From the NCBI GenBank assembly GCA_035998445.1, contig DASYHQ010000039.1:1-64000 (forward strand): a stretch of DNA of 64,000 nt, in the 5' to 3' direction. The position numbers were made by a program, and so were the translations under genes. Below the pieces are notes generated by a model. The model made no database searches, had not been told where the DNA came from, and saw only the letters and a program-made list of their open reading frames with translations. Below are positions 1 through 64,000 of the stretch, in pieces. The DNA is from Tepidisphaeraceae bacterium (GTDB taxonomy: Bacteria; Planctomycetota; Phycisphaerae; Tepidisphaerales; Tepidisphaeraceae). Each line of letters begins with the position of its first letter. Positions within the stretch are counted from its first letter, which is position 1.

Positions 1-80
1 GTCCGCTAGTACGCCTGCGGACCGATTCGCGTTCCGACGGAAAATGGTCCGCAGGGGTACCAGCGGACCCTACGAGACTG
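1..80. repeat. 93-bp palindromic element, copy 1 (left end cut by window)
   Basis: Two long arms (GGTCCGC/GCGGACC cores) flank a short variable loop, ending in CGGACCCTAC and GAGACTG. The same arms recur at 4232-4324 and 5139-5231. This copy is more diverged, mainly in the loop. Confidence 0.75.
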
Positions 81-141
81 CAGACGCCCGTCCCCCGCCA
101 GTTCCACACCACGGGCGGCGTACCGCCCGTGGCACCCGGCA

Positions 142-270
142 CGATAACATCCCGCCCGCCGCAGCCGGTCGCCGCGCGGTTAACCCTTGATCCCCAACAC
201 GTCCCATCTCATAATCCGACCCAACGGACGGCATACTGATCTGCGCGCGCCGGTCAGATTGTTCACTAGT
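142..270 (+). repeat. 129-bp direct repeat, copy A
   Basis: This stretch is almost identical to 789-916 (only a few differences, including one 1-base indel). It ends directly in front of the ATG of the gene at 272, so two unrelated genes share the same upstream region. It probably carries a promoter. Confidence 0.9.
187..215 (+). promoter_or_regulatory. possible sigma70-type promoter in the direct repeat
   Basis: TTGATC (187-192) and CATAAT (210-215) are 17 nt apart. The second repeat copy has the same -10 with a 1-nt shorter spacer. Only the sequence match supports it. Confidence 0.3.
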
Positions 271-271
271 A

Positions 272-616
272 ATGCAGCAGCAGGCCCCTGACATCACTTC
301 GAACGACCTGATCGACTACCTGATGCAGCACTTCGGGCGGTTTGTCTCGGCCGACGAGAACCATGCGTTTTACCGCTACGTGATGTATGGGCCGCATGAC
401 CCAGGTCCGCCGGACTCTGGTGGCCTGGACGAGCCTGGCCTGGTCGTGAGACAATTACTGGCGGACGGATCGATCGAGTTCAAGCGGCGCATCGCTGAGC
501 GCATTCTGCGAGAGCACGGGGACGCCGTGTTCTTGAATCTCTGCCCGCGCTGTCGGGGACTGTGCCGGACTCCGAAGGCGCTTCAGTGCTTCCGATGCGG
601 TCACAGTTGGGAATAA
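272..616 (+). CDS. hypothetical protein with C-terminal zinc ribbon
   Basis: A 114-residue protein of unknown function. The C-terminal third contains CPRC and CFRC pairs about 15 residues apart, the spacing of a small zinc ribbon. The start is the ATG immediately after the 129-bp direct repeat, and no clear ribosome binding site precedes it. The N-terminal part is acidic and probably helical. It lies at the left end of the accessory block of short plus-strand genes but is not followed by an attC-like site; a 22-bp perfect hairpin (634-682) follows instead. Zinc binding is inferred from the cysteine pattern; the cellular role is unknown. Confidence 0.6.
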   Translation: MQQQAPDITSNDLIDYLMQHFGRFVSADENHAFYRYVMYGPHDPGPPDSGGLDEPGLVVRQLLADGSIEFKRRIAERILREHGDAVFLNLCPRCRGLCRTPKALQCFRCGHSWE

Positions 617-633
617 GGATAAGGGGAAATAAG

Positions 634-682
634 GATAAGGGGACATCACTCAAATTTGGGATTTGAGTGATGTCCCCTTATC
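634..682. repeat. perfect 22-bp inverted repeat with 5-nt loop
   Basis: Arms at 634-655 and 661-682 are exactly complementary (GATAAGGGGACATC...). No T-tract follows, so it is more like a mobile palindrome than a classical terminator. It lies 18 nt after the stop of the preceding gene. Confidence 0.8.
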
Positions 683-788
683 TATTCCCCGTCCCTGTGC
701 TTCCCCACCGACCGCCATTACACACAGACAGGTACCACCCTGTGCCACCCGCCGCGCCGATCATCAAGCCGCCCCCGCCCCGCCCGCA

Positions 789-916
789 CGATAGCATCCC
801 GCCCGCCGCAGCCGGTCGCCGCGCGGTTAACCCTTGTCCCCAACACGTCCCATCTCATAATCCGACCCAACGGACGGCATACTGATCTGCGCGCGCCGGT
901 CAGATTGTTCACTAGT
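789..916 (+). repeat. 129-bp direct repeat, copy B
   Basis: Second copy of 142-270, again ending at the start region of a plus-strand gene. See copy A. Confidence 0.9.
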
Positions 917-925
917 TATGTGGCC

Positions 926-1537
926 ATGGCCGAACGTCTCGTGAATCTTCGGCTGGTACACGGAGACGCCCGCGAGGTCCGAGCTGGGATGGCGGTCATC
1001 GGTCAGCGCAGTCCTGCGCACACATGGCTGGAGTCATGCGGACATTCGTTTCAGCCGGCGGACCTCAAGGCCAGTCACGCCAGGGCATTGTGGTGCTCGC
1101 CAGGTGAGCCGTGGGAACATGTAATATCGATCAGACCTCGAATCGGTCATGTCACGCAAACACGACTGTCTCATGACGTTCACGACGCGATCGGCTGGGG
1201 TTTGCGGCGTTGGCCAGTGAACGATGTCGTGATCATACCGCTCTTCTGGCGCGAGCCGGAGTTGGTCTCGTTCAACATCCTGCTTGCACTGTGGATATTG
1301 TCGTTCTCGCCGAAGCATAGGGTTGGGCGTGAACGACTGGACGTAACCTTCACAATCGCGTCGCTTGATTCCGTTGAACCGTTTGATTTCTGGCTGCGTG
1401 ACGAGTGCCGTCAACTAAGAGCGGGAATTTCGAAGCTGATTATCTCGGGCACTGCCGGCGGCGAGTTCGCGCTATTCGCCCGGTTTCAGCCCACGTTCGA
1501 TCAACCTCGATTCGCGGTCGCCGCCGGAGCCACATAA
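926..1537 (+). CDS. hypothetical cassette protein
   Basis: About 203 residues; I do not recognise the family. No signal peptide is evident; a hydrophobic stretch near residues 110-130 (LVSFNILLALWILSF) could be one membrane helix or a buried strand. The start is uncertain: ATG 926, GTG 920 or TTG 905 are in frame, all just after the second 129-bp repeat. The TAA stop (1535-1537) lies inside the ATAAC box of the first attC-like site, the arrangement expected for a gene cassette. Function unknown. Confidence 0.55.
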   Translation: MAERLVNLRLVHGDAREVRAGMAVIGQRSPAHTWLESCGHSFQPADLKASHARALWCSPGEPWEHVISIRPRIGHVTQTRLSHDVHDAIGWGLRRWPVNDVVIIPLFWREPELVSFNILLALWILSFSPKHRVGRERLDVTFTIASLDSVEPFDFWLRDECRQLRAGISKLIISGTAGGEFALFARFQPTFDQPRFAVAAGAT

Positions 1538-1630
1538 CCAAACGCTGCAATGGACCGGCCCCGCGTTGAGCATTCTGGTAGATTGAAAGTCGGTCGGCGC
1601 GGTGCCGGCCATTGAACGTTGGTCCGTTAT
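1534..1630 (+). other. attC-like recombination site 1
   Basis: Left box ATAAC 1534-1538, right box GTTAT 1626-1630. The inner arms GCAATGG-A-CCGGC and GCCGG-CCATTG pair with a single unpaired A, as the extrahelical base in integron attC sites. The site is 97 nt long with a variable centre. Confidence 0.75.
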
Positions 1631-1639
1631 CCGGCAAAG

Positions 1640-1981
1640 ATGAGCCTCTCGTACCGAACAGTCACGCAGTCCGCCCGGGTGCGCGGAGACATAACCGGCG
1701 TATCGGACTGGTTTATTGACGCGCCGCTCCAACGGCCCAACCGTAAGAGCGACATTTGGCACTTCGCGTCGGACGAATTGTGGACGCCTCTTGGAATTCC
1801 TTTGCGTGTTTCGGTGACGATCGGTCCGAAGAACTCGCTGCAAGTTTGGTCTGTTCAAACAAAGTTGTTAGAGGTCGGCATCGTAGACCTGACCATCCAC
1901 GTAGAGCTTTGGCTTCCGACCGATGAGCGTCTCAGGGTGTGGACGGAAGAGAGTCGCACGGCCTCCGCGAATGCCGGATAA
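1640..1981 (+). CDS. hypothetical cassette protein
   Basis: A 113-residue protein without recognisable motifs, rich in beta-type sequence with several Trp residues (W25, W41, W48 and others). I chose the first ATG after the attC-like site; an in-frame earlier start lies inside the site. No convincing ribosome binding site is visible. The stop TAA overlaps the ATAAC box of attC-like site 2, so gene plus site form a compact ~444-bp unit. Function unknown. Confidence 0.55.
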   Translation: MSLSYRTVTQSARVRGDITGVSDWFIDAPLQRPNRKSDIWHFASDELWTPLGIPLRVSVTIGPKNSLQVWSVQTKLLEVGIVDLTIHVELWLPTDERLRVWTEESRTASANAG

Positions 1982-2074
1982 CCACGCACTGGAACGGACC
2001 GGCCGGGCGGGTCGGTCCTTGTGAATCGTCAAATGGTCGAGCGCCCGGCCGGCCGTTCAATGCTGGTCCGTTAT
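1978..2074 (+). other. attC-like recombination site 2
   Basis: ATAAC 1978-1982 and GTTAT 2070-2074. Arms GGAACGG-A-CCGGCCGGGC and GCCCGGCCGG-CCGTTC are complementary with one unpaired A. Length 97 nt, the same as site 1. Confidence 0.8.
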
Positions 2075-2404
2075 ATCGCGGAGTCTATTCCCTTGTCGGA
2101 GCCGTTAACGAACCTGATCGACGTCCTGATCCGCACGCGGCAATTGCTGCTGCTGCCGGAGAACGACTTCTGTTGGTCACGATGGGACGACGCCGAATCC
2201 GCCGTCCGGGACATCGACGGGTTCATCCGAGTCTTACGCGAAGGAGACCTTCCGCCCAGGATGGACCTGAGCATCCTCTTCGCTCCGACGGGTTCGATAC
2301 AGGACGTCAGTTTGAGTAGCGGTTGGGGCGACGAATTCATCGCCCTGTCGGAACAGTTCGACCGTGCGGAAGAAAGAGCGTACGGCCGCGCGGCCGCGGG
2401 ATAA
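2060..2404 (+). CDS. hypothetical cassette protein
   Basis: About 114 residues, acidic and probably alpha-helical, no recognised family. The start is unclear: ATG 2060 lies inside attC-like site 2, so its first codons would be encoded by the recombination site, and a TTG at 2093 is the first alternative outside it. If ATG 2060 is used, the N-terminus would change with each cassette exchange. The TAA stop (2402-2404) overlaps the ATAAC box of site 3. Function unknown. Confidence 0.5.
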   Translation: MLVRYIAESIPLSEPLTNLIDVLIRTRQLLLLPENDFCWSRWDDAESAVRDIDGFIRVLREGDLPPRMDLSILFAPTGSIQDVSLSSGWGDEFIALSEQFDRAEERAYGRAAAG

Positions 2405-2498
2405 CCCCGCACTGCAACGGACCGGCCGGGCGGAACGGTCCTTGTGATTCCAACGCGGCTCGGTGCCCGGCCGGCCGTTGAATGCTGGTCCGTTAAAC
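2401..2498 (+). other. attC-like recombination site 3
   Basis: ATAAC 2401-2405. The right box GTTAAAC (2492-2498) matches the classical GTTRRRY consensus exactly. Arms GCAACGG-A-CCGGCCGGG and CCCGGCCGG-CCGTTG pair with one unpaired A. Confidence 0.82.
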
Positions 2499-2517
2499 CT
2501 TCTCTAAACGAGGTCCC

Positions 2518-3078
2518 ATGCGTTTTGCTGCTCTTTCGATCGCGTGCCTGCTTGTCGTGAGTCTCTTGCCACCGGCGGTGTTCGTGCGAGCGGCCGAGGA
2601 GCCCGGGCAGTCACAGATTACCGTCCGGCCCGGCGGCGATTTGACGGCGCAGGAGTTGGCCACTCTTCTCGACGCGCACGTATGGAAGCTGAACGTATCT
2701 CTCCCCGAGGGCGCGAAGGAAGTTTCCATCAGGCTTGATCAGCAAGCCAACGGAAAGGATCGCGTCGGTTTTGGCGCCGGCATTAACACGCCACTGATGG
2801 CGGATACGAAGCGTGAGGTGCTTATCGCCATTGTCCCGATCGGCGGCGGCCTCTCGGAAGCCGAGAAAGTGCGGGTGACGATCATTGGATTCGGCATGGT
2901 GGCAAGTAGAACGGATGACAACCCGCTGCGCAAGCTCGGCATCGGAGGACCGGTGGGATCGCCTGAAGCAGCGGGTGATGGGACCTTCAACCTAATAGGC
3001 GGCTATGAAGGCGGCAACATTTCCAGCCCGGTTTCCAAGGCGGACAGGGTCATTTCTCTTAAAATCGAGACCCGGTGA
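2518..3078 (+). CDS. exported hypothetical protein (cassette-borne)
   Basis: A 186-residue protein with a clear signal peptide: basic start, hydrophobic core over residues 5-22 and a likely cleavage after VRA near residue 25. The mature part is beta-rich with many Gly and Val and matches no family I know. GAGG about 7 nt upstream supports ATG 2518. The gene sits between attC-like sites 3 and 4. A periplasmic or extracellular location is inferred; function unknown. Confidence 0.65.
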   Translation: MRFAALSIACLLVVSLLPPAVFVRAAEEPGQSQITVRPGGDLTAQELATLLDAHVWKLNVSLPEGAKEVSIRLDQQANGKDRVGFGAGINTPLMADTKREVLIAIVPIGGGLSEAEKVRVTIIGFGMVASRTDDNPLRKLGIGGPVGSPEAAGDGTFNLIGGYEGGNISSPVSKADRVISLKIETR

Positions 3079-3090
3079 CGGCGAGAAGGT

Positions 3091-3186
3091 ATGACCCGCC
3101 GTTGCACTGGACCGCGGCCGCGAAGCGTTTACTCTAATTCGAACGGTCGTCGGCGCGGCCGCGGCCAGTGAACGGCAATCCGTTAT
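3091..3186 (+). other. attC-like recombination site 4
   Basis: Left box ATGAC (3091-3095, one G:T wobble against GTTAT 3182-3186). Arms CACTGG-A-CCGCGGCCGCG and CGCGGCCGCGG-CCAGTG are perfectly complementary apart from the unpaired A. Here the upstream gene ends 12 nt before the site. Confidence 0.78.
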
Positions 3187-3203
3187 GTGCCGGAGGAGCC
3201 CGC

Positions 3204-3593
3204 GTGGCTGACGAGCTGCTGCAAGCTGACGAGGTCGTGGCACAACTGTCCGGTGGCGAGTGCGCTGTCGTTCACGAGGCGACGGGGACGGAAGTCTGGA
3301 TCTTCCACGAGGCCGGCAACGGGTCCGAGCCATACCACATCAAGGCGCCCCTCCCCGACGTCCCGAAGCGAGCCGTCTTAGTGCAAGCCCTGCCGCTCGG
3401 GTTCGCTTTAACGTCCGACGATTCGTCGCTCGGGCCAGTCTTCCAACTGCAACGGCGGTGCTTCGGCGTCCGAGCGGCGGCACACAAGGCGCTGGGTCTG
3501 GCAAGGATTCTTGCCGGCGCGCCGTCCGATGCGCGGCTATGGATCACGACGACCGAGTACGACAATCGAGAGCCGCCGACGCCCGGCACATAA
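3204..3593 (+). CDS. hypothetical cassette protein
   Basis: A 129-residue protein of unknown family. GTG 3204 is chosen because GGAGGAG lies at the right distance before it; earlier in-frame starts fall inside attC-like site 4. The sequence reads as a compact alpha/beta domain; nothing catalytic is recognisable. The TAA stop overlaps the ATAAC box of site 5. Function unknown. Confidence 0.55.
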   Translation: MADELLQADEVVAQLSGGECAVVHEATGTEVWIFHEAGNGSEPYHIKAPLPDVPKRAVLVQALPLGFALTSDDSSLGPVFQLQRRCFGVRAAAHKALGLARILAGAPSDARLWITTTEYDNREPPTPGT

Positions 3594-3684
3594 CCCGCCA
3601 ATGCACCGGACCGGGCCGGCGGTATAGTTTCTGTCGGTCGAACGCGGCTCGGTGCCGGCCGGCCGGTGATCGGCCCTACGTTAT
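3590..3684 (+). other. attC-like recombination site 5
   Basis: ATAAC 3590-3594 and GTTAT 3680-3684. Arms GCACCGG-A-CCGGGCCGGC and GCCGGCCGG-CCGGTG pair, again with the single unpaired A. The centre closely resembles that of site 6. Confidence 0.78.
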
Positions 3685-3705
3685 ATCGCGGGGGAGCGGT
3701 CCTCG

Positions 3706-4236
3706 ATGTCCAAGCAACTTCTCATCCTCGACGTGGACGAGACGCTCGTCTACGCCGACGAGAAGCCGCTAGCACGCGCCCCTGAATTCCGTGTCGGTCC
3801 GTTCCACGTCTACCGGCGTCCGTTCCTTCGCGAGTTCGTCACGGCCGTCGCCGATTGGTTCGACCTAGCCGTATGGTCCTCGGCCTCTGGCTCGTACGTT
3901 CATGGCGTCGTTGAGAACGTATTTGGTGTGCCGAACGCACTACGTTTCGTCTGGGCGTGCGACCGATGCACGCGGCGATATCATGCCGAGTTGCAGGAGC
4001 ACTATTACGCGAAGAATCTATCAAAGCTTCGGAAGCTCGGGTTCGAGCTCGAACGGATTCTGATGGTGGACGATTCACCAGAGAAGCTTTCACAGCACTA
4101 CGGCAATCACATCCGCGTGTCTCTGTTCACGGGCGACGAGTCAGATACCGAATTGCGAGATTTGCTGCCGTTTCTCGACTCGCTGCGAACCGCCGAGAAC
4201 GTTCGGCAGATTGAGAAGCGATTCTGGCGGCAGTGA
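3706..4236 (+). CDS. FCP1/SCP-like HAD phosphatase (NIF domain)
   Basis: A 176-residue HAD-superfamily phosphatase of the NLI-interacting factor/FCP1 type, known in eukaryotes to dephosphorylate the RNA polymerase II tail; the bacterial substrate is unknown. All motifs are present: DVDETL with nucleophile D9 and acid D11, VWSSAS at 56-61 (motif II), K103 in YAKNLSK (motif III) and VDDSPEK at 121-127 (motif IV). A CDRC pair (85-88) lies in the region where FCP1-like proteins carry an insert. GGGGAG precedes the ATG. It is the only gene in the cassette block with a clear family assignment. Its stop codon lies inside the 93-bp palindromic element, not an attC-like site. Confidence 0.85.
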   Translation: MSKQLLILDVDETLVYADEKPLARAPEFRVGPFHVYRRPFLREFVTAVADWFDLAVWSSASGSYVHGVVENVFGVPNALRFVWACDRCTRRYHAELQEHYYAKNLSKLRKLGFELERILMVDDSPEKLSQHYGNHIRVSLFTGDESDTELRDLLPFLDSLRTAENVRQIEKRFWRQ

Positions 4237-4324
4237 CGTAGGGTCCGCCGGTACTCCTGCGGACCGTTCCCGTCCCCGACCGAGAGGCGGTCCGCAGGAG
4301 TACCAGCGGACCCTACAAGACTGG
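4232..4324. repeat. 93-bp palindromic element, copy 2
   Basis: Near-identical to 5139-5231. Long arms (GGGTCCGCCGGTAC... / GTACCAGCGGACCC) enclose a ~20-nt loop. The element begins at AGTGACG, which supplies the TGA stop of the phosphatase gene, at the place where an attC site would be expected. Confidence 0.88.
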
Positions 4325-4345
4325 GTAATACGTCTACGGGGACGA

Positions 4346-4351
4346 TATAAT
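4346..4351 (+). promoter_or_regulatory. perfect -10 box 7 nt before a start codon
   Basis: TATAAT at 4346-4351 lies just before ATG 4359 and after the 93-bp element. If used, transcription would begin at or next to the ATG, giving a leaderless mRNA. The -35 region is poor. Confidence 0.35.
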
Positions 4352-4358
4352 AGTAGTT

Positions 4359-4682
4359 ATGCAGCACGAGGCGACTGCTCCCCCGACGCTGCCGTACGGC
4401 ACGCCGCCGCGAAGCCGCAGGTGGCGCGTGTTCGCGTTTCTGATCGGTGGCAGCGTCGCGCAGTTTGCGCTGCTGCTCGTGCTCTCGTCTTATCGAGAGG
4501 TACGGTGGGTTGATCGGGTGGCGTGGGTGCTAGAGTGTCCGCTGTTTCGGATCATGTGGGACCTCGGCCTGCCTGTCACGAACACCAACGGCTACGCGCT
4601 CGGCCTGTTGAACGGCCTTTGCTGGTCGTCGTTCGCGGTCCTGGTCGTATGGTTGGTGCGGCGTGCGCGACGTGCTGCATAA
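4359..4682 (+). CDS. small membrane protein (cassette-borne, unknown function)
   Basis: A 107-residue protein with two predicted membrane helices (about residues 25-43 and 80-100), a Pro/Arg-rich cytoplasmic N-terminus and a C-terminal Arg cluster (RRARRAA). No family recognised. ATG 4359 has no ribosome binding site but follows a TATAAT box by 7 nt, so leaderless translation is possible. The stop overlaps the ATAAC box of attC-like site 6. Confidence 0.6.
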   Translation: MQHEATAPPTLPYGTPPRSRRWRVFAFLIGGSVAQFALLLVLSSYREVRWVDRVAWVLECPLFRIMWDLGLPVTNTNGYALGLLNGLCWSSFAVLVVWLVRRARRAA

Positions 4683-4774
4683 CCCGCCAATGCACCGGAC
4701 CGTGCCGGCGGTATAGTTGCTGTCGGTCGGATGCGGCGCGGCGCCGGCTCGGCCACTGATCGGCCTCTCGTTAT
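4679..4774 (+). other. attC-like recombination site 6
   Basis: ATAAC 4679-4683 and GTTAT 4770-4774. Arms TGCACCGG-A-CCGTGCCGGC and GCCGGCTCGG-CCACTG pair less perfectly than in the other sites. The first 25 nt are almost identical to site 5. Confidence 0.7.
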
Positions 4775-4780
4775 CCCGCT

Positions 4781-5140
4781 ATGGCATCATTAATCGCCAT
4801 CACTTCCGGCGCGGCGGACGGAGGGCTGCTAGCGCTCTGTCTCTTTGGGGTCGCCCCTGTCGCCCTGTTTGTACACTTGCTTGTGCGTCGGTTCGTTTTC
4901 GTCTCGCTGGTGATTTCGCTCGTGTTCGGCCTGTTTCTGCTTGGCCTCTGGCTCTATTTTGATGCAGGGGTTCCCGGGAGGAGATGGGTGAGCTTTCGGC
5001 TGGTGTGGGTCGGTTTCATAATCGCGATGGTCGTTAGCGCAATCGCAGGAATCCCCACGCTACTCGTCGGCGCATTCGGCGGTCCGAGAAGGCGGGATAA
5101 ACAGCCGCTGCAGCGGACCGGCGACGAGGGTAAACTGTAG
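4781..5140 (+). CDS. small membrane protein (cassette-borne, unknown function)
   Basis: A 119-residue protein with about four hydrophobic segments (residues 16-35, 38-60, 70-85 and 85-98) and a basic C-terminus. No family recognised. ATG 4781 lies six nt after attC-like site 6. The last ~15 codons read through what looks like the left half of another attC site (5097-5126) and then stop at TAG inside the 93-bp element. The original, shorter C-terminus was probably lost when the attC site was disrupted. Confidence 0.5.
   Translation: MASLIAITSGAADGGLLALCLFGVAPVALFVHLLVRRFVFVSLVISLVFGLFLLGLWLYFDAGVPGRRWVSFRLVWVGFIIAMVVSAIAGIPTLLVGAFGGPRRRDKQPLQRTGDEGKL
5097..5126 (+). other. left half of a disrupted attC-like site
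   Basis: ATAAACAGCCGCTGC followed by AGCGG-A-CCGGC matches the left box and left arm of the six intact sites, including the unpaired A. The right half is missing; the 93-bp palindromic element begins 13 nt further on. Confidence 0.55.
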
Positions 5141-5231
5141 TGACGTAGGGTCCGCCGGTACACCTGCGGACCGTTCCCGTCCCCGACCGAGAGGCGGTCC
5201 GCAGGAGTACCAGCGGACCCTACAAGACTGG
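5139..5231. repeat. 93-bp palindromic element, copy 3
   Basis: Differs from copy 2 by only one or two bases. Begins at AGTGACG and ends at AAGACTGG. It lies directly after the half attC-like site and 8 nt before the stop of the next, minus-strand gene. Confidence 0.88.
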
Positions 5232-5238
5232 TTGTCTT

Positions 5239-6018
5239 TCAATCGGCGATCAGCGGCCGCGGTAGCCATTTGCTTTCGTATCGCATGTTGGCCCCGTCTC
5301 GGATTGCGAGCTTCGCGAACACGGCTTCGACGTATGGCCAGAAGAAGTGCTCATGCTTCTTGGCGACGTCGATTTCCGTCTCGCCCGTCGGTAACACAGC
5401 AAGCGCCCCCTCACGCTCGGCGATCCTCCAATGCTTCTCCGCACCGGTCCGGACGGCTTTCTTGAGCGAGGCGTAGTCCCGGCGGACGAATGCATCCACG
5501 ATGGCTGGAGATGGCCACGCGAACGTGCGATCCGGCTTGTATTTCGCAAACTTCGCCGCCTGATCCCGTACCCGATCGTCGTCACCCAACACCCGGCCGG
5601 CGAGGATTCCCGTCCAGCTCTCGTGGAACTGATACCGGCTCGACTCGTCGGCGATGAACACCTTCTCCGCGACGCTTTCGGCTAACGCGACGTCGTCAGA
5701 CAGGATGGCGCATTGCAACCAGAAGCTATCGAAACATTCTCGCAGTGCCCGGCCGGGCGCAAACGGGTGCACGTCGATCACCTTCGCGGCGCTGAGCGCA
5801 ATCGCGCGAAGCACGTCATGCGAAGCATTGCGATCTTGGGAGCGATGCCACTCCAGGAACGCATAGTTGATCGCCGCACGGCATGCATGCATCGGCGGAG
5901 CCAGCCCCAGAGTCTCTACCGCTGTAAAACGCGGCTCGGGGAGGTCGACGCGAGAGAATGCGCGGAACAACTCCAACCGATTCCCGATGTTCTTGAATAC
6001 GAGGTCCTTGCCAGCCAT
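5239..6018 (-). CDS. hypothetical protein, possibly Imm49-like
   Basis: About 259 residues from the ATG at 6018 (MAGKDLVF...); an in-frame upstream extension looks non-coding. The protein is soluble and largely helical, with repeat-like helical pairs and a C-terminal FWPYVEAVFAKLA...LPRPLI segment. That tail resembles, from memory, the C-terminus of the Imm49 immunity family, but I cannot confirm it. It is the first minus-strand gene after the cassette block and converges on it. No toxin partner is visible nearby. Confidence 0.5.
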   Translation of the reverse strand: MAGKDLVFKNIGNRLELFRAFSRVDLPEPRFTAVETLGLAPPMHACRAAINYAFLEWHRSQDRNASHDVLRAIALSAAKVIDVHPFAPGRALRECFDSFWLQCAILSDDVALAESVAEKVFIADESSRYQFHESWTGILAGRVLGDDDRVRDQAAKFAKYKPDRTFAWPSPAIVDAFVRRDYASLKKAVRTGAEKHWRIAEREGALAVLPTGETEIDVAKKHEHFFWPYVEAVFAKLAIRDGANMRYESKWLPRPLIAD

Positions 6019-6356
6019 GGATCCCACCGTCCTACACGCTATACGCGCAAACTGTTCGTCCCCCGGTAGGTGGCACCGTGTGGGTACGGCCAACGGATGG
6101 GTGGATGGCTGCCGATGCCATTCTACCGCGTCGACGCATGGCGGGCCGCACGATCGCACAGGTTGCGCGTACACAACCTGTACCACCCAGCCGCCTGTGA
6201 AGGCAAAAAAGGTTATTCCCACTCGATCGTCGCCGGCGGTTTGCTGCTGATGTCGTACACGGTCGGAGATAAAGGGGTCGGGAGTCTATAATGCGGTGGA
6301 ACAATGACTCCCGCCCCCTTGGTTGTCCCTTCCCCCGACAGCGGATAAGGACCAGC
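6019..6356. other. intergenic region with hairpins and guaA fragment
   Basis: No intact gene. It holds a small hairpin near 6160-6181 (CAGGTTG...CAACCTG), GC-rich sequence resembling other planctomycete intergenic repeats, and the guaA fragment. Confidence 0.6.
6213..6260 (-). pseudogene. guaA: 3'-end fragment of guaA (GMP synthase)
   Basis: Reading the minus strand, 15 codons ending in TAA spell VYDISSKPPATIEWE, the highly conserved C-terminus of GMP synthase. Nothing upstream of the V continues the protein, so this is a detached 3' end. The guaA 3' end is an established integration target of genomic islands, so this may be an attachment-site copy; it may also be a deletion relic. Confidence 0.8.
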
Positions 6357-7067
6357 CTACTGGTCTCTGCCACCCGCCGGCCGTCGCAGCAGCAGCAGCA
6401 CGGCGGTCCCACCGATGAAGGTGAGCGTTGCCGGCTCGGGCACGGACGTGCCGTTCAGTCCGATCGACTGCGCGAACGCGGCGCCCGCGTCATAGTTCAG
6501 GTCGAAAAAGTTGGAGTTGCGCAGGCTTGGCCCGGTGCTGGTGCCGATGCTGTTGGCACGCTCGGTCGAGGCGAGCAACAGGCGATTCTGCGTTTGCGAG
6601 AACGGCGTGAAGGCCACCCAGTAGTCCCCGGCCGGCAACGTGAGCGCCGCCGGTAACGAGGCCGTCAGGCTCGCCACGGGGTAGAGGTCGAAGATCACCA
6701 TTTCACCCGTGAAGGCGGCCGACGCCGACGTGGTTCCGCTGGCGATCACGGTGCCGCCGTTGCCCGCGGACATGCCTTGGCGGATGTCGAATCGCCCCTG
6801 CGTGATCGCGCCGACCGACTCGCCGTCCTGCACGACGATGTTGGCGAACAGCCCCTGCACCGTCCACGTCTGGCTGGCGGGCACGGTGAAGGCGTTGTAG
6901 TTGCGGTCGAAGTAGTTCGCCGGGCTCTCGTAGTTCGGCGCGTGCCCCTGAAAGGTGGCCTTGCTGACGTCCCCGCCGTAGAACAACACCGCCGCCGACA
7001 CGTGCGACGTCGCCATCGTCCAGGCGACGATCCCACCGCCCAACATCCACTTCCACGCGCTTCGCAT
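6357..7067 (-). CDS. PEP-CTERM surface protein
   Basis: A 236-residue exported protein with a PEP-CTERM sorting signal. The start at 7067 is supported by AAAGGA upstream. Residues 1-26 form a signal peptide ending near VSA. The C-terminus has VPEPAT, a hydrophobic helix and an Arg-containing tail (RRPAGGRD), the tripartite signal processed by exosortase. The mature part is Ser/Thr/Ala-rich and beta-type with no enzyme motif; it probably sits on the surface or in exopolysaccharide. No exosortase gene is in the window. Confidence 0.85.
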   Translation of the reverse strand: MRSAWKWMLGGGIVAWTMATSHVSAAVLFYGGDVSKATFQGHAPNYESPANYFDRNYNAFTVPASQTWTVQGLFANIVVQDGESVGAITQGRFDIRQGMSAGNGGTVIASGTTSASAAFTGEMVIFDLYPVASLTASLPAALTLPAGDYWVAFTPFSQTQNRLLLASTERANSIGTSTGPSLRNSNFFDLNYDAGAAFAQSIGLNGTSVPEPATLTFIGGTAVLLLLRRPAGGRDQ

Positions 7068-7180
7068 CACGTTCCTTTCGGTAATCATCAAAGAAGGCCC
7101 ACCCTAGCGGGCCCATCAATAGACTACTAAAGCAACGCGATAAAGTATTGCAAGACTTTGTTGCAAACCCCAGCAGTAAT

Positions 7181-7249
7181 GTAGGGTGGGCACCGCCCAC
7201 CGTTTCCCCCTTCAGTCATCATCATTAGCGGTGGGCGGTGCCACCCTAC
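7181..7249. repeat. inverted repeat, GTAGGGTGGGC family
   Basis: Arms 7181-7202 and 7229-7249 are complementary (GTAGGGTGGGCACCGCCCACC and its reverse), and each arm is itself partly palindromic. Confidence 0.8.
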
Positions 7250-7267
7250 CGGCCCGCATCTTCCGCT

Positions 7268-8680
7268 TCACACGTGCCGCAGCTTGTTCAACCCGTTGAG
7301 CGCCGCGACCTTGTAGGCCTCGGCGAGGGTGGGGTAGTTGAAGACGTTGTTGACGAAGAAGTCGACGGCGCCGTCGAAGGCCATGACGGCCTGGCCGATG
7401 TGGATGAGTTCCGTCGCGCCGGTGCCGATGGCGTGGACGCCGAGGATCTTGTGGGTTTCCTGGTGGATGAGGAGCTTGAGCATGCCCTCGTAGTCGCCGA
7501 GCAGTTGGCCGCGGGCCAGTTCCTTGTACTGGGCGATGCCGGCCTCGTAGGGGATGCCGGCGTCGGTGAGTTGCTTCTCGGTGCGGCCGACCATGCTGAT
7601 CTCGGGGATGGCGTAGATGCCGTAGGGGAACAGCTCGGGCAGCGACTTGGTGGGCACGCCGAACGCGTGGCAGACGGCCAGGCGGCCCTGTTCCATGGCG
7701 GTGCTGGCGAGCGCGGGGAAGCCGATGACGTCGCCGGCGGCGTAGATGTGCGGGACCTCGGTCTGGTACTTGTCGTTGACGTGCAGGCGCTCGCGGTCGT
7801 CGGCGTGCAGGCCGGCCTTGTCCAGTTGCAGCGCGGCGGTCGTGCCCTGCCGGCCGACGGCGTAGAGCAGGGCGCTGGCGCGCAGGTGCTTGCCGCTTTC
7901 TAGCGTCGCCTCGACCGAGGGGCCATGCAGCGGGCCTTCGCCGGTGGCGATCTTCTCAATCTTGGCGACCTTCTCGCCCATGCGCAGCGTGATGCCGGCG
8001 CGGCGCATGTGGTACTGGAAGGCTTCGGTGATCTCGTCGTCCAGGAAGCCCAAGACGCTGGTGCGGCCCTCGACGAGCGTCACCTTCACGCCGAGCGTGG
8101 CCATCATGCAGGCGTATTCGACACCGATGACGCCCCCGCCGACGACGATGAGCGTGCGCGGGAGCTCGTCGAGCTTCAGCAGGCCATCGGACGTGAAGAC
8201 GTGGCCGGCTTCGAACGGCACGTTGCGCGGCGTGGCGGGCCGGGTGCCGGTGGCGATGACGAAGATGTCGGCCTCGACGATCTCGAAGTCGTTGGGCCGA
8301 TCGACGCGCAGGCGCTTGGGGCTTTCGAACTTGGCGTCGCCCCAGATCAGCTCGACCTGGTTGCGGTCGAACTGGTCGCGGATAAGGTTCAGTTCGTTGT
8401 AGATGACCTGCTTGCTGACGTAGATGAGGTCGGAGACGGTGATGTTCTTCTTGACGCGGCCACTCTCGCCGCCGAACAGGCTGCGCGTGTTGGCGCCGGT
8501 GAGGTGCAGCACGGCCTCGCGCAGCGACTTCGACGGCACGGTGCCGGTGTTGATCGACGCCCCGCCGACGACGTTGTTCTTTTCAATGATGCAGACTTTT
8601 TTGCCCAGCTTGGCCGCCTGAATGGCGGCCTTCTGGCCGGCGGGCCCGGTTCCGATGACGGCACAGTCGAATTGGCGCAT
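7268..8680 (-). CDS. sthA: soluble pyridine nucleotide transhydrogenase
   Basis: A 470-residue flavoprotein of the SthA type that moves reducing equivalents between NADPH and NAD in the cytoplasm. The FAD Rossmann motif VIGTGPAG is at 8-15, a second NAD(P)-binding motif VGGGVIGVEYA lies near residue 180, and the dimerisation domain is C-terminal. In related disulfide reductases residue 41 region reads CxxxxC; here it is GGASINTGTVPSK, with no cysteine at either position. That excludes lipoamide or mercuric reductase activity and fits a transhydrogenase. The start at MRQFD is chosen because the FAD motif follows at once. Single gene flanked by palindromic repeats. Confidence 0.9.
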   Translation of the reverse strand: MRQFDCAVIGTGPAGQKAAIQAAKLGKKVCIIEKNNVVGGASINTGTVPSKSLREAVLHLTGANTRSLFGGESGRVKKNITVSDLIYVSKQVIYNELNLIRDQFDRNQVELIWGDAKFESPKRLRVDRPNDFEIVEADIFVIATGTRPATPRNVPFEAGHVFTSDGLLKLDELPRTLIVVGGGVIGVEYACMMATLGVKVTLVEGRTSVLGFLDDEITEAFQYHMRRAGITLRMGEKVAKIEKIATGEGPLHGPSVEATLESGKHLRASALLYAVGRQGTTAALQLDKAGLHADDRERLHVNDKYQTEVPHIYAAGDVIGFPALASTAMEQGRLAVCHAFGVPTKSLPELFPYGIYAIPEISMVGRTEKQLTDAGIPYEAGIAQYKELARGQLLGDYEGMLKLLIHQETHKILGVHAIGTGATELIHIGQAVMAFDGAVDFFVNNVFNYPTLAEAYKVAALNGLNKLRHV

Positions 8681-8751
8681 AAGGTTGATTAGCCCGGTGG
8701 AGGTTCCTTGGGCCAATCATAGGCGCGGGGAAGGGGGATGCCAGTTTCCGG

Positions 8752-8865
8752 CCCCTCTCCCGGTACTCCGGGAGAGGCTGGGTGAGGGTGATTCGAACTG
8801 CTGACGGTTCGTGTTATTCGCAATCACCCTCACCCTAGCCCTCTCCCGGAGTACCGGGAGAGGGG
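8752..8865. repeat. palindromic repeat, CCCTCTCCCGG family
   Basis: Outer arms CCCCTCTCCCGG...CCGGGAGAGGGG, inner arms GGTGAGGGTGATT / AATCACCCTCACC. The same family occurs at 56450-56562, with half copies at 19620-19644 and 49161-49185. Confidence 0.88.
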
Positions 8866-8880
8866 ACCAGATAGTGAGTT

Positions 8881-10455
8881 TCAGGCCGCTTGGAGCAGCA
8901 GGCCGGTCTTTGTGCCCCACCGCAGCTTGCGGTAGGCCTGCACCATCACGTGGCTGCTTTGCAGCAGCGGTTGGAGCGTGTCGGCGGACAGATCGGACTG
9001 GTCGACGATCAGCCGCAGGCGCGGCAGTGGGTGGGCGTCGATCGACAGTTGGGGCAGCGCCATCGCCACCAGGCCGCGGTTCTCAATCAGCCAGTTATAC
9101 GCACGGCCGATGAGCTTCAGGTCGCCCAACCCCGTGCGGGCGGCGGCCAGCAGGACCAGGCCATGGTTACGATCGACGGCCAGGCGGGCTTCGGGGCACA
9201 TGGGCGGGCGGACGGCGCACTCGACGAGCGAGCCGGCCTCGTGCTGCACGATGGCCGACAGCAGCGAACCGGGGGAGGCGTCGGTGCCGGTGAGGTCGAC
9301 GACGTCTTCGATGACTTCCATTTTGTCCGCCACGGGTTGTACGAGTTTGAACGGGTCGGTCTGGCCCACCAGCGGCGCGATCGCGCGGGCCGGCGCGGTG
9401 CCTGCTGGCGCGGGGCCCGTGGGGGTGGATGGGACCATTCGCGGGGCATCCATCGGGATGTCGGCGATGTGGCGGACGCTTTCGCCGGGTGGCAGGGGTT
9501 CGTCGCTCACCAGCGCGGCCAGCTCGGCCTCGTCGGTCTCGCTGGTCACGTGCAGTTCCTCGGCGATGCTCGAGAGGAAGTGCCCCACGATCTCCCAATG
9601 CGTCACGGCGTCGCTGCCGTCACTTGCACTGCGGGCGCGAAGCAGGGGCAGTTCGATGAAGTTGTTGACCGCCGACACGCGGGGCTCGCAGTCGATCGGC
9701 CACTTTAAGAACTGCTGGCAGACACTGGCCAGCTTGGCGAAGACGCGGTCCGACTCTTCATCATCGTCGCCAATGGTTGCCAGCGACAGGCACGGCGCGT
9801 TGGCCTTCGATTCAGCGTCCATCGTCGCTGCGGGGCGGAACTCCGTCAGCCCCTTCAGCGTGCGGTAGCAGGCGACGACGCCGTCGTGGTCGCAGGTGCT
9901 CAGCAGCAGCCACTGCCCGATCTGGCCCAGGATCTGCCGCGCCTCGGGCGAACGGGGGTTGGGCAGCAGGACGAGCCACTGCACGACATCTTCGTGCAGC
10001 TCGTTCATCGCGTCGGCCACGTGCGAGAGGTCGCATTCCTGCCCAAGCACAGGAATAGCGACCGGGTCGGTCGAGGTCGAAGCTTCATCGCCCTCCGTGG
10101 CGAGTTCGAAGCTCGACAGGCGCAGCTCCGCTGCGTCCAACTCGATCAACCCAACGCGCCCCACCCGGCTGGCCAGGTGTCGCGCGTATTCCTTCACCCG
10201 ATCGAACTGCGACGAGCCAAGATGGTTGGCCAGCACCGCCGTCACGGGCACGTGGCGGATGGGGGCGTCGGCCGGTGCGCCGCACATCTGGGCGAACTCC
10301 TCGGGCGTCAGGTCGATGCTGACGTCCAGCTTCTTCCCGCCCGGCGGCACCCGCGTTGGCCGTGGTGCGCCACCGGTCTGCCGGTCGCGCACGCTGCTGA
10401 GGAACAGGTGCCCGATCTCGCTGAGGTTCTGATGGGGGTTCGGTTGGTCGGACAT
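8881..10455 (-). CDS. hypothetical protein linked to the ParA-CBM gene
   Basis: A 524-residue soluble protein of unknown function. The start is MSDQPNPHQ at 10455; the frame is open for 31 more codons upstream, but those are encoded by a palindromic repeat (10456-10560) and are unlikely to be native. Two halves of alpha/beta character (about 65-300 and 390-524) are joined by a Pro/Ala-rich linker (about 340-370). Short stretches such as VGLIELDAAEL recall ParA/MinD-like folds, but no Walker A motif is present. It follows the ParA-CBM gene on the same strand and may form an operon and a complex with it. Confidence 0.6.
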   Translation of the reverse strand: MSDQPNPHQNLSEIGHLFLSSVRDRQTGGAPRPTRVPPGGKKLDVSIDLTPEEFAQMCGAPADAPIRHVPVTAVLANHLGSSQFDRVKEYARHLASRVGRVGLIELDAAELRLSSFELATEGDEASTSTDPVAIPVLGQECDLSHVADAMNELHEDVVQWLVLLPNPRSPEARQILGQIGQWLLLSTCDHDGVVACYRTLKGLTEFRPAATMDAESKANAPCLSLATIGDDDEESDRVFAKLASVCQQFLKWPIDCEPRVSAVNNFIELPLLRARSASDGSDAVTHWEIVGHFLSSIAEELHVTSETDEAELAALVSDEPLPPGESVRHIADIPMDAPRMVPSTPTGPAPAGTAPARAIAPLVGQTDPFKLVQPVADKMEVIEDVVDLTGTDASPGSLLSAIVQHEAGSLVECAVRPPMCPEARLAVDRNHGLVLLAAARTGLGDLKLIGRAYNWLIENRGLVAMALPQLSIDAHPLPRLRLIVDQSDLSADTLQPLLQSSHVMVQAYRKLRWGTKTGLLLQAA

Positions 10456-10560
10456 GGGAATTTTCGATTTGCGATTTTCGATTTGCGATTGTGAAGTTCG
10501 ATTAGCGACGCCGACCTGATTCGCACAATCGCAAATCGGCAATCGCAAATCGAAAATCCC
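10456..10560. repeat. palindromic repeat, GATTTGCGATT family
   Basis: An imperfect palindrome built from GATTTGCGATT units in one arm and AATCGCAAATC units in the other, filling the whole gap between two genes. A second member is at 60436-60532. Confidence 0.88.
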
Positions 10561-10562
10561 AA

Positions 10563-11867
10563 CTACGCCACTTCCACCACGTTGTTCAGTTCACCGAACT
10601 CGTTCGACTCGACGGCGGTGTTGTTCGGGTCGTTGAGCCACTGGCCGTCAACGACGAAGCGGTACTTGTAGCGGCCGCGGGGCAGGGGCAGCGTGGTGGT
10701 CCACTGGCCGGGGGCCTTGGAGACCAGCGGCGTGCCGACCAGTGACCAGCCGTTGAAGTCGCCGGCGATCTGCACCTTGCGGGCCGAGTCGAAGCGGGCG
10801 GAGAAAAGGACCTCTTCACCCACCTGCTTCACGCCGTAGAAGTCTTCGATCTTCTGTTCGGTCGACTTCGCGGGTGCCGGGGTGACCGTGGCGGTTGGGT
10901 GGCCGAAGATCGACGTGCGCGGTGCAATCTCGGGCCGTTCGAGCACGGCAGTATTCGATTCGGTGATGACGGCGGGTGCCGCAGCGGTCATGCCGCCGCG
11001 ACCAAACTGGATGTTCGTCAGTTGCGCCAGCGCCTTGGCCCGCTGAACCAGTTCCGCCGGACGCGACATCTTCTCCATCGGCGTCGCTTCCACTTCGCTC
11101 GGGCGGTGGCCCATCAGCTCGCGGGCGAGGTTCACGAAGTCCTTGTAGCCACGGCTGCCGGGGTCGTACTCGGTGATCGGCTGGCCGAAGCTGGCGGCCT
11201 CCTTCAGCTTCGTGTTGAAGTTGACGGTGCTCTCCATCAGCTGGTCGCGAAACTTGTTGCGCAGCTCGCTCAGCACCTCGCGGGCCAGCTTCGTGCGCGT
11301 GTCGTACAGCGTGGGCAGCACGCGGATCAGCACGTCCTTCTCGCACTGCTCCTTCAGCACCTGCAGCGTCTCCATCTGCTTGGCCAGGCCGTGCAAGCTG
11401 AAGAAGCCCGTCTCCACGGGCACGATGCATTCGTCACAAGCGCGCAGCGCGTTGAACGTCAGCAGCCCGACGCTCGGCGGGCAGTCGATGATGCACCACT
11501 CGTAGCTGTCCTTCACGCCGGCCAGCGCCTTGGTCAGCCGATCCTCGCGACCCACCCGGCCGGCGAAGACCTGCTCGAACGCGCTCAGCTTGATGTTGCT
11601 GGGGGCCAGGTCGAAGTCGCTGGCGATCTGCCAGACGACCTCGTTGAGCTTGGCGACCTTGCCATCGCCGGGCTCGATCAGCGCGTCGTAGATCGTGCGC
11701 TCGATCTGCTCCTCCGGCACCGCCAGCCCGACGCCGCAGTGACCCTGAGGGTCGATGTCGACGAGGAGCGTCTTCTGTCCCAGGCGCGCCAGACAGGCGG
11801 CCAGATTGATCGCGGTGGTCGTCTTCCCACAACCGCCCTTTTGATTGATGATCGCTACGATTCGCAT
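10563..11867 (-). CDS. ParA-family ATPase fused to an AMPK/CBM48-type domain
   Basis: A 434-residue two-domain protein. Residues 1-270 are a ParA/Soj ATPase: deviant Walker A KGGCGKTT at 10-17, switch D with IDPQGH near 41-46, and CPPSVGLLTFNAL as Walker B region. After a linker, residues ~350-434 form an AMPK-type glycogen-binding module (VQIAGDFNGWS...GRYKYRFVVDG). ParA proteins use ATP-driven patterning to position DNA or protein complexes; the CBM suggests the cargo could be glycogen-like polysaccharide or a protein. No parB lies next to it. AAGGAAGG precedes the start at MRIVAI. The next gene downstream (8881-10455) is a likely partner. Confidence 0.88.
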   Translation of the reverse strand: MRIVAIINQKGGCGKTTTAINLAACLARLGQKTLLVDIDPQGHCGVGLAVPEEQIERTIYDALIEPGDGKVAKLNEVVWQIASDFDLAPSNIKLSAFEQVFAGRVGREDRLTKALAGVKDSYEWCIIDCPPSVGLLTFNALRACDECIVPVETGFFSLHGLAKQMETLQVLKEQCEKDVLIRVLPTLYDTRTKLAREVLSELRNKFRDQLMESTVNFNTKLKEAASFGQPITEYDPGSRGYKDFVNLARELMGHRPSEVEATPMEKMSRPAELVQRAKALAQLTNIQFGRGGMTAAAPAVITESNTAVLERPEIAPRTSIFGHPTATVTPAPAKSTEQKIEDFYGVKQVGEEVLFSARFDSARKVQIAGDFNGWSLVGTPLVSKAPGQWTTTLPLPRGRYKYRFVVDGQWLNDPNNTAVESNEFGELNNVVEVA

Positions 11868-11991
11868 CTCAAACCTTCCTTGGTTTGCCGCCGGCGCGCA
11901 CGCCATGCGGAAAGTTCGCCAGTCCCTTGGCCCCTGAGTTTCTAAGAATGGACGGAATGCCCGGTTCCGATAATCACATCGGTGGACGGCC

Positions 11992-12075
11992 TGTGGAAAC
12001 TTGAGAAAAGCTTTGTTTAAGCGTTGCCAGGGCAGGTTGTCGTACGTGTATTTGCGGTGCGGCAGATGTGGATAA
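11992..12075. other. two DnaA-box-like motifs upstream of the ParA gene
   Basis: TGTGGATAA at 12067-12075 is the exact complement of the classical TTATCCACA box, and TGTGGAAAC at 11992-12000 is a one- to two-base variant. The rest of the gap 11868-12241 holds a palindromic repeat. Two boxes alone do not make an origin. Confidence 0.3.
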
Positions 12076-12111
12076 GTCCGAGTTCGACGAAAAACGCGCC
12101 ACGCGAGGGTG

Positions 12112-12213
12112 TCCTCCCAAAGGGAGCCTTGCCGACCTGAGGGATCTGGAATGACGAGCGATTCGCGCCAGTGGGAGATCCCTCAGGTCGGCAAGCCTCC
12201 CATCGGGATGACA
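12112..12213. repeat. palindromic repeat, CATCCCGATGGGAG/CCTGAGGGATC family
   Basis: Arms GCCTTGCCGACCTGAGGGATC and GATCCCTCAGGTCGGCAAGCC flank a 30-40 nt loop; the right end reads CATCGGGATGACA. Further members are at 14164, 19655, 24354 and 34162. Confidence 0.88.
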
Positions 12214-12241
12214 GGCTATGACACGCTCTAGTTCATCGAAC

Positions 12242-13537
12242 TTAGGCCGCCACACTTTCGCTGGACGTTAGCCTCAGTACCGTCGGTACGTCAGCAGCCG
12301 GTGCCGGCGCGCCATCCGGCCGATACTCCGGCACGCACCATGAGAGCGCCCGCACCGCATCTGCCCTGCTGCCACGGCTGGCAGTGTCCAACACCGTCAG
12401 CATCTGGTCGATCTCGCTCGCCGACGCGGTCGGCAATTGCCAGACGCGAATCATCGGGTGATTCGTCGGCACGGCCCGCTCGTAGTCGCAGGCGAGTTCC
12501 TCATACAGCTTCTCGCCCGGCCGAATGCCGCTGAAGCGCACTTCGATGTCGTCGCCGGGCTTCAAGCCGTTTCGGCGGATCAGCTCGTGGGCCAGGTCGA
12601 GGATCTTCACCGGCTGGCCCATATCCAGGATGAACACCTCGCCACCGCGCGCGATTGCGCCGGCCTGCATGACCAGCTGGCTGGCCTCGGGGATCATCAT
12701 GAAGTAGCGCTTCATCTCCGGATGCGTCACCGTCACCGGCCCGCCGGCGTCGATCTGCTTCTGAAAGATCGGCACCACGCTCCCGCTGCTGCCCAGCACG
12801 TTGCCAAAGCGGACGGCGACGAAGCGGGTGGGGGAAGTGCCGAATGCCGAATGCCGAGTGCCGAATGAAAATGAAGCAGCGGAAGGGTCTTCCTCTTTCC
12901 TTCCACATTCGGCAATGGGCATTCGACATTCAGCATCGTTCAACGACTGCACATACAGCTCCGCCACGCGCTTCGTCGCGCCCATGACACTGGTGGGGTT
13001 GACGGCCTTGTCGGTGCTGACCATCACGAACGCGGCGACACCGTGTGCAGCGGCGGCGTCGGCGAGGGTTTTGGTGCCGAAGATGTTGTTCTTGATCGCC
13101 TCTCCGGGGTTCAGCTCCATCATGGGCACGTGCTTGTGCGCGGCGCAGTGGAACACCACCTGCGGTTGCTCGGCGGTGAAGATGTCGCCGATCCGGCCGG
13201 CGTCGCAGACGTCGGCAACGTACGGGCGAATGTCGGCGCCCATCCAGCGGTCGCGCAGCTCGCGGTCGATCTCGAACAGGGCGTTCTCGGCCCGCTCGAC
13301 CAGCAATAGCCGCTGCGGACAGAACCGGATCGCCTGCCGGCAGATCTCACTGCCGATGCTGCCGCCCGCCCCGGTCACCATCACCCGTTTGCCGGCCAAA
13401 AATCGCTGCAACTCGGGGGTGTCCAGATTTACCGGCGGTCGGCCGAGCAGATCGGACAGGGAAATTGTCGCGCGCGCAGGCGCTGGGTTTCCCTGAAGGA
13501 GCCGGCTGACGAAGCTGCGGAAAAGCGATGCGCTCAT
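12242..13537 (-). CDS. CapD/FlaA1-type nucleotide-sugar 4,6-dehydratase with in-frame repeat insertion
   Basis: A 431-residue short-chain-dehydrogenase-type enzyme of the polysaccharide biosynthesis protein family, which makes 4-keto-6-deoxy UDP-sugars for surface glycans. TGAGGSIGSE (55-64) binds NAD; AAHKHVPMME and STDKAVNPTSVMGATKR are the family's active-site signatures; RFGNVLGSSGSV and RPGEKLYEEL follow. It lacks the N-terminal four-helix membrane domain of full-length WbpM/CapD proteins, as in PglF-like soluble forms. Between VQSL and RFVAVRFGNV, where relatives have about six residues, there are about 38, encoded by a palindromic repeat (12828-12945). Confidence 0.88.
   Translation of the reverse strand: MSASLFRSFVSRLLQGNPAPARATISLSDLLGRPPVNLDTPELQRFLAGKRVMVTGAGGSIGSEICRQAIRFCPQRLLLVERAENALFEIDRELRDRWMGADIRPYVADVCDAGRIGDIFTAEQPQVVFHCAAHKHVPMMELNPGEAIKNNIFGTKTLADAAAAHGVAAFVMVSTDKAVNPTSVMGATKRVAELYVQSLNDAECRMPIAECGRKEEDPSAASFSFGTRHSAFGTSPTRFVAVRFGNVLGSSGSVVPIFQKQIDAGGPVTVTHPEMKRYFMMIPEASQLVMQAGAIARGGEVFILDMGQPVKILDLAHELIRRNGLKPGDDIEVRFSGIRPGEKLYEELACDYERAVPTNHPMIRVWQLPTASASEIDQMLTVLDTASRGSRADAVRALSWCVPEYRPDGAPAPAADVPTVLRLTSSESVAA
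12828..12945. repeat. palindromic repeat inserted in frame inside the capD-like gene
   Basis: Arms are built from GCCGAATGCCGAATGC-type units and their complements, with a GAAG-rich centre. It adds about 32 residues (AECRMPIAEC...RHSAFGTS) without breaking the frame. Boundaries are approximate. Confidence 0.82.
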
Positions 13538-13782
13538 GCCCGTACTTCGGTTATCGGTTCGCAAGTCGTTTCTGGATCAATTGATCAGGCAATCCGTAAC
13601 ATTTGGGACGCCACGGCGTCGTTGGAAAGCGGCCACGTCTTTACGGAATTTGAGGGCGGTTGCGCTGTTTTTATTGGCCAGGATGCTGCAACCTTTTCCG
13701 TCCAGATGCGTTCTAACTATGTCAGTGTTAGCGGGTCTTATCCAGCGACGCGGCCACGAAGGCCAGCCGAAAGGATAAGACG

Positions 13783-13899
13783 ATGAAGACCGAGTTAAGC
13801 GACGATTTCGATGCTGCCCGCCCTGCCGGTAGCGCCGTAATGTGGATCGCGATTTTCAGCTACTTCGCTGTGTGCGGCATCCTGCTGGCGATGAACTGA
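13783..13899 (+). CDS. 38-residue single-span membrane peptide
   Basis: A short frame from ATG 13783 to TGA 13899. The first 16 residues are polar and acidic (MKTELSDDFDAAR), followed by one hydrophobic helix of about 20 residues ending in LLAMN. AAAGGATAAG precedes the ATG at suitable distance. It is oriented divergently from the capD-like gene, and a strong terminator lies 120 nt downstream, so it may have its own transcript. Family and function are unknown; the evidence is a ribosome binding site, a membrane helix and context. Confidence 0.5.
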   Translation: MKTELSDDFDAARPAGSAVMWIAIFSYFAVCGILLAMN

Positions 13900-13905
13900 T
13901 TCGAC

Positions 13906-13936
13906 TTGACTGACCCGCGGTTCGACCGCCTATGAT
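13906..13936 (+). promoter_or_regulatory. possible promoter of an intergenic RNA
   Basis: TTGACT (13906-13911) and TATGAT (13931-13936) with a 19-nt spacer, slightly long. It starts 6 nt after the small membrane-peptide gene. Confidence 0.35.
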
Positions 13937-13942
13937 ACGAAA

Positions 13943-14054
13943 ATAGCAACGGCACATTGAGAGGCCGGCGGTGGTTCAAGCCGTCGGTTTCTCTACCGGT
14001 CCTACCCTCCCCCTGAGGCCCCCAGCGTCTTCCCCGCGCTGGGGGCATTTTTTT
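13943..14054 (+). ncRNA. candidate small RNA with two hairpins
   Basis: Downstream of the promoter-like motif the transcript would fold into a 14-bp stem (GAGAGGCCGGCGGT pairing GCCGTCGGTTTCTC) followed by the terminator hairpin. It contains no reading frame with a ribosome binding site. The alternative is that this is the 3' untranslated region of the 38-residue gene. Confidence 0.4.
14019..14054 (+). terminator. strong rho-independent terminator
   Basis: CCCCCAGCG, a 7-nt loop, CGCTGGGGG, then CA and seven T. No other plus-strand gene lies upstream besides the 38-residue frame. Confidence 0.85.
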
Positions 14055-14163
14055 GTGCTGTACTTTGGGTCGGAACGCAGAGGCGCGGAGGAAGAGGCGC
14101 AGAGTGACGCAGAGAAAGCGCGTTAAGGCTGGCGGACAGATCCCTGTCGCCTCTCCCGCGCTT

Positions 14164-14265
14164 GTCATCCCGATGGGAGCCTCAGGCGACCTGAGGGATC
14201 TCGAACCACGGACGGTTCGCGGCCGTGGGATCCCTCAGGTCGCTACCGCTCCCTTCGGGATGACA
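14164..14265. repeat. palindromic repeat, CATCCCGATGGGAG family, nested in another inverted repeat
   Basis: TGTCATCCCGATGGGAGCC...CGGGATGACA with inner GACCTGAGGGATC/GATCCCTCAGGTC arms. It is flanked at about 14070-14120 and 14455-14500 by an inverted pair of AACGCAGAGGCGC-type sequence. Apart from these the 13900-14510 gap has no gene. Confidence 0.85.
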
Positions 14266-14510
14266 GTGCCTTGACCGCTACGATTGAAGTGAGAGTGCTC
14301 AAGCCTTTAGAGTGATGCTCTAAGGATCGTGAATAATTCCCGCGTTCGATGAGTTTCGCTGTCCTCCAAGTCTCTCTTCCTTCCGTCATTGAAGTTATCG
14401 ATAGAAAAAGGGCGACGGTCGCATTCGACCGCCGCCCTCTGCTATCTACCGCAATTTCCTCAGCGTCCTCTGCGACTCCTCTGCGCCTCTGCGTTGAACC
14501 CGCAGATCGA

Positions 14511-15623
14511 TCACTCATCCAGCGTGCCGAACGGCAGGTCCGCGGGCATCGCCTTGGGGCGCTCGAACGGAATCGCCGGCGCGATGAACTTGCTGCTGTC
14601 GGATGAATCCTGGAAGCCCTGCATCAGTTCGAGCACGCTCAATGCCAAATCGCCGCTGGCGCGGTGCGGGCGGCCACTGCGGATGGCGTAGGCCATGTCG
14701 GCGGCGCCGACGCTGCGGCCGTAGCCCTTGACGAACGTGTGCGGCAGGTCGGTCCAGTCGTTGCTGCCCCAGTCGGCGACGCTGACGGTGCCGTCGAACG
14801 TGTTGGGGTCCGGCACGCGCATCGTGCCCTTGTCGCCGAAGATCGTGATCGGCTGGTTGCCGTTGTAGTGGGCGCCAGGCGCAGCGAAGCTCTGGATGAT
14901 CGTGCCGACGACGCCGTTCTCGAACTCGATCAAACCGGTGACGTGGTCGGGCGTCTCAACCTTGATCTTCTTCCCCTTCTTCGGCTCACTGGTGATCGTG
15001 CGCTCGGGCACGCCGACGGTGGTCATGCCGCTGATGCGCTTCACCTTGCCGAACATGTTCAGCAGCGCGGTGAGGTAGTACGGCCCCATGTCGAACATGG
15101 GCCCGCCGCCCACCTCGTAGTAAAACTCGGGCGACGGGTGCCAGCTTTCGTGACCACGGCCCATCATGAACGCGGTGAACGCGTGCGGCCGACCGATGGC
15201 GCCCTCCTCGACCGCCTTGCGAGCGGTCTGAATGCCGGCGCCCATGAACGTGTCGGGCGCGCAGCCGATCTTCACGTTGGCCCTGCGGGCAGCCTCCAGC
15301 AGTTGCACGCCTTCAGCAATGTTCACGCCGAGCGGCTTCTCGGCGTACATGTGCTTGCCGGCGGCCACGCACTGCAGGCCAACCGGCACGTGCGCCTTGG
15401 GAATCGTGAGGTTGATGACGAGCTCGACCGATTCGTCCTTCAGCAACTCTTCGACCGAGCAGGCCTTGGGAATGCTGTACTGCTCGGCCGCCTTCTTGGC
15501 AGCGTCGATGTTCAGGTCGGCGCACGCCACCACTTCCACCATCGGGAAGTTCTTGGCCATGCCGAAATACGCGCCGCTGATCTTGCCGCAACCGATGACG
15601 CCGAGCTTTACTGTCTTTGCCAT
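14511..15623 (-). CDS. Gfo/Idh/MocA-family oxidoreductase
   Basis: A 370-residue NAD(P)-dependent sugar-type dehydrogenase. The N-terminal Rossmann fold shows GVIGCGKISG (8-17) and the catalytic EKPLG motif near residue 96; the C-terminal alpha/beta domain contains GGGPMFDMGPYYLTALL, the usual D...H/Y active-site region, here with Y in place of the common H. Substrate cannot be told from sequence; Planctomycetes carry many paralogues acting on sugars, inositols or polysaccharide fragments. It ends in TLDE. The RNase H-like gene lies 36 nt upstream on the same strand, so the two may be cotranscribed. Confidence 0.88.
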   Translation of the reverse strand: MAKTVKLGVIGCGKISGAYFGMAKNFPMVEVVACADLNIDAAKKAAEQYSIPKACSVEELLKDESVELVINLTIPKAHVPVGLQCVAAGKHMYAEKPLGVNIAEGVQLLEAARRANVKIGCAPDTFMGAGIQTARKAVEEGAIGRPHAFTAFMMGRGHESWHPSPEFYYEVGGGPMFDMGPYYLTALLNMFGKVKRISGMTTVGVPERTITSEPKKGKKIKVETPDHVTGLIEFENGVVGTIIQSFAAPGAHYNGNQPITIFGDKGTMRVPDPNTFDGTVSVADWGSNDWTDLPHTFVKGYGRSVGAADMAYAIRSGRPHRASGDLALSVLELMQGFQDSSDSSKFIAPAIPFERPKAMPADLPFGTLDE

Positions 15624-15659
15624 GTCCTGGTTCCACCTGTAAATGTATGGGCGGGAAGT

Positions 15660-16304
15660 CTACCGCGGGGTGGTCGCGCTCACCATAGCCTGCCCGCACT
15701 GGCAGTTGGGTGGCTTCAACTGATGTGGCCGCAATGACGACGGCCGCTTGGTTTCCATGATCGCGCCGCAGCGCATGCACGACCAGACATCACCCGCCTT
15801 GGCGGCCTCGGGTGATGGTTCGTCGATCGGCAGCGGCTTGCCACCCCCACCGCTGCCGCCACCAATTTTATCGCCGACGTGATCGGCGTTCGTCACGTCG
15901 GCCTTGCGGTCCATGGCGAGGTTGGCCAGCTTGTCGGCCAGCTCATTCTTGTGCCGCAGGTTGTGATGGAATTTCGCCGACTTGAACTGGCGGATGACCT
16001 GCTGCGCTTCATCGAAGAGCACGCGCATGTCGGGGCTCTTCACGCGGTAGACGCCGGTCATCTGCTTGATGATCAGTTCTGAATCGCCGGTGATTTTGAC
16101 CGCCGTCGCGCCGAGTTTCTGCGCTTCCTGCATCGCGGTGATCAGCGCCCGATATTCAGCCACGTTGTTGGTCGCGCGGCCGATGAATCGACCGAGCGTG
16201 ACGATCGCCGTCCCATCCTCTGCCCGCACCACCACGCCGATTCCCGCCGGGCCTGGATTGCCGCGTGATCCACCGTCAAACTCCAACGTGAGCGTCTCAT
16301 TCAT
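15660..16304 (-). CDS. ribonuclease HI-like protein with C-terminal zinc-finger-like tail
   Basis: A 214-residue protein. Residues 1-135 are an RNase HI domain of the compact archaeal/plant-like type: FDGGSRGNPG and the four metal ligands D10, E50, D74 and D124 are all present, so RNA-DNA hybrid cleavage is expected. A Gly/Pro linker leads to CMRCG and CQCG near the C-terminus, which could bind zinc. MNETL (16304) is the natural start because the catalytic strand begins six residues later. It is upstream of the oxidoreductase and divergent from the ankyrin gene. Confidence 0.85.
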   Translation of the reverse strand: MNETLTLEFDGGSRGNPGPAGIGVVVRAEDGTAIVTLGRFIGRATNNVAEYRALITAMQEAQKLGATAVKITGDSELIIKQMTGVYRVKSPDMRVLFDEAQQVIRQFKSAKFHHNLRHKNELADKLANLAMDRKADVTNADHVGDKIGGGSGGGGKPLPIDEPSPEAAKAGDVWSCMRCGAIMETKRPSSLRPHQLKPPNCQCGQAMVSATTPR

Positions 16305-16534
16305 TGCCGCCGGTTGTACCACGCGTGAGAACGGATTCCACACCACGACTAGACCTGACCTACACGTGCCTCCCTTGACCTTCCCGCCGCGTTCGCTACG
16401 CTTTCTTGCGGCCAATCAAGGTGGCCGACGGTCCGCGTGAAGGGAATTTCCCACCTGTTTGGCGTCGTCACAACTTCGCCTTCTTTCCTGCCCTGGATAC
16501 GCGGACACCGGGCGTTGCCGAAGGAAGGTGCCTC

Positions 16535-19500
16535 ATGTTCAAGTCGCTCCCCGAGCGTCCGAATCTCGATTTCTACCGCAAGGCCGCCCGCAAGCACCTG
16601 CACACAATGCGGGTCACGAACCCGCACGCGAACCTCGCAGCGGCCCAGTTGGCCATTGCGCGCGAGAATGGTTTCCCCAGTTGGCGCAAACTACGCATGG
16701 CGATCGAGCGCAAGTCGGCCCTTGCGCCGGTGCGGGCGGCGAACGCAACGCTGGAACCGGAACACGTGAAGGCGTTCGCCGACGCGTTGGCGCGCGATCG
16801 CGGTGACATCGACGCGATCCGCGCGTTGTTAGATGAATACCCGGCGCTAGCGAACTGTCAGCCTTGGCTACCCCAGTGGCCGCACACGGCGATCGAGGCG
16901 GTTGCGCACCAGTGCGTGTGGCATCGCCCGAAGATGCACGAGATCGCCAAGCTGCTGTTGGAGCGCGGCGCCGTCGCCGACCTGCCCACCGTTGCCCGGG
17001 CCGGGCTGCTGACCGAGGTGCGCAAGCGGCTGGACGCCAACCGCTCGCTGTTGAACGTGGCCGACGCCAAGGGCCGCACGGCGCTCTACCGCGCCGCCTG
17101 CAAGTACGGCGCAATGCCCGAAACCGAACCGGTGATCGCCGAGCTGCTGCGCCGCGGCGCCGAGGTCGACATCTTCACGGCTGCGGCGCGGTTGATGATC
17201 GACGAGTTGGAATCCATCCTCGCCGGCGACCGCGGCGCCGCCCGGGCGGTCGATTCCGAAGGCCTGACGGCGTTGCACTGGGTGACGCGCACCGATGCGA
17301 ACGATCCGCTGCAAGTCGAGATCGCGAGCCTGCTGCTCGACCGCGGCGCGAACGTCGACGCGCCCGCGAAGGAGGGTGACGGCATGGGCCCGCTGCACTG
17401 CGCGGCCGAGTGGGCGTCGTCGAACGAGCTGATCGAGTTGCTGATCGACCGCGGCGCCGACGTGAATGCCCGCACGGAAGGTGGCAAGGGTTGGACGCCG
17501 CTGGACTTCGCGCTCGATCGCAACCGCGCCGGTGCGCGCGACGTGCTGCGCTCGCGTAACGCGCGCACGCGACAGCAGCTCGATGCGGCCCCCGATGCGT
17601 CGGCCGATGGTTTCCTGAAGCTCGTGCACAGCGGCGACCTGCCGGCCGTCGTCGCGGCGCTGGATGCGGAGCCATCACTGGCCAACACGCGCGCGGCCCA
17701 TCCGCAATGGGGTGGCCGGCCCCAAGCCTTGCACATCGCGATCGAGCGCGGCGATAAGCCGATGTTCGACCTTCTGCTGTCGCGCGGTGCCGATCCAAAG
17801 GGTGACAACGCGCTGTACGACCACTGGTCGCCGCTCATGCTTGCGATCCACTGGAAGCGCGACGACATGCGGGCCGAGCTGCTTCAGCGGGTCGATGCCA
17901 GCCTGATCGACGCGCTGATGATGGCCGACGACGCTACATCGCTGCGCATCCTGCAGGCCGGCGCCATCATGCTGCAACGCGCGATGCCGAATGACGCAAC
18001 GATGCTGCACTTCGCCCGCACCCCCGCGGCCGCTGCGCGATTGCTGGAACTGGGCGTGCCGATCGGGGCGACCGATAAGTACGGCAAGACCCCTCTCGAC
18101 CTCGCCGCCGAGCGCGGTGATCGACCATTGATCGACTTTCTGATCGACCGCGGCATGACCGCGTCGCCGCAAACGTTCGCACGCCTGGGCGACTTGCCGC
18201 GCTTGAAGAAGGCCGCGGGGGATGGGCCGATTGATGCCGCCACGCTTCGCGCCGCCATCAACAGTGGCGACGAGAAGCTCGTGAAGTGGGTGCTGTCGCG
18301 CGGCGTCGACGTCAATCAGACAAACGACCACGGCGCGACGCCCCTGCACGAGGCCGCGTTTGCGGGACACCTGCCGATCGTGAAGCTGCTGGTGAAGGCC
18401 GGCGCGAACGTGCACGCGGAGGACGACACCTACAACGCCGCCGCCGCCGGGTGGGCGCAGCATGCCGCCGAGCATCTCAAGCGGACGGCGTGCGTGGAGG
18501 TCAGCGCATACCTCGAGAAGCAGATGGCGAAGAAGTGGTCGGCCAAGGCCCTGCCGCCCCACCGGCAGTCGCACAAGGTGGCGGGTTGGAAGCCGATCAT
18601 GGATGCCGCCTTCAACGGCGACGCCGCCGAGATCGAGACGCTGCTGACCGCCGGTGCCGATCCGAACATCGTCAGCACCACACCAGCCGCGCATCGGCCG
18701 TTGCACCGCGCGATCGAACATAAAAAGACCGCCCCGCGCGGTCCTGGTCACGAGGCGGCCGTAAAGGCGCTGCTGGCAGGCGGGGCCGATCCGAAGCAAC
18801 GCGCCACTGCCGAGCGCGTGACCGCGTTGGCACTGGCGGCGATGGGTTCACCGGGTTTTGTGCCGTTGCTGGTGGAGGCGTTCCAGCCGTTGGATCTGTT
18901 CCACGCCTGCATCCTGCTGGATTTGCCGCGCGTGAAGACGCTATTAAAGGCCGATCCGGCTACCGCGACGGCACGGGATGAGAATGGCTTCACGCCGTTG
19001 CACTACGTGACCGCGTCGGCGCACTTCTCGCAGTCGCCGAAGCACCTGGCTAACCAGCTGGCAATCGCACAACTGCTGATCGATAACGGCGCCGACGTCA
19101 ACGCGACCTACGTCTGGCAAGGCGGCGGTGAGTGGCCGATCCCGGTGCTGTATCGCGCGTGCGGGCTGCACGATAACCCGGCGCTTACGGAACTGCTGCT
19201 GAAGGCCGGCGCGCAGCCCTTCGACAACGAGTCGGTCTATCACGCCGCCGATGAAGGCCACGACGCCAGTCTGGCCGCCATCGCCAAGCACGCCGACAAA
19301 AAGAAACTGGCGGCCGAGTGCTCGAAGTGCTTGGCGACGCAGATGCACTGGGGCAAGTCGCGCGGCGCCGCTTGGCTTCTCGCCCATAGGGCCGATCCCA
19401 ACGCGCTTCACGAAGGGTCGGGCAACTCCGCCCTCCACTCAGCCATTATCCATGGCGCCGCCGCGAAGGTAATCACCATGTTGCTATCACATGGTGCGGA

Positions 19501-19612
19501 CCCGAAGCTGAAGAATCGCGACGGGCAGACCGCGATCGATTTGGCAAAGGCTTCGAGCAAGGCTCGGTTGTTGGAACAGTTGAAGTCGTTCAAGAAAGCC
19601 AAGGCAAAGTAG
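16535..19612 (+). CDS. large ankyrin-repeat protein
   Basis: A 1025-residue soluble protein. ATG 16535 follows GAAGGAAGG. The first ~55 residues (SLPERPNLDFYRKAARKHLHT...) form a short helical N-terminal domain seen in front of ankyrin repeats in many soil bacteria. The rest is roughly 20 ankyrin units with motifs such as TPLHEAAFAGHLPIVKLLVKAG and LLLSRGADP, several irregular. There is no signal peptide, membrane helix or enzyme motif, so a scaffold or protein-binding role in the cytoplasm is likely. Its partner is unknown. Confidence 0.85.
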   Translation: MFKSLPERPNLDFYRKAARKHLHTMRVTNPHANLAAAQLAIARENGFPSWRKLRMAIERKSALAPVRAANATLEPEHVKAFADALARDRGDIDAIRALLDEYPALANCQPWLPQWPHTAIEAVAHQCVWHRPKMHEIAKLLLERGAVADLPTVARAGLLTEVRKRLDANRSLLNVADAKGRTALYRAACKYGAMPETEPVIAELLRRGAEVDIFTAAARLMIDELESILAGDRGAARAVDSEGLTALHWVTRTDANDPLQVEIASLLLDRGANVDAPAKEGDGMGPLHCAAEWASSNELIELLIDRGADVNARTEGGKGWTPLDFALDRNRAGARDVLRSRNARTRQQLDAAPDASADGFLKLVHSGDLPAVVAALDAEPSLANTRAAHPQWGGRPQALHIAIERGDKPMFDLLLSRGADPKGDNALYDHWSPLMLAIHWKRDDMRAELLQRVDASLIDALMMADDATSLRILQAGAIMLQRAMPNDATMLHFARTPAAAARLLELGVPIGATDKYGKTPLDLAAERGDRPLIDFLIDRGMTASPQTFARLGDLPRLKKAAGDGPIDAATLRAAINSGDEKLVKWVLSRGVDVNQTNDHGATPLHEAAFAGHLPIVKLLVKAGANVHAEDDTYNAAAAGWAQHAAEHLKRTACVEVSAYLEKQMAKKWSAKALPPHRQSHKVAGWKPIMDAAFNGDAAEIETLLTAGADPNIVSTTPAAHRPLHRAIEHKKTAPRGPGHEAAVKALLAGGADPKQRATAERVTALALAAMGSPGFVPLLVEAFQPLDLFHACILLDLPRVKTLLKADPATATARDENGFTPLHYVTASAHFSQSPKHLANQLAIAQLLIDNGADVNATYVWQGGGEWPIPVLYRACGLHDNPALTELLLKAGAQPFDNESVYHAADEGHDASLAAIAKHADKKKLAAECSKCLATQMHWGKSRGAAWLLAHRADPNALHEGSGNSALHSAIIHGAAAKVITMLLSHGADPKLKNRDGQTAIDLAKASSKARLLEQLKSFKKAKAK

Positions 19613-19654
19613 GCTTGGTTCCCTCTCCCGGAACGCCGGGAGAGATTTGAGACG

Positions 19655-19758
19655 TGTCATCCCGATGGGAGGCTTGCCGACCTGAGGGGTCGCCCAAGGC
19701 CCCGAACCGTCCGTGGTTCCAGATCCCTCAGGTCGGCAAGCCTCCCATCGGGATGACA
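19655..19758. repeat. palindromic repeat, CATCCCGATGGGAG family
   Basis: TGTCATCCCGATGGGAGGC...GCCTCCCATCGGGATGACA, preceded at 19620-19644 by a half copy of the CCCTCTCCCGG family. The 19613-19911 gap holds only these and the terminator. Confidence 0.88.
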
Positions 19759-19850
19759 ACCGGGCGCGAAGCGACAGAGTTTTATCCGTTAGTCTAGCCT
19801 GTAGGGTCCGCTCAGGAGGAAGCCAAGGCGGCTTGAGCCGGATTGCGAAT

Positions 19851-19886
19851 GAAAAAGAGCGGGTCCCACACTGTGGGACCCGCTCT
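19851..19886 (-). terminator. rho-independent terminator of the zinc-ribbon gene
   Basis: A perfect stem GAGCGGGTCCCACA / TGTGGGACCCGCTC with AAAAA on its left side, which is a T-tract on the minus strand. It lies 26 nt after the stop of the minus-strand gene. Confidence 0.85.
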
Positions 19887-19911
19887 CATTCTACTTCCAA
19901 AATCTTACTTC

Positions 19912-21009
19912 CTAATCCATCTGCTTCGGCTGCTCGGGGGCCGCAGGCTCAGGGGGCGTCGACTCGCCAGGGGCTGGATCGGCCGGGGCTTCAGGAGCGT
20001 TGAACGCTTCCGGCGCCGCGGGGGCAGCGGGCGTTTCGGGTTCGTCGTCCTGAACTTGAATCGAACGCAGGATGTCCGACGCGTCGCTCTGGCGGCCGGC
20101 GCTGGCGGAGGGAATCTTGTCCTTGGCCATGCGCGGGGCGGGCTTGGTGTCGTCGTCATCCTCCACCTGCACCGATCGCAGCACGTCCACCGCGCTGCTC
20201 TGCCGACCGGCGGCGGCGGGCGGGGCCTTCTTCTTGAGCTCCTTACGCTCCTTCGGCTTGTTCACGGCCTCGGCCGGCGTCAGGTTTTCGGGAATGTACA
20301 AAATGCGGCCACAGCTGGGGCAGAAGACCAGCTCGTCGCGCGTGTGCAGTCGGTTGTAGACGTCGCGCACCAATTCCATGTGGCACGCGTTACAGAGGTA
20401 TTCCTCGACGCGCTTGTCCGGGCGAATCAGCGGGCTCATGGCCTCGCCGTCGTACCGGTCGGCCAACCGCATGAAGGCGTCGCGGGCGCGGGCGGGAATC
20501 TTGCTGGCCAATTCGTCGCGAACCGGCGTCAGCCGGTTCACCTCGTCCTGCAAAGCTTTGGTCGTGTCGCCGATCTGTGATTGCAGCGCAACCAGCTTTT
20601 CCTGTTCGCTTGCCAGCGCGGTCTGCGTCTCGGCAGCGGTCGCCTGATCGGTCTCCAGCGACTGCATTACCTTCAACGACTCTTCCTCCAGCTTGGTCTT
20701 GTCCACCTTGCCGGTATTGATCTCGATCAGGAACGCCTGATATTCCTTATTGTTACGCGCGGCCTGCTGCTGGGTGCGGAGCTTTTCGATGTGCGCGTCG
20801 CGCGACTTCACCTCGAGCTCGTACTGCCCCACCTTGGCCTGCTGCTCGCGAATTCGGGTCTGCAGCCCCTTGAGCTTCTCGCCGGCGTCGGTGACGCGGC
20901 GCTGCTGCAAACGGACGTTCTTCGTGGCGGCGTCCAGCCGCGCCTGCGCGTCGCGCAGGTCACCTTCGGCACGAAACAACTGAACCAGAGCGATGTTCGT
21001 CGGACCCAT
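19912..21009 (-). CDS. coiled-coil protein with C4 zinc ribbon (CT398-like)
   Basis: A 365-residue protein. Residues 10-170 are a long coiled coil; residues 200-240 hold a C4 zinc ribbon (C206, C209, C230, C233), the layout of the CT398/zf-RING_7 family found in most bacteria, of unclear function. Relatives end shortly after the ribbon; here a ~120-residue Pro/Ala/Glu-rich tail follows. The tail carries the same motif twice (AGRQSSAVDVLRSVQVEDD and AGRQSDASDILRSIQVQDD), perhaps two docking peptides. It is divergent from fbp; 21010-21385 between them has no other gene or clear promoter. Confidence 0.82.
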   Translation of the reverse strand: MGPTNIALVQLFRAEGDLRDAQARLDAATKNVRLQQRRVTDAGEKLKGLQTRIREQQAKVGQYELEVKSRDAHIEKLRTQQQAARNNKEYQAFLIEINTGKVDKTKLEEESLKVMQSLETDQATAAETQTALASEQEKLVALQSQIGDTTKALQDEVNRLTPVRDELASKIPARARDAFMRLADRYDGEAMSPLIRPDKRVEEYLCNACHMELVRDVYNRLHTRDELVFCPSCGRILYIPENLTPAEAVNKPKERKELKKKAPPAAAGRQSSAVDVLRSVQVEDDDDTKPAPRMAKDKIPSASAGRQSDASDILRSIQVQDDEPETPAAPAAPEAFNAPEAPADPAPGESTPPEPAAPEQPKQMD

Positions 21010-21385
21010 ATTCGAATTTCCCTCAGCGAAACCAGCAGGGCAACCATTATGCCCAAATGCCCGACGATGGGAAGGGGTGGCCGATTCATTCGGAATTGTC
21101 GTTTGCAGACAACGGGGTTGGCGGCGACCAGTCGAGAGTAATCAGTGAGCGAGGCGGGAAGGACCAAGATTCCCGTTTCACCGCCCCCTATCCACTGACC
21201 CGGGTCCACTTTTTTCAACCAGCTTTCAAATTCCTTGGTGGGATCACGGTGGCTCTGTCGCGTGAACGGGATTCCCCGCGGTAGGATTGCGACCCGTGCA
21301 CCGCCGCCGCCGGTTGCTTTCCGATGAAGAACGGAGAGCGTGACCGGGTTCAAACGCCCTTTTCGATTGATGGAGACCGCGCCTC

Positions 21386-23326
21386 ATGGCCAACGAGATC
21401 GCTGCCCGCGAGATGGAAATGTCGTACCTGCGGGTGCTGGCCGAGCAATATCCGACCATCTCGGCGGCGATTGCCGAGATCGCGCGGCTGTCGGCGGTGT
21501 TGACGCTGCCTAAGGGCACCATTCACGTCATTAGTGATGTACACGGTGAAGACAAGAAGCTGCGCCACGTGATCAACAACGCATCGGGCACGCTGCGGCC
21601 GCTCGTCGAGAAAATGTTTGCGCACCGCATGAGCGAGCGCGAGCTGCGAGAGTTTCTCACGTTGATCTTCTATCCCGCCGAGGTCACCGAACGCCTCGAG
21701 CAATCGCTGACCGACCCCCAAGCGCTTCGCGAGTACGCGACGCGCACACTGCGATATCAACTGGATTTGGCCCGCCTGCTGGCGTCGCGCTACAGCCTGC
21801 GGCGGGCGATCAAGTCTTTCCCAAAAGCCTACGTGGAACTCGTCAGCGAGATGCTGCACACGCACACCGATGACCGCGGTGACTTTCTAGCGGCGTTGGT
21901 CGACGAGCTCGCGGAGCGCGGCAGCGCGCTGGAAATGGTGCACGTGATGGGCCGCCTGGTGCGCAACCTGGCGGTGTACGAACTCATCATCGGTGGCGAC
22001 TGCTGGGACCGCGGACCACGCGGGGACCGGGTGGTCGATTACCTGCGGCAGCAGCCGAACGTCTCGATGATCTGGGGCAACCACGACGCCGCCTGGCTCG
22101 GCGCGGCGCTCGGCAATGACGCGCTGATGTGCACGGTGTTGCGGCTGTCGTTGCGCTATCGCCGACTGGCGCAAATCGACGAGGGGTATAGCATTCCGCT
22201 CACGCCGCTCGACACGCTGGCGCGCAGCGCGTACGGCAACGATCCGGCGATCCACTTCATGCCGAAAGCGGAAGGCTCACGCCCGAAGTTCCTCGTCGCC
22301 CGCATGCAGAAGGCGATCGCCGTCCTTCAGTTTAAGCTGGAGGGTCAAATGATCGAGCGTCATCCCGAGTGGCGCTTGGACCACCGCCGGTTGCTGCACT
22401 TGATCGACTACGGCAAAGGGACGATCACGCTCGACGGCCAGACGTATCCGCTGCGCGACACGCATTTTCCGACCATCGACCCGGCCGATCCCTACCGCCT
22501 GACGGAGTTGGAAGAGGAGTGCGTCCGCCGGCTGCGCCACAGCTTCAACATGAGCCAGAAGCTGCAGGACCACATGAAGTTTTTGGTCGGCCAGGGATCG
22601 ATGTACGAGGTGCGCGACGAGCACCTGATCTTCCACGGCTGTGTGCCGTGCGACAAGGACGGCAACTTCCTGCCCATGCCGATCGACGGCCGCGAGTTGA
22701 AGGGTCGTGAGCTATTCACAGCCATTCAAAGCGTCGCCGTTCGGGCGTTGGAGAAGCGCCGGCCCGACGATTTGGATGCGTTGTGGTACCTCTGGAGCGG
22801 CCCGCTGTCGCCGTTGTTTGGCAAGGACAAGATCGCGACGTTTGAGCGCGACTTCATCGAGGACAAGCACACGCACCACGAGACGAAGGACCCCTACTTC
22901 GAGCTGATTCACGAAGCGAGCTTTTGCCGGAAGGTTTTGGCCGAGTTCGGCGTCTGCCCAGACCGCGGGCTGATCGTGAATGGCCACGTGCCGGTGAAGA
23001 TCGAAAAAGGCGAATCCCCGGTCAAACGCAGCGGTAAGGCGATCACCATCGACGGTGCCTTCAGCGAAGCCTACGGCGACCACGGCTTCACCTTGGTGCT
23101 GGAGGCCGACCGCACCCTGCTCGCCAAGCACCACCACTTTGATTCGGTTGAAACCGCGATCCGCGATGGCGTAGACATCATCCCCAACATCACGACCGTA
23201 CGCGAGGGCCCCGTTCGCCGAATGTCCGATACGGAGCGCGGGCGGCAGATTAAGGCGGACATCGAATCGCTCGGCCGATTGATCGAGATGTATCGACAGA
23301 ACGTGCTAAGGCAGCGGGAGGTTTGA
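21386..23326 (+). CDS. fbp: fructose-1,6-bisphosphatase, class III
   Basis: A 646-residue enzyme of the FBPase_2 (Bacillus Fbp) type, hydrolysing fructose 1,6-bisphosphate in gluconeogenesis. It has calcineurin-like metal motifs: ISDVHGE near 50, GGDCWDRGPRGD near 200 and WGNHDAAWLGA near 230; NGHVPVK lies near 535. Length matches the family. ATG 21386 has TGGAGA upstream. It is unrelated to class I/II enzymes. It converges with the AsmA-like gene, six nt away. Confidence 0.93.
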   Translation: MANEIAAREMEMSYLRVLAEQYPTISAAIAEIARLSAVLTLPKGTIHVISDVHGEDKKLRHVINNASGTLRPLVEKMFAHRMSERELREFLTLIFYPAEVTERLEQSLTDPQALREYATRTLRYQLDLARLLASRYSLRRAIKSFPKAYVELVSEMLHTHTDDRGDFLAALVDELAERGSALEMVHVMGRLVRNLAVYELIIGGDCWDRGPRGDRVVDYLRQQPNVSMIWGNHDAAWLGAALGNDALMCTVLRLSLRYRRLAQIDEGYSIPLTPLDTLARSAYGNDPAIHFMPKAEGSRPKFLVARMQKAIAVLQFKLEGQMIERHPEWRLDHRRLLHLIDYGKGTITLDGQTYPLRDTHFPTIDPADPYRLTELEEECVRRLRHSFNMSQKLQDHMKFLVGQGSMYEVRDEHLIFHGCVPCDKDGNFLPMPIDGRELKGRELFTAIQSVAVRALEKRRPDDLDALWYLWSGPLSPLFGKDKIATFERDFIEDKHTHHETKDPYFELIHEASFCRKVLAEFGVCPDRGLIVNGHVPVKIEKGESPVKRSGKAITIDGAFSEAYGDHGFTLVLEADRTLLAKHHHFDSVETAIRDGVDIIPNITTVREGPVRRMSDTERGRQIKADIESLGRLIEMYRQNVLRQREV

Positions 23327-23332
23327 TGACCG

Positions 23333-24241
23333 CTATCCCTGCGCTGCGACCGGCGGGACGGTAATCTGCGACAAGCCGATCGAGAACGAGGGCACGCGAA
23401 GTCCGGAAGATCGATCAAACGCGCCGTTGCCCTTAATCGATGCATGCCCCGTCAGTCCGGCGACAGAGGTGGGTACAGTGCCCGCGGGAAGCAGACCGAT
23501 CAGAATGGAAAGATCGATCTGACCGTCCACCGTCGCCTCACCGGCACCAGCAGCAAGCGAGCCGCAGGACACTCGCGCGTGCAGATGATCACCGATGTCG
23601 ATATTCAGTTGAAGCGATGAGTTGGCGATGGTCATCAGATCGTCGTTGCCGTCCAGGCGCCCGGTCCCCTTCAACTGGCCCAGCGAGGCCGGCTGGTCAG
23701 TTCGACCGACAGATTCGCAGATGAGCGTAAGGTCGAACCCGTTGTTCGCACGCGACACGTCCATCAAGATACCGTCCACCACGGCCTCGTAGTCGGCTTG
23801 GCGGTATCGGACCTGACCACCCACCAGCAGCACTTTCTCCACTTCAACCGCAATGCGGCTGCTGGTGTCCGCGCTATTCTGCGTATGCGTGTCAGGCTTG
23901 ACGGCGGAATTGGCGTCATCGTCCTCGCCAGGCGGCTCAGGCGCGAGGCGTTTGGGCAGGTTAAATGAACCATCGGGTTGGCGGATGAGGGAAACGATTG
24001 GCCGTTCGATTGTGATCGACTTGATGACGATCTCGCCGCGCAACGCTTTGGAGAGCGACAGTTCCGCCCGCAGCCGGTCCACGGTCAACAGCGGCACGCT
24101 CTGATCGTCGCGGGTAACGACCCGCATCCCACGTGCATCAATCGAACCGCCCAAAAGCGAAACTCGCAGATGCTCGAACGAAACGTCCGCCCCCAGGAGA
24201 CTGGAGATACGACGTTGAATGGGGTTCTGGAGAAGAGCCAT
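23333..24241 (-). CDS. AsmA-like repeat protein lacking a membrane anchor
   Basis: A 302-residue beta-rich protein. The first ~100 residues (SFEHLRVSLLGGSIDARGMRV...LTVDRLRAELSL...IKSITIERPIVSLIRQPDGSFNL) have the alternating strand pattern of AsmA/DUF748 proteins, which form elongated channels for lipid transport at the envelope. Typical members begin with a membrane helix and are much longer. Here translation starts directly in the repeat domain, so it may be truncated, or an upstream start was lost near the repeat at 24354. Confidence 0.6.
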   Translation of the reverse strand: MALLQNPIQRRISSLLGADVSFEHLRVSLLGGSIDARGMRVVTRDDQSVPLLTVDRLRAELSLSKALRGEIVIKSITIERPIVSLIRQPDGSFNLPKRLAPEPPGEDDDANSAVKPDTHTQNSADTSSRIAVEVEKVLLVGGQVRYRQADYEAVVDGILMDVSRANNGFDLTLICESVGRTDQPASLGQLKGTGRLDGNDDLMTIANSSLQLNIDIGDHLHARVSCGSLAAGAGEATVDGQIDLSILIGLLPAGTVPTSVAGLTGHASIKGNGAFDRSSGLRVPSFSIGLSQITVPPVAAQG

Positions 24242-24353
24242 CGAAAATGTCCCGCTTTGGTGTCGCGCTTATGTCCGAGACATTCAGTCTCGCATCAAAA
24301 CTTCTCGCTTCAGCCTTAAGCTAACGGACAAGAACCCCGCGTTGAACAGGGAC

Positions 24354-24458
24354 GTCTCATCTCGAGGGGAGGCTTGCCGCCCTGCCGGATCTCCCAAGGC
24401 CTAGAACCGTTCGTGGTTCGAGATCCCTCAGGTCGCTTAGGCTCCCATCGGGATGACA
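24354..24458. repeat. palindromic repeat, CATCCCGATGGGAG family
   Basis: Left arm is diverged; right end reads GATCCCTCAGGTCGC...CCCATCGGGATGACA. The remaining gap up to the rRNA terminator (24459-24650) shows no gene. Confidence 0.75.
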
Positions 24459-24651
24459 ACTGTGCGCGATCTGCCAGAGTTTAGTCCGATGGCATTTAAT
24501 GAAGCCGCCCAGTCTTGGTAGCGATCCGGTGCACCTATGAATCGACGATCTTACACTCGTCAATGGGGTGGACCAGTTGAAACAGTGAAAAGTCGGAAGC
24601 GCAATGGACGACAACTGACACGGCCGGCAGAGATGGGAAGAGGTACCAACG

Positions 24652-24685
24652 AAAAGAGCCCGACCTCTTTCGAGATCGGGCTCTT
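24652..24685 (-). terminator. rho-independent terminator of the 16S rRNA unit
   Basis: AAGAGCCCGACCTC, a TTT loop and GAGATCGGGCTCTT form a stem with AAAA on the left, a T-tract on the minus strand. It follows the 16S trailer directly and ends the transcript before any 23S gene. Confidence 0.85.
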
Positions 24686-24694
24686 CTAAAGATC

Positions 24695-24726
24695 TGCTCT
24701 TTAGCAAGTGAATAGTCGGTTTGCCG
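24695..24726 (-). other. 16S trailer strand of the processing stem
   Basis: On the minus strand this reads CGGCAAACCGACTATTCACTTG..., complementary to the leader at 26779-26809 over about 30 nt with a small internal loop. The two strands would pair across the 16S RNA and be cut by RNase III. Confidence 0.8.
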
Positions 24727-24827
24727 TACTGTTGATGTCACCACCAAAATCCAGCCGTTTAACGGGCTGACGAGGTTGTGCCTGACATTTAGACCATAGA
24801 TCGCTCTATGGTAAATTCTAAGTAATC

Positions 24828-26341
<1,514 letters not shown>

Positions 26342-26778
26342 AATTTCTTGGCCCCATCGACATCCTCCAACGCCATGCGAGCCTTGCGGCTTGATGACGA
26401 CTTACGGTTTCAGTGATGGGTTTTATCCTCGAAACGAGTTGATCCATCCCGGTCAGGTTAAGACAAACCCGACCAGTTTGTTACTGCCACTCCGCCGGCT
26501 ACGACGGGTGGTCAGCCAGCAGAACACAACCGATGAAAGTCATGCTCCACTGGATATTCGCAAAGGCTCAAACATTCTCTAACTGGCTGCCCCAAGTGCG
26601 TGACACTTGGGGACTTTCTCAAAATTGATCAAGGAAGATCACTTTGTGGCACCACGAGAATGTTTGAGATCCTCAGATGCGCTAACCAACAGCTTGCCTT
26701 GCGGCCCCACTGCTGACTAACGACTTGGATTCGTGCATAAGCCACCATGTACACATGGCTCTTATGCTCACATCCTCG

Positions 26779-26813
26779 CGGCATTCCGACTATTCACTTG
26801 TCAAAGAACTTCA
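26779..26813 (-). promoter_or_regulatory. boxA-like element and leader strand of the 16S processing stem
   Basis: The minus strand reads AGTTCTTTGACAAGTGAATAG, close to the rRNA antitermination boxA (core TCTTTGACAA). It overlaps the sequence complementary to the trailer at 24695-24726. The ~440-nt leader from here to 26341 contains another stem (CTCAAACATTCTC/GAGAATGTTTGAG) enclosing a CCCCAAGTG hairpin, and no tRNA. Confidence 0.75.
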
Positions 26814-26829
26814 CTTAATTTGGTGCCGA

Positions 26830-26858
26830 ATCATATTCTGATTCGTCATCATTTTCAA
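26830..26858 (-). promoter_or_regulatory. rRNA promoter P2
   Basis: On the minus strand TTGAAA (26858-26853), a 17-nt spacer and TATGAT (26835-26830). A run of seven A (CTAAAAAAATCTTC) lies ~15 nt upstream as a possible UP element. Confidence 0.65.
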
Positions 26859-27018
26859 CCTGTTTCGCGAAGATTTTTTTAGTCGTTCGCGTCAGTCAGG
26901 TTGTTCTTATAGTACGCTGGCTAACCACTTTAGGTTCGCTACATACTCCTGATTTTCACTCGCGACTTGCGTCGCTTGCGTCATCAGGTTCGACTCGGTT
27001 TCCCGAATCGGGTCGCGG

Positions 27019-27046
27019 ATAATATCGTTTCGTTTCGCGTTGTCAA
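27019..27046 (-). promoter_or_regulatory. rRNA promoter P1
   Basis: On the minus strand a perfect TTGACA (27046-27041), a 16-nt spacer and TATTAT (27024-27019), preceded by the same CTAAAAAAATCTTC A-tract as P2. Tandem promoters with A-tracts are typical of strong rRNA control regions. Between P1 and the next gene at 27453 nothing else is recognisable. Confidence 0.75.
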
Positions 27047-27452
27047 CCGGCTGTTTGAAGATTTTTTTAGCGTCTCTTCAAGACAGCAAACTCGACAAAA
27101 CTACGGCGACGATTCAACTTTCCCGGCAAAGGCCCGAGAAGAATCGTCGGCCAAACAATATCCACTTTTAAAGTTACTTTCGTAACTGGCGGCACCGACC
27201 GTCTTTAACCGCCTCAGTTTTGAACACCGAGGCCAGTCGTTGCCGTTGGTTGGTGAACTCGACAGGGGAGATTATGCCGAGCGACTGGCGGTTCGTCAAG
27301 GGCTCGTCATCAAACTTTTCGAACCTGTCCCTAATCTTACGGCAATCATCCTGATTGGTTCGCCAACGCGTTCCAAATGCCAAGTTTTCTTTGGATCGGA
27401 TCGGCAATGCCCGTTACGATCGCGCAACACCCTTTATACAGAACATCTTCCC

Positions 27453-30149
27453 ATGAGCGACACCCAGCGATGCCCCAACTGCAGCAAGCGGCTTCCGCCT
27501 GCAAAGACCCTCAAATTCTGCCCGTTCTGTGGAAGCAAACTGAACTTCAGTAAGAGCAGCAAGGCCAATGCTGCGGATGAGCCAGTGCTGCTGGATGACT
27601 TCCCTGAGTTGATCGAAGCACCAGTGGCTCCGCTTCCCCCGACACGGCAGCAGAGCTTGGATCCAAGGCTGATCAAGCTCGGTATCTTGGGCGTCTTGTT
27701 GCTGGCCGTGGTGGTGGCCGGGGCGTACTTCATCACGTTGATGACCGGAGGTGACAACTCGCTGGCCACGGCGACACCGCCACCGGCGGCTCGACCGGTT
27801 GCCCCACCTCCCCTGCTGGAGTCACCGGCCGCAACGGTCGAACCTGCGCCCGCTCCCCTACCGCCGCCCCAGCCAGCTCCGGTGCCGGTCAACCTCGTCA
27901 CACCGGCGTACGCCAAGCTCATGCCGCAGCCCGCGGTGATGGATCCGAAAGCAGTTGCCGTCACCGGTTCGGCCATCGACGCGTCCATGCGGCGCGGCGT
28001 CGGGTTTCTCCTGTCTCAGTACAAGGGGTACCAGCTCGCCGAGGTACAGAACGAGGCTTGGCGCGAAGGCATGCACTGCCTGGCTGCTCAGGCGTTGGTC
28101 TACGCGTCATACATGATGGACGACCCGCGACTTTCGCTGCAAGGCGACTTCATGCGCGGCGTGCTGGATTACCTAAAGACGTTCGAGTTCGAGGGCAACT
28201 ATGAGGTCTACGGTCGCAGCCTTCGCCTGTCGGCGTTGTCGCTGGCCCGTCGCCCGCAGGATCGCCCGATCATGACCGCCGACACGCAGTGGTTGCTAAA
28301 GGCGACCGCGTCTGGCGCGTTCACCTACACTGCGGCGCCAGAGGGTAGACACCCCGACGGAATGGACAATTCCAATGGGCAGTACGGCGTGCTGGGCCTC
28401 GGCGCGGCGGTCGAGGCGGGATTGATCGTGCCAGGACAGTTTTGGATCGACGTCCACAAGCTGTGGCTCGAACGGCAGAACGAGGACGGAGGCTGGGGGT
28501 ACTATGCCAATGACAAGCAGTCGACCTCGTCAATGACGGCGGCGGGCGTCACCTCTCTGCTGCTCGCTGCACAACCTGGCGCCCAGACAGGCGTCGGTCG
28601 TGATCTGGTCGCCGGTGACGCCGCCGTGCAGCGTGGCATCGCGTGGCTCGCCAAGGGCGACAACCTGACCGAACTCGGACCGCACCGGCACCCTGGATAC
28701 ACGCTGTACGGCATCGAGCGCGCCGGGCTGGCCTCCGGTTACCGCTACTTCGGCGACAAGGACTGGTACCTCACGCTGCTGCCCAAGGCGCTCGCTACGC
28801 AGCAGGAGAACGGCTCATGGATCGGAGAGGCCACGCCGATCGGTGAGACCGCGTTTCACCTGCTGTTCATGTCGCGCGGCTCGCTGCCCATCCTGATGTC
28901 CAAGCTGCAGTATGAGGGAAAGTGGGATGCCCGGCCGCGCGACGTGTCGCACCTTACCCGCTACGCCGGGACCAACCTCGAGCGAGGGTTCAACTGGCAG
29001 ATCGTGCCGTTCACCCAGCCGTGGCAGAACTGGACCGGCAGTCCGGTCGTCTTCATGTCCGGCAACGCGCCGCCGAACATCGACGAAAAGGGCATCGAGA
29101 ACATTCGCGGCTTCATCGAGCACGGTGGTCTGCTGTTCAGCAACGCTGATGGCGACGGGGCCGCCTTCACCGCCTGGATCGAGGCGCTGGCGGCGCGGTT
29201 GTACCCCCACTACCCCATGCAGGACGTGCCCGAGAACCACCCGATCTACCGCGTGGCGGCGATCATCAAAAACAAGCAGCCGTTGCGCTACGTGACCAAC
29301 GGGTCGCGCATCCTCATGCTGCACAGCCCCACCGATGTCGCCAAGTTCTGGCACCCGGTGAACGAGCGCAACAACCCGGACGCTTTCGGCCTAGGCGTCA
29401 ATGTCGCCGTCTTCGCGACGGCCCGCACGCCGTTCCGCGACCGGTTGCAGCAGATCTTCGTCAGCGACGACGAGCAGGTGACGGCCGAGTTTCCGATCGT
29501 GCGCATCCCCAACGATGCCAACTGGAACGCGGAGCCCACCGCGTGGGATAATTACGGCCGCTGGCTGAAGGGCGAGGCCTCCATCGGCATTGCCGCGACG
29601 CCCGTCGAGCCGACGAAGTTGGATCCGTTCGAGCAACCCATCGCGCACCTGACCGGCACCACCGCCTACGTTCCGTCAAAGGACCATCTCGACGCGATGC
29701 GCAGCTACGTATCGGCCGGCGGAATTCTGTTGGTCGATGCGACGGGTGGCGCCGAGGATGTCGCCGAGTCGATGTTGAAGGTGGTGAACGACCTGACCGA
29801 AGGCGCGGAGATGCAGCCACTGACGCCGAAGCACCCACTGATCTCCCCCAGCGGCGACTGGGCCGACGTCGGCGAGGCAACGGTGTGGCCAACCGTCGGC
29901 GGTCGACCTGACGGTGTCGATCTGTCGCCACGGGTGGCCAACGTCGGCGAAGGGTTCGTGATCTACTTCGACCGCGACCTCACGACCGGCCTGATGGGCG
30001 GCAACGCCTGGAACATGCGCGGCTACACGACCAACTGGGGCCGCCAAATGATGAAGAACCTCATCATCGCGGCGATCGAACGAGGGAAGACAAGAACGAA
30101 GGAAGTACCGGCGAGTGGGCCAGCGGCCGCCCCGTCTCCGAACCCGTAA
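27453..30149 (+). CDS. membrane-anchored DUF4159/prenyltransferase-like repeat protein
   Basis: An 898-residue protein. ATG 27453 begins a zinc ribbon (C7, C10, C23, C26); a single membrane helix lies near 78-100, followed by a Pro/Ala-rich linker. Residues ~180-500 contain alpha-toroid repeats of the prenyltransferase/squalene-oxidase type (QNEDGGWGYY, QQENGSWIGE), and residues ~500-880 contain two glutamine-amidotransferase-like DUF4159 units (the segment beginning NIDEKGIENIRGF). This architecture is common in Planctomycetes; no reaction is established. The ~70 codons open upstream of the ATG look like rRNA-promoter sequence. Confidence 0.82.
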   Translation: MSDTQRCPNCSKRLPPAKTLKFCPFCGSKLNFSKSSKANAADEPVLLDDFPELIEAPVAPLPPTRQQSLDPRLIKLGILGVLLLAVVVAGAYFITLMTGGDNSLATATPPPAARPVAPPPLLESPAATVEPAPAPLPPPQPAPVPVNLVTPAYAKLMPQPAVMDPKAVAVTGSAIDASMRRGVGFLLSQYKGYQLAEVQNEAWREGMHCLAAQALVYASYMMDDPRLSLQGDFMRGVLDYLKTFEFEGNYEVYGRSLRLSALSLARRPQDRPIMTADTQWLLKATASGAFTYTAAPEGRHPDGMDNSNGQYGVLGLGAAVEAGLIVPGQFWIDVHKLWLERQNEDGGWGYYANDKQSTSSMTAAGVTSLLLAAQPGAQTGVGRDLVAGDAAVQRGIAWLAKGDNLTELGPHRHPGYTLYGIERAGLASGYRYFGDKDWYLTLLPKALATQQENGSWIGEATPIGETAFHLLFMSRGSLPILMSKLQYEGKWDARPRDVSHLTRYAGTNLERGFNWQIVPFTQPWQNWTGSPVVFMSGNAPPNIDEKGIENIRGFIEHGGLLFSNADGDGAAFTAWIEALAARLYPHYPMQDVPENHPIYRVAAIIKNKQPLRYVTNGSRILMLHSPTDVAKFWHPVNERNNPDAFGLGVNVAVFATARTPFRDRLQQIFVSDDEQVTAEFPIVRIPNDANWNAEPTAWDNYGRWLKGEASIGIAATPVEPTKLDPFEQPIAHLTGTTAYVPSKDHLDAMRSYVSAGGILLVDATGGAEDVAESMLKVVNDLTEGAEMQPLTPKHPLISPSGDWADVGEATVWPTVGGRPDGVDLSPRVANVGEGFVIYFDRDLTTGLMGGNAWNMRGYTTNWGRQMMKNLIIAAIERGKTRTKEVPASGPAAAPSPNP

Positions 30150-30186
30150 CCAAGGGCCAGCAGAGGACAACTCGGGCAAGATGCAT

Positions 30187-30223
30187 TAACCGTGGCATGG
30201 GCGTCTCGCCCATGCCACGGTTA
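30187..30223. repeat. GGCATGGGCG inverted repeat
   Basis: A perfect palindrome TAACCGTGGCATGGGCG / CGCCCATGCCACGGTTA with a short TCT loop. It lies between two convergent genes and belongs to the same family as the insertion inside smc. Confidence 0.88.
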
Positions 30224-30245
30224 AAGCCGGTTTGCCGCTAATCTC

Positions 30246-31775
30246 CTACCGCCCTGCCTTCGGCGGGCGGCGAGTGGGCTTGGGGGCGTTCTTCTTCGGG
30301 CGGGGCAGCTTGGTCCGTACATCGATCTTCTTCCCACCCGCTCGCCCGGGGGCGGAGGCGTCGGTGTCGGGCAGCTCTTCGACGCCTTCCGGTCGCCGGG
30401 CCTCGCGCCCGCGGAACAGGAGCTTGATCGGCACCTCGGCGTAGGGCAGCAGCTCGCGCATCCGGTTGATCATGAACCGCTGGTACGACTCAACGATGAT
30501 CTCCGGGTTGTTCACGAAGACCACGATCGTCGGTGGCGCCACCTCGGGCTGCGTCACGTAGAAGATGCGCGCCCGCCTGCCGTTCTGGCTCGTGGGGCGG
30601 CGCTCTTCCATGATCGTCTTCATCACGCGGTTCAACTCGCCCGTACCGCAGCGGTAGGTGGCCTGCTTGAACAGGTTCTGCGCCAGGTCCAGCACCATCT
30701 GGACGTTCTTGCCGTCCTTGGCGGTGATGAACGACACCGGCGCGTAGTTCAGGTGCGGCAGCTCCTGGTCGAGGTAGTTGCCGTACTCCTGCATCAGCAG
30801 ATCACTGCTGAAGGTGGCCCCCTTCTCGTGCGCCTGCTCGCGGGCGTCGGCCAGCACCTTGTCCCACTTGTTCACGACGATGATCACCGGCTTAAACTGG
30901 TCGGCGATGTACTTGGCCAGCTTCTTGTCCGGCTCGCTGATCGGCTCGGTGCCCTCGATCAGCATGAAGACCACGTCCGCCCGGCGGATCGAGCGTTCGG
31001 CACGGTGAAAGCTGTAAAACTGGATGTCGTCGGTCACCATGTGCCGCTTCTTGCGCACGCCGGCGGTGTCGATGACGGTCAGCGTCTTGCCGTCCTTCTC
31101 GAAGCGCACGTCGACGCTGTCGCGCGTGGTACCGGGCACCTCCGATACGATCACGCGGTCGCCGTGCCCCTCGTACAGTTCCGCGACGGCGTTCACGAGC
31201 GTGCTCTTGCCAGCGTTGCGCTTGCCGACGATCGCGATCATCAGTTCCGGCTCGGGCACGTGCGACGGCGCCTTGGTCAGATCGATGTTGTTGGCGATCG
31301 CGTCGATGATGAGATTGATGTTGCGCCCGTGCAGCGCGCTGACGCCGATCGGTGTACCCAAGCCCAATCGAGCGAAGTCAGCCAGGTTCGGATCTACCTT
31401 GGCGTTGTCGGCCTTGTTGGCGACCAAGACCGTCTTGATGTTCTTCCGCCGCAGCAGGTTGGCTACCTCTTGGTCGGCCCCGGTGAGACCTTCCTCGGCA
31501 TCGACAATGAACATGCACAGCTCGGCCCGCGTCATTGCAAGCTCAATCTGGTGCTTGATGTGCTCGGTCAGTTCGTCGGGGTCAACGAAACCATATCCGC
31601 CGGTATCTACGAGGTTTACGTACTTCCCATGAACCTCCAGCGGCATTTCGATGCGGTCACGGGTCACGCCGGGCATGTCCTGGACGATGCTGATTCGGAT
31701 CTTGGACAGCGCGTTGAGCAGTGAACTTTTGCCGACGTTGGGTCGGCCGACGATTGCAACCATGGGGAGACGCAT
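30246..31775 (-). CDS. der: ribosome-assembly GTPase Der (EngA)
   Basis: A 509-residue protein with two consecutive GTPase domains and a KH-like C-terminal domain, which acts in 50S subunit maturation. First G domain: GRPNVGKSS at 10-18, DTGGYG and NKAD. Second: GKRNAGKST, DTAGVRKK and NKWD. The C-terminus carries an unusual Lys/Arg/Pro-rich tail (KLPRPKKNAPKPTRRPP), which may touch rRNA. ATG 31775 is chosen; the ATG at 31763 is a possible alternative, and neither has a strong ribosome binding site. Confidence 0.95.
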   Translation of the reverse strand: MRLPMVAIVGRPNVGKSSLLNALSKIRISIVQDMPGVTRDRIEMPLEVHGKYVNLVDTGGYGFVDPDELTEHIKHQIELAMTRAELCMFIVDAEEGLTGADQEVANLLRRKNIKTVLVANKADNAKVDPNLADFARLGLGTPIGVSALHGRNINLIIDAIANNIDLTKAPSHVPEPELMIAIVGKRNAGKSTLVNAVAELYEGHGDRVIVSEVPGTTRDSVDVRFEKDGKTLTVIDTAGVRKKRHMVTDDIQFYSFHRAERSIRRADVVFMLIEGTEPISEPDKKLAKYIADQFKPVIIVVNKWDKVLADAREQAHEKGATFSSDLLMQEYGNYLDQELPHLNYAPVSFITAKDGKNVQMVLDLAQNLFKQATYRCGTGELNRVMKTIMEERRPTSQNGRRARIFYVTQPEVAPPTIVVFVNNPEIIVESYQRFMINRMRELLPYAEVPIKLLFRGREARRPEGVEELPDTDASAPGRAGGKKIDVRTKLPRPKKNAPKPTRRPPKAGR

Positions 31776-31891
31776 TCGGACGATTGTAGTGCAGCGCAAC
31801 CAAATAGATCAGTGGCCCGCGCGCAGAATTTTGTTTGCGTAACTTCTATTTCCATTTGCCCGGGTTCAAAACCGCTTCATACTTCCTGTTT

Positions 31892-31977
31892 ACGGGGACC
31901 CGTTTCCTCTCATGCGCACCGGCCTTGCCACTTAACTGGCAAGGCTCCTCGGGCGCTTGCAGAACGCCAGTCCCCGT
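31892..31977 (+). promoter_or_regulatory. structured 5' leader of the CBS-domain gene
   Basis: ACGGGGAC (31892-31899) can pair with GTCCCCGT (31970-31977), enclosing a perfect hairpin GGCCTTGCCA-CTTAAC-TGGCAAGGCT (31921-31946). It may be a regulatory RNA leader or another palindromic repeat. Confidence 0.35.
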
Positions 31978-32007
31978 CACATTTCGCGAACAGAGAGGAG
32001 CCATCCC

Positions 32008-32448
32008 ATGACACAGATTCAAGACGTTCTGGCGCGCAAGGGGTTTGAGGTTCACACGATCGGTTCGTGCGAGACGGTGCTGGCGGCCACGCAGATGATG
32101 AGCGACCGCAGGATCGGCGGCATGGTGGTAATGGATGACGGTCGAATCGTCGGCATGTTCACCGAGCGCGACGTCCTACGCCGGGTGGTCGCCGCAAGAC
32201 GAGATCCGCAGTTTACCTACGTCGGTGAGGTGATGACCCGCGACGTGTTTCACGTGCCGCCGACGGCATCGTTGGAGCAGGTGAGTTCCGTGATGAAAGC
32301 CCACCGCGTGCGGCACGTGCCGGTGGTGAGCGATGAAGGCGATCTGATGGGCATCGTCTCCATGCGCGATCTAAGCAGCTACACCGCCGAGCCGCATCGG
32401 ATCAGCGCGTACGCCTGGGGCGAATCACTCGTCGCGGCTAGCGCGTAG
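32008..32448 (+). CDS. two-CBS-domain protein
   Basis: A 146-residue protein made of a CBS pair (about residues 8-60 and 75-135), with the repeated pattern GMVVMDDGRIVGMFTERDVLRRVV and HVPVVSDEGDLMGIVSMRDL. Such stand-alone CBS pairs bind adenine nucleotides or NADH and modulate partner proteins; the partner is not known here. GAGAGGAG precedes ATG 32008. A possible structured leader lies upstream. It converges with csbD. Confidence 0.9.
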   Translation: MTQIQDVLARKGFEVHTIGSCETVLAATQMMSDRRIGGMVVMDDGRIVGMFTERDVLRRVVAARRDPQFTYVGEVMTRDVFHVPPTASLEQVSSVMKAHRVRHVPVVSDEGDLMGIVSMRDLSSYTAEPHRISAYAWGESLVAASA

Positions 32449-32460
32449 GATGGAAACGAT

Positions 32461-32498
32461 CTGGTCCCTCTCCCGTGCGTACACGGGTGAGGGACCAG
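32461..32498. terminator. hairpin between convergent genes
   Basis: CTGGTCCCTC...GAGGGACCAG with inner CCCGTG/CACGGG. It has no T-tract; it could act as a bidirectional terminator or be a repeat-family relative. Confidence 0.5.
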
Positions 32499-32512
32499 AC
32501 GCAGGTTGCTTC

Positions 32513-32674
32513 TCACTTCGATTTCCCGCCCAGCTTCTCCTGAATCTTCCCGACGACGCCTTGGGCCTTGCCCTTGGCTTGCTGGCTCGAGTCGCCCTTG
32601 ATGGCGCCGACCACGTCGTTCACTTTGCCTTTGACCTTTTTCGACTTACCGGCCGCTACGTCTTCTCGTCCCAT
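32513..32674 (-). CDS. CsbD-family stress protein
   Basis: A 53-residue hydrophilic protein, Lys/Gly-rich, with the family pattern GKSKKVKGKVNDVVGAIKGD...QAKGKAQGVVGKIQE. CsbD-like proteins are small, partly disordered general-stress proteins of unknown mechanism. AAAGGAG precedes ATG 32674. An upstream open stretch in frame is unlikely to be coding. Slightly shorter than Bacillus CsbD. Confidence 0.88.
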   Translation of the reverse strand: MGREDVAAGKSKKVKGKVNDVVGAIKGDSSQQAKGKAQGVVGKIQEKLGGKSK

Positions 32675-32813
32675 TGGAGCTCCTTTGTAAAGGTGAAGGT
32701 AACAGAGCAATAGCAGTGCCAAACAAGACAATGCGCGACATGATTTGGGAACGGGATCCGTGCAAGGTGCACCGGTGAGCTGGCCGGGCGTGCGGGAGCG
32801 AAAGACGACGTTT

Positions 32814-33593
32814 CTACCGACCGACAAAGCGTGCCATCAGCTGTTCGCGGCCATGCACGCCGAGTTGCTGATAGATCGCCTGCACGTATTCGCGAATCGT
32901 GTGGACGCTGAGATCAAGCTCGCGCGCGATGGTCTTCGGGTTCTTGCCCGATAGCAACCGGTCCAACACCTGCTGCAGGCGTGGCGAGAGTTGAACGTCG
33001 CGCTGGGGATAGAGCGCCAAATGGCCGCGCTCGATCAGTCCGCGGATCTCCTGTATGGCCAGCCGAGCCAGTAACGGATCGCTCGGCCTCGATGGGCGAT
33101 CGCCACGACTGCGGTGCAACGAGAAGCCGACAAGTCGGTCGCGGTTCAGCCCGGTGCGGAACGTGCAGATCATGCCGTCGCCGATCTCGATCGTCTGAAT
33201 CAGGTCCATCGCATTGCTGAACTGGCGCTGCGCGCTCAGGTCGGGCAGCACCTGCCGTCGCGACCAGACCTGTAACGGCTCGTCGGACACGATGCAGGCG
33301 TTCGCGTACGGGTCCGCTTCCGGTGGATTGTGAACGGCGAAGTCGGCCTGATACTGCACCCACTTCGGATGCCCACCCGACGCCGCGATGTGCTGTTTCA
33401 TCCGCAGCTGCCGCCCGGGCCGCGCATCATCGGCGACGAACAGCGCGCCCTGCGACGCCTGGAAGATCGCGCCCAGCCCGTCGATCAGGTGCTGCCACTG
33501 CGCCGTGGGGTCGTGCTTCAACGCGGCCACGTCGGCCAGGTGACGCATCACCTGCACCAACTCGTTCATATTGGGTTGCGTCCGTTTGCCCAT
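32814..33593 (-). CDS. LuxR-type transcriptional regulator
   Basis: A 259-residue regulator. The C-terminal ~60 residues form a LuxR/FixJ helix-turn-helix (LSPRLQQVLDRLLSGKNPKTIARELDLSVHTIREYVQAIYQQLGV); the N-terminal ~180 residues look like a GAF/PAS-type sensor. There is no receiver-domain aspartate signature, so it is not a classical response regulator. The signal is unknown. It is a single minus-strand gene. Confidence 0.85.
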   Translation of the reverse strand: MGKRTQPNMNELVQVMRHLADVAALKHDPTAQWQHLIDGLGAIFQASQGALFVADDARPGRQLRMKQHIAASGGHPKWVQYQADFAVHNPPEADPYANACIVSDEPLQVWSRRQVLPDLSAQRQFSNAMDLIQTIEIGDGMICTFRTGLNRDRLVGFSLHRSRGDRPSRPSDPLLARLAIQEIRGLIERGHLALYPQRDVQLSPRLQQVLDRLLSGKNPKTIARELDLSVHTIREYVQAIYQQLGVHGREQLMARFVGR

Positions 33594-33761
33594 GCTGAAG
33601 CACCACCCAGACTTACAACATAATGCTCCGCCCGGCCCCCCACAACCGCGTACCCCCTAATTTAGGGGATTGTTACGGAATAATTCGGTGTTACATTCGC
33701 TGTATACAACACTTGCAGACGCATCTTAACGGGTGAGCAGATACGTGTAGGAGAACATAAG

Positions 33762-33799
33762 AAAGGGCCTGTGGCAGGGGGTGGCCACAGGCCCTTTTT
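33762..33799. terminator. strong terminator with no obvious upstream gene
   Basis: AAAGGGCCTGTGGC / GCCACAGGCCCTTT followed by TTT on the plus strand. The minus side has only a short T-run. It lies 170 nt upstream of the LuxR-type gene. On the plus strand it would end a short unannotated transcript from 33600-33760. Confidence 0.7.
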
Positions 33800-33994
33800 C
33801 GGTTTAATGAACCGCCCGTCCCCCCGCTTCACGCAGGTGATCAAGAACGAAATCGGCCATCATCACCGTGGCATGGGCGTCTCGCCCATGCAAGTGGATT
33901 GGAACGGGAACTTCGATTTTTTGGGTATAGTTCCGACCACGCAACGAAACAAATCGAGTCATCCGGCCTCATTGCGAGCATGGGCGAGACGCTC

Positions 33995-34103
33995 GGTAGT
34001 GGGTCCGTTTGAAGTGGCACGGGTTTCCAACCCGTGTTCTGGAGCGAAGACACGGGTTGAAAACCCGTGCCACGGGGGAAGGTGTCGAAACTGACCCACT
34101 ACC
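33995..34103. repeat. nested inverted repeat GGTAGTGGGTC / GACCCACTACC
   Basis: Outer arms GGTAGTGGGTC / GACCCACTACC enclose GGCACGGGTTTCCAACCCGTG and its complement. A short copy of the GGCATGGGCG family is at 33871-33891. Confidence 0.82.
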
Positions 34104-34161
34104 GGAGCCGGTCCCACCCGTGCTAGGCACTGCCTGACGGATTGCGCGTGGACGAGAAGCA

Positions 34162-34323
34162 TGTCATCCCGATGGGAGCCTAAAGGCTACAGGACAAAAC
34201 CCCGCGCAGTGCCCAACCTGTCCCCCCGAGGGGAGCGGTAGCGATCCGAGAGATCTCCCATAGCCACGAACCGTCAGCCGGTCGAGATCCCTCAGGTCGC
34301 CTTAGGCGACCATCGGGATGACA
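34162..34323. repeat. composite palindromic repeat, CATCCCGATGGGAG family
   Basis: Outer TGTCATCCCGATGGGAGCC and CATCGGGATGACA with additional GAGATC...GATCCCTCAGGTCGCC sequence inside, longer than other members and probably two fused units. The 33600-34418 gap contains only repeats and the terminator. Confidence 0.8.
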
Positions 34324-34418
34324 ACCGCTCGGAGGGGAACTCACTTTGACCCATCAGACAGTGCCGAATCTAACCGCTTTCACGATGACGAGGTCGCGAC
34401 AAGCGTGTAGCCCAAAAC

Positions 34419-34459
34419 GAAATGGCCTGCGACATCCCGTAGGAAGCGCAGGCCATTTC
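34419..34459 (-). terminator. terminator of dnaK
   Basis: GAAATGGCCTGCG / CGCAGGCCATTTC stem with AAAA on the left, a T-tract on the minus strand, 38 nt after the dnaK stop. Confidence 0.75.
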
Positions 34460-34496
34460 TGTTCATTTCAGACGATACCGTGAAGTCTCGGGACGA

Positions 34497-36431
34497 CTAC
34501 TTGTTGTCCTTCACTTCGAATTCAGCGTCGATGACGTCGTCGTCCTTCTTCGCATCGCCACCGGTCGTGCCGCGGTCGGCTTGGGCTTCGGGGGCGGCGT
34601 CCGGGGATGCGTCAGCACCGGCGGCGCCGACCTGGGACTTGTACATCTCCTCGGCCAGCTTGTGGCTGACCTTCTGGACGTTCTCCATCGACTTCTTAAT
34701 CGCGTCGCCGTCGTCGCCCTTCAGGTTTTCGCGAAGGCCGGACAACGCCGACTCGATCTCGCCGCGCGTGCCGGCTTCGACCTTCTCGCCGTAGTCCTTC
34801 AACGCCTTCTCGGTCTGGTAGGCGAGCGATTCACCCTGGTTCTTCAGGTCGATCACCTCACGCCGCTTCTTGTCCTCGGCGGCGTGGACGTCGGCGTCGG
34901 CCTTCATCTTGTCGATCTCTTCCTTGCTCAGGCCACCGCTGTTCTGCACGGTGATCTTCGACTCCTTGCCGGTGCCGAGGTCCTTGGCCGAGACGTTGAG
35001 GATGCCGTTCACGTCGATGTTGAACGTCACCTCGATCTGCGGCAAACCGCGCGGCGCCGGTGGGATGTCGGCAAGGTTGAACGTGCCGAGCAGACGGTTG
35101 TCTTTCGCGAACTCGCGCTCGCCCTGCAGCACGTTGATCGTGACGGCCGTCTGGTTGTCGCTGGCCGTGCTGAAGGTTTCCTTCTTGCTCGTGGGGATCG
35201 TCGTGTTGCGTGCGATCAGCACGGTCATCACGCCGCCCAACGTTTCGACGCCCAGGCTGAGCGGCGTCGCGTCGAGCACCAGGATGTCCTTCACGTCACC
35301 CTTGGCGATGCCACCCTGAATGGCGGCACCGATGGCCACCACTTCGTCCGGGTTCACCGAGCGATTGGGCTCCTTGCCCGCGAAGAGGTCCTTGACCATC
35401 TTCTGCACCATCGGCACGCGGGTGCTGCCACCGACCAGCACGACCTCATCGATCGCAGTCGCGGCCAGGCCGGCGTCCTTCAGGGCGTCCAGCACCGGCT
35501 TGCGGCACTTGTCGACGAGCGGCTGAATCAGCTGCTCGAACTTGCTGCGCGTCAGCGTCAGCTGCAAATGCTTCGGTCCGCTCTGGTCGGCGGTGATGAA
35601 CGGCAGGTTGATCGTGGTCTCCTGCGCGCCGCTCAGCTCGATCTTGGCCTTCTCGCTGGCTTCCTTCAGGCGCTGGAGCGCCATCGGGTCCTTGCGGAGG
35701 TCGATGCCTTCCTTCTTGCGGAACTCTTCTGCGATGTAGTTGATCAGGACTTCGTCGAAGTCGTCGCCACCCAAGTGGGTGTCGCCGTTGATCGACAGCA
35801 CTTCGAAGACGCCGTCACCGACGTCCAAGATGCTCACGTCGAACGTGCCACCACCCAAGTCGAACACGAGGATCTTCTCGTTCTTCTTGCGGTCCAGCCC
35901 GTAGGCCAGCGCCGCAGCCGTCGGTTCGGGCAGTACGCGAAGGACGTTCAACCCGGCGATCTCACCGGCGTCCTTGGTCGCCTTGCGCTGCGCGTCGTTG
36001 AAGTACGCGGGCACGGTGATGACGGCTTCCGTCACCTTCTCACCGAGGTAGTCCTCAGCCGTCTTCTTCAGGTCGGCAAGGATGAAGCTGCTGATCTGCT
36101 CGGGGGTGTAGTCCTTGCCGCGCACGTTAACCTTCACGAGCTCTTCGCTGCCACCCGTGACGGTGTAGGGCACCATCTTCTCTTCCTGCGCCACCTCGCT
36201 GTGCCGGCGGCCCATGAAGCGCTTGATGCTGAAGATCGTGTTGGTCGGGTTGGTGACCTGCTGATGCTTGGCGGTCGTGCCGATCAGCCGATCTCCCTTT
36301 TCCGTGAACGCCACGACCGACGGCGTGATGCGGCTGCCCTGTGCGTTGATCAGCACCTTGGGCTGGTCACCTTCCATAACCGCCACGCAGCTGTTCGTCG
36401 TGCCTAAGTCGATACCAATGATTTTTGCCAT
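34497..36431 (-). CDS. dnaK: chaperone DnaK (Hsp70)
   Basis: A 644-residue Hsp70. It begins [21 protein letters not shown], has [21 protein letters not shown] and the ATPase signature [14 protein letters not shown], followed by the substrate-binding domain and an acidic tail with [14 protein letters not shown], close to the usual EEVID-like end. Length fits the family. ATG 36431 has GGAG upstream; no grpE or dnaJ is adjacent. No CIRCE element is evident upstream (36432-36636). Confidence 0.97.
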
Positions 36432-36636
36432 ATTATTCAAGCTCCTCTACTCCGCCCCGGCGCGAAGGACACCAGCGGACGGACCAAGACAATTACAAGC
36501 GGCGTGCCAAAAGGCCCCACCCCGGCATCTTTCCGAAACCCGGATTATCGCGTGACTTACGTCGCTTCAGGCGGGACCTGTTTTTCCCGTGAGAATGCCG
36601 TTCTGGCAGATGCGAGTGAAATGGATGCCAAAAGCA

Positions 36637-36664
36637 AAGCCCACGGATCGTGATCCGTGGGCTT
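36637..36664 (-). terminator. terminator of the PEP-CTERM gene upstream of dnaK
   Basis: AAGCCCACGGATC / GATCCGTGGGCTT stem, followed on the minus strand by TGCTTTTGG. It lies 32 nt after the stop of the minus-strand gene. Confidence 0.7.
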
Positions 36665-36695
36665 GGGCAGAATTTCCAGTGACTCCATCGCGCCG

Positions 36696-37382
36696 TTAGC
36701 GTCGTCGGGCGAGCAGCGCAAGGCCGCCGATCATCGCGATACCGAGGCTGGCCGGTTCGGGCACTGCGGCAACGGTACCGTTCAAGACGACATTGTCGAC
36801 GCGGAAGGCGTCGCTGCTCTCCGTGCTGCTGACGGTCTCATAGAAGTAGATGCGGAACTCGGTGGCGGTCGTCAGGCCCTGAAACGCCGCTGCCGTCAAC
36901 TGGACATCACGCTGGACGCTGGCGTTCGCTATTCCTGCCGACTGGCTGAACGAAGCGATATCGCTGGCGAACGCATCGACGCTGCTACGCACGAAGAAGC
37001 CCACGTCGGTGCCAGTACCGCTATTAAACCGCGTTAGCGATTCGAACGTCAGGTTCGTGAGGTCCATCCGGTAGTCGACGGTGGGCGTGACGGTAAAGCC
37101 GAAATAATCGTTATTGGTAATCGCGGCGTTGGCATCCTGCGAGGTGATGCTGGCGTAGGTCTGGATGGCGCTGTTCGATCCCGATGAGATCGTTCCGCCT
37201 CCCGCAGTAACGAAACTCCCAGCGACGGAGTTCGGCTCCGTGTCGCGACTGGCCGCTCGCGGAGATGGCGTCGCGTTGAAGTCGTAAGACGCAATGACTG
37301 CCGCCGACGCCTCTGTCCCTGGGATCGTCAAACCCACGGCCGCCACTACGATCGCCGACAATGCCTTCAAATTCTGGAGCAT
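36696..37382 (-). CDS. PEP-CTERM surface protein
   Basis: A 228-residue exported protein. The signal peptide covers about residues 1-27 (ending EASA). The mature part is Ser/Thr/Asn-rich beta sequence resembling jelly-roll choice-of-anchor domains. The C-terminus has the sorting signal VPEPAS, a short hydrophobic helix and RRR. It would be exported and processed by an exosortase. It is divergent from the first AraC gene, and its start region is close to that gene's promoter. Confidence 0.85.
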   Translation of the reverse strand: MLQNLKALSAIVVAAVGLTIPGTEASAAVIASYDFNATPSPRAASRDTEPNSVAGSFVTAGGGTISSGSNSAIQTYASITSQDANAAITNNDYFGFTVTPTVDYRMDLTNLTFESLTRFNSGTGTDVGFFVRSSVDAFASDIASFSQSAGIANASVQRDVQLTAAAFQGLTTATEFRIYFYETVSSTESSDAFRVDNVVLNGTVAAVPEPASLGIAMIGGLALLARRR

Positions 37383-37509
37383 TTCGAATCCTCAGTTAGT
37401 TAAGTTGGATGCCTCTGTTGTCCGGATTCAAACGTACATCGCCGCCAGCCATGGTTTGAGCAAATTGCGTTGCCCAACGGGGCGCATCGCTTATACTTTT
37501 TTCCAACCT

Positions 37510-38415
37510 ATGACGAAAAAAGGCCTTTCCAACTCCGATGTTCAGCGGGCCGAGGCCTATCGGGCGAGCCTTATCGGTGCCGAGGGCTTGGGGTGCCGCT
37601 TGTTATGGGCGTACGTTGGCCCCGTACCTGCGCAGTATCTCGAAGCCCCTTACCAACCGGTTGCGACGAAGGCGTGGTTTATCCAGCGCGGTAGCGTGCG
37701 ATTGCGCCAGTACGCTGGCGACACGCACGCTCGAGCCGGGCAGTGGTTCTTCCCCGGTGATGAATGCGGCTGGCAGTCGTTCTCGTCCGATGCCCGGATC
37801 GTCTCGATTCACTACGTGGTGGCATGGGCCGACGGCACCCCGCTCTGCGCGCACGACCGCCCCCTCGCGTTCGATGCCGCCGACCACCCCGTGCTTGCCA
37901 GGCGTGCGAAGGCCCTCGTCACCGCCTCCGTGGGCATCGCCGACGTGCCCCGGCTCGACCGAAAGCCCTTCGCCCCCGCCCCGGCCGATCACTTCCGGTT
38001 GCAGCAGCATTTGCATGGGTGGTTGGCCGAATACAGTCAGACGATGGAGCGGTTGGGATACGCGCCACAGATGCGTCCCAAGCAAGAGTCGACGATCGCC
38101 GACGTGCTGGACTGGGTCGACGCTCATCCGTTAAACAAACCCCTCCGCGAGCGCGACGTCGCAGCGCGCTTCGACATGACGGTGGCCCGATTGAACCGCC
38201 TCTTCGTCCAGGCCGTCCGAGCGACCCCCAGCAAGCGCTTCGACGCCCGGCGGCGCGAGTACGCGGTGACCGCGATCGAATACGGGCAGGAGCAGATGAA
38301 ATCGATCGCGCTAAAGCTCGGTTTCAGTTCGCCGCCGCACTTCACGCGTTGGTTCCGCAGGCAGACGGGAAAGTCGCCGACCGACTATCGCATCGAGCGG
38401 GAACGTGCGGGATGA
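37510..38415 (+). CDS. AraC-family transcriptional regulator
   Basis: A 301-residue regulator. The N-terminal ~150 residues form a cupin-like sensor (KAWFIQRGSVRLRQYAGDTHARAGQWFFPG); residues ~195-295 form the two-part AraC DNA-binding domain ending FSSPPHFTRWFRRQTGKSPTDYR. ATG 37510 is chosen because the upstream open frame overlaps the divergent PEP-CTERM gene. A TATACT box lies at about 37495. It is tandem with a second AraC gene. In Planctomycetes such genes often control sugar or surface functions; the target is unknown. Confidence 0.85.
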   Translation: MTKKGLSNSDVQRAEAYRASLIGAEGLGCRLLWAYVGPVPAQYLEAPYQPVATKAWFIQRGSVRLRQYAGDTHARAGQWFFPGDECGWQSFSSDARIVSIHYVVAWADGTPLCAHDRPLAFDAADHPVLARRAKALVTASVGIADVPRLDRKPFAPAPADHFRLQQHLHGWLAEYSQTMERLGYAPQMRPKQESTIADVLDWVDAHPLNKPLRERDVAARFDMTVARLNRLFVQAVRATPSKRFDARRREYAVTAIEYGQEQMKSIALKLGFSSPPHFTRWFRRQTGKSPTDYRIERERAG

Positions 38416-38496
38416 TGAACGCGCTCATCCCGCCTCCCTGCAGGCGGGGCGATTGACGGCCGGATACGATGTGGTTGCTTTCTTGTATTATTTGAT

Positions 38497-39360
38497 ATGG
38501 AATCGCCCAAGCCACTACCGTATCCCAGCCGAGCGTTTCTGCTGAAGAATGGCGCGAACAGCCCGATCGGGCGCGTGGCCTGGGCCGGCTTCGACGACGA
38601 CGCGACCGGGCAGTTGAATCGGCAGATGCGGCCGTACGGGGCGTACGCGCTGGTCTACGTATTGTTGGGGACGGGCGAGTACGTTGACGCCCGCGACCGC
38701 CGCGTGATGCTGAAGCCCGGCAGCCTGATTCTCACGTTTCCCGACGTCGCCCGACGTTATGGCAACCGCCAGACGCTGACCGGATGGCGCGAGTTCTACA
38801 TCGTCTTCGACGGGCCCATCTTCGACCTCTGGCGCCAGCGTGGAATGCTGGACGACACCAATCCCGTCCGCCAACTGGAGCCGATCAACTACTGGGTTCG
38901 ACGGCTGAAGCAGGTCGCGTTGCAGAAAGGCGAGGGCCAGCGCCAGGTGCTGGATCGGGTGTGCGCGCTGCAGACACTGCTCTCCGAGATCCACGACTAC
39001 GACCGGCAGCAGTCGCTTGGCAAAGATGACCGTGCCTGGCTTGCCCGTGCGTACGAATTGCTGGACCGGATCGACCTGAAGGAGCGTCCGGACTATTCGC
39101 CTCTTCTGGAGGCGCTGGACCTCTCGTACGCCGGCTTTCGCAGCCGCTTTACCCGTCTTTCCGGGCAGTCGCCGGGGCGATACCTCGCCGACGTGCAGAT
39201 CCGGGCGGCGTGCGACTTATTGGAAAAGACGCCACGGAAACTGCGCCAAGTGGCGCGCGAGTGCGGCTTCACCGACGAATTTCACCTTAGCCGCCGGTTC
39301 AAGCAGCTCGTCGGCCTCACGCCGCGCGATTTCCGCAAGCGCGCCCATCGAAACGACTAA
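38497..39360 (+). CDS. AraC-family transcriptional regulator
   Basis: A 287-residue regulator with an N-terminal cupin-type sensor (YGAYALVYVLLGTGEYVDARDRRVMLKPGSLILTFPD) and a C-terminal AraC helix-turn-helix pair (LRQVARECGFTDEFHLSRRFKQLVGLTPRDFRK). It is not a close duplicate of its neighbour: only the general architecture is shared. It starts 81 nt after the first AraC gene and may be cotranscribed. A PEP-CTERM gene follows. Confidence 0.88.
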   Translation: MESPKPLPYPSRAFLLKNGANSPIGRVAWAGFDDDATGQLNRQMRPYGAYALVYVLLGTGEYVDARDRRVMLKPGSLILTFPDVARRYGNRQTLTGWREFYIVFDGPIFDLWRQRGMLDDTNPVRQLEPINYWVRRLKQVALQKGEGQRQVLDRVCALQTLLSEIHDYDRQQSLGKDDRAWLARAYELLDRIDLKERPDYSPLLEALDLSYAGFRSRFTRLSGQSPGRYLADVQIRAACDLLEKTPRKLRQVARECGFTDEFHLSRRFKQLVGLTPRDFRKRAHRND

Positions 39361-39608
39361 CGCCGCGACTGCGTAGCAAATCGTACAAGCCATTAGCAAC
39401 GGTTGCATTTTTTGCGCCGGAACTCGTGACATACTCCAGTTCGAAGCCCATCGCCTGATTGGGGATCGGTCTACCGGTTTTCCGGAGGACTGAGCACTCA
39501 CGGGGCCGACGGGCCGCTCCGGTTGATCCCGCGCATCTGATGCACGAAAGGGATCAAACGGGAACGCATCCCTTGCATTTTCTGCTTCATTTCTCTTTGG
39601 AGGGTCTG

Positions 39609-40316
39609 ATGTCGCTGAAGTTCGCTCTCGCTCTGGGTCTGTCGAGCCTCGCCTTTGCCACCGTCACCAACGCCGCGGTTCTGGAGAACAATCCGTGGCC
39701 GTCGTGGACTGGGACTCAGCCCGGCACCGATGCAAACGGGAACGCCTGGACGGTATACGTGGCCAGCAACGGCGACGCAGATCAGTCGCTGAACTCGCCG
39801 GCGTCATGGTCGACACCGATGATCTGGAACGGCACCCGCAACGGATACCGCAACCCCGCCGATGAATGGAACACTCCTGAGGGCTTCAACGCCAACCGCA
39901 CCTACGGCGCGGGTAGCGACAAGGGGCCCGGCTTCCTGATTAACACTGACCAGGCAGGAACCTATTCGTTCACTGGCAGCTTCGTCAGCAATGGCGGCGA
40001 CCCGGTCACGCTGCAGTTCAGCCTGTACACGCCCTCCACAGGGACCGTGACCCCGCTTGGCAACGTGACATACAACTGGAGCAGTTCGGCTCAAACGGTG
40101 TCGCTCGCCAGCACCTCCGGCATCCAGAACTTCGATGTGGCCGACGATCAGCTGATCGCGGTGAACGTCGCGGCACCCAGCAGTGGCGGCTGGGTCGGTG
40201 GCGACCTGACCGGCATCACGCTTGAGCTCAACGCGCTGGCCAGCGTCCCCGAACCAAGTTCACTGGGACTGGTCGGACTCGGCGCGCTCGGCGCGCTTCG
40301 TCGCAAGCGCGCCTAA
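39609..40316 (+). CDS. PEP-CTERM surface protein
   Basis: A 235-residue exported protein. TTTGGAGGG precedes ATG 39609; residues 1-22 form the signal peptide. The mature region is rich in Asn, Trp, Gly and Ser with no enzyme signature. The C-terminus VPEPSSLGLVGLGALGALRRKRA is a textbook PEP-CTERM signal. A terminator lies 33 nt downstream. Together with 36696-37382 it brackets the two AraC regulators, which may control it. Confidence 0.86.
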   Translation: MSLKFALALGLSSLAFATVTNAAVLENNPWPSWTGTQPGTDANGNAWTVYVASNGDADQSLNSPASWSTPMIWNGTRNGYRNPADEWNTPEGFNANRTYGAGSDKGPGFLINTDQAGTYSFTGSFVSNGGDPVTLQFSLYTPSTGTVTPLGNVTYNWSSSAQTVSLASTSGIQNFDVADDQLIAVNVAAPSSGGWVGGDLTGITLELNALASVPEPSSLGLVGLGALGALRRKRA

Positions 40317-40348
40317 CGGCTCCCGCTTCGAAAATTCGTAAATCAGAC

Positions 40349-40388
40349 GGCGTGGCCACCTTCCATAGGTGGCCACGCCGCTTCTTTT
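40349..40388 (+). terminator. rho-independent terminator
   Basis: GGCGTGGCCACC, loop TTCCATA, GGTGGCCACGCC and then GCTTCTTTT, directly after the PEP-CTERM gene. Confidence 0.85.
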
Positions 40389-40443
40389 CACGAACCGGTC
40401 AAGCAGCTCGGTGCTGCTGCTGACCGGCTACGTCGCGCGTCCC

Positions 40444-40956
40444 TTACGCCCGCATCGCCGCTTCGGCATTAATGTGCGACTCGGCGAGCTTCGTCAGCTT
40501 CTTATCCGTGTTGCCTTCCTCGTCCAGCGTCTTCTGGAAAATCGTGGCGGCGTCGTTCAGGCCGGCTTGACGGGCGAGCGTACGCAGGGTGCCGTAGGCG
40601 GCAATCTCGTAGTGTTCGACGCGCTGGGCGCTGGCGATGAGCGCTGCGTCCTTCACCTTCGGGTCGCCGCTGGCGTTGATCGTCTCGCTGCCTTCCTTGA
40701 TCAGGCCCTTCATCGCCGGACAGGTCGTGCGCTTCGGTTCCTTGCCGAGTAGCTGGAACACCTGCTCAAGCCGCTTGGCCTGCTCGCGCGTTTCCATCAG
40801 GTGCGTGTTGAACGCGTTCTTCAGGTCCGACGAGCTGGCGGCGTCGGCCATCTTCGGCAGGGCTTCCATGATCTGATGCTCGGCGTCATACACGTCCTCG
40901 AGCTGGTGGGTCATTAGATCGTCGAAATTGTTAAGGCTTTCGCTAAACAGGCCCAT
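40444..40956 (-). CDS. ferritin-like DUF892 (YciE-type) protein
   Basis: A 170-residue four-helix protein of the DUF892/YciE family, ferritin-like and induced by stress in several bacteria; the metal reaction is not settled. Typical segments are LYDAEHQI-like VYDAEHQIMEALPKMA near residue 25, CPAMKGLI and AQRVEHYEIAAYGTLRTLA, which supply the Glu/His metal ligands. AAGGAGG precedes ATG 40956. The long open frame upstream (to 41322) is not supported. The 40957-41354 gap shows no gene or clear promoter. Confidence 0.9.
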   Translation of the reverse strand: MGLFSESLNNFDDLMTHQLEDVYDAEHQIMEALPKMADAASSSDLKNAFNTHLMETREQAKRLEQVFQLLGKEPKRTTCPAMKGLIKEGSETINASGDPKVKDAALIASAQRVEHYEIAAYGTLRTLARQAGLNDAATIFQKTLDEEGNTDKKLTKLAESHINAEAAMRA

Positions 40957-41354
40957 TGTGGCCTCCTTGTCTCTATGCGGGAATGAACTGGCCGCTGAAG
41001 CGAACAATCGAATAACGCTCCGGCGCGTTCGTCTTCGTATCAACGCGTCCCCATGCACGGCCCGATGCCGTGACGTGGCGTTGACGCGAGAGCCTCTCGC
41101 AAGGTCGGTGCCGTGGTCTCGCAATCCCGGAAGATGTGAAACAAAAGAAATGCCCAAGCGAGTACTGCAGGTACGTTCGATCGGATCGGCACGATGCGGA
41201 ACGACCGAAGCTGCCCAAGTTATAACGTTGGAGCCGTGGCGGCCGAGAGACGGGTCCCACACCTTGTCGTCCTCGTCGCACAAACTGTCGTTGGAATGCA
41301 ACCGAGCACGGCCGTGAAGCACGCGAAATGATATGCGTCAGGAATTGTTTGCAG

Positions 41355-42560
41355 TTAAGCGGTCGCTGGTGCCCGGCGGCCATGCAGCAGGTAGATCAAC
41401 CCGTACGAGACCGCCCCACCGGTTGCCAGGCAGGCGCCCAGGATCCAGAGGTTGTCCTTGCTGCCGGCGGTCACCGCGCCGTCGCCAGCTGCGGTCGGCG
41501 CGTGCGGATCGACCGCCGTGGCGTGCGCGGCATTATGGGCCTGTGGAGCCGCGTGCGAAACAGGATGCGACTTGGCCTGGGCCGCATGTGGTTGGGGGGC
41601 AGGATGAGCAGTGGGCTTCACGCTTGGATACGCGGGCGCGGCCATCGGCTTCACGTCCGACATCGCGCCATTCGCGGGTGCGATCGCGGTCGGCACTGGC
41701 GGGGCATCCAGCCAATCGACCTGTCCGGTGTGAATGTCGTACACCCCGCCGATGATCTTCAGCTTGCCCGACTTCACGTACTCGGCCAGAAGTGGGCTGC
41801 GTTCGGTCAGTTCCACCGTCGCCCGGCGGACGTTGGCGCGAATAGCGCGGGCCACCAATGGCCCACCGGTTAGCACCGGCGTCGCCCGGCGCGCCTCTTC
41901 GGCGGCGGGGACGATGTTGTCCACGAGCTTGGCAATGCTCGGCGTGACGTGCGCGCCGTCGACGACGGCTGTCACCGCGCCGCACTTGCTGTGACCGATG
42001 ACCACGACCGCGGTGATGCCCAGGTGCTCGACGCCGTACTCCAGCGTGCCGGTCTCGTCTTCATCGGCCACGTTGCCCGCCACGCGCACGACGAACAGGT
42101 CGCCGATGCCCGCGTCGAACACAAGCTCGACCGGCACCCGGCTATCGGCGCACGACAGCACGGCCGCGTACGGATGCTGCCCACCGACGAACGTTTCGCA
42201 CAACCGCGCCGCAGACTGGTTCGGCCGCGATGGCGTGCCACTGGCGAACCGTGCGTTGCCCGCAGCAAGCATGCCCAAGGCTTCGTCGGCAGGTATCGAC
42301 CTATGTTCCGAATGAGCCGCCGGCGCCACAGGCGAAACCGTGACTGTCGATGAGTGATGAGCCGTAGCAGGCGCGGCGTGATCGTCAGACGCGGGATGCG
42401 CGTGCGCCGCATCCACAGCCACGGCGGGCACCGCGGGCGCATGTGTCGCGGGCGCATGCCCATGGTCATCCGCGGCGATCGCCGTCCGTCCGATAAACGG
42501 CGAAAGAACCGCCACCATCGTGAGCGTAGCGATCAGGCGTGCGCGGTTTGACTGGTGCAT
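41355..42560 (-). CDS. exported, membrane-anchored beta-carbonic anhydrase
   Basis: A 401-residue protein. From ATG 42560 a signal peptide ends near TAIA (residue 29), followed by a His/Ala-rich spacer. The catalytic domain shows the beta-class zinc site: C137 with D139 and R141 (CADSR), H190 and C193 (GHSKCG). After it comes an Ala/His/Pro-rich linker and a C-terminal membrane helix (LWILGACLATGGAVSYGLIYLL). It interconverts CO2 and bicarbonate, here apparently outside the cytoplasm. Most bacterial beta-enzymes are cytoplasmic, so the anchor and His-rich linkers are unusual. Confidence 0.88.
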   Translation of the reverse strand: MHQSNRARLIATLTMVAVLSPFIGRTAIAADDHGHAPATHAPAVPAVAVDAAHAHPASDDHAAPATAHHSSTVTVSPVAPAAHSEHRSIPADEALGMLAAGNARFASGTPSRPNQSAARLCETFVGGQHPYAAVLSCADSRVPVELVFDAGIGDLFVVRVAGNVADEDETGTLEYGVEHLGITAVVVIGHSKCGAVTAVVDGAHVTPSIAKLVDNIVPAAEEARRATPVLTGGPLVARAIRANVRRATVELTERSPLLAEYVKSGKLKIIGGVYDIHTGQVDWLDAPPVPTAIAPANGAMSDVKPMAAPAYPSVKPTAHPAPQPHAAQAKSHPVSHAAPQAHNAAHATAVDPHAPTAAGDGAVTAGSKDNLWILGACLATGGAVSYGLIYLLHGRRAPATA

Positions 42561-42665
42561 GTCGATTCTCTCTCGCCACGATCGGCGCATCGGCCGTGCC
42601 GGCCCTCCATTCGGTATCGACATATCCACCGCCCCACTTTCGCAACATCTGGCCAGCCGCCTCCC

Positions 42666-43586
42666 CTACGCGTCGCCCCGCTCTTTCCGCAGCCGCTCCG
42701 CCGCCACCGCGATCGTCTGCACGTGCAGTTCCCCGGTCATGCCGGGCGACTTGTTGTATCCCCCGCCGTAGACGACGACGGTCGGAATCGACCAATCGCG
42801 GCACAGGTTGATCGCAAACGCATCGCGCTGCGCCATGTCGGCGGTGCTGAGGCGCATCTGACCGAAGCGGTCGTCAACGTGCACGTCCACACCGGCGTTG
42901 TAGAAGACGAGGTCGGGCTCGAACCGCTCGACGGCCGCCGGCAGCGTGGTGTGTAGGTTGCTGAAGTACTCGTCGGCGGACGCGAAACGCGTCAGGCCCA
43001 CATCGAGGCTGCCGGGCACCTTTTCGCTCGGGTAATTCTTGGCGACGTGGACGCTGTAGGTGAAGGTGAAGGGGTCGCTGGCGAAGATCGCGTTGGTCCC
43101 GTTGCCCTGATGCGCGTCGAGGTCGATCACCATCGCGTGCAGCAACGGCTCATCCTGGCGCAACGCGCGAATGGCAACGGCGACATCGTTGAACACGCAG
43201 AACCCCTCGCCACGATCGGCAAAGGCATGGTGCGTGCCGCCGGCGAGATTGGCGGCGATTCCATCCACCAGCGCCGCCCGCGCCGCCGCCAGCGTGCCGG
43301 CGGTGGCAGCGTGACTGCGATCGCTCAACCGCTGCGACCAAGGCAGTCCCAATCGCCGCTGCGTGACCTCGTTGTACCGCCCACAGCGGATCGACTGCAC
43401 GTACGCCGGCGTGTGCACGCGCAGCAAGTCGGCATCGCCGATGCGCCCGGGGTCGATCACGTTCCCGATCCCCCGCTCGCGCACTGCCGCGGACGATTGC
43501 GCAAACTTCTCCATCGGGAACACGTGCCCCGGTGGCAGTGGCGCCACGTACGCGTCGGAAGAATAGCAGCGAAGCAGCGGCGTCAT
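42666..43586 (-). CDS. histone-deacetylase-superfamily protein
   Basis: A 306-residue arginase-fold deacetylase of the HDAC/AcuC/polyamine-deacetylase superfamily. Key residues are visible: the tandem histidines H119-H120 in GGTHHAF, and zinc ligands D155 and H159 in DLDAHQGNG; FYNAGVDVH follows with its ligand Asp, and GGGYN marks the end of the active site. The acetylated substrate is unknown. ATG 43586 is chosen; earlier codons are not conserved-looking. The M28 peptidase gene lies 37 nt upstream on the same strand, probably in one operon. Confidence 0.88.
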   Translation of the reverse strand: MTPLLRCYSSDAYVAPLPPGHVFPMEKFAQSSAAVRERGIGNVIDPGRIGDADLLRVHTPAYVQSIRCGRYNEVTQRRLGLPWSQRLSDRSHAATAGTLAAARAALVDGIAANLAGGTHHAFADRGEGFCVFNDVAVAIRALRQDEPLLHAMVIDLDAHQGNGTNAIFASDPFTFTYSVHVAKNYPSEKVPGSLDVGLTRFASADEYFSNLHTTLPAAVERFEPDLVFYNAGVDVHVDDRFGQMRLSTADMAQRDAFAINLCRDWSIPTVVVYGGGYNKSPGMTGELHVQTIAVAAERLRKERGDA

Positions 43587-43623
43587 GCGGACGAATGATA
43601 GGCGTGGCCGACGTGCTTCTGCA

Positions 43624-44496
43624 TCACGTGCACAGCCGTGCGATCGTCCGCTGAAGTTGACGGCAGAGGCGGGCCATCTGATCGATGTCCAGCGTGGCAA
43701 GACGATCGGTGGCCTGGTGGTAGTTCGGGTTGCGCAGGTGCGCGGTGTCCGTCACCATTAGCGCCGGAAAGCCCTGCTCCCAGTATCCGCGATGATCGGA
43801 AAGCGCGATGTCCGGAACCCATCGCACCGGAAGCGCCGCCGGCAGGTAGCGGAACCACCCACTGGTGGCGAACCGGGCGAGAAACCGCAGGCCGAACCAA
43901 GCCGACGGCGTGTTCGCGACGATCGCCACGAACCGCCCGCCGAGCAGCCGGTTCGCCAGGCGTAGGATCCAAATCGCGTCGCCACGGCTTTGCGGCTTCG
44001 CTGGGAAGTAGCCGAGCGATTCGAGACAGACCATGCCCATCAGGCGTTCGCCGGACCGCCTAAGCATCGCGGCGTGAAACTGGCTGCCCATCTCGCCGAG
44101 GTTGAAGTGCGGCGGCTCCTCGCAGTCAAAGAAGACGATTCGCACCGTGCGCTTCACCTTCCGCCGTGCCAGATCGCGCGCAATTTCGAGCAAGATCGCC
44201 ACCGCCGACGCGTTGTCGTCGGCGCCGGGCGTACCGTGGGCCGAGTCGTAATGGGCGCCGACGATTAGCGTCCCCTTCGCCGGCCGACTGCCGGGCAGAT
44301 GAACCTCGAGGTTCAGGGCGGTCCGCCGGCTGGTTTCGAACGGTTGATCGACGACGACGTGCCCCATCGCCGTCAGTTCGCGGCGCAGGTAGGCGCGCGT
44401 TGCGTCCAGCGCAATAGGATGGGACGTGTTACGCTCTCCGATTAGTTCCGCTAACATGTCCACATGCCCGCGGAGCTTGGGTAACAAGTCTTCCAT
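43624..44496 (-). CDS. M28-family zinc peptidase
   Basis: A 290-residue aminopeptidase-type protein. Metal-site residues appear in order: H82 and D84 (AHYDS), D93 (GADDNASA), E126/E127 (FDCEEP), a later Asp (SDHRGYW) and His in NPNYHQATD. No signal peptide is evident, so it is probably cytoplasmic. Related proteins include aminopeptidases and glutaminyl cyclases; LSDHRGYW is seen in both. It is the first gene of a probable pair with the HDAC-like gene. Confidence 0.85.
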   Translation of the reverse strand: MEDLLPKLRGHVDMLAELIGERNTSHPIALDATRAYLRRELTAMGHVVVDQPFETSRRTALNLEVHLPGSRPAKGTLIVGAHYDSAHGTPGADDNASAVAILLEIARDLARRKVKRTVRIVFFDCEEPPHFNLGEMGSQFHAAMLRRSGERLMGMVCLESLGYFPAKPQSRGDAIWILRLANRLLGGRFVAIVANTPSAWFGLRFLARFATSGWFRYLPAALPVRWVPDIALSDHRGYWEQGFPALMVTDTAHLRNPNYHQATDRLATLDIDQMARLCRQLQRTIARLCT

Positions 44497-44639
44497 TACC
44501 CGCCCAACCTACCATCGGGGACGATCGGTGCGTCAGGCCGATTCCAGATCATTCGGCACCGGCATTTCTGGTCCGGCGATTGCGACATGAACGCTTGTCG
44601 ACGTAGAGGCCGGATCGTCTTGAGAATAAGGTAGCCACT

Positions 44640-45752
44640 ATGAGTACGCGTGCCATCCGCCGATCCGACCGCTGGTCGATGCTGCCATTGACCCTGGTCG
44701 TAGCGATCGTCCTGTCGTTGGCTTCCACCACCAGCGCGGCCGACCCTCGCGTCCGCGATAGTGGACGGTTCTTCTCGCCGGCCACGGTTGAGGCGGTGGA
44801 ACGGCAACTGGAGGATTTACACCGACAGACTGGCCGTCAGGTGATCGTTGAAACGTACGAACGGCCCCCGATGGCGATCGGTTCGTCCGTCGACATGCAG
44901 AACACCGACGCCCGGGCGGCCGTGTTCGGTGAGTTTGCCGCCGATCGCGCAAAGCAAATCGGGGCCGACGTCTATGTGTTGGTGAACCGAACGCCATCGC
45001 ACTTGCGCGTTTTCGAGTTGAACGAGTTGAAGCAAGCGGGACTGCCCCAGGCCCAGCGCGAGCGCGTAGTGCAGACGATGCTGGTAGCGTTCAAGGACAA
45101 ACAGTTCGACCAAGGGCTGACCAGCGGCGTCGCGATGCTGACTGGATCATTAGCGGCCGGGCCACCCGCCGGGGCCGCCACCCCCAATGCAGCGAACGAA
45201 GGTGGCGCTCGTGGCCCTGCAGCGGCTGCGCCATCGGCTTCGCGCGATTTCGAACCCAAGGGCTCATCGAGCGGCGCCAGCCCGGAGGGCGAGACCGGCA
45301 ACGGCAGCGGCGGGCTGGGCATCTTCGGCTGGATCTTGTTGATCGGTGGAGTGTTCATCGCGTTCCGCCTGATCCGCTCGCTCTTCGGCAACCGCCAGCA
45401 GAACACGCCCTATGGCCAATCAGAGCCGATGAACCCACAGCAAGGCCCCGGTGGCATGTACGGCGAACAAGGTGGCCCCTACGGTCAACAACCGGGTGGG
45501 TTCGGGGGCGGTGGTGGCTTCGGACGCGGCATGATGGGCGGCGTGCTCGGTGGTGTGCTCGGCTCGATGATCGGCAGCCGCATCGGGCACGGCCAGACCC
45601 CCACGCAAGATCCGAACGCCTCCGCCGGTGGCGCCGACGCTGACCCCGAAATCAACCGCAACTCCGGATACTCCGGCAGTGGTGGCGACTTCGACAGCGG
45701 CGGCGGCGGTGGTGACTTCGGTGGTGGCGATTCGGGCGGTGGGGACTTCTAA
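44640..45752 (+). CDS. TPM-domain (YgcG-like) membrane protein
   Basis: A 370-residue exported protein. The signal peptide covers about residues 1-34. A TPM domain follows (VRDSGRFFSPATVEAVERQLEDLHRQTGRQVIVETYE, to about 170). A membrane helix lies near residues 222-245, and the C-terminal ~120 residues are Gly/Gln/Pro-rich low complexity ending in GGGDFGGGDSGGGDF, a common tail of this family. TPM proteins take part in photosystem repair in plants; the bacterial role is unclear. Confidence 0.82.
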   Translation: MSTRAIRRSDRWSMLPLTLVVAIVLSLASTTSAADPRVRDSGRFFSPATVEAVERQLEDLHRQTGRQVIVETYERPPMAIGSSVDMQNTDARAAVFGEFAADRAKQIGADVYVLVNRTPSHLRVFELNELKQAGLPQAQRERVVQTMLVAFKDKQFDQGLTSGVAMLTGSLAAGPPAGAATPNAANEGGARGPAAAAPSASRDFEPKGSSSGASPEGETGNGSGGLGIFGWILLIGGVFIAFRLIRSLFGNRQQNTPYGQSEPMNPQQGPGGMYGEQGGPYGQQPGGFGGGGGFGRGMMGGVLGGVLGSMIGSRIGHGQTPTQDPNASAGGADADPEINRNSGYSGSGGDFDSGGGGGDFGGGDSGGGDF

Positions 45753-45805
45753 TCGATCCACTGATTTTCATTACGCCAGCAGGAACCAACCAACCGGAGA
45801 CCATC

Positions 45806-46072
45806 ATGCCAACCGATGAACAAGCCCAGCGCAGTGAAGTCCACGAAGCCACCGGCGACGCCTCCAGTAGCCCGGTTGCCCAGGAACGGGGCGCGACATC
45901 CACCCCCGGCTCCGCCCCGCAGCAGTACGCCGTCACCGACGACGTAAAGGTCATCCCCGAACCGCCGGTCGACACAGAGGTGATTCGCGACGACACCGCC
46001 GACGGCGGGCCGCTCGTCATCGAATCGAATGACCCCGACCTTAAGCGCCGATCCAAGCCCGGCAACGATTAG
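45806..46072 (+). CDS. small acidic disordered protein
   Basis: An 88-residue hydrophilic protein rich in Asp, Glu, Pro, Ser and Thr, with no predicted fold or family. GGAG precedes ATG by about 10 nt. It lies 53 nt after the TPM gene and before a strong hairpin, so the two are likely cotranscribed. Function unknown. Confidence 0.6.
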   Translation: MPTDEQAQRSEVHEATGDASSSPVAQERGATSTPGSAPQQYAVTDDVKVIPEPPVDTEVIRDDTADGGPLVIESNDPDLKRRSKPGND

Positions 46073-46095
46073 TGGTCGTGATCGCGACACGAAAA

Positions 46096-46127
46096 CAGCC
46101 CCGCTGGCCGTTCGGCCAGCGGGGCTG
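46096..46127. terminator. terminator shared by convergent genes
   Basis: CAGCCCCGCTGGCC, loop, GGCCAGCGGGGCTG. The left flank GAAAAC gives a T-run on the minus strand for ahcY; the plus side has only CATTGTT. Confidence 0.8.
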
Positions 46128-46160
46128 CATTGTTATCGCGTTAACCGACCAGACAGCGGC

Positions 46161-47648
<1,488 letters not shown>

Positions 47649-47700
47649 AAGGTCAGGTCTTTCAGTTGACTAAAATCAGCAGCAATGCCGGACGAACTCC

Positions 47701-47716
47701 ATCCGACCATCCGGAT
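47701..47716. promoter_or_regulatory. putative SahR-like operator upstream of ahcY
   Basis: ATCCG-ACCATC-CGGAT, an inverted repeat placed just downstream of the predicted -10 region of ahcY. The same half sites and spacing occur at 49050-49065. Confidence 0.6.
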
Positions 47717-47835
47717 ATATTAGTAGACTATTTCCAGCTAAGGTCAAGCATTTTCAAACAATTTGTGCCGCTGCAGGGGGTGGTTAATTGCTGCCGCCAC
47801 GGATGCAGTTGTTCGAGACGTCCGTCAGGAACCAT

Positions 47836-48033
47836 CTAATCCGTCGGTGCGAAGCCGTTGCGGTTGATCGGGCTGGCCTGGCTGAGCTCGACCTGGCTCA
47901 GGTCAAGCTTGCGCGGGTGCTTCTTAGCGCATTCGATGCACGTCGTAACGCCCGGCAGCGCCTCCAGCCGCGCGGCCGCGATCGGCTGGCCGCACAAGGC
48001 GCAGGCCTTTGACTTGGTTGTCGTACGCTTCAT
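47836..48033 (-). CDS. small DksA/TraR-type zinc-finger protein
   Basis: A 65-residue protein with CALCGQPIAAARLEALPGVTTCIECA, the C4 zinc finger of DksA/TraR. The coiled-coil and its acidic tip, needed for RNA polymerase secondary-channel action, are absent. A GTG at 48084 would add 17 residues and nearly join the upstream ArsR-methyltransferase gene. It lies between that gene and ahcY on the same strand and may be in their operon. Function unknown. Confidence 0.65.
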   Translation of the reverse strand: MKRTTTKSKACALCGQPIAAARLEALPGVTTCIECAKKHPRKLDLSQVELSQASPINRNGFAPTD

Positions 48034-48089
48034 CCCGGTATTACGAGTCAGCCGGCCAAGGGGTTTGCCGCGTTCGGTGATCACCCGGA

Positions 48090-49043
48090 TTAATCTCGTC
48101 GTCCCGTAGCCAGGAACAGCGCCGGCCCCTTTGCCGATTCTTCAGGCGGCAAGGGCGTGATCTTCAGGTGTCGCAGTTGCCCGGCCGCCATCATGGCCTC
48201 GAGGTCCTTTGCGTCGATCCCCAGCGACACCTGCCCCAGTTGCCGGCGGAAGTCGTCGCGGTCGTGGGGAAGCAAATCGACGATGATCAACCGTCCGCCG
48301 GGCCGCAGAATGCGGGCGGCCTCGGTGACGGCGCCGGTGGCGTCAGGGACGTACGTCAACGCGAGGATCAGCAGCGCGGCGTCGATGCTGGCATCGTCCA
48401 CCGGCAGGCTCGTCAGGTCGCCGCGGCGAAGGTCGACGTTCGGCAGGTCGGCGGTGCGCTTCTTGGCGGCCTTCAGCATCGCCGGGGAGTTGTCGACGCC
48501 GATTACCTGCTTCACGTGTGGCGCGAGCATCGCCACCAGTGGCGCGGTGCCACAGCCAAGGTCGGCGACCGTCAACTCTGGCGACAGCATCGCAAGCATG
48601 GCGGCGGTGGTGAAGCTCTCGCCGTACAGTTCGCCGCGCAATTTGTCCCACTGCGACGCGGCGCCGGCGAAGAAGGCCTGGGCATCCCCCTGCCGTTGGC
48701 TCAAGCGCCGGGCGAGGCGCAGTTCGTCCTGTTTGATCGTCGCCCAGTCTTCCGTCTGTTCGCGCGCCAGCAGCCACAGTTTGCGGGCCGCCGGTTCAAG
48801 TTCGTCGACGATCGTGCGGTACAGGTGCGTGGTCCCCTGCCGCCGGCTGCGCGTCCACTGCCCGTCGGTCAGCACCTTTAAGTGCCGGCTGACGGTGCTC
48901 TGCGGCATCTGCAGCACGTCGCAGATCTCGGCGACGCCCAACTCGTGGCGTTCCAACAATCGCAATAGACGCAGACGCGTATCGTCGGCGAGGCACTCCA
49001 GCTGTAGCAGGAACTGGTCGGGTTGGGCGGAGGGCTTAATCAT
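48090..49043 (-). CDS. ArsR-family regulator fused to a methyltransferase domain (SahR-like)
   Basis: A 317-residue protein. Residues 10-95 form an ArsR winged helix (LADDTRLRLLRLLERHELGVAEICDVLQMPQSTVSRHLKVL); residues ~150-260 form a class I SAM-dependent methyltransferase fold (VADLGCGTAPLVAML, VDNSPAML, ALLILALTYVPD). No ArsR metal-binding ELCVC motif is present, so SAM/SAH rather than a metal is the likely ligand. Such fusions are known as SahR-type regulators of the methionine cycle. Location beside ahcY and shared palindromes support that role. A palindrome three nt before the ATG suggests autoregulation. Confidence 0.85.
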   Translation of the reverse strand: MIKPSAQPDQFLLQLECLADDTRLRLLRLLERHELGVAEICDVLQMPQSTVSRHLKVLTDGQWTRSRRQGTTHLYRTIVDELEPAARKLWLLAREQTEDWATIKQDELRLARRLSQRQGDAQAFFAGAASQWDKLRGELYGESFTTAAMLAMLSPELTVADLGCGTAPLVAMLAPHVKQVIGVDNSPAMLKAAKKRTADLPNVDLRRGDLTSLPVDDASIDAALLILALTYVPDATGAVTEAARILRPGGRLIIVDLLPHDRDDFRRQLGQVSLGIDAKDLEAMMAAGQLRHLKITPLPPEESAKGPALFLATGRRD

Positions 49044-49046
49044 CGC

Positions 49047-49068
49047 TTCATCCGAGTTTTCGGATGAA
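49047..49068. promoter_or_regulatory. putative SahR-like operator, autoregulatory
   Basis: TTCATCCGA-4 nt-TCGGATGAA, a perfect 9-bp inverted repeat containing ATCCG-N6-CGGAT. It lies 3 nt upstream of the regulator's start codon, where binding would block transcription or translation initiation. Confidence 0.65.
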
Positions 49069-49079
49069 TAGATGATGGA

Positions 49080-49621
49080 GTCAAGGAAATTGCGTCTCGC
49101 GCCAGCGGCGAACCGGCCACCCCGTCACGATAACTGCCTGCTCGATATCATTGAGAAGCGCCTCCCCCGGCGTACCGGGAGAGGGGCCAGAGCAAGCGCG
49201 CGATCGCACAGACCACCTTCTGAGGTATCCCGAAGGATCCCTTCGTCTGCCGTAGCACGGGCGGCCCGCCCGTGGAGCCGCGGTACCCCGCGGCGTCGGA
49301 CGGTACGCCGTCCGAGCTAAAGCGCGCAAGCGATCTGCTCTGAAAAAATCGGTCCGCGTGCCACGGGTGGTACTCCACCCGTGCTTGCAATCTGACAGAA
49401 ACAGGCGGACTACCACCCGCGGCACCCGGAGATTTCCCTTCTCTCCGCCTAACCTGCTGTCCCTTCGCTGGCGCGATGGCTTATTGGGACGGTGTACAGT
49501 CCGACGCGTCGGAGGACCGACGCCATGGGCGAGCCGCCCATGCTAGGGGCAGACGTCGTCGACCCGGTCCTCAATCACCCACTCCGGATGACAGGGTTCT
49601 GCGACCTAAAGCCACGTTCCC
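49080..49621. other. intergenic region of degenerate repeats
   Basis: No gene. It holds a half copy of the CCCTCTCCCGG family (49161-49185), GGGCGGCCCGCCC and GGACGGTACGCCGTCC palindromes, and GCCACGGGTGG...CCACCCGTG sequence. Confidence 0.6.
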
Positions 49622-49660
49622 AAAAAGCAAAACCGCAAGCGGCAACGCTTGCGGTTTTGC
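49622..49660 (-). terminator. terminator of the GH16 gene
   Basis: GCAAAACCGCAAGCG / CGCTTGCGGTTTTGC stem with AAAAA on the left, a T-tract on the minus strand, 55 nt after the stop. Confidence 0.85.
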
Positions 49661-49714
49661 GGGATCGATTATGCCTCGCGCCTTAAGCGATTCAAGGTCG
49701 CGGCCCGTGGTACA

Positions 49715-52651
49715 TCACCTATACAAGTTCAACTCCGAAACGCTCCACCAGTAGCCCGCGCTGGACGTGCAGACGATGCGCACGTAGCGGGCGGTGACGT
49801 TCGAGGCGAGGTTGATGTCGACCACGGCCCCGGTGCCCTTTCCGGTGGCGACCGCGGTTTGGGTGGACCAGTCGGTACCGTTGTTCGACACGTATACGGC
49901 GTAGCCGCGCAGGTAGTCGTTCGTCGAACTGCCGGAATCGAGCTTGATTCGCCGGAACGATTGCGCGCCGCCCATGTCGATCTGGAACCACCCGTTGAGC
50001 GGGTTCCGGCCGGTGCTCCAGCGGGTGCTTTGGCCATCGATCGCGCGGGCGGCGCCCTCGTTCGAGGCGTTCGAACTGGCGGTGGCCGTCCAACCGGTGC
50101 GGCTGAGCAGCGTGGTGGTCGGTGAAGCAGGCGAGGACGTCACGTAGCTGGTGGCTCCGATCGACACGTTCGTGAACGTGCCCGTCGCCAGCGCCGCGGT
50201 GTTTCGGCTGGTGACGGCAAGGCCGGCGCGATAGGTGGCGTTGGTGAACGTGACGTTCACCGGCGTCCCCACCTGAATCCACTGGCTGCTCGTCGGGGTG
50301 CCGCTCACGGTGGCATAGTAGCCGGTGTAGGTGGTGCCGCTGCGCACCAGCTTCACCCAGGTGGGCGCGGCGACGCCGGCGACACTGACACCGTTGGTCC
50401 ACTGGCCGGTCGCCAGGCGATGCTGGAAGCGCACGCCACTGCCGGGCATTACCACCACCGCCGCGTTGGCCGAGCCGACATGGGTCGAATCGCGGAACAT
50501 CACGCCGGCCTTGGCCGACGAATGGGTGTTGGTCAGCGAGGTGACGCGAGCAACGATCGATTGGTCGCCACTGACACCGGTGGAGGCGAAGTGGAACGCG
50601 TCGGTGCCACCGCCGATGTCGGCCCCGGCGCCGTTCACGGTGAACGTGCCACTGGTGTAGGTGCTGGAGCCGGCGACACCGACCGCACCGATGCTGGCGT
50701 TCGTCCACCCGGCCGGCAGCGCCGTGGAGGGTGGCGCGCTGGCAACGCCGGGTACGGTCGAGAGGTTGATCTCGGTGATCGACCACCAATCGCTGTAGTT
50801 GGCGGCCGGCATCAGGCGCAGGTAGCGGGTGTTGACGGGACTGTTGAGCGTGATCGTCACGTTGCGCCCACTGATCGCGGTCGTGCTGCCCGCGCTGGTC
50901 CAGGTGGTGCCGTCGCTGGAGATGTAGGCGACGTAGCCGCCGATCTGCTTGTCGCTGGCGGCGTCGTGGAGGATGTGGGCACGCTGGAATGCCATGGAGC
51001 TGCCCAGGTCCATGTTGAACCACATCGCCGACGTCGCCGACTGGCCGGTGAGCCAGGCGCTGGTGAAGTTACCGTCGATCGCGCGGGACGTGGTCGAGTA
51101 CGCCGTGTGGCTGGCGGTTGCGGTCCACCCGGTGCGGTCGAGGATCGCCGGCGTCGCGCTCACGTTGTCGAACGTCGCCGTTGCCAGCGACGTGTTCACG
51201 TGCGACGTGACGGCCAGGCCCGCCTGGATCTGCGTGGGCATTGCGATCGTCTGCCCGGCGGCCACCGGTGACCAGGTGGTGCCATTGGTGCTGTAGAAGC
51301 CGCTGAAGACGTTGCCGTTGCGCGTCAGGCGCAGATAGGTAGCGCCACTGGGGATCGCCAGCGTCGACTGCTGCACCGCCGCCCCGGCGGTCGTGCGATA
51401 CTGGAAGGCGACCTGATTGTTGGGCATTTCCACCAGGCTGGCGAAGGGCGCATTGGCGGCCCAGCTTTGCCGCATCATGACGCCGGCCTTGGCGGATGAA
51501 TCACCACCGGTGAGGCCCGTCAGGCGCGCGGTCATCGTGCCGTCACCGATGAGGATCTTCGACGCGTAGCGGAACTTGTCGCTCGTGCCGCCGATATCGG
51601 TGCCGCTGCCGGCGATCGTGTATACGCCCGAGCTGTACGACCCGCTGCCCGCGGCGCCGGGCGAACCGATGTCGGTCTGGTTGAAGCCGTCGTTCAGGTT
51701 GTGGATCGAGACCGGCATCGTGTTCGGGTTCACCGAATACCCCGAGCCGGGCGCGACGACCGGCTTGGCGGGGTCGCTCGAGTAGACGCGGACGTAGTCG
51801 ACGTCGTACGTGTTGTTGAAGTTCGTGTTTGCGTTGACGACGTTGTTGTTCCACCCGCCGATCGCCAGGTTCACGAGCATGTACATCGGCTCGTTGGAGT
51901 GGTTGACGCCCGTCTTGGTCTTCACGCCGTCGACGTACCAGCTGATGGTGCTGGCGTTCCACTCGAACCCGTAGGTGTGGTAGTCGGTGGTGGTGTCGAT
52001 GATCGTCTCGTAGACGAACTCGTCCTTGGCGCTGTAGTTGTTCCAGTGCTGGGTCTGATAGGCGGCATCGGGATTGTTGCCGAGGCCTTCCAGGATGTCG
52101 TACTCAGCGTTGTTGTTGCCCAGCGGCATCAGCCAGAACGCGGGGAAGAAGCCCGAGCCCAGCGGAAGCTTGGCGCGCATCTCGAAGTAGCCGTACTTCT
52201 GACTGAAGCCGACGCCACCGGGGTTGGTGCCGTACTGGTTGCGCTTGGCCGTGGTGATCTCGCCGGAAACCCACGACCGGCCGTCGGCATCGAAGCCGGC
52301 GGGCGTGGGCTGAGCCTTGATGCTCAGCGAACCGTTGGCGATCGAGAACGGGTTGTACGACTCGGTGAGCGGGTTGGAATAGTACTGCTTGTCGATGCCG
52401 ACGTAGTGGTTATTCCAATAATCCAGCGCCGACCATGGCCGGGTGTCGGTCGCGCTCTGCGCAAGCTCGAGCGGCGAGCTGAATTCCTCGCTGAAGGTGA
52501 GGTGATATGCGGTAAGCAGCGTCCGCGCCTCCATCGATTCAACGACTGCCCGTTGGACCGCGGGGTGGCGGCGCTTGGGAGCCTTGGGGCTCTTGGGATT
52601 GTCGAAACGATCAGACAGAACGCGGGCGAGGGAACCGAGCGACCGATACAT
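49715..52651 (-). CDS. large secreted GH16 glycoside hydrolase with F5/8C domains
   Basis: A 978-residue multidomain protein. The N-terminus carries VVESMEARTLLTA (about 36-48), an LEPR-XLL-like motif typical of planctomycete extracellular proteins. The GH16 domain (about 50-280) has the catalytic E183-x-D185-x-x-E188 (EYDILE), so it should cleave beta-1,3/1,4-glucans, agar-like or related polymers. Then two units each of a beta-sandwich (about 300-480 and 650-810) and an F5/8 type C carbohydrate-binding domain (about 490-625 and 840-978) alternate. ATG 52651 is chosen because 27 further upstream codons precede a conserved-looking start. It is probably exported despite a weak signal peptide. 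Confidence 0.87.
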   Translation of the reverse strand: MYRSLGSLARVLSDRFDNPKSPKAPKRRHPAVQRAVVESMEARTLLTAYHLTFSEEFSSPLELAQSATDTRPWSALDYWNNHYVGIDKQYYSNPLTESYNPFSIANGSLSIKAQPTPAGFDADGRSWVSGEITTAKRNQYGTNPGGVGFSQKYGYFEMRAKLPLGSGFFPAFWLMPLGNNNAEYDILEGLGNNPDAAYQTQHWNNYSAKDEFVYETIIDTTTDYHTYGFEWNASTISWYVDGVKTKTGVNHSNEPMYMLVNLAIGGWNNNVVNANTNFNNTYDVDYVRVYSSDPAKPVVAPGSGYSVNPNTMPVSIHNLNDGFNQTDIGSPGAAGSGSYSSGVYTIAGSGTDIGGTSDKFRYASKILIGDGTMTARLTGLTGGDSSAKAGVMMRQSWAANAPFASLVEMPNNQVAFQYRTTAGAAVQQSTLAIPSGATYLRLTRNGNVFSGFYSTNGTTWSPVAAGQTIAMPTQIQAGLAVTSHVNTSLATATFDNVSATPAILDRTGWTATASHTAYSTTSRAIDGNFTSAWLTGQSATSAMWFNMDLGSSMAFQRAHILHDAASDKQIGGYVAYISSDGTTWTSAGSTTAISGRNVTITLNSPVNTRYLRLMPAANYSDWWSITEINLSTVPGVASAPPSTALPAGWTNASIGAVGVAGSSTYTSGTFTVNGAGADIGGGTDAFHFASTGVSGDQSIVARVTSLTNTHSSAKAGVMFRDSTHVGSANAAVVVMPGSGVRFQHRLATGQWTNGVSVAGVAAPTWVKLVRSGTTYTGYYATVSGTPTSSQWIQVGTPVNVTFTNATYRAGLAVTSRNTAALATGTFTNVSIGATSYVTSSPASPTTTLLSRTGWTATASSNASNEGAARAIDGQSTRWSTGRNPLNGWFQIDMGGAQSFRRIKLDSGSSTNDYLRGYAVYVSNNGTDWSTQTAVATGKGTGAVVDINLASNVTARYVRIVCTSSAGYWWSVSELNLYR

Positions 52652-52883
52652 AGCGATCCTCCGTGCGCGAGATGAAGCGAATGAAATGATGGGAGACGAT
52701 CGAGGGGACCAACGTGCGGCATCGCACGTCACGCCGTCATGATTTTCAATCGTTGGCGTCGTTACAACCTACATCACGTTCGTTGCGAGATCGCGAAAAA
52801 CATCTGTCGCTTTGCGTCAACGTTGATGGCGCGTTGCGCGCGCGTTCACGTTCTTGCGGTTGGGGGTTAAACTTCGTCCCGCC

Positions 52884-54398
52884 ATGTCGACCACTGCCAC
52901 CACCACTGCCGACCTGCTTGCCGTCGATTCGGTCTCCAAACAGTTTGGGACCGTGCGCGCGTTGGACGGCGTGAGCCTGTCGCTGCGCGCCGGTGAGGTG
53001 CACGGCATCGTCGGTGAGAACGGCGCGGGCAAGAGCACGCTGATGAAGATCCTGTCGGGCGTCGAACGCCCCACCAGCGGGCGCGTGCTGCTGGAAGGCG
53101 CCGCCACGACCTTCCGGACACCGGCCGAGGCGCAGCGGGCGGGCATCGCAATGATCCATCAGGAGCTGAACCTGATCGACGAGCTCTCGGTGGCCGCCAA
53201 CATCTTCCTGGGGCGCGAGAAGCACCGGCTGGGCTTCGTCGACTCGCGCTGGGCCCACCGCAATGCCGCCGACGTGCTGGAGAGCCTGAACTGCCCGATC
53301 AACCCCGCCGCCCGCGTGCGCGACCTGTCGCTGGCGAACAAGCAGATGGTGGAGATCGCCAAGGCGGTGTCGACGAATGCGTCGGTCGTCATTATGGACG
53401 AACCGACCGCGGTGCTGACCCGCCGGGAAGTCGATGCGCTCTTCGGCCTGATCGGTCGGCTGAAGGCCAAGGGGGTGGCGATCGTTTACATCTCGCACAT
53501 TTTGTCGGAAGTCGTGTCGACGTGCGACCGCGTGACGGTGATGCGCGACGGCAAGGTTGTGGAAACGCTGGACCGCCAGCGCGTGCAGGAGGTTGGCGAG
53601 CGCGGGCTGGCGACGCTGATGGTCGGCCGACCGATGGGCGATCATTTCCCGCCGCGCAACCGGCCCGATGCGCGCATTGCCTTCGAAGTGCGCAACCTGA
53701 ACGTTACGGGCAAGGTCCACGACGCCACGTTCGCCATTCGCGCCGGTGAAGTGCTGGGGTTCGCGGGCCTCATCGGCGCCGGTCGCACGGAGCTGGCCGA
53801 GGCGATCGTGGGCGTTCGCAGGCGGTCGAGTGGTGAGATCTTCATCAACGGCGACCCGGTGAAGTCCGACACGCCTGGCCGGGCGGCGCGGGACGGCATC
53901 GCCTACCTGTCGGAGGACCGCAAGGGCACCGGCCTGACGCTGGGCATGGGCATCGCCGAGAACACGACGATGGTGTCGCTGAAGAAGTACGCCCGCCCGT
54001 TCATCTCGCGCCGCGGTGAAGAGGCGGCCACACGGCACTACGTGAACACGCTGCGCATCAAGATCGGCCACCCACGCGACGACGTCGCGACGCTGAGTGG
54101 CGGCAACCAGCAGAAGGTGGCGCTGGCGAAATGGCTGGAGGTGTCGCCGAAGGTCTTCATCATCGACGAGCCGACGCGTGGCGTAGACGTGGGCGCCAAA
54201 GAACAGATCTACGCCCAGATCCGTGCCTTGACAGCCGCCGGCATGGCTTGCATGTTGATTTCGTCCGAATTGAACGAGGTGATCGGTTTATCAAATCGCG
54301 TCGCCGTGATGCGCGGTGGCCGGATCGTCGCCACGATGGACTCGACCGACGCCACCGAGCAAAAGATCATGTTCCACGCAGCGGGAGTAACGAACTGA
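52884..54398 (+). CDS. sugar ABC transporter ATPase (RbsA/MglA type)
   Basis: A 504-residue protein with two fused ABC domains. The first has GENGAGKST (Walker A) and MDEPTAVL (Walker B). The second has the degenerate Walker A GLIGAGRTE typical of RbsA/MglA, the signature LSGGNQQKVALAKWL and IDEPTRGVD. It energises uptake of a monosaccharide; the substrate cannot be told. The permease follows after 62 nt. It is divergent from the GH16 gene, whose products it might import. Confidence 0.92.
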   Translation: MSTTATTTADLLAVDSVSKQFGTVRALDGVSLSLRAGEVHGIVGENGAGKSTLMKILSGVERPTSGRVLLEGAATTFRTPAEAQRAGIAMIHQELNLIDELSVAANIFLGREKHRLGFVDSRWAHRNAADVLESLNCPINPAARVRDLSLANKQMVEIAKAVSTNASVVIMDEPTAVLTRREVDALFGLIGRLKAKGVAIVYISHILSEVVSTCDRVTVMRDGKVVETLDRQRVQEVGERGLATLMVGRPMGDHFPPRNRPDARIAFEVRNLNVTGKVHDATFAIRAGEVLGFAGLIGAGRTELAEAIVGVRRRSSGEIFINGDPVKSDTPGRAARDGIAYLSEDRKGTGLTLGMGIAENTTMVSLKKYARPFISRRGEEAATRHYVNTLRIKIGHPRDDVATLSGGNQQKVALAKWLEVSPKVFIIDEPTRGVDVGAKEQIYAQIRALTAAGMACMLISSELNEVIGLSNRVAVMRGGRIVATMDSTDATEQKIMFHAAGVTN

Positions 54399-54460
54399 CC
54401 CACGGTCAGCCTGCGAGGTTTCCCGACACCGCTTCAACCGACGATTACCGAAAACCAGAA

Positions 54461-55630
54461 ATGACCGACACCCCCGCTACCGACCTTCCGCTCCTCCCCC
54501 GCCGCCGGTTCAACGTGGGGTCGATCCTCGGCACATTGGGCCCGTTGGTGGCCCTCATCGTCATCATCATCGTCACCGCGATCCTCGAGCGCTACCTGAC
54601 AGGCGGCAGCCGGTTTCTCACGATCGAGAACCAGCTGAACATCCTGCGGCAGTACTCGTTCGTCGGCATCGTGGCGCTGGGGATGACGTTCGTCATCATC
54701 AGTGGCGGCATTGATCTATCCGTCGGCTCGATCGTCGCGTTCGCCGGTGGGCTGGGCATCTGGACGATGAACACCGCGCTCACCGCCAGCACGATCATGA
54801 AGGCGCACGGGCGCGCGATCGAGCGCGAGATGGATTCGCCCTACTCGCCATTCCGCCTCTGGCTGGCGCAAACCTTCTCCGATCGCGGCCTGGCCGAGAG
54901 TGAGTCGACCGCTGTCTGGATCGCCGTGGTTACCGTGCTTCTGGCGGGCATGCTCGCGGGGCTGATCAACGGGCTGCTGATCGCAAAGGGCAAACTGGCA
55001 CCCTTTATCGCCACGCTCGGTGGGTTCGCGGCTTACCGCTCGTTGGCGCTGGCGATGGCGGATGGTGGAGAGTATCGCTCCAGCAGTTCAAAGCTGTTCC
55101 CCATCCTGGGCACGAAGGGCATCGAGGTGCCGTGGATCGAACTGGGGCCCAACCGCGTGATGACGCTGCCGTGGTCGGTCATCATCTTCTTCGGCCTGGC
55201 GATCGTGCTCTCGATCGTGCTGAACCGCACGCGCTACGGTAGATACGTGTACGCCGTCGGCAACAACGAGCGCGCCGCGCGCTACTCGGCCATCGCGGTC
55301 GACCGGATCAAGATCATCACTTACACGCTGATCGGCGCAACGTGCGGTTTATCGGCGATGCTGCTCAGCAGCCGGATGAACAGCGTCGCCAGCAGCACGA
55401 CCGGCCAGCAGTACGAGCTGGACGCCATCGCCGCCGTCGTGATCGGTGGCACGCGCATGACCGGCGGCGCCGGCAGCATCTGGGGCACCGTCATCGGCGT
55501 CCTCATCCTCGGCGAGATCGGCAACATGTTGAACTTCCTCCAGGTGTCGCCTTACCTGCAGGGGTTGGTGAAGGGCGTCATCATCATCGCTGCGGTGCTC
55601 GTGCAGCGCGTGGGCCGGAAGACGGCTTAA
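54461..55630 (+). CDS. sugar ABC transporter permease (RbsC type)
   Basis: A 389-residue membrane protein with about 9-10 helices. Family segments: GMTFVIISGGIDLSVGSIVAF near 75, GLINGLLIAKGKLAPFIATLGGFAAYRSLALA near 170 and TGQQYELDAIAAVVIGGTRMTGGAGSIWGTVIGVLIL near 330. The middle loop (about residues 105-150) is longer than in RbsC. It pairs with the preceding ATPase. No periplasmic sugar-binding protein gene is adjacent, so that component must be encoded elsewhere. Confidence 0.9.
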   Translation: MTDTPATDLPLLPRRRFNVGSILGTLGPLVALIVIIIVTAILERYLTGGSRFLTIENQLNILRQYSFVGIVALGMTFVIISGGIDLSVGSIVAFAGGLGIWTMNTALTASTIMKAHGRAIEREMDSPYSPFRLWLAQTFSDRGLAESESTAVWIAVVTVLLAGMLAGLINGLLIAKGKLAPFIATLGGFAAYRSLALAMADGGEYRSSSSKLFPILGTKGIEVPWIELGPNRVMTLPWSVIIFFGLAIVLSIVLNRTRYGRYVYAVGNNERAARYSAIAVDRIKIITYTLIGATCGLSAMLLSSRMNSVASSTTGQQYELDAIAAVVIGGTRMTGGAGSIWGTVIGVLILGEIGNMLNFLQVSPYLQGLVKGVIIIAAVLVQRVGRKTA

Positions 55631-55710
55631 CGTTCGAAATCCCAAGCCCCAATGCCAAGCAAATGACCAAGCACCAAATCCCAATGGGAGTGGTGCGCCC
55701 CGCGACGACT

Positions 55711-55792
55711 CGTCATCCTGAGGTACCCCGAAGGATCTCCCCCCGTATTCGCTTCGAGAAGGAAGAGATCCTTCGGAGTACCTCAGGATGAC
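55711..55792. repeat. palindromic repeat, CGTCATCCTGAGG family
   Basis: CGTCATCCTGAGGTACCCCGAAGGATC and GATCCTTCGGAGTACCTCAGGATGACG are near-perfect arms around a ~28-nt loop. A fragment is at about 49220. Confidence 0.88.
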
Positions 55793-55838
55793 GGGGCCCG
55801 TAAATCAAATGACGCGACACAAGTGAAGTTAAAACCCG

Positions 55839-56387
55839 TTAGCGCGCACCGGCGATCGCCTCGTTCAGCGCCGCAGTCAGCGATTCCAGGTCCCGCTGGC
55901 CGACGAACTTGAAGCCGTTGATGAAGAAGCTGGGCGTGCCCTTCACGCCGCTCTGCAGGCCGCTCTGGTAGTCCCGCCGCACCTTCTTCGAGAACCGCTG
56001 CGATGACAGGTCCGACTGGAACTTGTACACCTCCAGCCCCACGCGCATCGCGTAGTGACTGAGGTCGGCGTCAGCCAGATGGTCCTGCTGCTCGAACAGC
56101 ACGTCGTGCATCTCCCAGAACTTCTGCTGCGCCCCGGCGCTCTCGGCGGCCTGGGCGGCGGCGGAGGCGTGGGGGTGGATGCTGGCGACCGGGAAATGGC
56201 GGTAGACCAACTGCATCCGATCGCCGAAGTCGGCCTGCAGCTGCTTCACGATTGGGAAGGCGCGCCCGCAGTAATCGCACTCGTAGTCGCCGTACCACAG
56301 CAGCGTCGCCGGCGCGTCGGCCGGGCCCTGCGTGTGGTCCTGGGGTTCGATGGGGAGGACCAGCGCGATGTTCGGGTCGATCAGCAT
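55839..56387 (-). CDS. DsbA-family thioredoxin-like protein
   Basis: A 182-residue protein with the active-site C37-D-Y-C40 in YGDYECDYCGRAFP and the cis-Pro region near KGTPSFFINGFKF. The helical insertion matches DsbA/NhaA-associated types. There is no signal peptide, so it probably works in the cytoplasm as a disulfide oxidoreductase or isomerase. It lies just downstream of smc on the same strand, separated by a palindromic repeat. The partner protein is unknown. Confidence 0.85.
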   Translation of the reverse strand: MLIDPNIALVLPIEPQDHTQGPADAPATLLWYGDYECDYCGRAFPIVKQLQADFGDRMQLVYRHFPVASIHPHASAAAQAAESAGAQQKFWEMHDVLFEQQDHLADADLSHYAMRVGLEVYKFQSDLSSQRFSKKVRRDYQSGLQSGVKGTPSFFINGFKFVGQRDLESLTAALNEAIAGAR

Positions 56388-56449
56388 AGTGGCCGATTGT
56401 ATGCCGGGCGGGCTCGATTGGCGTGGATGGCGGTATGCCCCTTTCCGGC

Positions 56450-56562
56450 CCCTCTCCCGGTACTCCGGGGGAGGCTGGGTGGGGGTGATTGTTCCTCCGA
56501 GAACCGTCAGCAGTTCGAATGCACCCCCACCCTAACCCTCCCCCGGAGTACCGGTAGAGGGG
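56450..56562. repeat. palindromic repeat, CCCTCTCCCGG family
   Basis: CCCCTCTCCCGGTACTCCGG...CCGGAGTACCGGTAGAGGGG with inner GGTGGGGGTG/CACCCCCACC arms. Same family as 8752-8865. Confidence 0.88.
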
Positions 56563-56570
56563 ACCGGAGC

Positions 56571-59500
56571 CTACACCGTCGCCAGTTCTGCATCGGCATC
56601 GGCGCTGATTCGGCCGTGGCTGTCCACCTGGTCGAACTTCACGGCCACGCGCTTGCTCACGCCCTGCTCCTGCATCGTCACGCCGTACAGCGTGTCGGCG
56701 ATCTGCATCGTGCGCTTGCTGTGCGTAATGACGATGAACTGGCTGCGGTCCAGGAACTCCTGCACGATCAGGTTGAATCGCCCGTTGTTCGCCTCGTCCA
56801 GCGCAGCGTCCACTTCGTCCAGAATGCAGAACGGACTCGGCTTGCTCTTGAAGATGCTCATTAGCAGCGCGATGCACGTCATCGTCTTCTCGCCGCCCGA
56901 CAGCTGGCTGATCGTCACCGGCTTCTTGCCCGGCGGATGGGCGAGGATTTCGATGCCGGCATCCAGCGGGTCGATGCGCTTCATGATCGGCAGCTGCGTC
57001 TGACCGTCCGGCCCAATCGTGGCGGCGTGACCGGCGCGGTCCTCGATCTCCGTCTCCAGCACGATGTCGGCCTTACCCCCGCCGAACAGCTTGCGGAACA
57101 TCGCCTGGAAGTGCCCGCGGACGGTGTTGAACGTCTCCTCGAACCGCTTGCTGGATTCCTTGTTGATCTCGTCGATCAACTGTTCCAGCTGCCGCTTGCT
57201 GTCGGTTAAATCCGTGATCTGCGTCGCCAGGAACTTCTCGCGCGTCTCCAGCTCTTCCAGTTCGCTCAGCGAGTCCAGATTCACGTTGCCCAGCCGTTGG
57301 ATCTTCTCCTTCAGCTCCTTGATCTCGCCAGCCACCGCGGCCCAATCCATGTCCTCGGCCTTGTACCCTTCGCCGCCTTCCTCGCTCAGGCTGGCGTACT
57401 TGGCGGGCAGATCGAGTTGAAGTTCCTCAAGCGTGCGGGCGACCAGCGATTCCAGTCGCACGCGCTGCTCGCCGGCCTTCATCTGAAGGGAATGCAGTTC
57501 CCCTTCGATGCTGGCATGCTCGCCGCGCAGCGACTCGACCTGACCGCTCAGTTCCCGCACGGCGTCGCCGACGGTCTTCACCCGCTCGGTCAGCACGGCG
57601 ATCTGCTCGGTCAGCTCGTTCTGATTCTGCGTGAGCGCGGCCTGCGCCTGTTGCGCCGCCTGCAGTTCGTTTTGCACCTGCGGCTGGCGCACGACGACGT
57701 TGGCGACGCTCTTGGTCACGCGTTCCAACTGCTGCGTGAACTCGGCTACGTTCGACGTCAGCCGTTGCACCTGCTCGCGGCTGTTCAACTGCTTTTCCTG
57801 CACCTTGCCGAGCGCGACGCGAACCGTCGTCAGTTCCTCGTTGGCCGCCCGCAGCTGCTCAACGATGGTCCGCTGGCGGTCGGCCGATTCGTCGACGAAC
57901 TTCTGCGAATCGGCCTGTTTGCCGTCCCACAGTTGCCGTTGTTCGATTAGCGTCACTTCCTCGGTCTTCAGCTTGCCGGTCTGGTCGAGCATGGTCTGCA
58001 GCTCGCGATCCAGCAGCGGCTGCTCGCGCTTCAGCGCCATCTGCTTATCGTTGTTCTGCGACAGCAGGCTATTGATCTCCACCTTCTGCGTGTTGGCGGC
58101 GTACAGCGCGGTGCGCAGGCTGTTCTGCTCTTCCTCCATCGCCTTGGCCGACGCGTTGCCCTCGGTCAGCTGGGCCGACAACGACGCGATGCGCGCATCG
58201 ACCTCGGCAATTTGCTGATCCAGCGCGTCCAGCTCCGCGTGACGCGACAGCAGCCCCATGGCGGCCGTCAGCGGACCGGCGCGAAGCGTGCCGTCGGACT
58301 CGATCACCTCGCCCAGCTTCGTGACGTACCGCCACCCCGCCGGGCCGACGTTGTGCAGATCGGCGGCGGTGGTGAGGTCGTCGACGATCACCGTCTTACC
58401 AAGCAGGTGCTGAGCGACCGCGATACACTCGGCGTCGCAGCGGACGAGGTCGATCGCCAGGCGGATGCGGTGCGGGTGTTGGTTCCAGTCGTAGGCGTCC
58501 ACCGCATTGGCCGTGGCATGGGCGTCTCGCCCATGCGGGTCAGCAGGCGAAGATATTTGATTTAGGCCGATCGCCTCGGACTCGCCGCCCGTTTGAATAT
58601 AATCTTTCTGATTCTCCACACGCATGGGCGAGACGCCCATGCCACGGTGAAGAGCGTCCGCGGAGACGATGCTCACGCGGCCTTCCAGCGTCGCCAGCGT
58701 ATCGCCGGCGGCGTAGGCGAGGGTGGCGGTGTCGGCGACGAGCAGTTGGTCGCGGCCGTCCAAGGCGGCTTCGATCACGTGCGCGTGTTCGACGTCCACG
58801 CGCAACACGTCGGCCACCAACCCGCGGATGAACGGGAACTTCGTCTCACGCTGCCGCAGGACGGCCTTTACGCCTTCGCTCACGCCCTCGCGCTTGGCTT
58901 CCAGATCCTTCAAAACCTTTTGGCGCGAAAGCAGCCCGCTGCGATGTTCGCGGGCGGCGCCGAGCTGTTCGCTCGTCTGGCGGATCTGCGTGCCCAGGGC
59001 GGCGGCGTCGTTCTTCTTCGCCTCGATCTGGCGCTGCCGGTCGGCGATCTCGTCCAGCGCCACCGTCAGCTTCAGCGCCGCGGCGCTGCGCTGCACTTCC
59101 AGCGTCTCCAGGTCCCCCACCACCGTCCGGCGGCGCTCGGCGAGGCGCATCTGCTGGTTGGCGATGTTGCGACGCTCGATCTCGATCGCGCCAAGTCGGC
59201 TGTTCGTCTGCGCAAGCTTGCGCATTGCGTCGAGGATGGCCGCCTTGTGCTGCTCGACCTCTTTGTTCAGCTGGTTCTGTTGCAGCTGACCATCGCGGAA
59301 GGCCTGCTGGCGTTCGTCGATGTGCTTGCGGTGCTCGTCGAGCTGCTTCGTCAGCGTCTCAAGCATGCCCTGTTCGGTCTGCAGCGATGCCTGGGCCGAT
59401 TCCAGCCGTTTGGCGATCTCGGCCTTGTCGCGTTCGAACGACGCCAGCTGATCGGCGATCTGCTGCAGCTGTTGCTGGGCGTAACCCTGCCGCTGCTTGG

Positions 59501-60413
59501 CCGACTGCATCTGGGCCTTGGCCTGCACCAGTTCGTATTCCAGCTGCTGCTTGCGCTGCGTGTGCACCTCTAGGTCTTCGCGCTGCGCGGCCGCGGCGTT
59601 CTGGGCCTTTTGCAGGTCGCCGGTGGTGTCGTCTAGGTTGAACTGCGTATCTTCGAGCCGCTTCTCCAGCTCGTCCAGCCGGCCCTTGAAGGTGTGGTAC
59701 TCCTGCAGCGAGTACATCAGCCGCAGTTCGCTTAAGCGCTCGAAGTATTCCTGATAGTTGCGCGCCTTGCCGGCGGCGATCTTCACGCTGCGGAGGCGCT
59801 TTTCGACTTCCTCGACAATGTCGGTGACGCGGGCGAGGTTCTGGTCGACCTTTTCCAGCTTGCGCTGGGCTTCCTTCTTCTTCTGCTTGAACTTGGAGAT
59901 GCCGGCCGCCTCTTCGAAGATCAGGCGGCGTTCTTCGGGGTTGGCTTCCAGCAGGGCCGACACGCGGCCCTGTTCGATCACGCTGTAGGCATCGACGCCG
60001 ACGCCGGTGTCGAGGAACAGCTCGCGAATGTCCTTCAGGCGCGACGACGAGTTGTTCAGGTGATACTCACTGGAACTGTCGCGGAAGAGGCGGCGACCGA
60101 CGGCGACCTCGTCGACGTCGAGGTTCAGCGTGCGCTTGCCGTCCTCCTTGATCGGGTTCTCGAAGACGAGCGTGACCTCGGCCATGCCGGCGGGCTTGCG
60201 GCCACCGGAGCCGTTGAAGATCACGTCCATCATCGCGTCGCCGCGCAGGCTCTTGGCGCTCTGTTCGCCGAGCACCCACTTGAAGGCGTCGACGACGTTG
60301 CTCTTGCCGCACCCGTTGGGCCCGACGATGCCGGTGATCGGCGCGTCGAACACGAACTCGGTGCGGTCGGCGAAGCTCTTGAACCCCTGGACGATCAGCT
60401 TTTTCAGGCGCAC
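56571..60413 (-). CDS. smc: chromosome-condensation protein SMC with in-frame repeat insertion in the hinge
   Basis: A 1280-residue SMC ATPase that shapes and segregates the chromosome. N-terminal GPNGCGKSN (Walker A) near 33-41, two long coiled coils, a hinge at about 510-690, and a C-terminal head with LSGGEKTMTCIAL and ILDEVDAALDEAN. GTG 60413 is the start because GGAGG stands 7-8 nt before it and VRLKKLIVQGFKSF is the conserved N-terminus. The extra upstream codons come from a palindromic repeat. Residues about 589-634 (HRGMGVSPM...HGRDAHATA) are encoded by a palindromic repeat inserted in the hinge (58511-58647) and are absent from typical SMC proteins. No scpA or scpB is in the window. 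Confidence 0.95.
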   Translation of the reverse strand: MRLKKLIVQGFKSFADRTEFVFDAPITGIVGPNGCGKSNVVDAFKWVLGEQSAKSLRGDAMMDVIFNGSGGRKPAGMAEVTLVFENPIKEDGKRTLNLDVDEVAVGRRLFRDSSSEYHLNNSSSRLKDIRELFLDTGVGVDAYSVIEQGRVSALLEANPEERRLIFEEAAGISKFKQKKKEAQRKLEKVDQNLARVTDIVEEVEKRLRSVKIAAGKARNYQEYFERLSELRLMYSLQEYHTFKGRLDELEKRLEDTQFNLDDTTGDLQKAQNAAAAQREDLEVHTQRKQQLEYELVQAKAQMQSAKQRQGYAQQQLQQIADQLASFERDKAEIAKRLESAQASLQTEQGMLETLTKQLDEHRKHIDERQQAFRDGQLQQNQLNKEVEQHKAAILDAMRKLAQTNSRLGAIEIERRNIANQQMRLAERRRTVVGDLETLEVQRSAAALKLTVALDEIADRQRQIEAKKNDAAALGTQIRQTSEQLGAAREHRSGLLSRQKVLKDLEAKREGVSEGVKAVLRQRETKFPFIRGLVADVLRVDVEHAHVIEAALDGRDQLLVADTATLAYAAGDTLATLEGRVSIVSADALHRGMGVSPMRVENQKDYIQTGGESEAIGLNQISSPADPHGRDAHATANAVDAYDWNQHPHRIRLAIDLVRCDAECIAVAQHLLGKTVIVDDLTTAADLHNVGPAGWRYVTKLGEVIESDGTLRAGPLTAAMGLLSRHAELDALDQQIAEVDARIASLSAQLTEGNASAKAMEEEQNSLRTALYAANTQKVEINSLLSQNNDKQMALKREQPLLDRELQTMLDQTGKLKTEEVTLIEQRQLWDGKQADSQKFVDESADRQRTIVEQLRAANEELTTVRVALGKVQEKQLNSREQVQRLTSNVAEFTQQLERVTKSVANVVVRQPQVQNELQAAQQAQAALTQNQNELTEQIAVLTERVKTVGDAVRELSGQVESLRGEHASIEGELHSLQMKAGEQRVRLESLVARTLEELQLDLPAKYASLSEEGGEGYKAEDMDWAAVAGEIKELKEKIQRLGNVNLDSLSELEELETREKFLATQITDLTDSKRQLEQLIDEINKESSKRFEETFNTVRGHFQAMFRKLFGGGKADIVLETEIEDRAGHAATIGPDGQTQLPIMKRIDPLDAGIEILAHPPGKKPVTISQLSGGEKTMTCIALLMSIFKSKPSPFCILDEVDAALDEANNGRFNLIVQEFLDRSQFIVITHSKRTMQIADTLYGVTMQEQGVSKRVAVKFDQVDSHGRISADADAELATV
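58511..58647. repeat. GGCATGGGCG palindromic element inside smc
   Basis: Perfect 27-bp terminal inverted repeats (CCGTGGCATGGGCGTCTCGC and its complement) flank ~83 bp of less GC-rich sequence. Each arm is itself a hairpin. The reading frame stays open through the whole element. The arms occur alone at 30187-30223 and 33871-33891. Confidence 0.92.
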
Positions 60414-60435
60414 TGCGGCAGCCTCCGTGCTTGTG

Positions 60436-60532
60436 GATTGCCGATTTGCGATTTGCGATTGCCGATTAGCAAGCAAGGCCACGATGACGTGCCTACGCCT
60501 TCAATCGCAAATCGAAAATCGCAAATCGGCAG
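60436..60532. repeat. palindromic repeat, GATTTGCGATT family
   Basis: GATTGCCGATTTGCGATTTG and complementary CGAAAATCGCAAATCGGC arms; second member of the family at 10456-10560. Both copies sit directly upstream of a minus-strand start codon or stop. Confidence 0.86.
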
Positions 60533-60538
60533 TTCCCC

Positions 60539-62431
60539 CTACTCTCCGGCCGCCCGAGGTTCCTCGGCGGCGTCGACCTGGGGTCGACCGGTGCCGGGGA
60601 TGGCCGGGGCAGCGTAAATCGCGTCTTCGAATGCTTCGGATTCCTGCAGCACAAACGCGGTCTTCATCCGCGTGACCTGCGGTTGGCCGGTGGTGACGGC
60701 GCCCGCGTCCGGGCGGCTGATGACGCCGGCGCTGATCAGCTTCTGGTCGGCCATGCCCTGCACGAGCGCCACGATCTCGGCGTAGCCGAAGTTGAAGCGC
60801 CGCTCGCCGGTCGGTCCCTCGCCACCCAGCCGGGCGATGACCTCGGCGACGTCGGGCCGGCTTTCGACCTTCAGTGGCTGGCCGATGTCACGGCCGCGGT
60901 AGAACAGGTTGACGAACTTGTTCGCCTGGTCCGACGACACCTGAAACTCGCCGTTGAGGGCCGTGAAGATCATCGGCAGGTCGAGCGACAAGCGGTGGCC
61001 GAACAGCGCGATGCGCGGGATGCCGCCGCGCGTGGCGTAGATGAGTGGTGGGCCGTCGCTGTCGACGATGTCGAGCACGAACTGCTCGTTGATCACCTTG
61101 CTGTAGATGCTGCCGTCCGCGTTGGCCGCCAGCGTGCGGTAGGCCTCGACGCGCACGTCGTTCTGCTTGCTGTCGAGCAGGTCGCGCAACATCACGTTCA
61201 GCCCCGGCGAAGCGGGAAGTTGGCCGAGCGTTTCGGTGGCGGCCAACTGCATCGGGTGACCTTCGGTCTTGGCGATGCCCAGCAGCGCCTGCGGCGCTGA
61301 GGGATCGCCCAGGAACGCCGCTGCGCGGGCGGCGGCGTAGGTAACCTCAGGCGAGTTCTTCGTCGCGTCCATCAGCGGCACCAGGAACGGCAGCGCCGGC
61401 TGACCAAGCCCTTCGAACGCGTAGCTGATGTTCTTCAACATCGCGCCGGGCTTCACGGCCTCCTCGGCCAGCACGCGCGCCTGCCGTGCGGCGAACTCGG
61501 GCGAGGCGTTGGGGTACAGGTGCTGCACGATGCCGATGAAGTGTTCCCAGTCTGCCTCGTAGGCCTTGGGCACGAAGACGTTGATGATGCCTTCGTCCTG
61601 CGCCTCGGCGACGGTGTACGACGGCACGGTCGAGTTCCGCCGGAAGCGGTCGGCGACGTCCTGGAAGTACATGTTGATGCGGTTCTCGATCTGCCTCGCC
61701 GTGCTGCGCTGCGGCTGGCGCAGCTGCAGGCGGATCGGCCGGTCGATCATGCAGTGCCCACCGGCCAGCACCATGCCGTTGCGCAGGCTGCGCTTGGCGT
61801 TCCCGTTGTCGTCGGCCCGGTCGTTCAACGCGTAGGCGGGATTGACGAACACCGGCCCCTGCGCGCGGGCGTAGACGTTCACCGAGCCGGCGGGGTCGGT
61901 CTCGCGGAGGCCCAGGACGTGCAGATCGGTCTGATAGAGTGCGCCGCGCGCCAGGCTGGTTGCGTCGCTGGACGACAGCGTGTTAACGATGATGTCGAAC
62001 TGCTGCTTCCGCCGGGCGCCGGGCGGGATGAGGCCGCGCACCTCCACGATCGTGAAGCGCGGGTCGTCGAGCGCCCGGTCCGGGTTGATCGCTGACAACG
62101 TCGCCGAGTTGGCGCTGCCGAACCCGTGCCGGAGCATCTCCTTGGCCATGTAGTTTCTGACGGCGGTCGGGTAGGGCCCGCCACCCGTGCGGTCGAGGTT
62201 GGCGATCAGCCCATAGCCACTGACGACGAACGGGCCGATGTCGGCCAGGTTCGTCTTCTGCAGCACCGTGTCCTTCAGGTAGTGCGGCACCTCGCGCACC
62301 GGCAGCGTCTGGTACCGCGAGGCAGGCATCTTTGGCTTATTCTTGTCGCCACCGCAACCGAGAAGCAGCGTGCAGGATAAGCTCGCGACGAGCAACGGCG
62401 ACAGACGGGCGAGTTTGGCACGAGGCGTCAT
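60539..62431 (-). CDS. FlgI-like lipoprotein with HEAT-type repeats
   Basis: A 630-residue lipoprotein: signal peptide with lipobox LLLGC and acceptor Cys26. The N-terminal half (about residues 55-330) resembles the flagellar P-ring protein FlgI (VSGYGLIANLDRTGG; RLQLRQP near 240; INVFVP near 300). The region ~350-470 contains HEAT-like repeats (EVTYAAARAAAFLGDPSAPQALLGIAK), followed by an unassigned C-terminal part. GGAGGAA precedes ATG 62431. No other flagellar gene is present, so it may belong to a different envelope structure. Confidence 0.72.
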   Translation of the reverse strand: MTPRAKLARLSPLLVASLSCTLLLGCGGDKNKPKMPASRYQTLPVREVPHYLKDTVLQKTNLADIGPFVVSGYGLIANLDRTGGGPYPTAVRNYMAKEMLRHGFGSANSATLSAINPDRALDDPRFTIVEVRGLIPPGARRKQQFDIIVNTLSSSDATSLARGALYQTDLHVLGLRETDPAGSVNVYARAQGPVFVNPAYALNDRADDNGNAKRSLRNGMVLAGGHCMIDRPIRLQLRQPQRSTARQIENRINMYFQDVADRFRRNSTVPSYTVAEAQDEGIINVFVPKAYEADWEHFIGIVQHLYPNASPEFAARQARVLAEEAVKPGAMLKNISYAFEGLGQPALPFLVPLMDATKNSPEVTYAAARAAAFLGDPSAPQALLGIAKTEGHPMQLAATETLGQLPASPGLNVMLRDLLDSKQNDVRVEAYRTLAANADGSIYSKVINEQFVLDIVDSDGPPLIYATRGGIPRIALFGHRLSLDLPMIFTALNGEFQVSSDQANKFVNLFYRGRDIGQPLKVESRPDVAEVIARLGGEGPTGERRFNFGYAEIVALVQGMADQKLISAGVISRPDAGAVTTGQPQVTRMKTAFVLQESEAFEDAIYAAPAIPGTGRPQVDAAEEPRAAGE

Positions 62432-62584
62432 GGTGTGTTCCTCCACGGTGGTGCGTCGGGGACGGCTACGGGCAGAATGCGAAAAAATACGACTAAATTC
62501 GCTAAAAATCGGCCTAATTACCGTTCTTACACAGGTGCCCAAACCGCCGTTCCCACCTCACTTAAACAGACGCCGCGGCAGCGC

Positions 62585-63193
62585 TTAGGGTTCGTTCGAT
62601 TCCGCGGCGTCAGCGGCCGGGGCCTTCTTCGCTCGCTTGGCCTTGGCCGGGGCAGGCGCGCCATTGCCGTTCGTGTCCGCGGGTGGTTTGGCCTCGAGGA
62701 ACAACCGGCCCTGCCCTGGCACCTCGTAGCGCATCGCGTCAAGCACGGCCTGCGATTCGCTGACGAGCTCGTCGAGCGTCTTGAACTGCCGGTAAACACT
62801 GGCGAACCGCACGTAGGCCACCTGGTCCACCCGCCTGAGCTTCTCGGCCACCAGTTGCCCGACGGCAGTTGTCGGCACCTCACGGTCGTAGCTGGCGAAG
62901 AGCTCTTCCTCCACCTCGTCCGCAATTCGCAACAGTTCGCTTTCCGGCACGGGGCGCTTGAAGCAGGCCCGTTCGAGGCCGGTCAAAATCTTCTGCCGAT
63001 CCCACGGCGTGCGCCGGCCGTCCTTTTTCACGACGGTTAGTTTGACGTTTTCCTCGATCCGCTCGTACGTCGTGAACCGCTTGGCGCACCCCATGCACTC
63101 GCGGCGCCTGCGGATCGACCGCCCACCATCGCAGGCGCGCGAGTCGATCACCTTCAGGCTCTCCTTGTCGGCATCACAGAAAGGGCAACGCAT
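62585..63193 (-). CDS. nrdR: NrdR repressor of ribonucleotide reductase genes
   Basis: A 202-residue transcription factor. Zinc ribbon C3, C6, C33 and C36 binds DNA; the ATP-cone domain starts at VVKKDGRRTPWDRQKILTGLERACFKRPV (about 53-81). It senses ATP/dATP and represses nrd operons. Relatives are ~150-160 residues; a ~45-residue Pro/Ala/Lys-rich tail is extra here. The start at MRCPFC is fixed by the zinc ribbon. No nrd gene is nearby. Confidence 0.95.
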   Translation of the reverse strand: MRCPFCDADKESLKVIDSRACDGGRSIRRRRECMGCAKRFTTYERIEENVKLTVVKKDGRRTPWDRQKILTGLERACFKRPVPESELLRIADEVEEELFASYDREVPTTAVGQLVAEKLRRVDQVAYVRFASVYRQFKTLDELVSESQAVLDAMRYEVPGQGRLFLEAKPPADTNGNGAPAPAKAKRAKKAPAADAAESNEP

Positions 63194-63367
63194 TACAGCG
63201 GGAAAAGTAACGCTTTTGACGAGGAAAGGCAAAAAATGCCGGTTTGATACATCCTATGGGTGACGCGGGGTGATGCGCCACAGCCCATTGGGTGAATTCG
63301 GCGTGATGAAAGCGAAGGTTTGAACGTACGGCAGGGGCAACACCTGGATCGTCCCTGCGACGCGCCA

Positions 63368-64000
63368 TCAAGGCACCAGTACACCGATCGGCACGGCGAC
63401 CGACTGCCGCCGACCGTTGCGGAGGTAGGTCAGCGAGGCCATGCCGTGTCGCAGGGCCAGCGGTGTCCTAGCGGCGCGGTAGTCGGCGAAGGGCATGCCT
63501 TCGATACGCTCCAGTTGGTCGCCCACCTTCAGGCCCGCCCGGTCGGCGCCGCTGTTGGGCACGATCGCGATGATCCTGGCGGTGGTCAGGTCGACGTAGT
63601 AGCCCGGGCCGACGATGGGCGGCACCACGATTGGCGACTGCGACGACCGCCGAAACGCCACCCGGCCGTTACGCTGGTCAATCGTGACCGCAAAGTGCCG
63701 CAGGTACGCGGTGCCGATCACCGGAACGTTGCCCAGCCCGATCTCGGCGATCGGCCGCTCGATGGTGTGCCCCCCGACCGCCACGTCCACCTTCAACCGC
63801 GCCCGATCCGACTGGTTCGCCGCCCGTCCGTGATAGAACGTGAACGGCGTGCCGGGCACGGTCTCCTTCGCGCCGGGCACGCTGGCCCGCGCCCAGTTGG
63901 GCAACGCCAGGCCAGATGAAAACCCCGTATCTAACAACGTCCACACCTCGCGCCTGCCCACGCGAAGTGGCACCATCGGCCCACCCGTTCGGCTGACCTT
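63368..64000 (-). CDS. retropepsin-like/PDZ protein (5' part cut by window)
   Basis: At least 210 codons, open to the right edge of the window, so the N-terminus is missing. LLDTGFSSGLALP looks like an aspartic-protease active-site strand (DTG), followed by a retropepsin-like barrel with GLGNVPVIGTAYLRHFAVTIDQRNGRV. The last ~80 residues form a PDZ domain (IVPNSGADRAGLKVGDQLERIEGMPF). The combination is a common bacterial family of periplasmic, probably proteolytic proteins. Whether it is an active protease is not shown by the sequence. Confidence 0.75.
   Translation of the reverse strand, partial: KVSRTGGPMVPLRVGRREVWTLLDTGFSSGLALPNWARASVPGAKETVPGTPFTFYHGRAANQSDRARLKVDVAVGGHTIERPIAEIGLGNVPVIGTAYLRHFAVTIDQRNGRVAFRRSSQSPIVVPPIVGPGYYVDLTTARIIAIVPNSGADRAGLKVGDQLERIEGMPFADYRAARTPLALRHGMASLTYLRNGRRQSVAVPIGVLVP

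Follow-up and report, generated by a model that had tools for sequence, protein, structure and literature searches.

The DNA analyzed here is a 64-kb window (the whole stretch, at its full length) of a draft assembly, G000, the genome under study. Its left part holds a series of plus-strand cassette ORFs with attC sites, preceded at three points by what we call a head, that is, a conserved segment upstream of a first cassette that ends ...AATAGTAG|TTAT or ...AATCACTAG|TTAT. Two models of our own were used throughout: R1, a covariance model trained on the six attC sites of the window, which stood in for the IntegronFinder attC model and HattCI, and R2, a sequence model built from 18 array heads (window head 2 among them), from which the full-intI loci L037–L040 were left out. 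Of the R2 training sequences, two (L104 and L106) later proved to be 133 bp away from contig-end intI stubs.

The heads at 223–270, 869–920, and 4312–4361 (all plus strand) divide the window array into three short arrays. Head 1, an attI-like segment of type 2 (within a repeat at 144–274; R2 E 0.0047), has a junction, G269|T270, that reads GTA and not GTT; directly behind it lies a single ORF of 114 aa (272–616, plus strand; no R1 match), followed by a palindromic repeat and no attC. Head 2, also of type 2 and the start of the main array (R2 E 5e-5; junction G915|T916), is 97% identical to head 1 over 139 bp ending at the junction, and its homology to other heads of the genome likewise stops there. 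It leads five complete cassettes, with plus-strand ORFs at 905–1537 (likely start ATG 926), 1643–1981 (of which an 80% identical copy occurs as a cassette on contig C36), 2093–2404, 2518–3078 (signal-peptide-like N terminus), and 3204–3593, and then a sixth cassette (3706–4236, plus strand) that encodes an FCP1/NIF-type phosphatase (PF03031, E 6e-31) and has a palindromic repeat, at 4237–4325 right after its stop codon, in place of an attC. The first-pass annotation had found the cargo unrecognizable apart from this phosphatase; the phosphatase was confirmed, and the ORFs of cassettes 1, 3, 4, and 5 had no Pfam match. Head 3 is a copy of the genome's own attI (33/33 nt at 4326–4358; junction G4356|T4357). 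Behind it lie a first cassette for a small membrane-like protein (4359–4682, plus strand), which is complete, and a second (4781–5140, plus strand) whose attC is cut by another copy of the palindromic repeat. The division into three arrays explains why no attC follows the FCP1-like cassette.

The palindromic repeat, REP/MITE-like with GGTCCGCAGGNGTACCAGCGGACCCTAC arms, occurs in the window at 1–80, 4237–4325, and 5143–5231 and elsewhere at L116 3919–4003. A second attC half site, cut by the same repeat, lies at the end of contig C9, and attC sites may be a target of the repeat or be eroded by it. The window itself starts at a contig end, within the repeat copy at 1–80, and positions 1–141 are identical to positions 1–141 of contig C57 in the same assembly. 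The two contigs overlap here at a branch of the assembly, which leaves the true left neighbor of the array ambiguous.

The six complete attC sites, all folded on the minus (bottom) strand, lie at 1533–1630 (R1, 94.0 bits), 1977–2074 (92.6 bits), 2400–2496 (97.5 bits), 3090–3186 (100.3 bits), 3589–3684 (95.4 bits), and 4678–4774 (93.9 bits), and the left half of a seventh, cut by the repeat at 5143–5231, was recognized from sequence at 5096–5142. Six sites and one half site had been placed here before, and both their number and their places held: one 28-pair fold of the bottom strand is common to all six, they covary, and the model trained on them matches the window sites and finds more across the genome. 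Double compensatory changes were present in 12 of the 28 pairs in a MAFFT alignment of the six window sites and in 22 of 28 among 113 R1 matches from this genome and its relatives; the larger alignment is fitted to R1, and the six-site alignment is thus the cleaner proof of covariation. Paired cells amounted to 90.7% in the 113 matches versus 76.4% in shuffles and 23–47% when the partner was slid by 1–3 columns. The sites had been described as sharing a single unpaired base; two are conserved, six pairs apart and with neighbors that covary, and on the bottom strand they are T (104/106) and C (106/107). The GTT/AAC core at the R' box is present (bottom-strand A, A, and C in 101, 103, and 103 of 107), and the ATAAC-type left box attributed to every site applies except to the fourth, which reads TATGAC. 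Folding energy alone did not single out the bottom strand, and for the sites at 3589 and 4678 it was not better than that of dinucleotide shuffles (z −0.6 and +0.8), so that these two sites stand on covariation and model score. An Rfam search of the window gave no attC family match, only 16S rRNA. As a reference we took attC sites of class 1 integrons, compared by hand because their loops are too different for safe alignment: that of aadA2 has the same two bulges six pairs apart, but they are T and G, and most reference sites have G at the base that is C here. By hand alignment, the cmlA8 site (L095) apparently has C at that bulge too.

In the whole of G000, R1 gave 43 matches at E up to 1, 37 of them with E <0.001; outside the window there were 26 with E <1e-11 (best 4e-29). 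Of 26 genomes of the family, G000 among them, 11 have R1 sites; of 35 genomes from other families, none does. For 96 of 108 attC sites, the cassette strand carries an ORF of 60 aa or longer ahead of the site. The earlier reading of these sites as attC was borne out by their relatives: in G005, G013, G020, and G021, which belong to related genera, sites of the R1 family stand next to an intact integron integrase, arranged divergently as is canonical, and, as described below, cassette homology ends at the sites. These four were the only ones among 25 family genomes searched with a full IntI, the criterion being a TIGR02249 score over the cut-off; the IntI of G005, G020, and G021 are 58–62% identical to that of G013, and the G020 protein has 41% identity to IntI1 across 99% of its length. 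Taking fold, covariation, and neighborhood together, we conclude that the window sites are integron attC sites.

These observations bear on a rival explanation, that the window holds repeated intergenic promoters with attC-like terminators or other RNA structures and has no integron history. The TA-rich, promoter-like boxes in the heads, some head genes that have no attC, and the palindromic repeats common here would all suit it. We nevertheless regard it as extremely improbable, since in four genera attC sites adjoin intact IntI in the canonical arrangement, one strand keeps unpaired bases at a spacing of six pairs, bottom-strand G.T wobbles outnumber A.C mismatches (155 versus 86), and homology ends at G|TT on both sides.

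The window had been described as carrying no visible integrase, and this extends to the assembled genome: no intact integron integrase was found in either, only truncated intI starts. One contig end (C5) carries the first 73 codons of intI, 60% identical to G013 IntI, after which the frame departs from the family and stops; behind this stub are short tandem repeats (GTGCGCGAAAAT..., L013 1177–1440). Contigs C7 and C41 end in intI codons 1–47 and share 141 identical nt with the C5 end; since this is an overlap in the assembly, the number of intI stubs in G000 is uncertain. The integrase gene of G000 thus seems to have been lost, and, barring the arrival of an integrase or the presence of one in the unassembled part, its arrays are probably frozen; with only stubs found, cassette activity may have ended. 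In G005, G013, G020, and G021, the cassette system could still be able to work.

We found about 37 attC sites in G000, in about 20 arrays or loci, with one to about six cassettes per head. The first-pass annotation had read the window as one ordinary array; the integron attC reading stood, and the single array gave way to three head-led mini-arrays at one of about 20 loci. G013 is a family member assembled as a single closed contig of 7.19 Mb, and its 19 attC sites (E <1e-6) occupy 12 loci around the chromosome, of which 1 is at intI. Because G013 is closed and scattered too, it is unlikely that the scattering is an artefact of assembly or binning. GC skew sampled at 20 places in G013 showed no clean origin or terminus, and we dropped the comparison of array orientation with replication strand. 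The scattering could in principle stem from a single large integron of the classical kind, fragmented and dispersed by rearrangement after IntI loss, and it fits this history that draft contigs often end at arrays and that several genomes with attC sites have a broken IntI or none. We consider such a break-up very unlikely, because closed G013 is scattered in spite of an intact IntI, and because fragments of one array would not each gain an attI-like head.

In 12 of the 20 G000 arrays the first cassette begins at a G|TTA junction behind a conserved head of 40–280 bp; in the other 8 no head was detected, and some of these are at contig ends. Head-to-head homology covers those 40–280 bp and stops at the junction, beyond which the cassettes are unrelated. 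The heads contain promoter-like TA-rich boxes, with a segment about 35 nt before the junction. R2 found 21 heads in G000 at E <0.1, and an attC lay within 1.3 kb on the same strand for all 12 training heads and for 4 of 9 held-out heads, against a chance expectation of at most 0.4% per head. The 5 held-out heads with no attC nearby suggest that heads may also serve as plain promoters. At two loci (L137 2182–2233 on contig C55, and L138 on contig C28), heads are followed by a gene with no clear attC, which could be a cassette that lost its attC or a plain promoter use of the head. R2 matches occurred in 9 of 11 attC-bearing family genomes, in 0 of 15 family genomes without attC, and in 0 of 10 genomes from other families. 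In G021, R2 also matched the attI next to intI (E 0.001), and in G013 it did so weakly (E 0.1); a further 400 kb of G013 sequence gave no match. It missed the attI of both G020 and G005, as well as most G013 heads, which are of other types.

One head type is attI. On contigs C7 and C41, the head lies 133 bp before the intI start in divergent orientation, with the cassettes running the opposite way, and it is this position that identifies the type as the attI of G000; in G013 the corresponding distance from junction (L128:6404) to intI start (6272) is 132 bp by coordinates. The C7 and C41 copies show the features of an attI, being beside intI, divergent from it, and ended by G|TT before the first cassette. 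A 24-nt attI core pattern has five copies in G000 and none in the control: the two beside intI, and three without intI, on C59, at C7:114243, and at 4328 in the window. Type 2 heads, to which window heads 1 and 2 belong, have the core motif and the position in common with attI but were never seen beside intI; we class them as putative attI.

Other genomes gave a similar picture. In G013, a head at 2.1 Mb carries a 54-codon intI stub and is homologous to the true platform over 198 bp, and this locus, away from the full platform, also bears attC sites. The G013 head at 5.095 Mb has 22 nt (86%) in common with attI up to the junction, and the pair at 0.162 and 4.678 Mb has 82% identity across the 436 bp that lead up to the junction. 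Contig C92 of G020 carries a second array of intI stub, head, and attC, apart from the full platform.

Evidence that cassettes themselves move came from copies in different places. A 286-aa cassette was found in three genera at 87–90% protein identity; the right end of its DNA homology is the attC R' box TACGTTA in 3/3 (the third reads TACGTTG), and the left end, TAGTTATGCAGC, is the G|TTAT point in 2/3. Similarly, window cassette 2 and its C36 copy have 79% DNA identity that ends at the attC end. Such borders indicate that cassettes move by site-bounded exchange. Pfam matches were obtained for a minority of 97 cassette proteins, among them SUKH-type, GNAT, pentapeptide, and response regulator proteins, several DUFs, and the FCP1/NIF phosphatase of the window. 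Relatives of this phosphatase at 36–53% identity occur in Verrucomicrobia, Undibacterium, Massilia, Roseateles, a Myxococcales MAG, and a Lysobacterales MAG (L014–L022); the contig of the latter (L022) has two weak R1 matches (E 0.04 and 0.2) and is perhaps another cassette.

Our preferred explanation, which we hold with considerable confidence, is that the window contains cassettes behind duplicated attI sites, and that in this family the integron platform is scattered and its sites were filled by IntI acting in trans. Besides or instead of one intI-attI locus, attI-like heads would be numerous; some carry a stub of the intI start, most do not. IntI made from one locus would recombine the folded bottom-strand attC of cassette circles into any head at G|TT; for a given locus, the pointer to insertion is that heads are shared and the cassettes behind them differ. 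The head promoter would then transcribe the first cassette, so that many loci would express their first cassette simultaneously. Heads may have been copied by duplication of the segment containing the intI start and attI with later loss, as the stubs suggest, or, as a possible alternative, by recombination between palindromic repeats. Somewhat less firmly, though we still lean toward it, we propose that this amounts to a distributed integron, in which attI-promoter modules have multiplied across the chromosome and one integrase serves many points of capture and expression.

The main competitor supposes ordinary clusters of attC sites lacking integron integrase (CALINs, as defined by IntegronFinder; PMC9024848), produced by occasional IntI insertion at unrelated attG sites, with heads that merely resemble attI. 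IntI1 insertion at attG is established (Loot 2024, cited in PMC12444791 and PMC12690207), and the short junction motif and the 8 of 20 G000 arrays with no detected head speak for it too. Against it, head homology of 40–280 bp, and up to 436 bp in G013, is too long for convergence on a GTT-like motif, intI stubs are attached to some heads, and one head type, present in five copies, is the attI found beside intI, which makes this explanation hard to hold for type 1 heads. We judge it unlikely, if the least improbable of the alternatives. As in a CALIN, the window (which begins at a contig end) combines two or more attC sites and their cassette ORFs with the lack of an IntI, and elsewhere in the genome only stubs were found; it differs from a CALIN in having a platform part, the attI copy at 4326–4358. 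Nor does it contain the intI, attI, and array of a complete integron, the C7 and C41 ends having the intI start only. The heads are homologous to attI, whereas an attG is a landing site unrelated to it, a verdict that covers the arrays in which a head was detected.

Integrase-less attC arrays and planctomycete attC sites are already known (PMC9024848, PMC8352920). Integrons of planctomycetes had been called little explored on first inspection, which is weaker than stated: a taxon-specific attC covariance model exists (PMC8352920), and lists of intI genes from planctomycetes go back to 2008 (PMC2426708). The new part is the array heads; among open-access papers we found no report matching extra or scattered attI sites that head separate chromosomal arrays. 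CALINs are described without platform parts, whereas here an attI-like head starts the arrays, of which there are many per genome. Sedentary chromosomal integrons share with the present system the IntI family, a divergent attI, bottom-strand attC sites with two extrahelical bases, and cassette mobility, but here the cassettes occupy 10–20 loci with duplicated attI and the intI locus holds few of them. Scattered CALINs, with cassettes outside integrons, have been reported in Xanthomonas (PMC12444791), and these, like attG insertions (Loot et al. 2024), resemble our arrays in placing cassettes away from intI; attG sites share little beyond the core, whereas here the landing sites are homologous attI copies, some with an intI stub. 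The Delta-attI gene cassettes of mobile integrons are partial attI copies inside arrays (PMC12901181), and they are likewise extra copies away from the platform, but those pieces sit at cassette ends within arrays and the attI copies here stand at the start of separate arrays on different parts of the chromosome.

In its usual description an integron has one attI, beside intI, and expression of cassettes drops with distance from this site. Many attI copies, if our explanation is true, would remove this distance limit, give many cassettes the first position simultaneously, and bring captured genes next to many chromosomal genes. They would also offer a natural case of cassettes reaching non-integron places, for which evidence so far comes mainly from laboratory attG experiments.

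Three further features were seen in passing. A 16S rRNA gene lies at 24834–26341 (minus strand) with no 23S or 5S match within the 64 kb, and the rRNA genes seem to be unlinked. The gene to the right of the array, at 5239–6222 (minus strand), has a weak match to the Imm49 immunity protein (E 2e-4, below the Pfam cut-off). In G013, three consecutive tyrosine-recombinase genes at C1:3346726–3348829 form a possible recombinase-trio element.

Follow-up and report, generated by a model that had tools for sequence, protein, structure and literature searches.

A predicted SahR-type regulon of the methyl cycle with a changed operator in Tepidisphaeraceae and other bacterial groups

Gene content of the regulator-ahcY locus

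The DNA analysed here, referred to as the window, is a stretch of 64,000 nt (contig DASYHQ010000039.1, forward strand, positions 1 to 64,000) from Tepidisphaeraceae bacterium GCA_035998445.1, whose genome comprises 5.84 Mb in 64 contigs and is 95.5% complete. The minus strand carries a gene for an ArsR-methyltransferase fusion regulator of the SahR type (48090..49043, 317 aa), assigned from its HTH_5 and Methyltransf_11 domains, an AlphaFold model and orthologs in the family. It is followed on the same strand by ahcY (46161..47648, 495 aa), whose product is an adenosylhomocysteinase, or S-adenosylhomocysteine hydrolase, matching TIGR00936 over the cut-off with 625 bits. Two candidate operators accompany these genes, both on the minus strand: O1, TTCATCCGAAAACTCGGATGAA (49047..49068), lies before the regulator, and O2, TATATCCGGATGGTCGGATGGA (47698..47719), lies at the ahcY promoter. 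The predicted promoter of ahcY (47719..47747, minus strand) consists of TTGACC (47747-47742), a spacer of 17 bp and ACTAAT (47724-47719), and it abuts O2.

The interval between the regulator and ahcY also contains a small DksA/TraR-type zinc-finger gene (47836..48033, minus strand, 65 aa; Pfam PF01258, 46.1 bits), which has no counterpart at the loci retrieved from other genomes. This gene parts the regulator from ahcY in its own genome, and there is no evidence that it participates in the circuit. On its promoter side, the regulator is adjoined by a gene for a large protein (49715-52732) in which a GH16 domain is combined with two F5/8 type C domains, and a histone-deacetylase-family protein is encoded at 42666-43700. 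The sole Rfam match in the window is a complete 16S rRNA gene (24834-26341); no 23S rRNA match is present anywhere in it, so that the rRNA genes are apparently unlinked.

Regulator protein and its sensor domain

A preliminary description of the locus had proposed that the regulator combines an ArsR helix-turn-helix with a SAM-binding fold, and both are found in one protein: NF033788 is matched over its cut-off, and Pfam places HTH_5 at residues 20-59 and Methyltransf_11 at residues 161-254. In the relatives whose annotation was looked at, the protein is named only as a "metalloregulator". The AlphaFold model has a mean pLDDT of 90.6, and its C-terminal half is folded as a class I methyltransferase, resembling enzymes whose structures were solved with SAH. 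One such fold match is 5gm1 (Z 21.4, rmsd 2.9, 176 residues of the C-terminal half), a comparison that bears on the methyltransferase half and barely tests the HTH part. Sequence and fold searches of the PDB list separate ArsR and methyltransferase structures, and no solved full-length fusion. Such a fold does not discriminate between SAH and SAM.

The SAM motif DLGCGT is mostly kept. Within 29 members from the family and class, no cysteine is invariant; the best conserved one occurs in 25/29 and lies inside the SAM motif, while the helix cysteine C41 is present in 17/29. Two histidines are conserved in this set, one in the recognition helix and one in the methyltransferase domain, and the Cys/His ligand pattern of metal-sensing ArsR/SmtB proteins is not conserved. 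Against the arsenite methyltransferase model NF008823, the regulator scores 63.9 bits, compared with a cut-off of 263.

Operator sites and the predicted regulon of the source genome

The inverted repeat ATCCG-N6-CGGAT occurs exactly at 47701-47716 and at 49050-49065, with no third copy in the window, where dinucleotide shuffles give an expectation of 0.11 copies and 0 of 100 shuffles reached two. The surroundings of both sites agree with the preliminary description, which had placed one next to the ahcY -10 and extended the other to 9-bp arms: the ahcY-side site lies 2 nt downstream of the -10-like ACTAAT on the ahcY strand, with TTGACC 17 bp further upstream, and the regulator-side site reads TTCATCCGA-GTTT-TCGGATGAA (49047-49068), 3 nt before the regulator ATG (49043, minus strand).

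Genome-wide sites were located by pattern searches, exact and with 1-3 mismatches. The source genome contains 16 exact copies of ATCCG-N6-CGGAT, and about 10 are expected by extrapolating the window rate; because these numbers are not far apart, the bare pattern is weak evidence alone, and it is the extended matrix together with the gene context that makes a strong case. This matrix was built from 61 sites before regulators in other families of the class and in other phyla, and the own family was left out because an in-family matrix would be circular. With it, the sites before metH, metF, ahcY and the regulator score 35.9, 33.2, 27.0 and 23.5 bits, respectively; only these four exceed 20 bits, whereas each of the remaining twelve exact copies reaches at most 14.4 bits. 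Site centres lie 63 bp from the start of metF and 37 bp from that of metH. Nearly all other exact copies lie within reading frames or have no convincing start nearby, and the sites with 1-3 mismatches are mostly within genes or distant from methyl-cycle genes. Thus, among the methionine-cycle genes that the preliminary description had singled out for a search, metF and metH carry upstream sites, while metK carries none.

Within the window, O2 and O1 rank first and second by the external matrix, and the next best unrelated place, outside overlaps of the two sites, scores no more than 4.8 bits; the maximum in shuffled windows is 16.2 bits (best of 30 mononucleotide shuffles). Control pieces of 380 nt, equal in length to the tested upstream regions and with orientation taken into account, contain a site of at least 20 bits in 0 of 134 cases. 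The upstream DNA of the methyl-cycle genes, about 1.6 kb in total, holds four of the 16 exact sites (binomial probability about 1e-11 under a flat model). The motif is therefore not equally common at random positions, given scores of 23.5-35.9 against at most 14.4 bits and the empty controls.

The position of the operators relative to predicted promoters is also recurrent. Up to 43/73 relatives have a TTGACA-like box that starts 27-29 nt before the operator (17, 15 and 11 relatives at the three offsets, compared with at most 3 at any offset in shuffles), which would set the -10 against the operator edge and the start point inside the operator. The ahcY and metH promoters of the source genome (the latter TTGAGA-17-TATCAT) match this plan; the regulator promoter is less canonical than that of ahcY, with TTGACT nearer to the operator. 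As far as sequence can indicate, this layout is that of a repressor blocking polymerase, and from it we infer repression.

Conservation in the family and class

Regulator orthologs with 47-68% identity are present in most of the sampled relatives of the same family, and in nearly all of these a palindrome lies at or just before the regulator start. The operator consensus at the regulator is TTCATCCGGATAAACGGATGAA, usually at or just before the start codon, and in many family relatives the ATG forms part of the right half-site. The autoregulation put forward in the preliminary description is supported by the relatives with an adjacent ahcY, most of which carry the operator where their regulator gene starts. 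Among family genomes with the respective gene, sites of at least 20 bits precede metF in 8/15, metH in 9/15 and metK in 2/15, counts that include genomes whose assembly gave no regulator match. Three of these sites sit in two such genomes (G002 and G003), whose assemblies are 79-83% complete, and several family genomes with the regulator have no site directly before metF or metH. In class relatives, the upstream regions with a site number 0/16 where the regulator is absent and 18/43 where it is present (Fisher p 0.001, with related genomes treated as separate in these and the other counts from relatives); site presence goes with regulator presence. A literature search, with most subscription journals outside its reach, found no paper on such control in planctomycetes, in keeping with the earlier view that a methyl-cycle circuit of this kind is undescribed there.

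In most fetched relatives the regulator is followed by ahcY on the same strand, and tightly linked pairs almost all have a single operator, before the regulator. An operator lies within the regulator-ahcY gap in 5 of the 64 pairs with a measured gap: the source genome (445 nt) and loci L025 (814 nt), L200 (1213 nt), L207 (927 nt) and L187 (180 nt). In L200, L207 and L187 the regulator is without a good site, and the operator stands before ahcY instead. The operator thus appears to follow ahcY where ahcY has split off or where the regulator is without its own site, and this pattern suggests that an operator ahead of ahcY is kept by selection. The coupling is a tendency only, because the wide gaps of L021 and L165 have no second site.

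Comparison with SahR and related systems

SahR of Proteobacteria was reportedly described by Novichkov and colleagues in 2014, as relayed by the papers that cite this work. The circuit described here resembles SahR in most of the defining features compared: an ArsR HTH is fused to a C-terminal SAM/SAH-binding methyltransferase fold, operators precede the regulator, ahcY, metF and metH in the source genome, and autoregulation is predicted. The core SahR regulon comprises sahR, ahcY, metH, metF and metK, and its operator is a 20-bp palindrome with an ATC-10 nt-GAT consensus common to SahR and SamR (Leyn et al. 2014, PMC4239095), a frame that ATCCG-N6-CGGAT fits exactly. One difference concerns metK, which is core in more than 70% of proteobacterial SahR cases, though not universal, and is without a site in the source genome. 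Another is the half-site, which is TTCATCCG here and ATATCAA/TTGATAT in gammaproteobacterial and Leptospira relatives. Since the published SahR motif itself varies by class, the changed half-site would mark a variant rather than exclusion from SahR. The recognition-helix region also differs, reading PQST(V/I)SRHLK here and QSQPRISRHLK, QSGMSHHLK or QSRVSRHLK in the other proteins, and we infer that the altered helix is what shifted the half-site.

Identity to the relatives from Methylobacterium, Sphingomonas, Desulfobacter and Leptospira is about 32-35%, and 27% to that of a cellvibrionad. Full-length profile matches are obtained for Methylobacterium (5e-65) and Saccharospirillum (6e-53), which the tree, made without an outgroup, separates from the proteins studied here, as well as for a cellvibrionad and a Desulfobacter. 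The regulators of gammaproteobacteria and Leptospira are preceded by ATATCAA-N6-TTGATAT and those of alphaproteobacteria by ACATAAA-like arms, and a few deep members have mixed sites, e.g., ATATCCGAATATTCGGATA (L214). The regulator adjoins metF in S. meliloti (L337) and in Sphingomonas (L340), where metH is nearby. In Leptospira interrogans (L338, on a replicon listed as a plasmid), a perfect ATATCAAGATATCTTGATAT stands at the start of the regulator gene, which is followed directly by ahcY, a ferredoxin gene and metH; by its sequence, this is a putative SahR-type operon in a spirochaete.

SamR of Xanthomonadales is, as here, a SahR-like protein with a palindromic ATC-N10-GAT operator, but it controls metB, metE, metX2, metK and others and is without SAM-cycle targets of the ahcY type, whereas ahcY is central to the present circuit (PMC4239095). 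ArsR^M of Brevundimonas sp. M20, likewise a fusion of ArsR and methyltransferase domains, is encoded in an operon with metF and metH, binds the palindrome CTTTATATAAAG upstream of its gene and is reported as an arsenite methyltransferase (PMC10190100); no arsenic-binding cysteine pattern is conserved in the proteins studied here. Because of its met operon, ArsR^M may belong to the same family as alphaproteobacterial SahR, seen from the other side. The SAH riboswitch is a further SAH-responsive control of ahcY and metF but is an RNA element, and Rfam identifies no riboswitch in the window.

Proposed mechanism and alternative explanations

The observed domains, operator conservation, gene set and promoter geometry make it very probable that the regulator is a SahR-type dimeric ArsR autorepressor of its own gene, ahcY, metF and metH that is released by SAH. 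The HTH of the dimeric regulator would bind the 22-bp inverted repeat TTCATCCG-N6-CGGATGAA, and the C-terminal methyltransferase fold would act as the SAH sensor. At low SAH, the regulator would occupy the operators touching the -10 and start point of ahcY and metH and block transcription, and it would also occupy the site at its own promoter, repressing its own gene via the same kind of site, and the one before metF. When SAH accumulates, the regulator would let go, and expression of ahcY, metF and metH would rise; AhcY would then remove SAH, while the products of metF and metH would return homocysteine to methionine. The methyltransferase fold, the linkage to ahcY and the SahR literature point to SAH as the probable effector, and SAH is favoured over SAM because ahcY is the constant target.

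An unlikely alternative retains the same operators and regulon with SAM as a co-repressor, as proposed for SamR; the fold binds either ligand, and Leyn et al. do not commit to an effector for SamR (PMC4239095). The gene set argues against this, as the most constant target is ahcY, which removes SAH, and metK is only rarely a target (2/15), while these authors argued for SAM from the reverse pattern, metK without other SAM-cycle genes (PMC4239095). Considerably less probable still is an arsenic-responsive regulator-methyltransferase of the ArsR^M/ArsM type standing beside ahcY by chance. The homologous fusion from Brevundimonas, encoded in a regulator-metF-metH operon, did bind its own promoter and is reported to methylate arsenite (PMC10190100), but the 29 members examined share no invariant cysteine, the NF008823 score is far below the cut-off, and the operators are located at methyl-cycle genes.

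The inverted repeats are able to fold into hairpins, and several are located at the predicted start point or downstream of it, so a hairpin or small riboswitch in the 5' leader RNA was considered in place of a DNA operator. It is judged marginally less probable than the arsenic reading, since the motif is asymmetric and, upstream of metF and metH, points either way with respect to the gene, the outer arms are unpaired in many conserved sites, the window has no Rfam riboswitch, and the sites accompany the regulator across genomes. Least credible of all are chance palindromes in a G+C-rich genome: the number of exact copies is near the bare-pattern expectation, yet four of them cluster in the methyl-cycle upstream DNA, these alone pass the external matrix, and the sites are conserved across phyla, which refutes a chance origin of the four methyl-cycle sites. 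A SahR-type regulon with a changed operator, wider than in the papers found, is thus well supported as a prediction from sequence.

Distribution beyond planctomycetes

The same protein with an ahcY neighbour and an operator is found in Anaeromyxobacter oryzae (complete genome) and other Myxococcota, in Gemmatimonadota including Roseisolibacter, and in Acidobacteriota MAGs, and protein-based control of the methyl cycle probably extends well beyond Proteobacteria. Several Phycisphaerae families (f19, f20 and others) contain a sister group whose regulator genes have no operator of their own; in its loci (L168, L179, L188, L194, L223 and others) the ahcY neighbour is often absent. On the tree, a quick reconstruction that is weak at many forks and lacks a true outgroup, operator types cluster, with 11 changes compared with 36 in shuffles, and the direction of change is not given.

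We lean slightly towards the view that the SahR family has a second operator dialect, TTCATCCG-N6-CGGATGAA, which acts as the main switch of the methyl cycle in Planctomycetota, Acidobacteriota, Gemmatimonadota and Myxococcota and owes its difference from the ATATCAA type to an altered recognition helix. Intermediates such as ATATCCG-N6-CGGATA would persist, and the typical internal third half-site GGAT could allow a second binding register. The predicted regulon gives planctomycetes a concrete, testable transcriptional regulon, and the natural series of paired operators and recognition helices makes operator recognition by ArsR proteins directly testable. The operator consensus could help to name the regulator in many genomes. 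In four loci from one family of the class (L041-L044), a different AhcY type, with 38-40% identity to that of the window, follows the same regulator and operator, as though one enzyme had replaced another under unchanged control.

Follow-up and report, generated by a model that had tools for sequence, protein, structure and literature searches.

A GTGG-footed REPIN in frame in the smc hinge of a Tepidisphaeraceae bacterium, and a probable cognate RAYT embedded in a helicase gene

Introduction

The closest described counterparts of the element reported here are the REPINs and BIMEs together with their RAYT transposases, in which two inverted REP hairpins with conserved ends enclose a diverged spacer, copy number is high and a single-copy RAYT lies within the same REPs (PMC3116915, PMC8049555); our element shares all of these features. 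RAYTs occur in single copy and are inherited vertically over very long times, and the persistence of REPIN populations is an open question (PMC8049555). The tetranucleotide foot of a REP helps to select the cleavage site, and in one system cleavage occurs at CC when the foot is GTGG (PMC8266576). REPs have also been reported within genes. A 2013 survey describes in-frame REPs and REP dimers in open reading frames, many of them encoding DNA-repair proteins, DnaE and tRNA synthetases, and REPs at about the same site in recB of two Xanthomonas species (PMC3733652). Rickettsia palindromic elements (reviewed in PMC10969869) resemble our element in being palindromic, in frame and conserved as a peptide in unrelated host proteins.

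Here we describe a palindromic element in the hinge-coding part of smc of a Tepidisphaeraceae bacterium, its family in the genome and its counterparts in relatives. The explanation that we favour, at a probability of roughly 0.78, is a GTGG-footed REPIN family that has a RAYT inside a helicase gene as its probable mobiliser and survives in frame in tolerant loops.

Results

The host gene lies on the reverse strand at 56571..60482 of the window, by which we mean the whole stretch of DNA analysed (64,000 nucleotides). It encodes 1303 aa and was identified as smc from its open reading frame and its Pfam and NCBIfam matches (SMC_prok_B at 910.9 bits, where the cut-off is 567). As the first-pass annotation had described, a 137-bp element with perfect inverted ends of 27 bp each (CCGTGGCATGGGCGTCTCGCCCATGCG) lies in this gene at 58511..58647 (-) and keeps the reading frame open; its assignment to the hinge also holds, since the Pfam SMC_hinge match covers the insert on both sides. 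The first arm (58511..58537, +) consists of CC, the GTGG foot and a hairpin with a 9-bp stem and a TCT loop, and the second arm (58621..58647, -) is its perfect inverted copy. Folding recovered the 9-bp stem and TCT loop in each arm, with GTGG 5' of the stem, and the element as single-stranded DNA folded much more strongly than its shuffles (z -9.05). The spacer (58538..58620, -) diverges between copies, at ~60% identity, and has no codon-position bias. The inserted peptide, RGMGVSPM..SSPADPHGRDAHAT, comprises 45 codons (58512..58646, -) rather than the ~46 residues first estimated, and has the frame and orientation of six other genic copies.

The REP core was matched six times in the 64-kb window, against 0.00 expected, and was absent from 100 shuffles. 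Both free intergenic copies that had been pointed out near 30187 and 33871 are real and lie outside coding-like ORFs. One is a solo REP at 33866..33892 (+); the other, at 30190..30220, is a fully self-complementary 31-mer forming a perfect hairpin with a 14-bp stem, which on its appearance may be a collapsed REPIN. A degenerate REP of the same type as the smc arms, with 2 mismatches, is found at 49523..49545 (-). Genome-wide (5.84 Mb, 64 contigs), the core gave 227/237 matches with at most 3 mismatches, and 90 two-ended elements with exact inverted ends were detected; the reversed controls gave 0 in both searches. CCGTGG and the hairpin CATGGGCGTCTCGCCCATGC are nearly invariant at both ends of the 63 copies examined, whose spacers are only ~60% identical. 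We identify the smc element as a REPIN, in which a diverged spacer separates two mutually inverted REP hairpins; each hairpin has GTGG on its 5' side, a variant of the GTAG foot that is usual. Its copies are numerous, dispersed and mainly extragenic (56/63), and the genome contains a RAYT flanked by REPs of the same family. The CC immediately 5' of GTGG would fit the published pairing of GTGG with CC cleavage. Rfam gave no match.

Several other repeat families were observed in the window. An inverted-repeat family with long palindromic structure (TGTCATCCCGATGGGAGGCTTGCCGACCTGAGGGATC) occurs at 12095-12243, 14126-14267, 19651-19795, 24351-24488 and 34216-34328, and a GTAG-footed REP-like family (GTAGGGTCCGCCGGTACTCCTGCGGACC) forms near-identical 93-bp palindromes at 4231-4323 and 5139-5231 and is also present at 43-83. 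Palindromes of the CTCTCCCGG type are located at 8735-8865, 49160-49191 and 56432-56562; a related type is found in the smc hinge loop of G015 (L060) and in an insert of this genome's valS. Copies of CGATTTGCGATT / AATCGCAAATCG, tandem and inverted, lie at 10455-10580 and 60432-60542, one set being near the start of smc.

Among the eight Y1_Tnp matches in the genome, only one locus (L035) has exact copies of the smc element's REP at its borders. It carries a RAYT, present in single copy, whose frame runs stop-free from one half of a DinG/YoaA-type helicase to the other. Located between the two helicase matches, the embedded protein scored above the Pfam cut-off for Y1_Tnp and at 72.1 bits (E 4e-20) for REP_Tyr_transpos, short of the NCBIfam cut-off of 80, which counts against the favoured reading. 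Homologs are found after motif III, at the same position of the helicase and with inverted-repeat flanks, in G005, G010, G013, G020, G021 and probably G003, where the contig is cut; the arrangement is thus found at one site in six or seven genera, and the genome of G013 is a single contig. The site contains only REP-type peptides in G001 and G022, and the loop is short and empty in G004, G007, G008, G012, G023 and G024. The helicase-embedded RAYTs are monophyletic, and the REPs that flank them differ from genome to genome.

The openness of the RAYT frame is by itself uninformative, because stops in the RAYT would break the helicase too, and the relevant evidence for selection is therefore codon-position bias. 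Divergence by codon position (0.375/0.311/0.637) shows, as judged from the aligned sequences, that helicase-embedded RAYTs are under purifying selection. The motif regions expected of a RAYT, HUH (NHVH) and Tyr (Y..N), are intact in all six aligned proteins. We infer that the L035 RAYT is probably the mobiliser of the GTGG REPINs. It is unlikely that a different transposase moves them, with the embedded RAYT passively carried along: another of the eight Y1_Tnp loci does reach 155.7 bits, above the RAYT cut-off, but exact REP flanks are found only at the helicase-embedded locus, and the purifying selection on the embedded protein speaks against a mere passenger.

Within the 63 copies, a non-random sample in which some regions were chosen for being genic, 56 are outside coding-like ORFs and seven are in long ORFs. 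The in-gene tally combines these 63 copies with a whole-genome peptide profile search, in which a profile of the seven genic peptides ranked exactly those seven far above the rest. Based on NCBIfam, the hosts are smc, dnaE, purL, valS (two copies), an indolepyruvate ferredoxin oxidoreductase gene and carB. In all seven the core measures exactly 129 bp and has one orientation and one frame, with the peptide layout RGMGVSPM, ~27 residues and AD-x-HGRDAHAT; no gene contains any of the 51 copies that differ in length. Across the order, the peptide family gave more than a marginal match only in this genome, and a literature search for peptides of the GMGVSPM/HGRDAHAT type returned nothing. Many of the genomes are metagenome bins, and repeats can misassemble; we nevertheless give almost no credence to the genic palindromes being assembly or gene-calling artefacts, or to their hosts being pseudogenes, since third-position GC is high in frame on both sides of 7/7 genic copies, the host genes match their families over the full length, and the helicase-RAYT arrangement recurs in six or seven genomes, including single-contig G013. 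In-frame inserts of other repeat types were also read from the translations of valS, carB and the oxidoreductase gene; in carB (L162 4695-8648, (-)), two further in-frame inserts of a VGAGLRARP..GGHGGPPL repeat type lie beside the REPIN.

Spacer variability among the genic copies was 0.40, 0.42 and 0.41 at codon positions 1, 2 and 3, respectively. Because the spacer varies equally at all three positions, the peptide bears no sign of selection. In an AlphaFold model of the hinge (18 aligned hinges), mean pLDDT was 84.8 and values fell below 50 only at residues 126-166, nearly all of them insert, so that the hinge is predicted to be intact and the insert disordered. The smc insert is best read, on this model, as a tolerated flexible loop. 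The first-pass suggestion that such elements create new protein segments is not borne out, given the predicted disorder and the equal variability at the three codon positions. Neither the smc nor the helicase ORF matched an intein or Hint family, and self-splicing is not indicated. The idea that the genic copies form a distinct conserved peptide sub-family was considered and rejected; their mean identity was not above that of random sets (permutation 0.35), and their codon-position variability was flat.

We compared the hinge loop across the order, which consists of one family and is represented by 26 genomes, most of them metagenome bins, 22 with a hinge match; the named loci of relatives are from Tepidisphaeraceae and other Phycisphaerae MAGs. 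In most relatives the smc hinge site is empty. Palindromes of other REP families occupy the same loop in G001/G022, G010, G015, G016 and G020 (at least five other genera), and a palindrome-ended insert is also present at this loop in G026, which belongs to a different family. Spacer lengths of the loop inserts vary widely between genomes. A reading of the smc insert as a long-standing functional domain of the hinge that selection has kept, its palindrome being incidental, is very improbable. Several genera do have extra residues at the same loop, which in G003, G004 and G011 is long and has no clear palindromes, but the alignment of relatives' SMC proteins, a check proposed at first pass, argues against an ancient domain common to all because most of them lack the segment. 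Furthermore, unrelated proteins of the genome contain the same peptide at six further places, its spacer has no codon-position bias, and the insert is predicted to be disordered.

Repeated insertion at the smc site is instead supported, in this sequence comparison, by the empty sites and the other palindromes found there in relatives. It is also conceivable, but doubtful, that a single ancestral insertion was lost in many lineages and had its arms overwritten by the resident REP family through concerted evolution, the site being no recurrent target. The monophyletic helicase RAYTs with differing flanking REPs do indicate that arms at an inherited site can change. However, presence of the smc insert is scattered on a DinG + SMC tree, with 6 changes, at least 2 of them forced by well-supported branches; G015 has a palindrome of an unrelated CTCTCCC type, and a palindromic insert is missing from the closely related G002 and G009; and the spacer lengths are widely different. 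A tree of the host DinG alone was mostly unresolved and was dropped in favour of the DinG + SMC tree.

In G010 and G020, one REP type is common to the smc insert and the helicase-RAYT flank. In cross-counts over the sampled genomes those REPs proved repetitive, and the reversed controls gave 0, although the genomes overlap in their REP types and G020 has a weak excess of its own type. As a point against the favoured reading, G016 has many REPs, yet no close relative of the L035 RAYT was detected there at E 1e-8, in a genome whose dinG locus is truncated. The loop in the editing domain of valS shows a similar pattern, with REP-type peptides in G000, G016 and G001, another repeat-like segment in G004, and a short loop in G019, G023, G003 and G008.

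Across the class, 159 of 198 genomes have a RAYT match. Most of these RAYTs are free-standing and embedding is a minority state; those in long ORFs are found in LeuS (G096, G106), ValS (G122, G117), GcvP (G092) and DUF1156-type proteins (G009, G004). The RAYTs embedded in LeuS, ValS and GcvP, and that in L267, are above the REP_Tyr_transpos cut-off (80). A different type of Y1 transposase is encoded in frame within the ValS of G012 (L378 1-3513, (+)), where SPERERGV/PLAHARGS peptides border it; it occupies roughly the loop that holds the RAYT in the ValS proteins of G117 and G122. A second RAYT lineage is represented in G000 (L034 1372-3030, (-)), where a VGQAFLPV peptide joins the RAYT in frame to the C-terminus of ThiD2-ThiE and a GTAGGACAGGCATTCCTG inverted repeat forms the flanks; similar frames of 579-594 aa contain the related RAYTs of G003, G013 and G022. 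We lean slightly towards a general view in which Phycisphaerae RAYTs are non-splicing in-frame passengers of useful or essential genes (DinG-type helicase, ValS, LeuS, GcvP, DUF1156 methylase, the ThiE tail), co-translated and so shielded against loss; their REPINs would repeatedly occupy tolerant loops of other essential proteins, and the whole would amount to intein-like persistence without splicing.

Discussion

Taken together, the observations are consistent with non-autonomous, two-hairpin, GTGG-footed REPINs having spread across this Tepidisphaeraceae genome, probably mobilised by the single-copy RAYT, an HUH/Tyr transposase with the same REPs at its flanks. Most copies would persist between genes. 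The seven in genes, each a net 135 bp (45 codons) with one open frame at a site that tolerates a flexible loop, apparently survived because of this length, open frame and loop-tolerant position; in smc the tolerant site would be a disordered linker within the hinge domain. The RAYT, in frame and stop-free in the DinG/YoaA-type helicase gene, would be translated as an internal domain, and this embedding may favour persistence of the transposase, since any decay that broke the frame would also harm the host gene. If a RAYT is locked in the frame of a helicase or a tRNA synthetase, its decay by frameshift or stop would be selected against via the host gene, which, if true, would be a simple and testable reason for RAYT persistence. 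SMC, DnaE and ValS take 45-residue inserts at particular loops and so may provide a map of natural permissive sites. One RAYT survey left out members that were longer than expected, treating them as fusions or errors (PMC6006769); surveys that drop over-long transposases in this way would overlook embedded RAYTs.

In comparison with described REPINs and BIMEs, our element has a GTGG foot where GTAG is usual, some copies are in frame in housekeeping genes, and the RAYT gene lies inside another gene. The smc insert itself is another member of the in-frame REP kind described in the accessible part of the 2013 survey, which likewise includes REP dimers in genes for DnaE and tRNA synthetases (PMC3733652). 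Relative to that part of the survey, our case differs in that one 45-codon form occurs seven times in a single frame and orientation, that the smc hinge loop is filled by different REP families across one bacterial family, and that the RAYT-bearing element is itself genic, an embedded RAYT not being described in those sections. Our literature search, which covered open-access papers, found no report of a RAYT in frame within another gene and nothing relevant on fused RAYTs, and the embedded transposase is a less expected part of the system than the in-frame palindromes. The parallel with Rickettsia palindromic elements drawn by the first-pass annotation stands as regards behaviour (in-frame insertion into loops of essential proteins, with one frame preferred) and less so as regards identity, for which a REPIN with a probable cognate RAYT fits better; our element belongs to another phylum and has a transposase with matching ends. 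Inteins with homing endonucleases place a mobile-element protein in frame in an essential gene, where loss by frameshift harms the host. The embedded RAYT is likewise a mobile-element protein in frame in a host gene; in contrast to inteins, no splicing domain was detected with the families searched, and the RAYT and the REPIN are predicted to stay in their host proteins as a domain or a loop.
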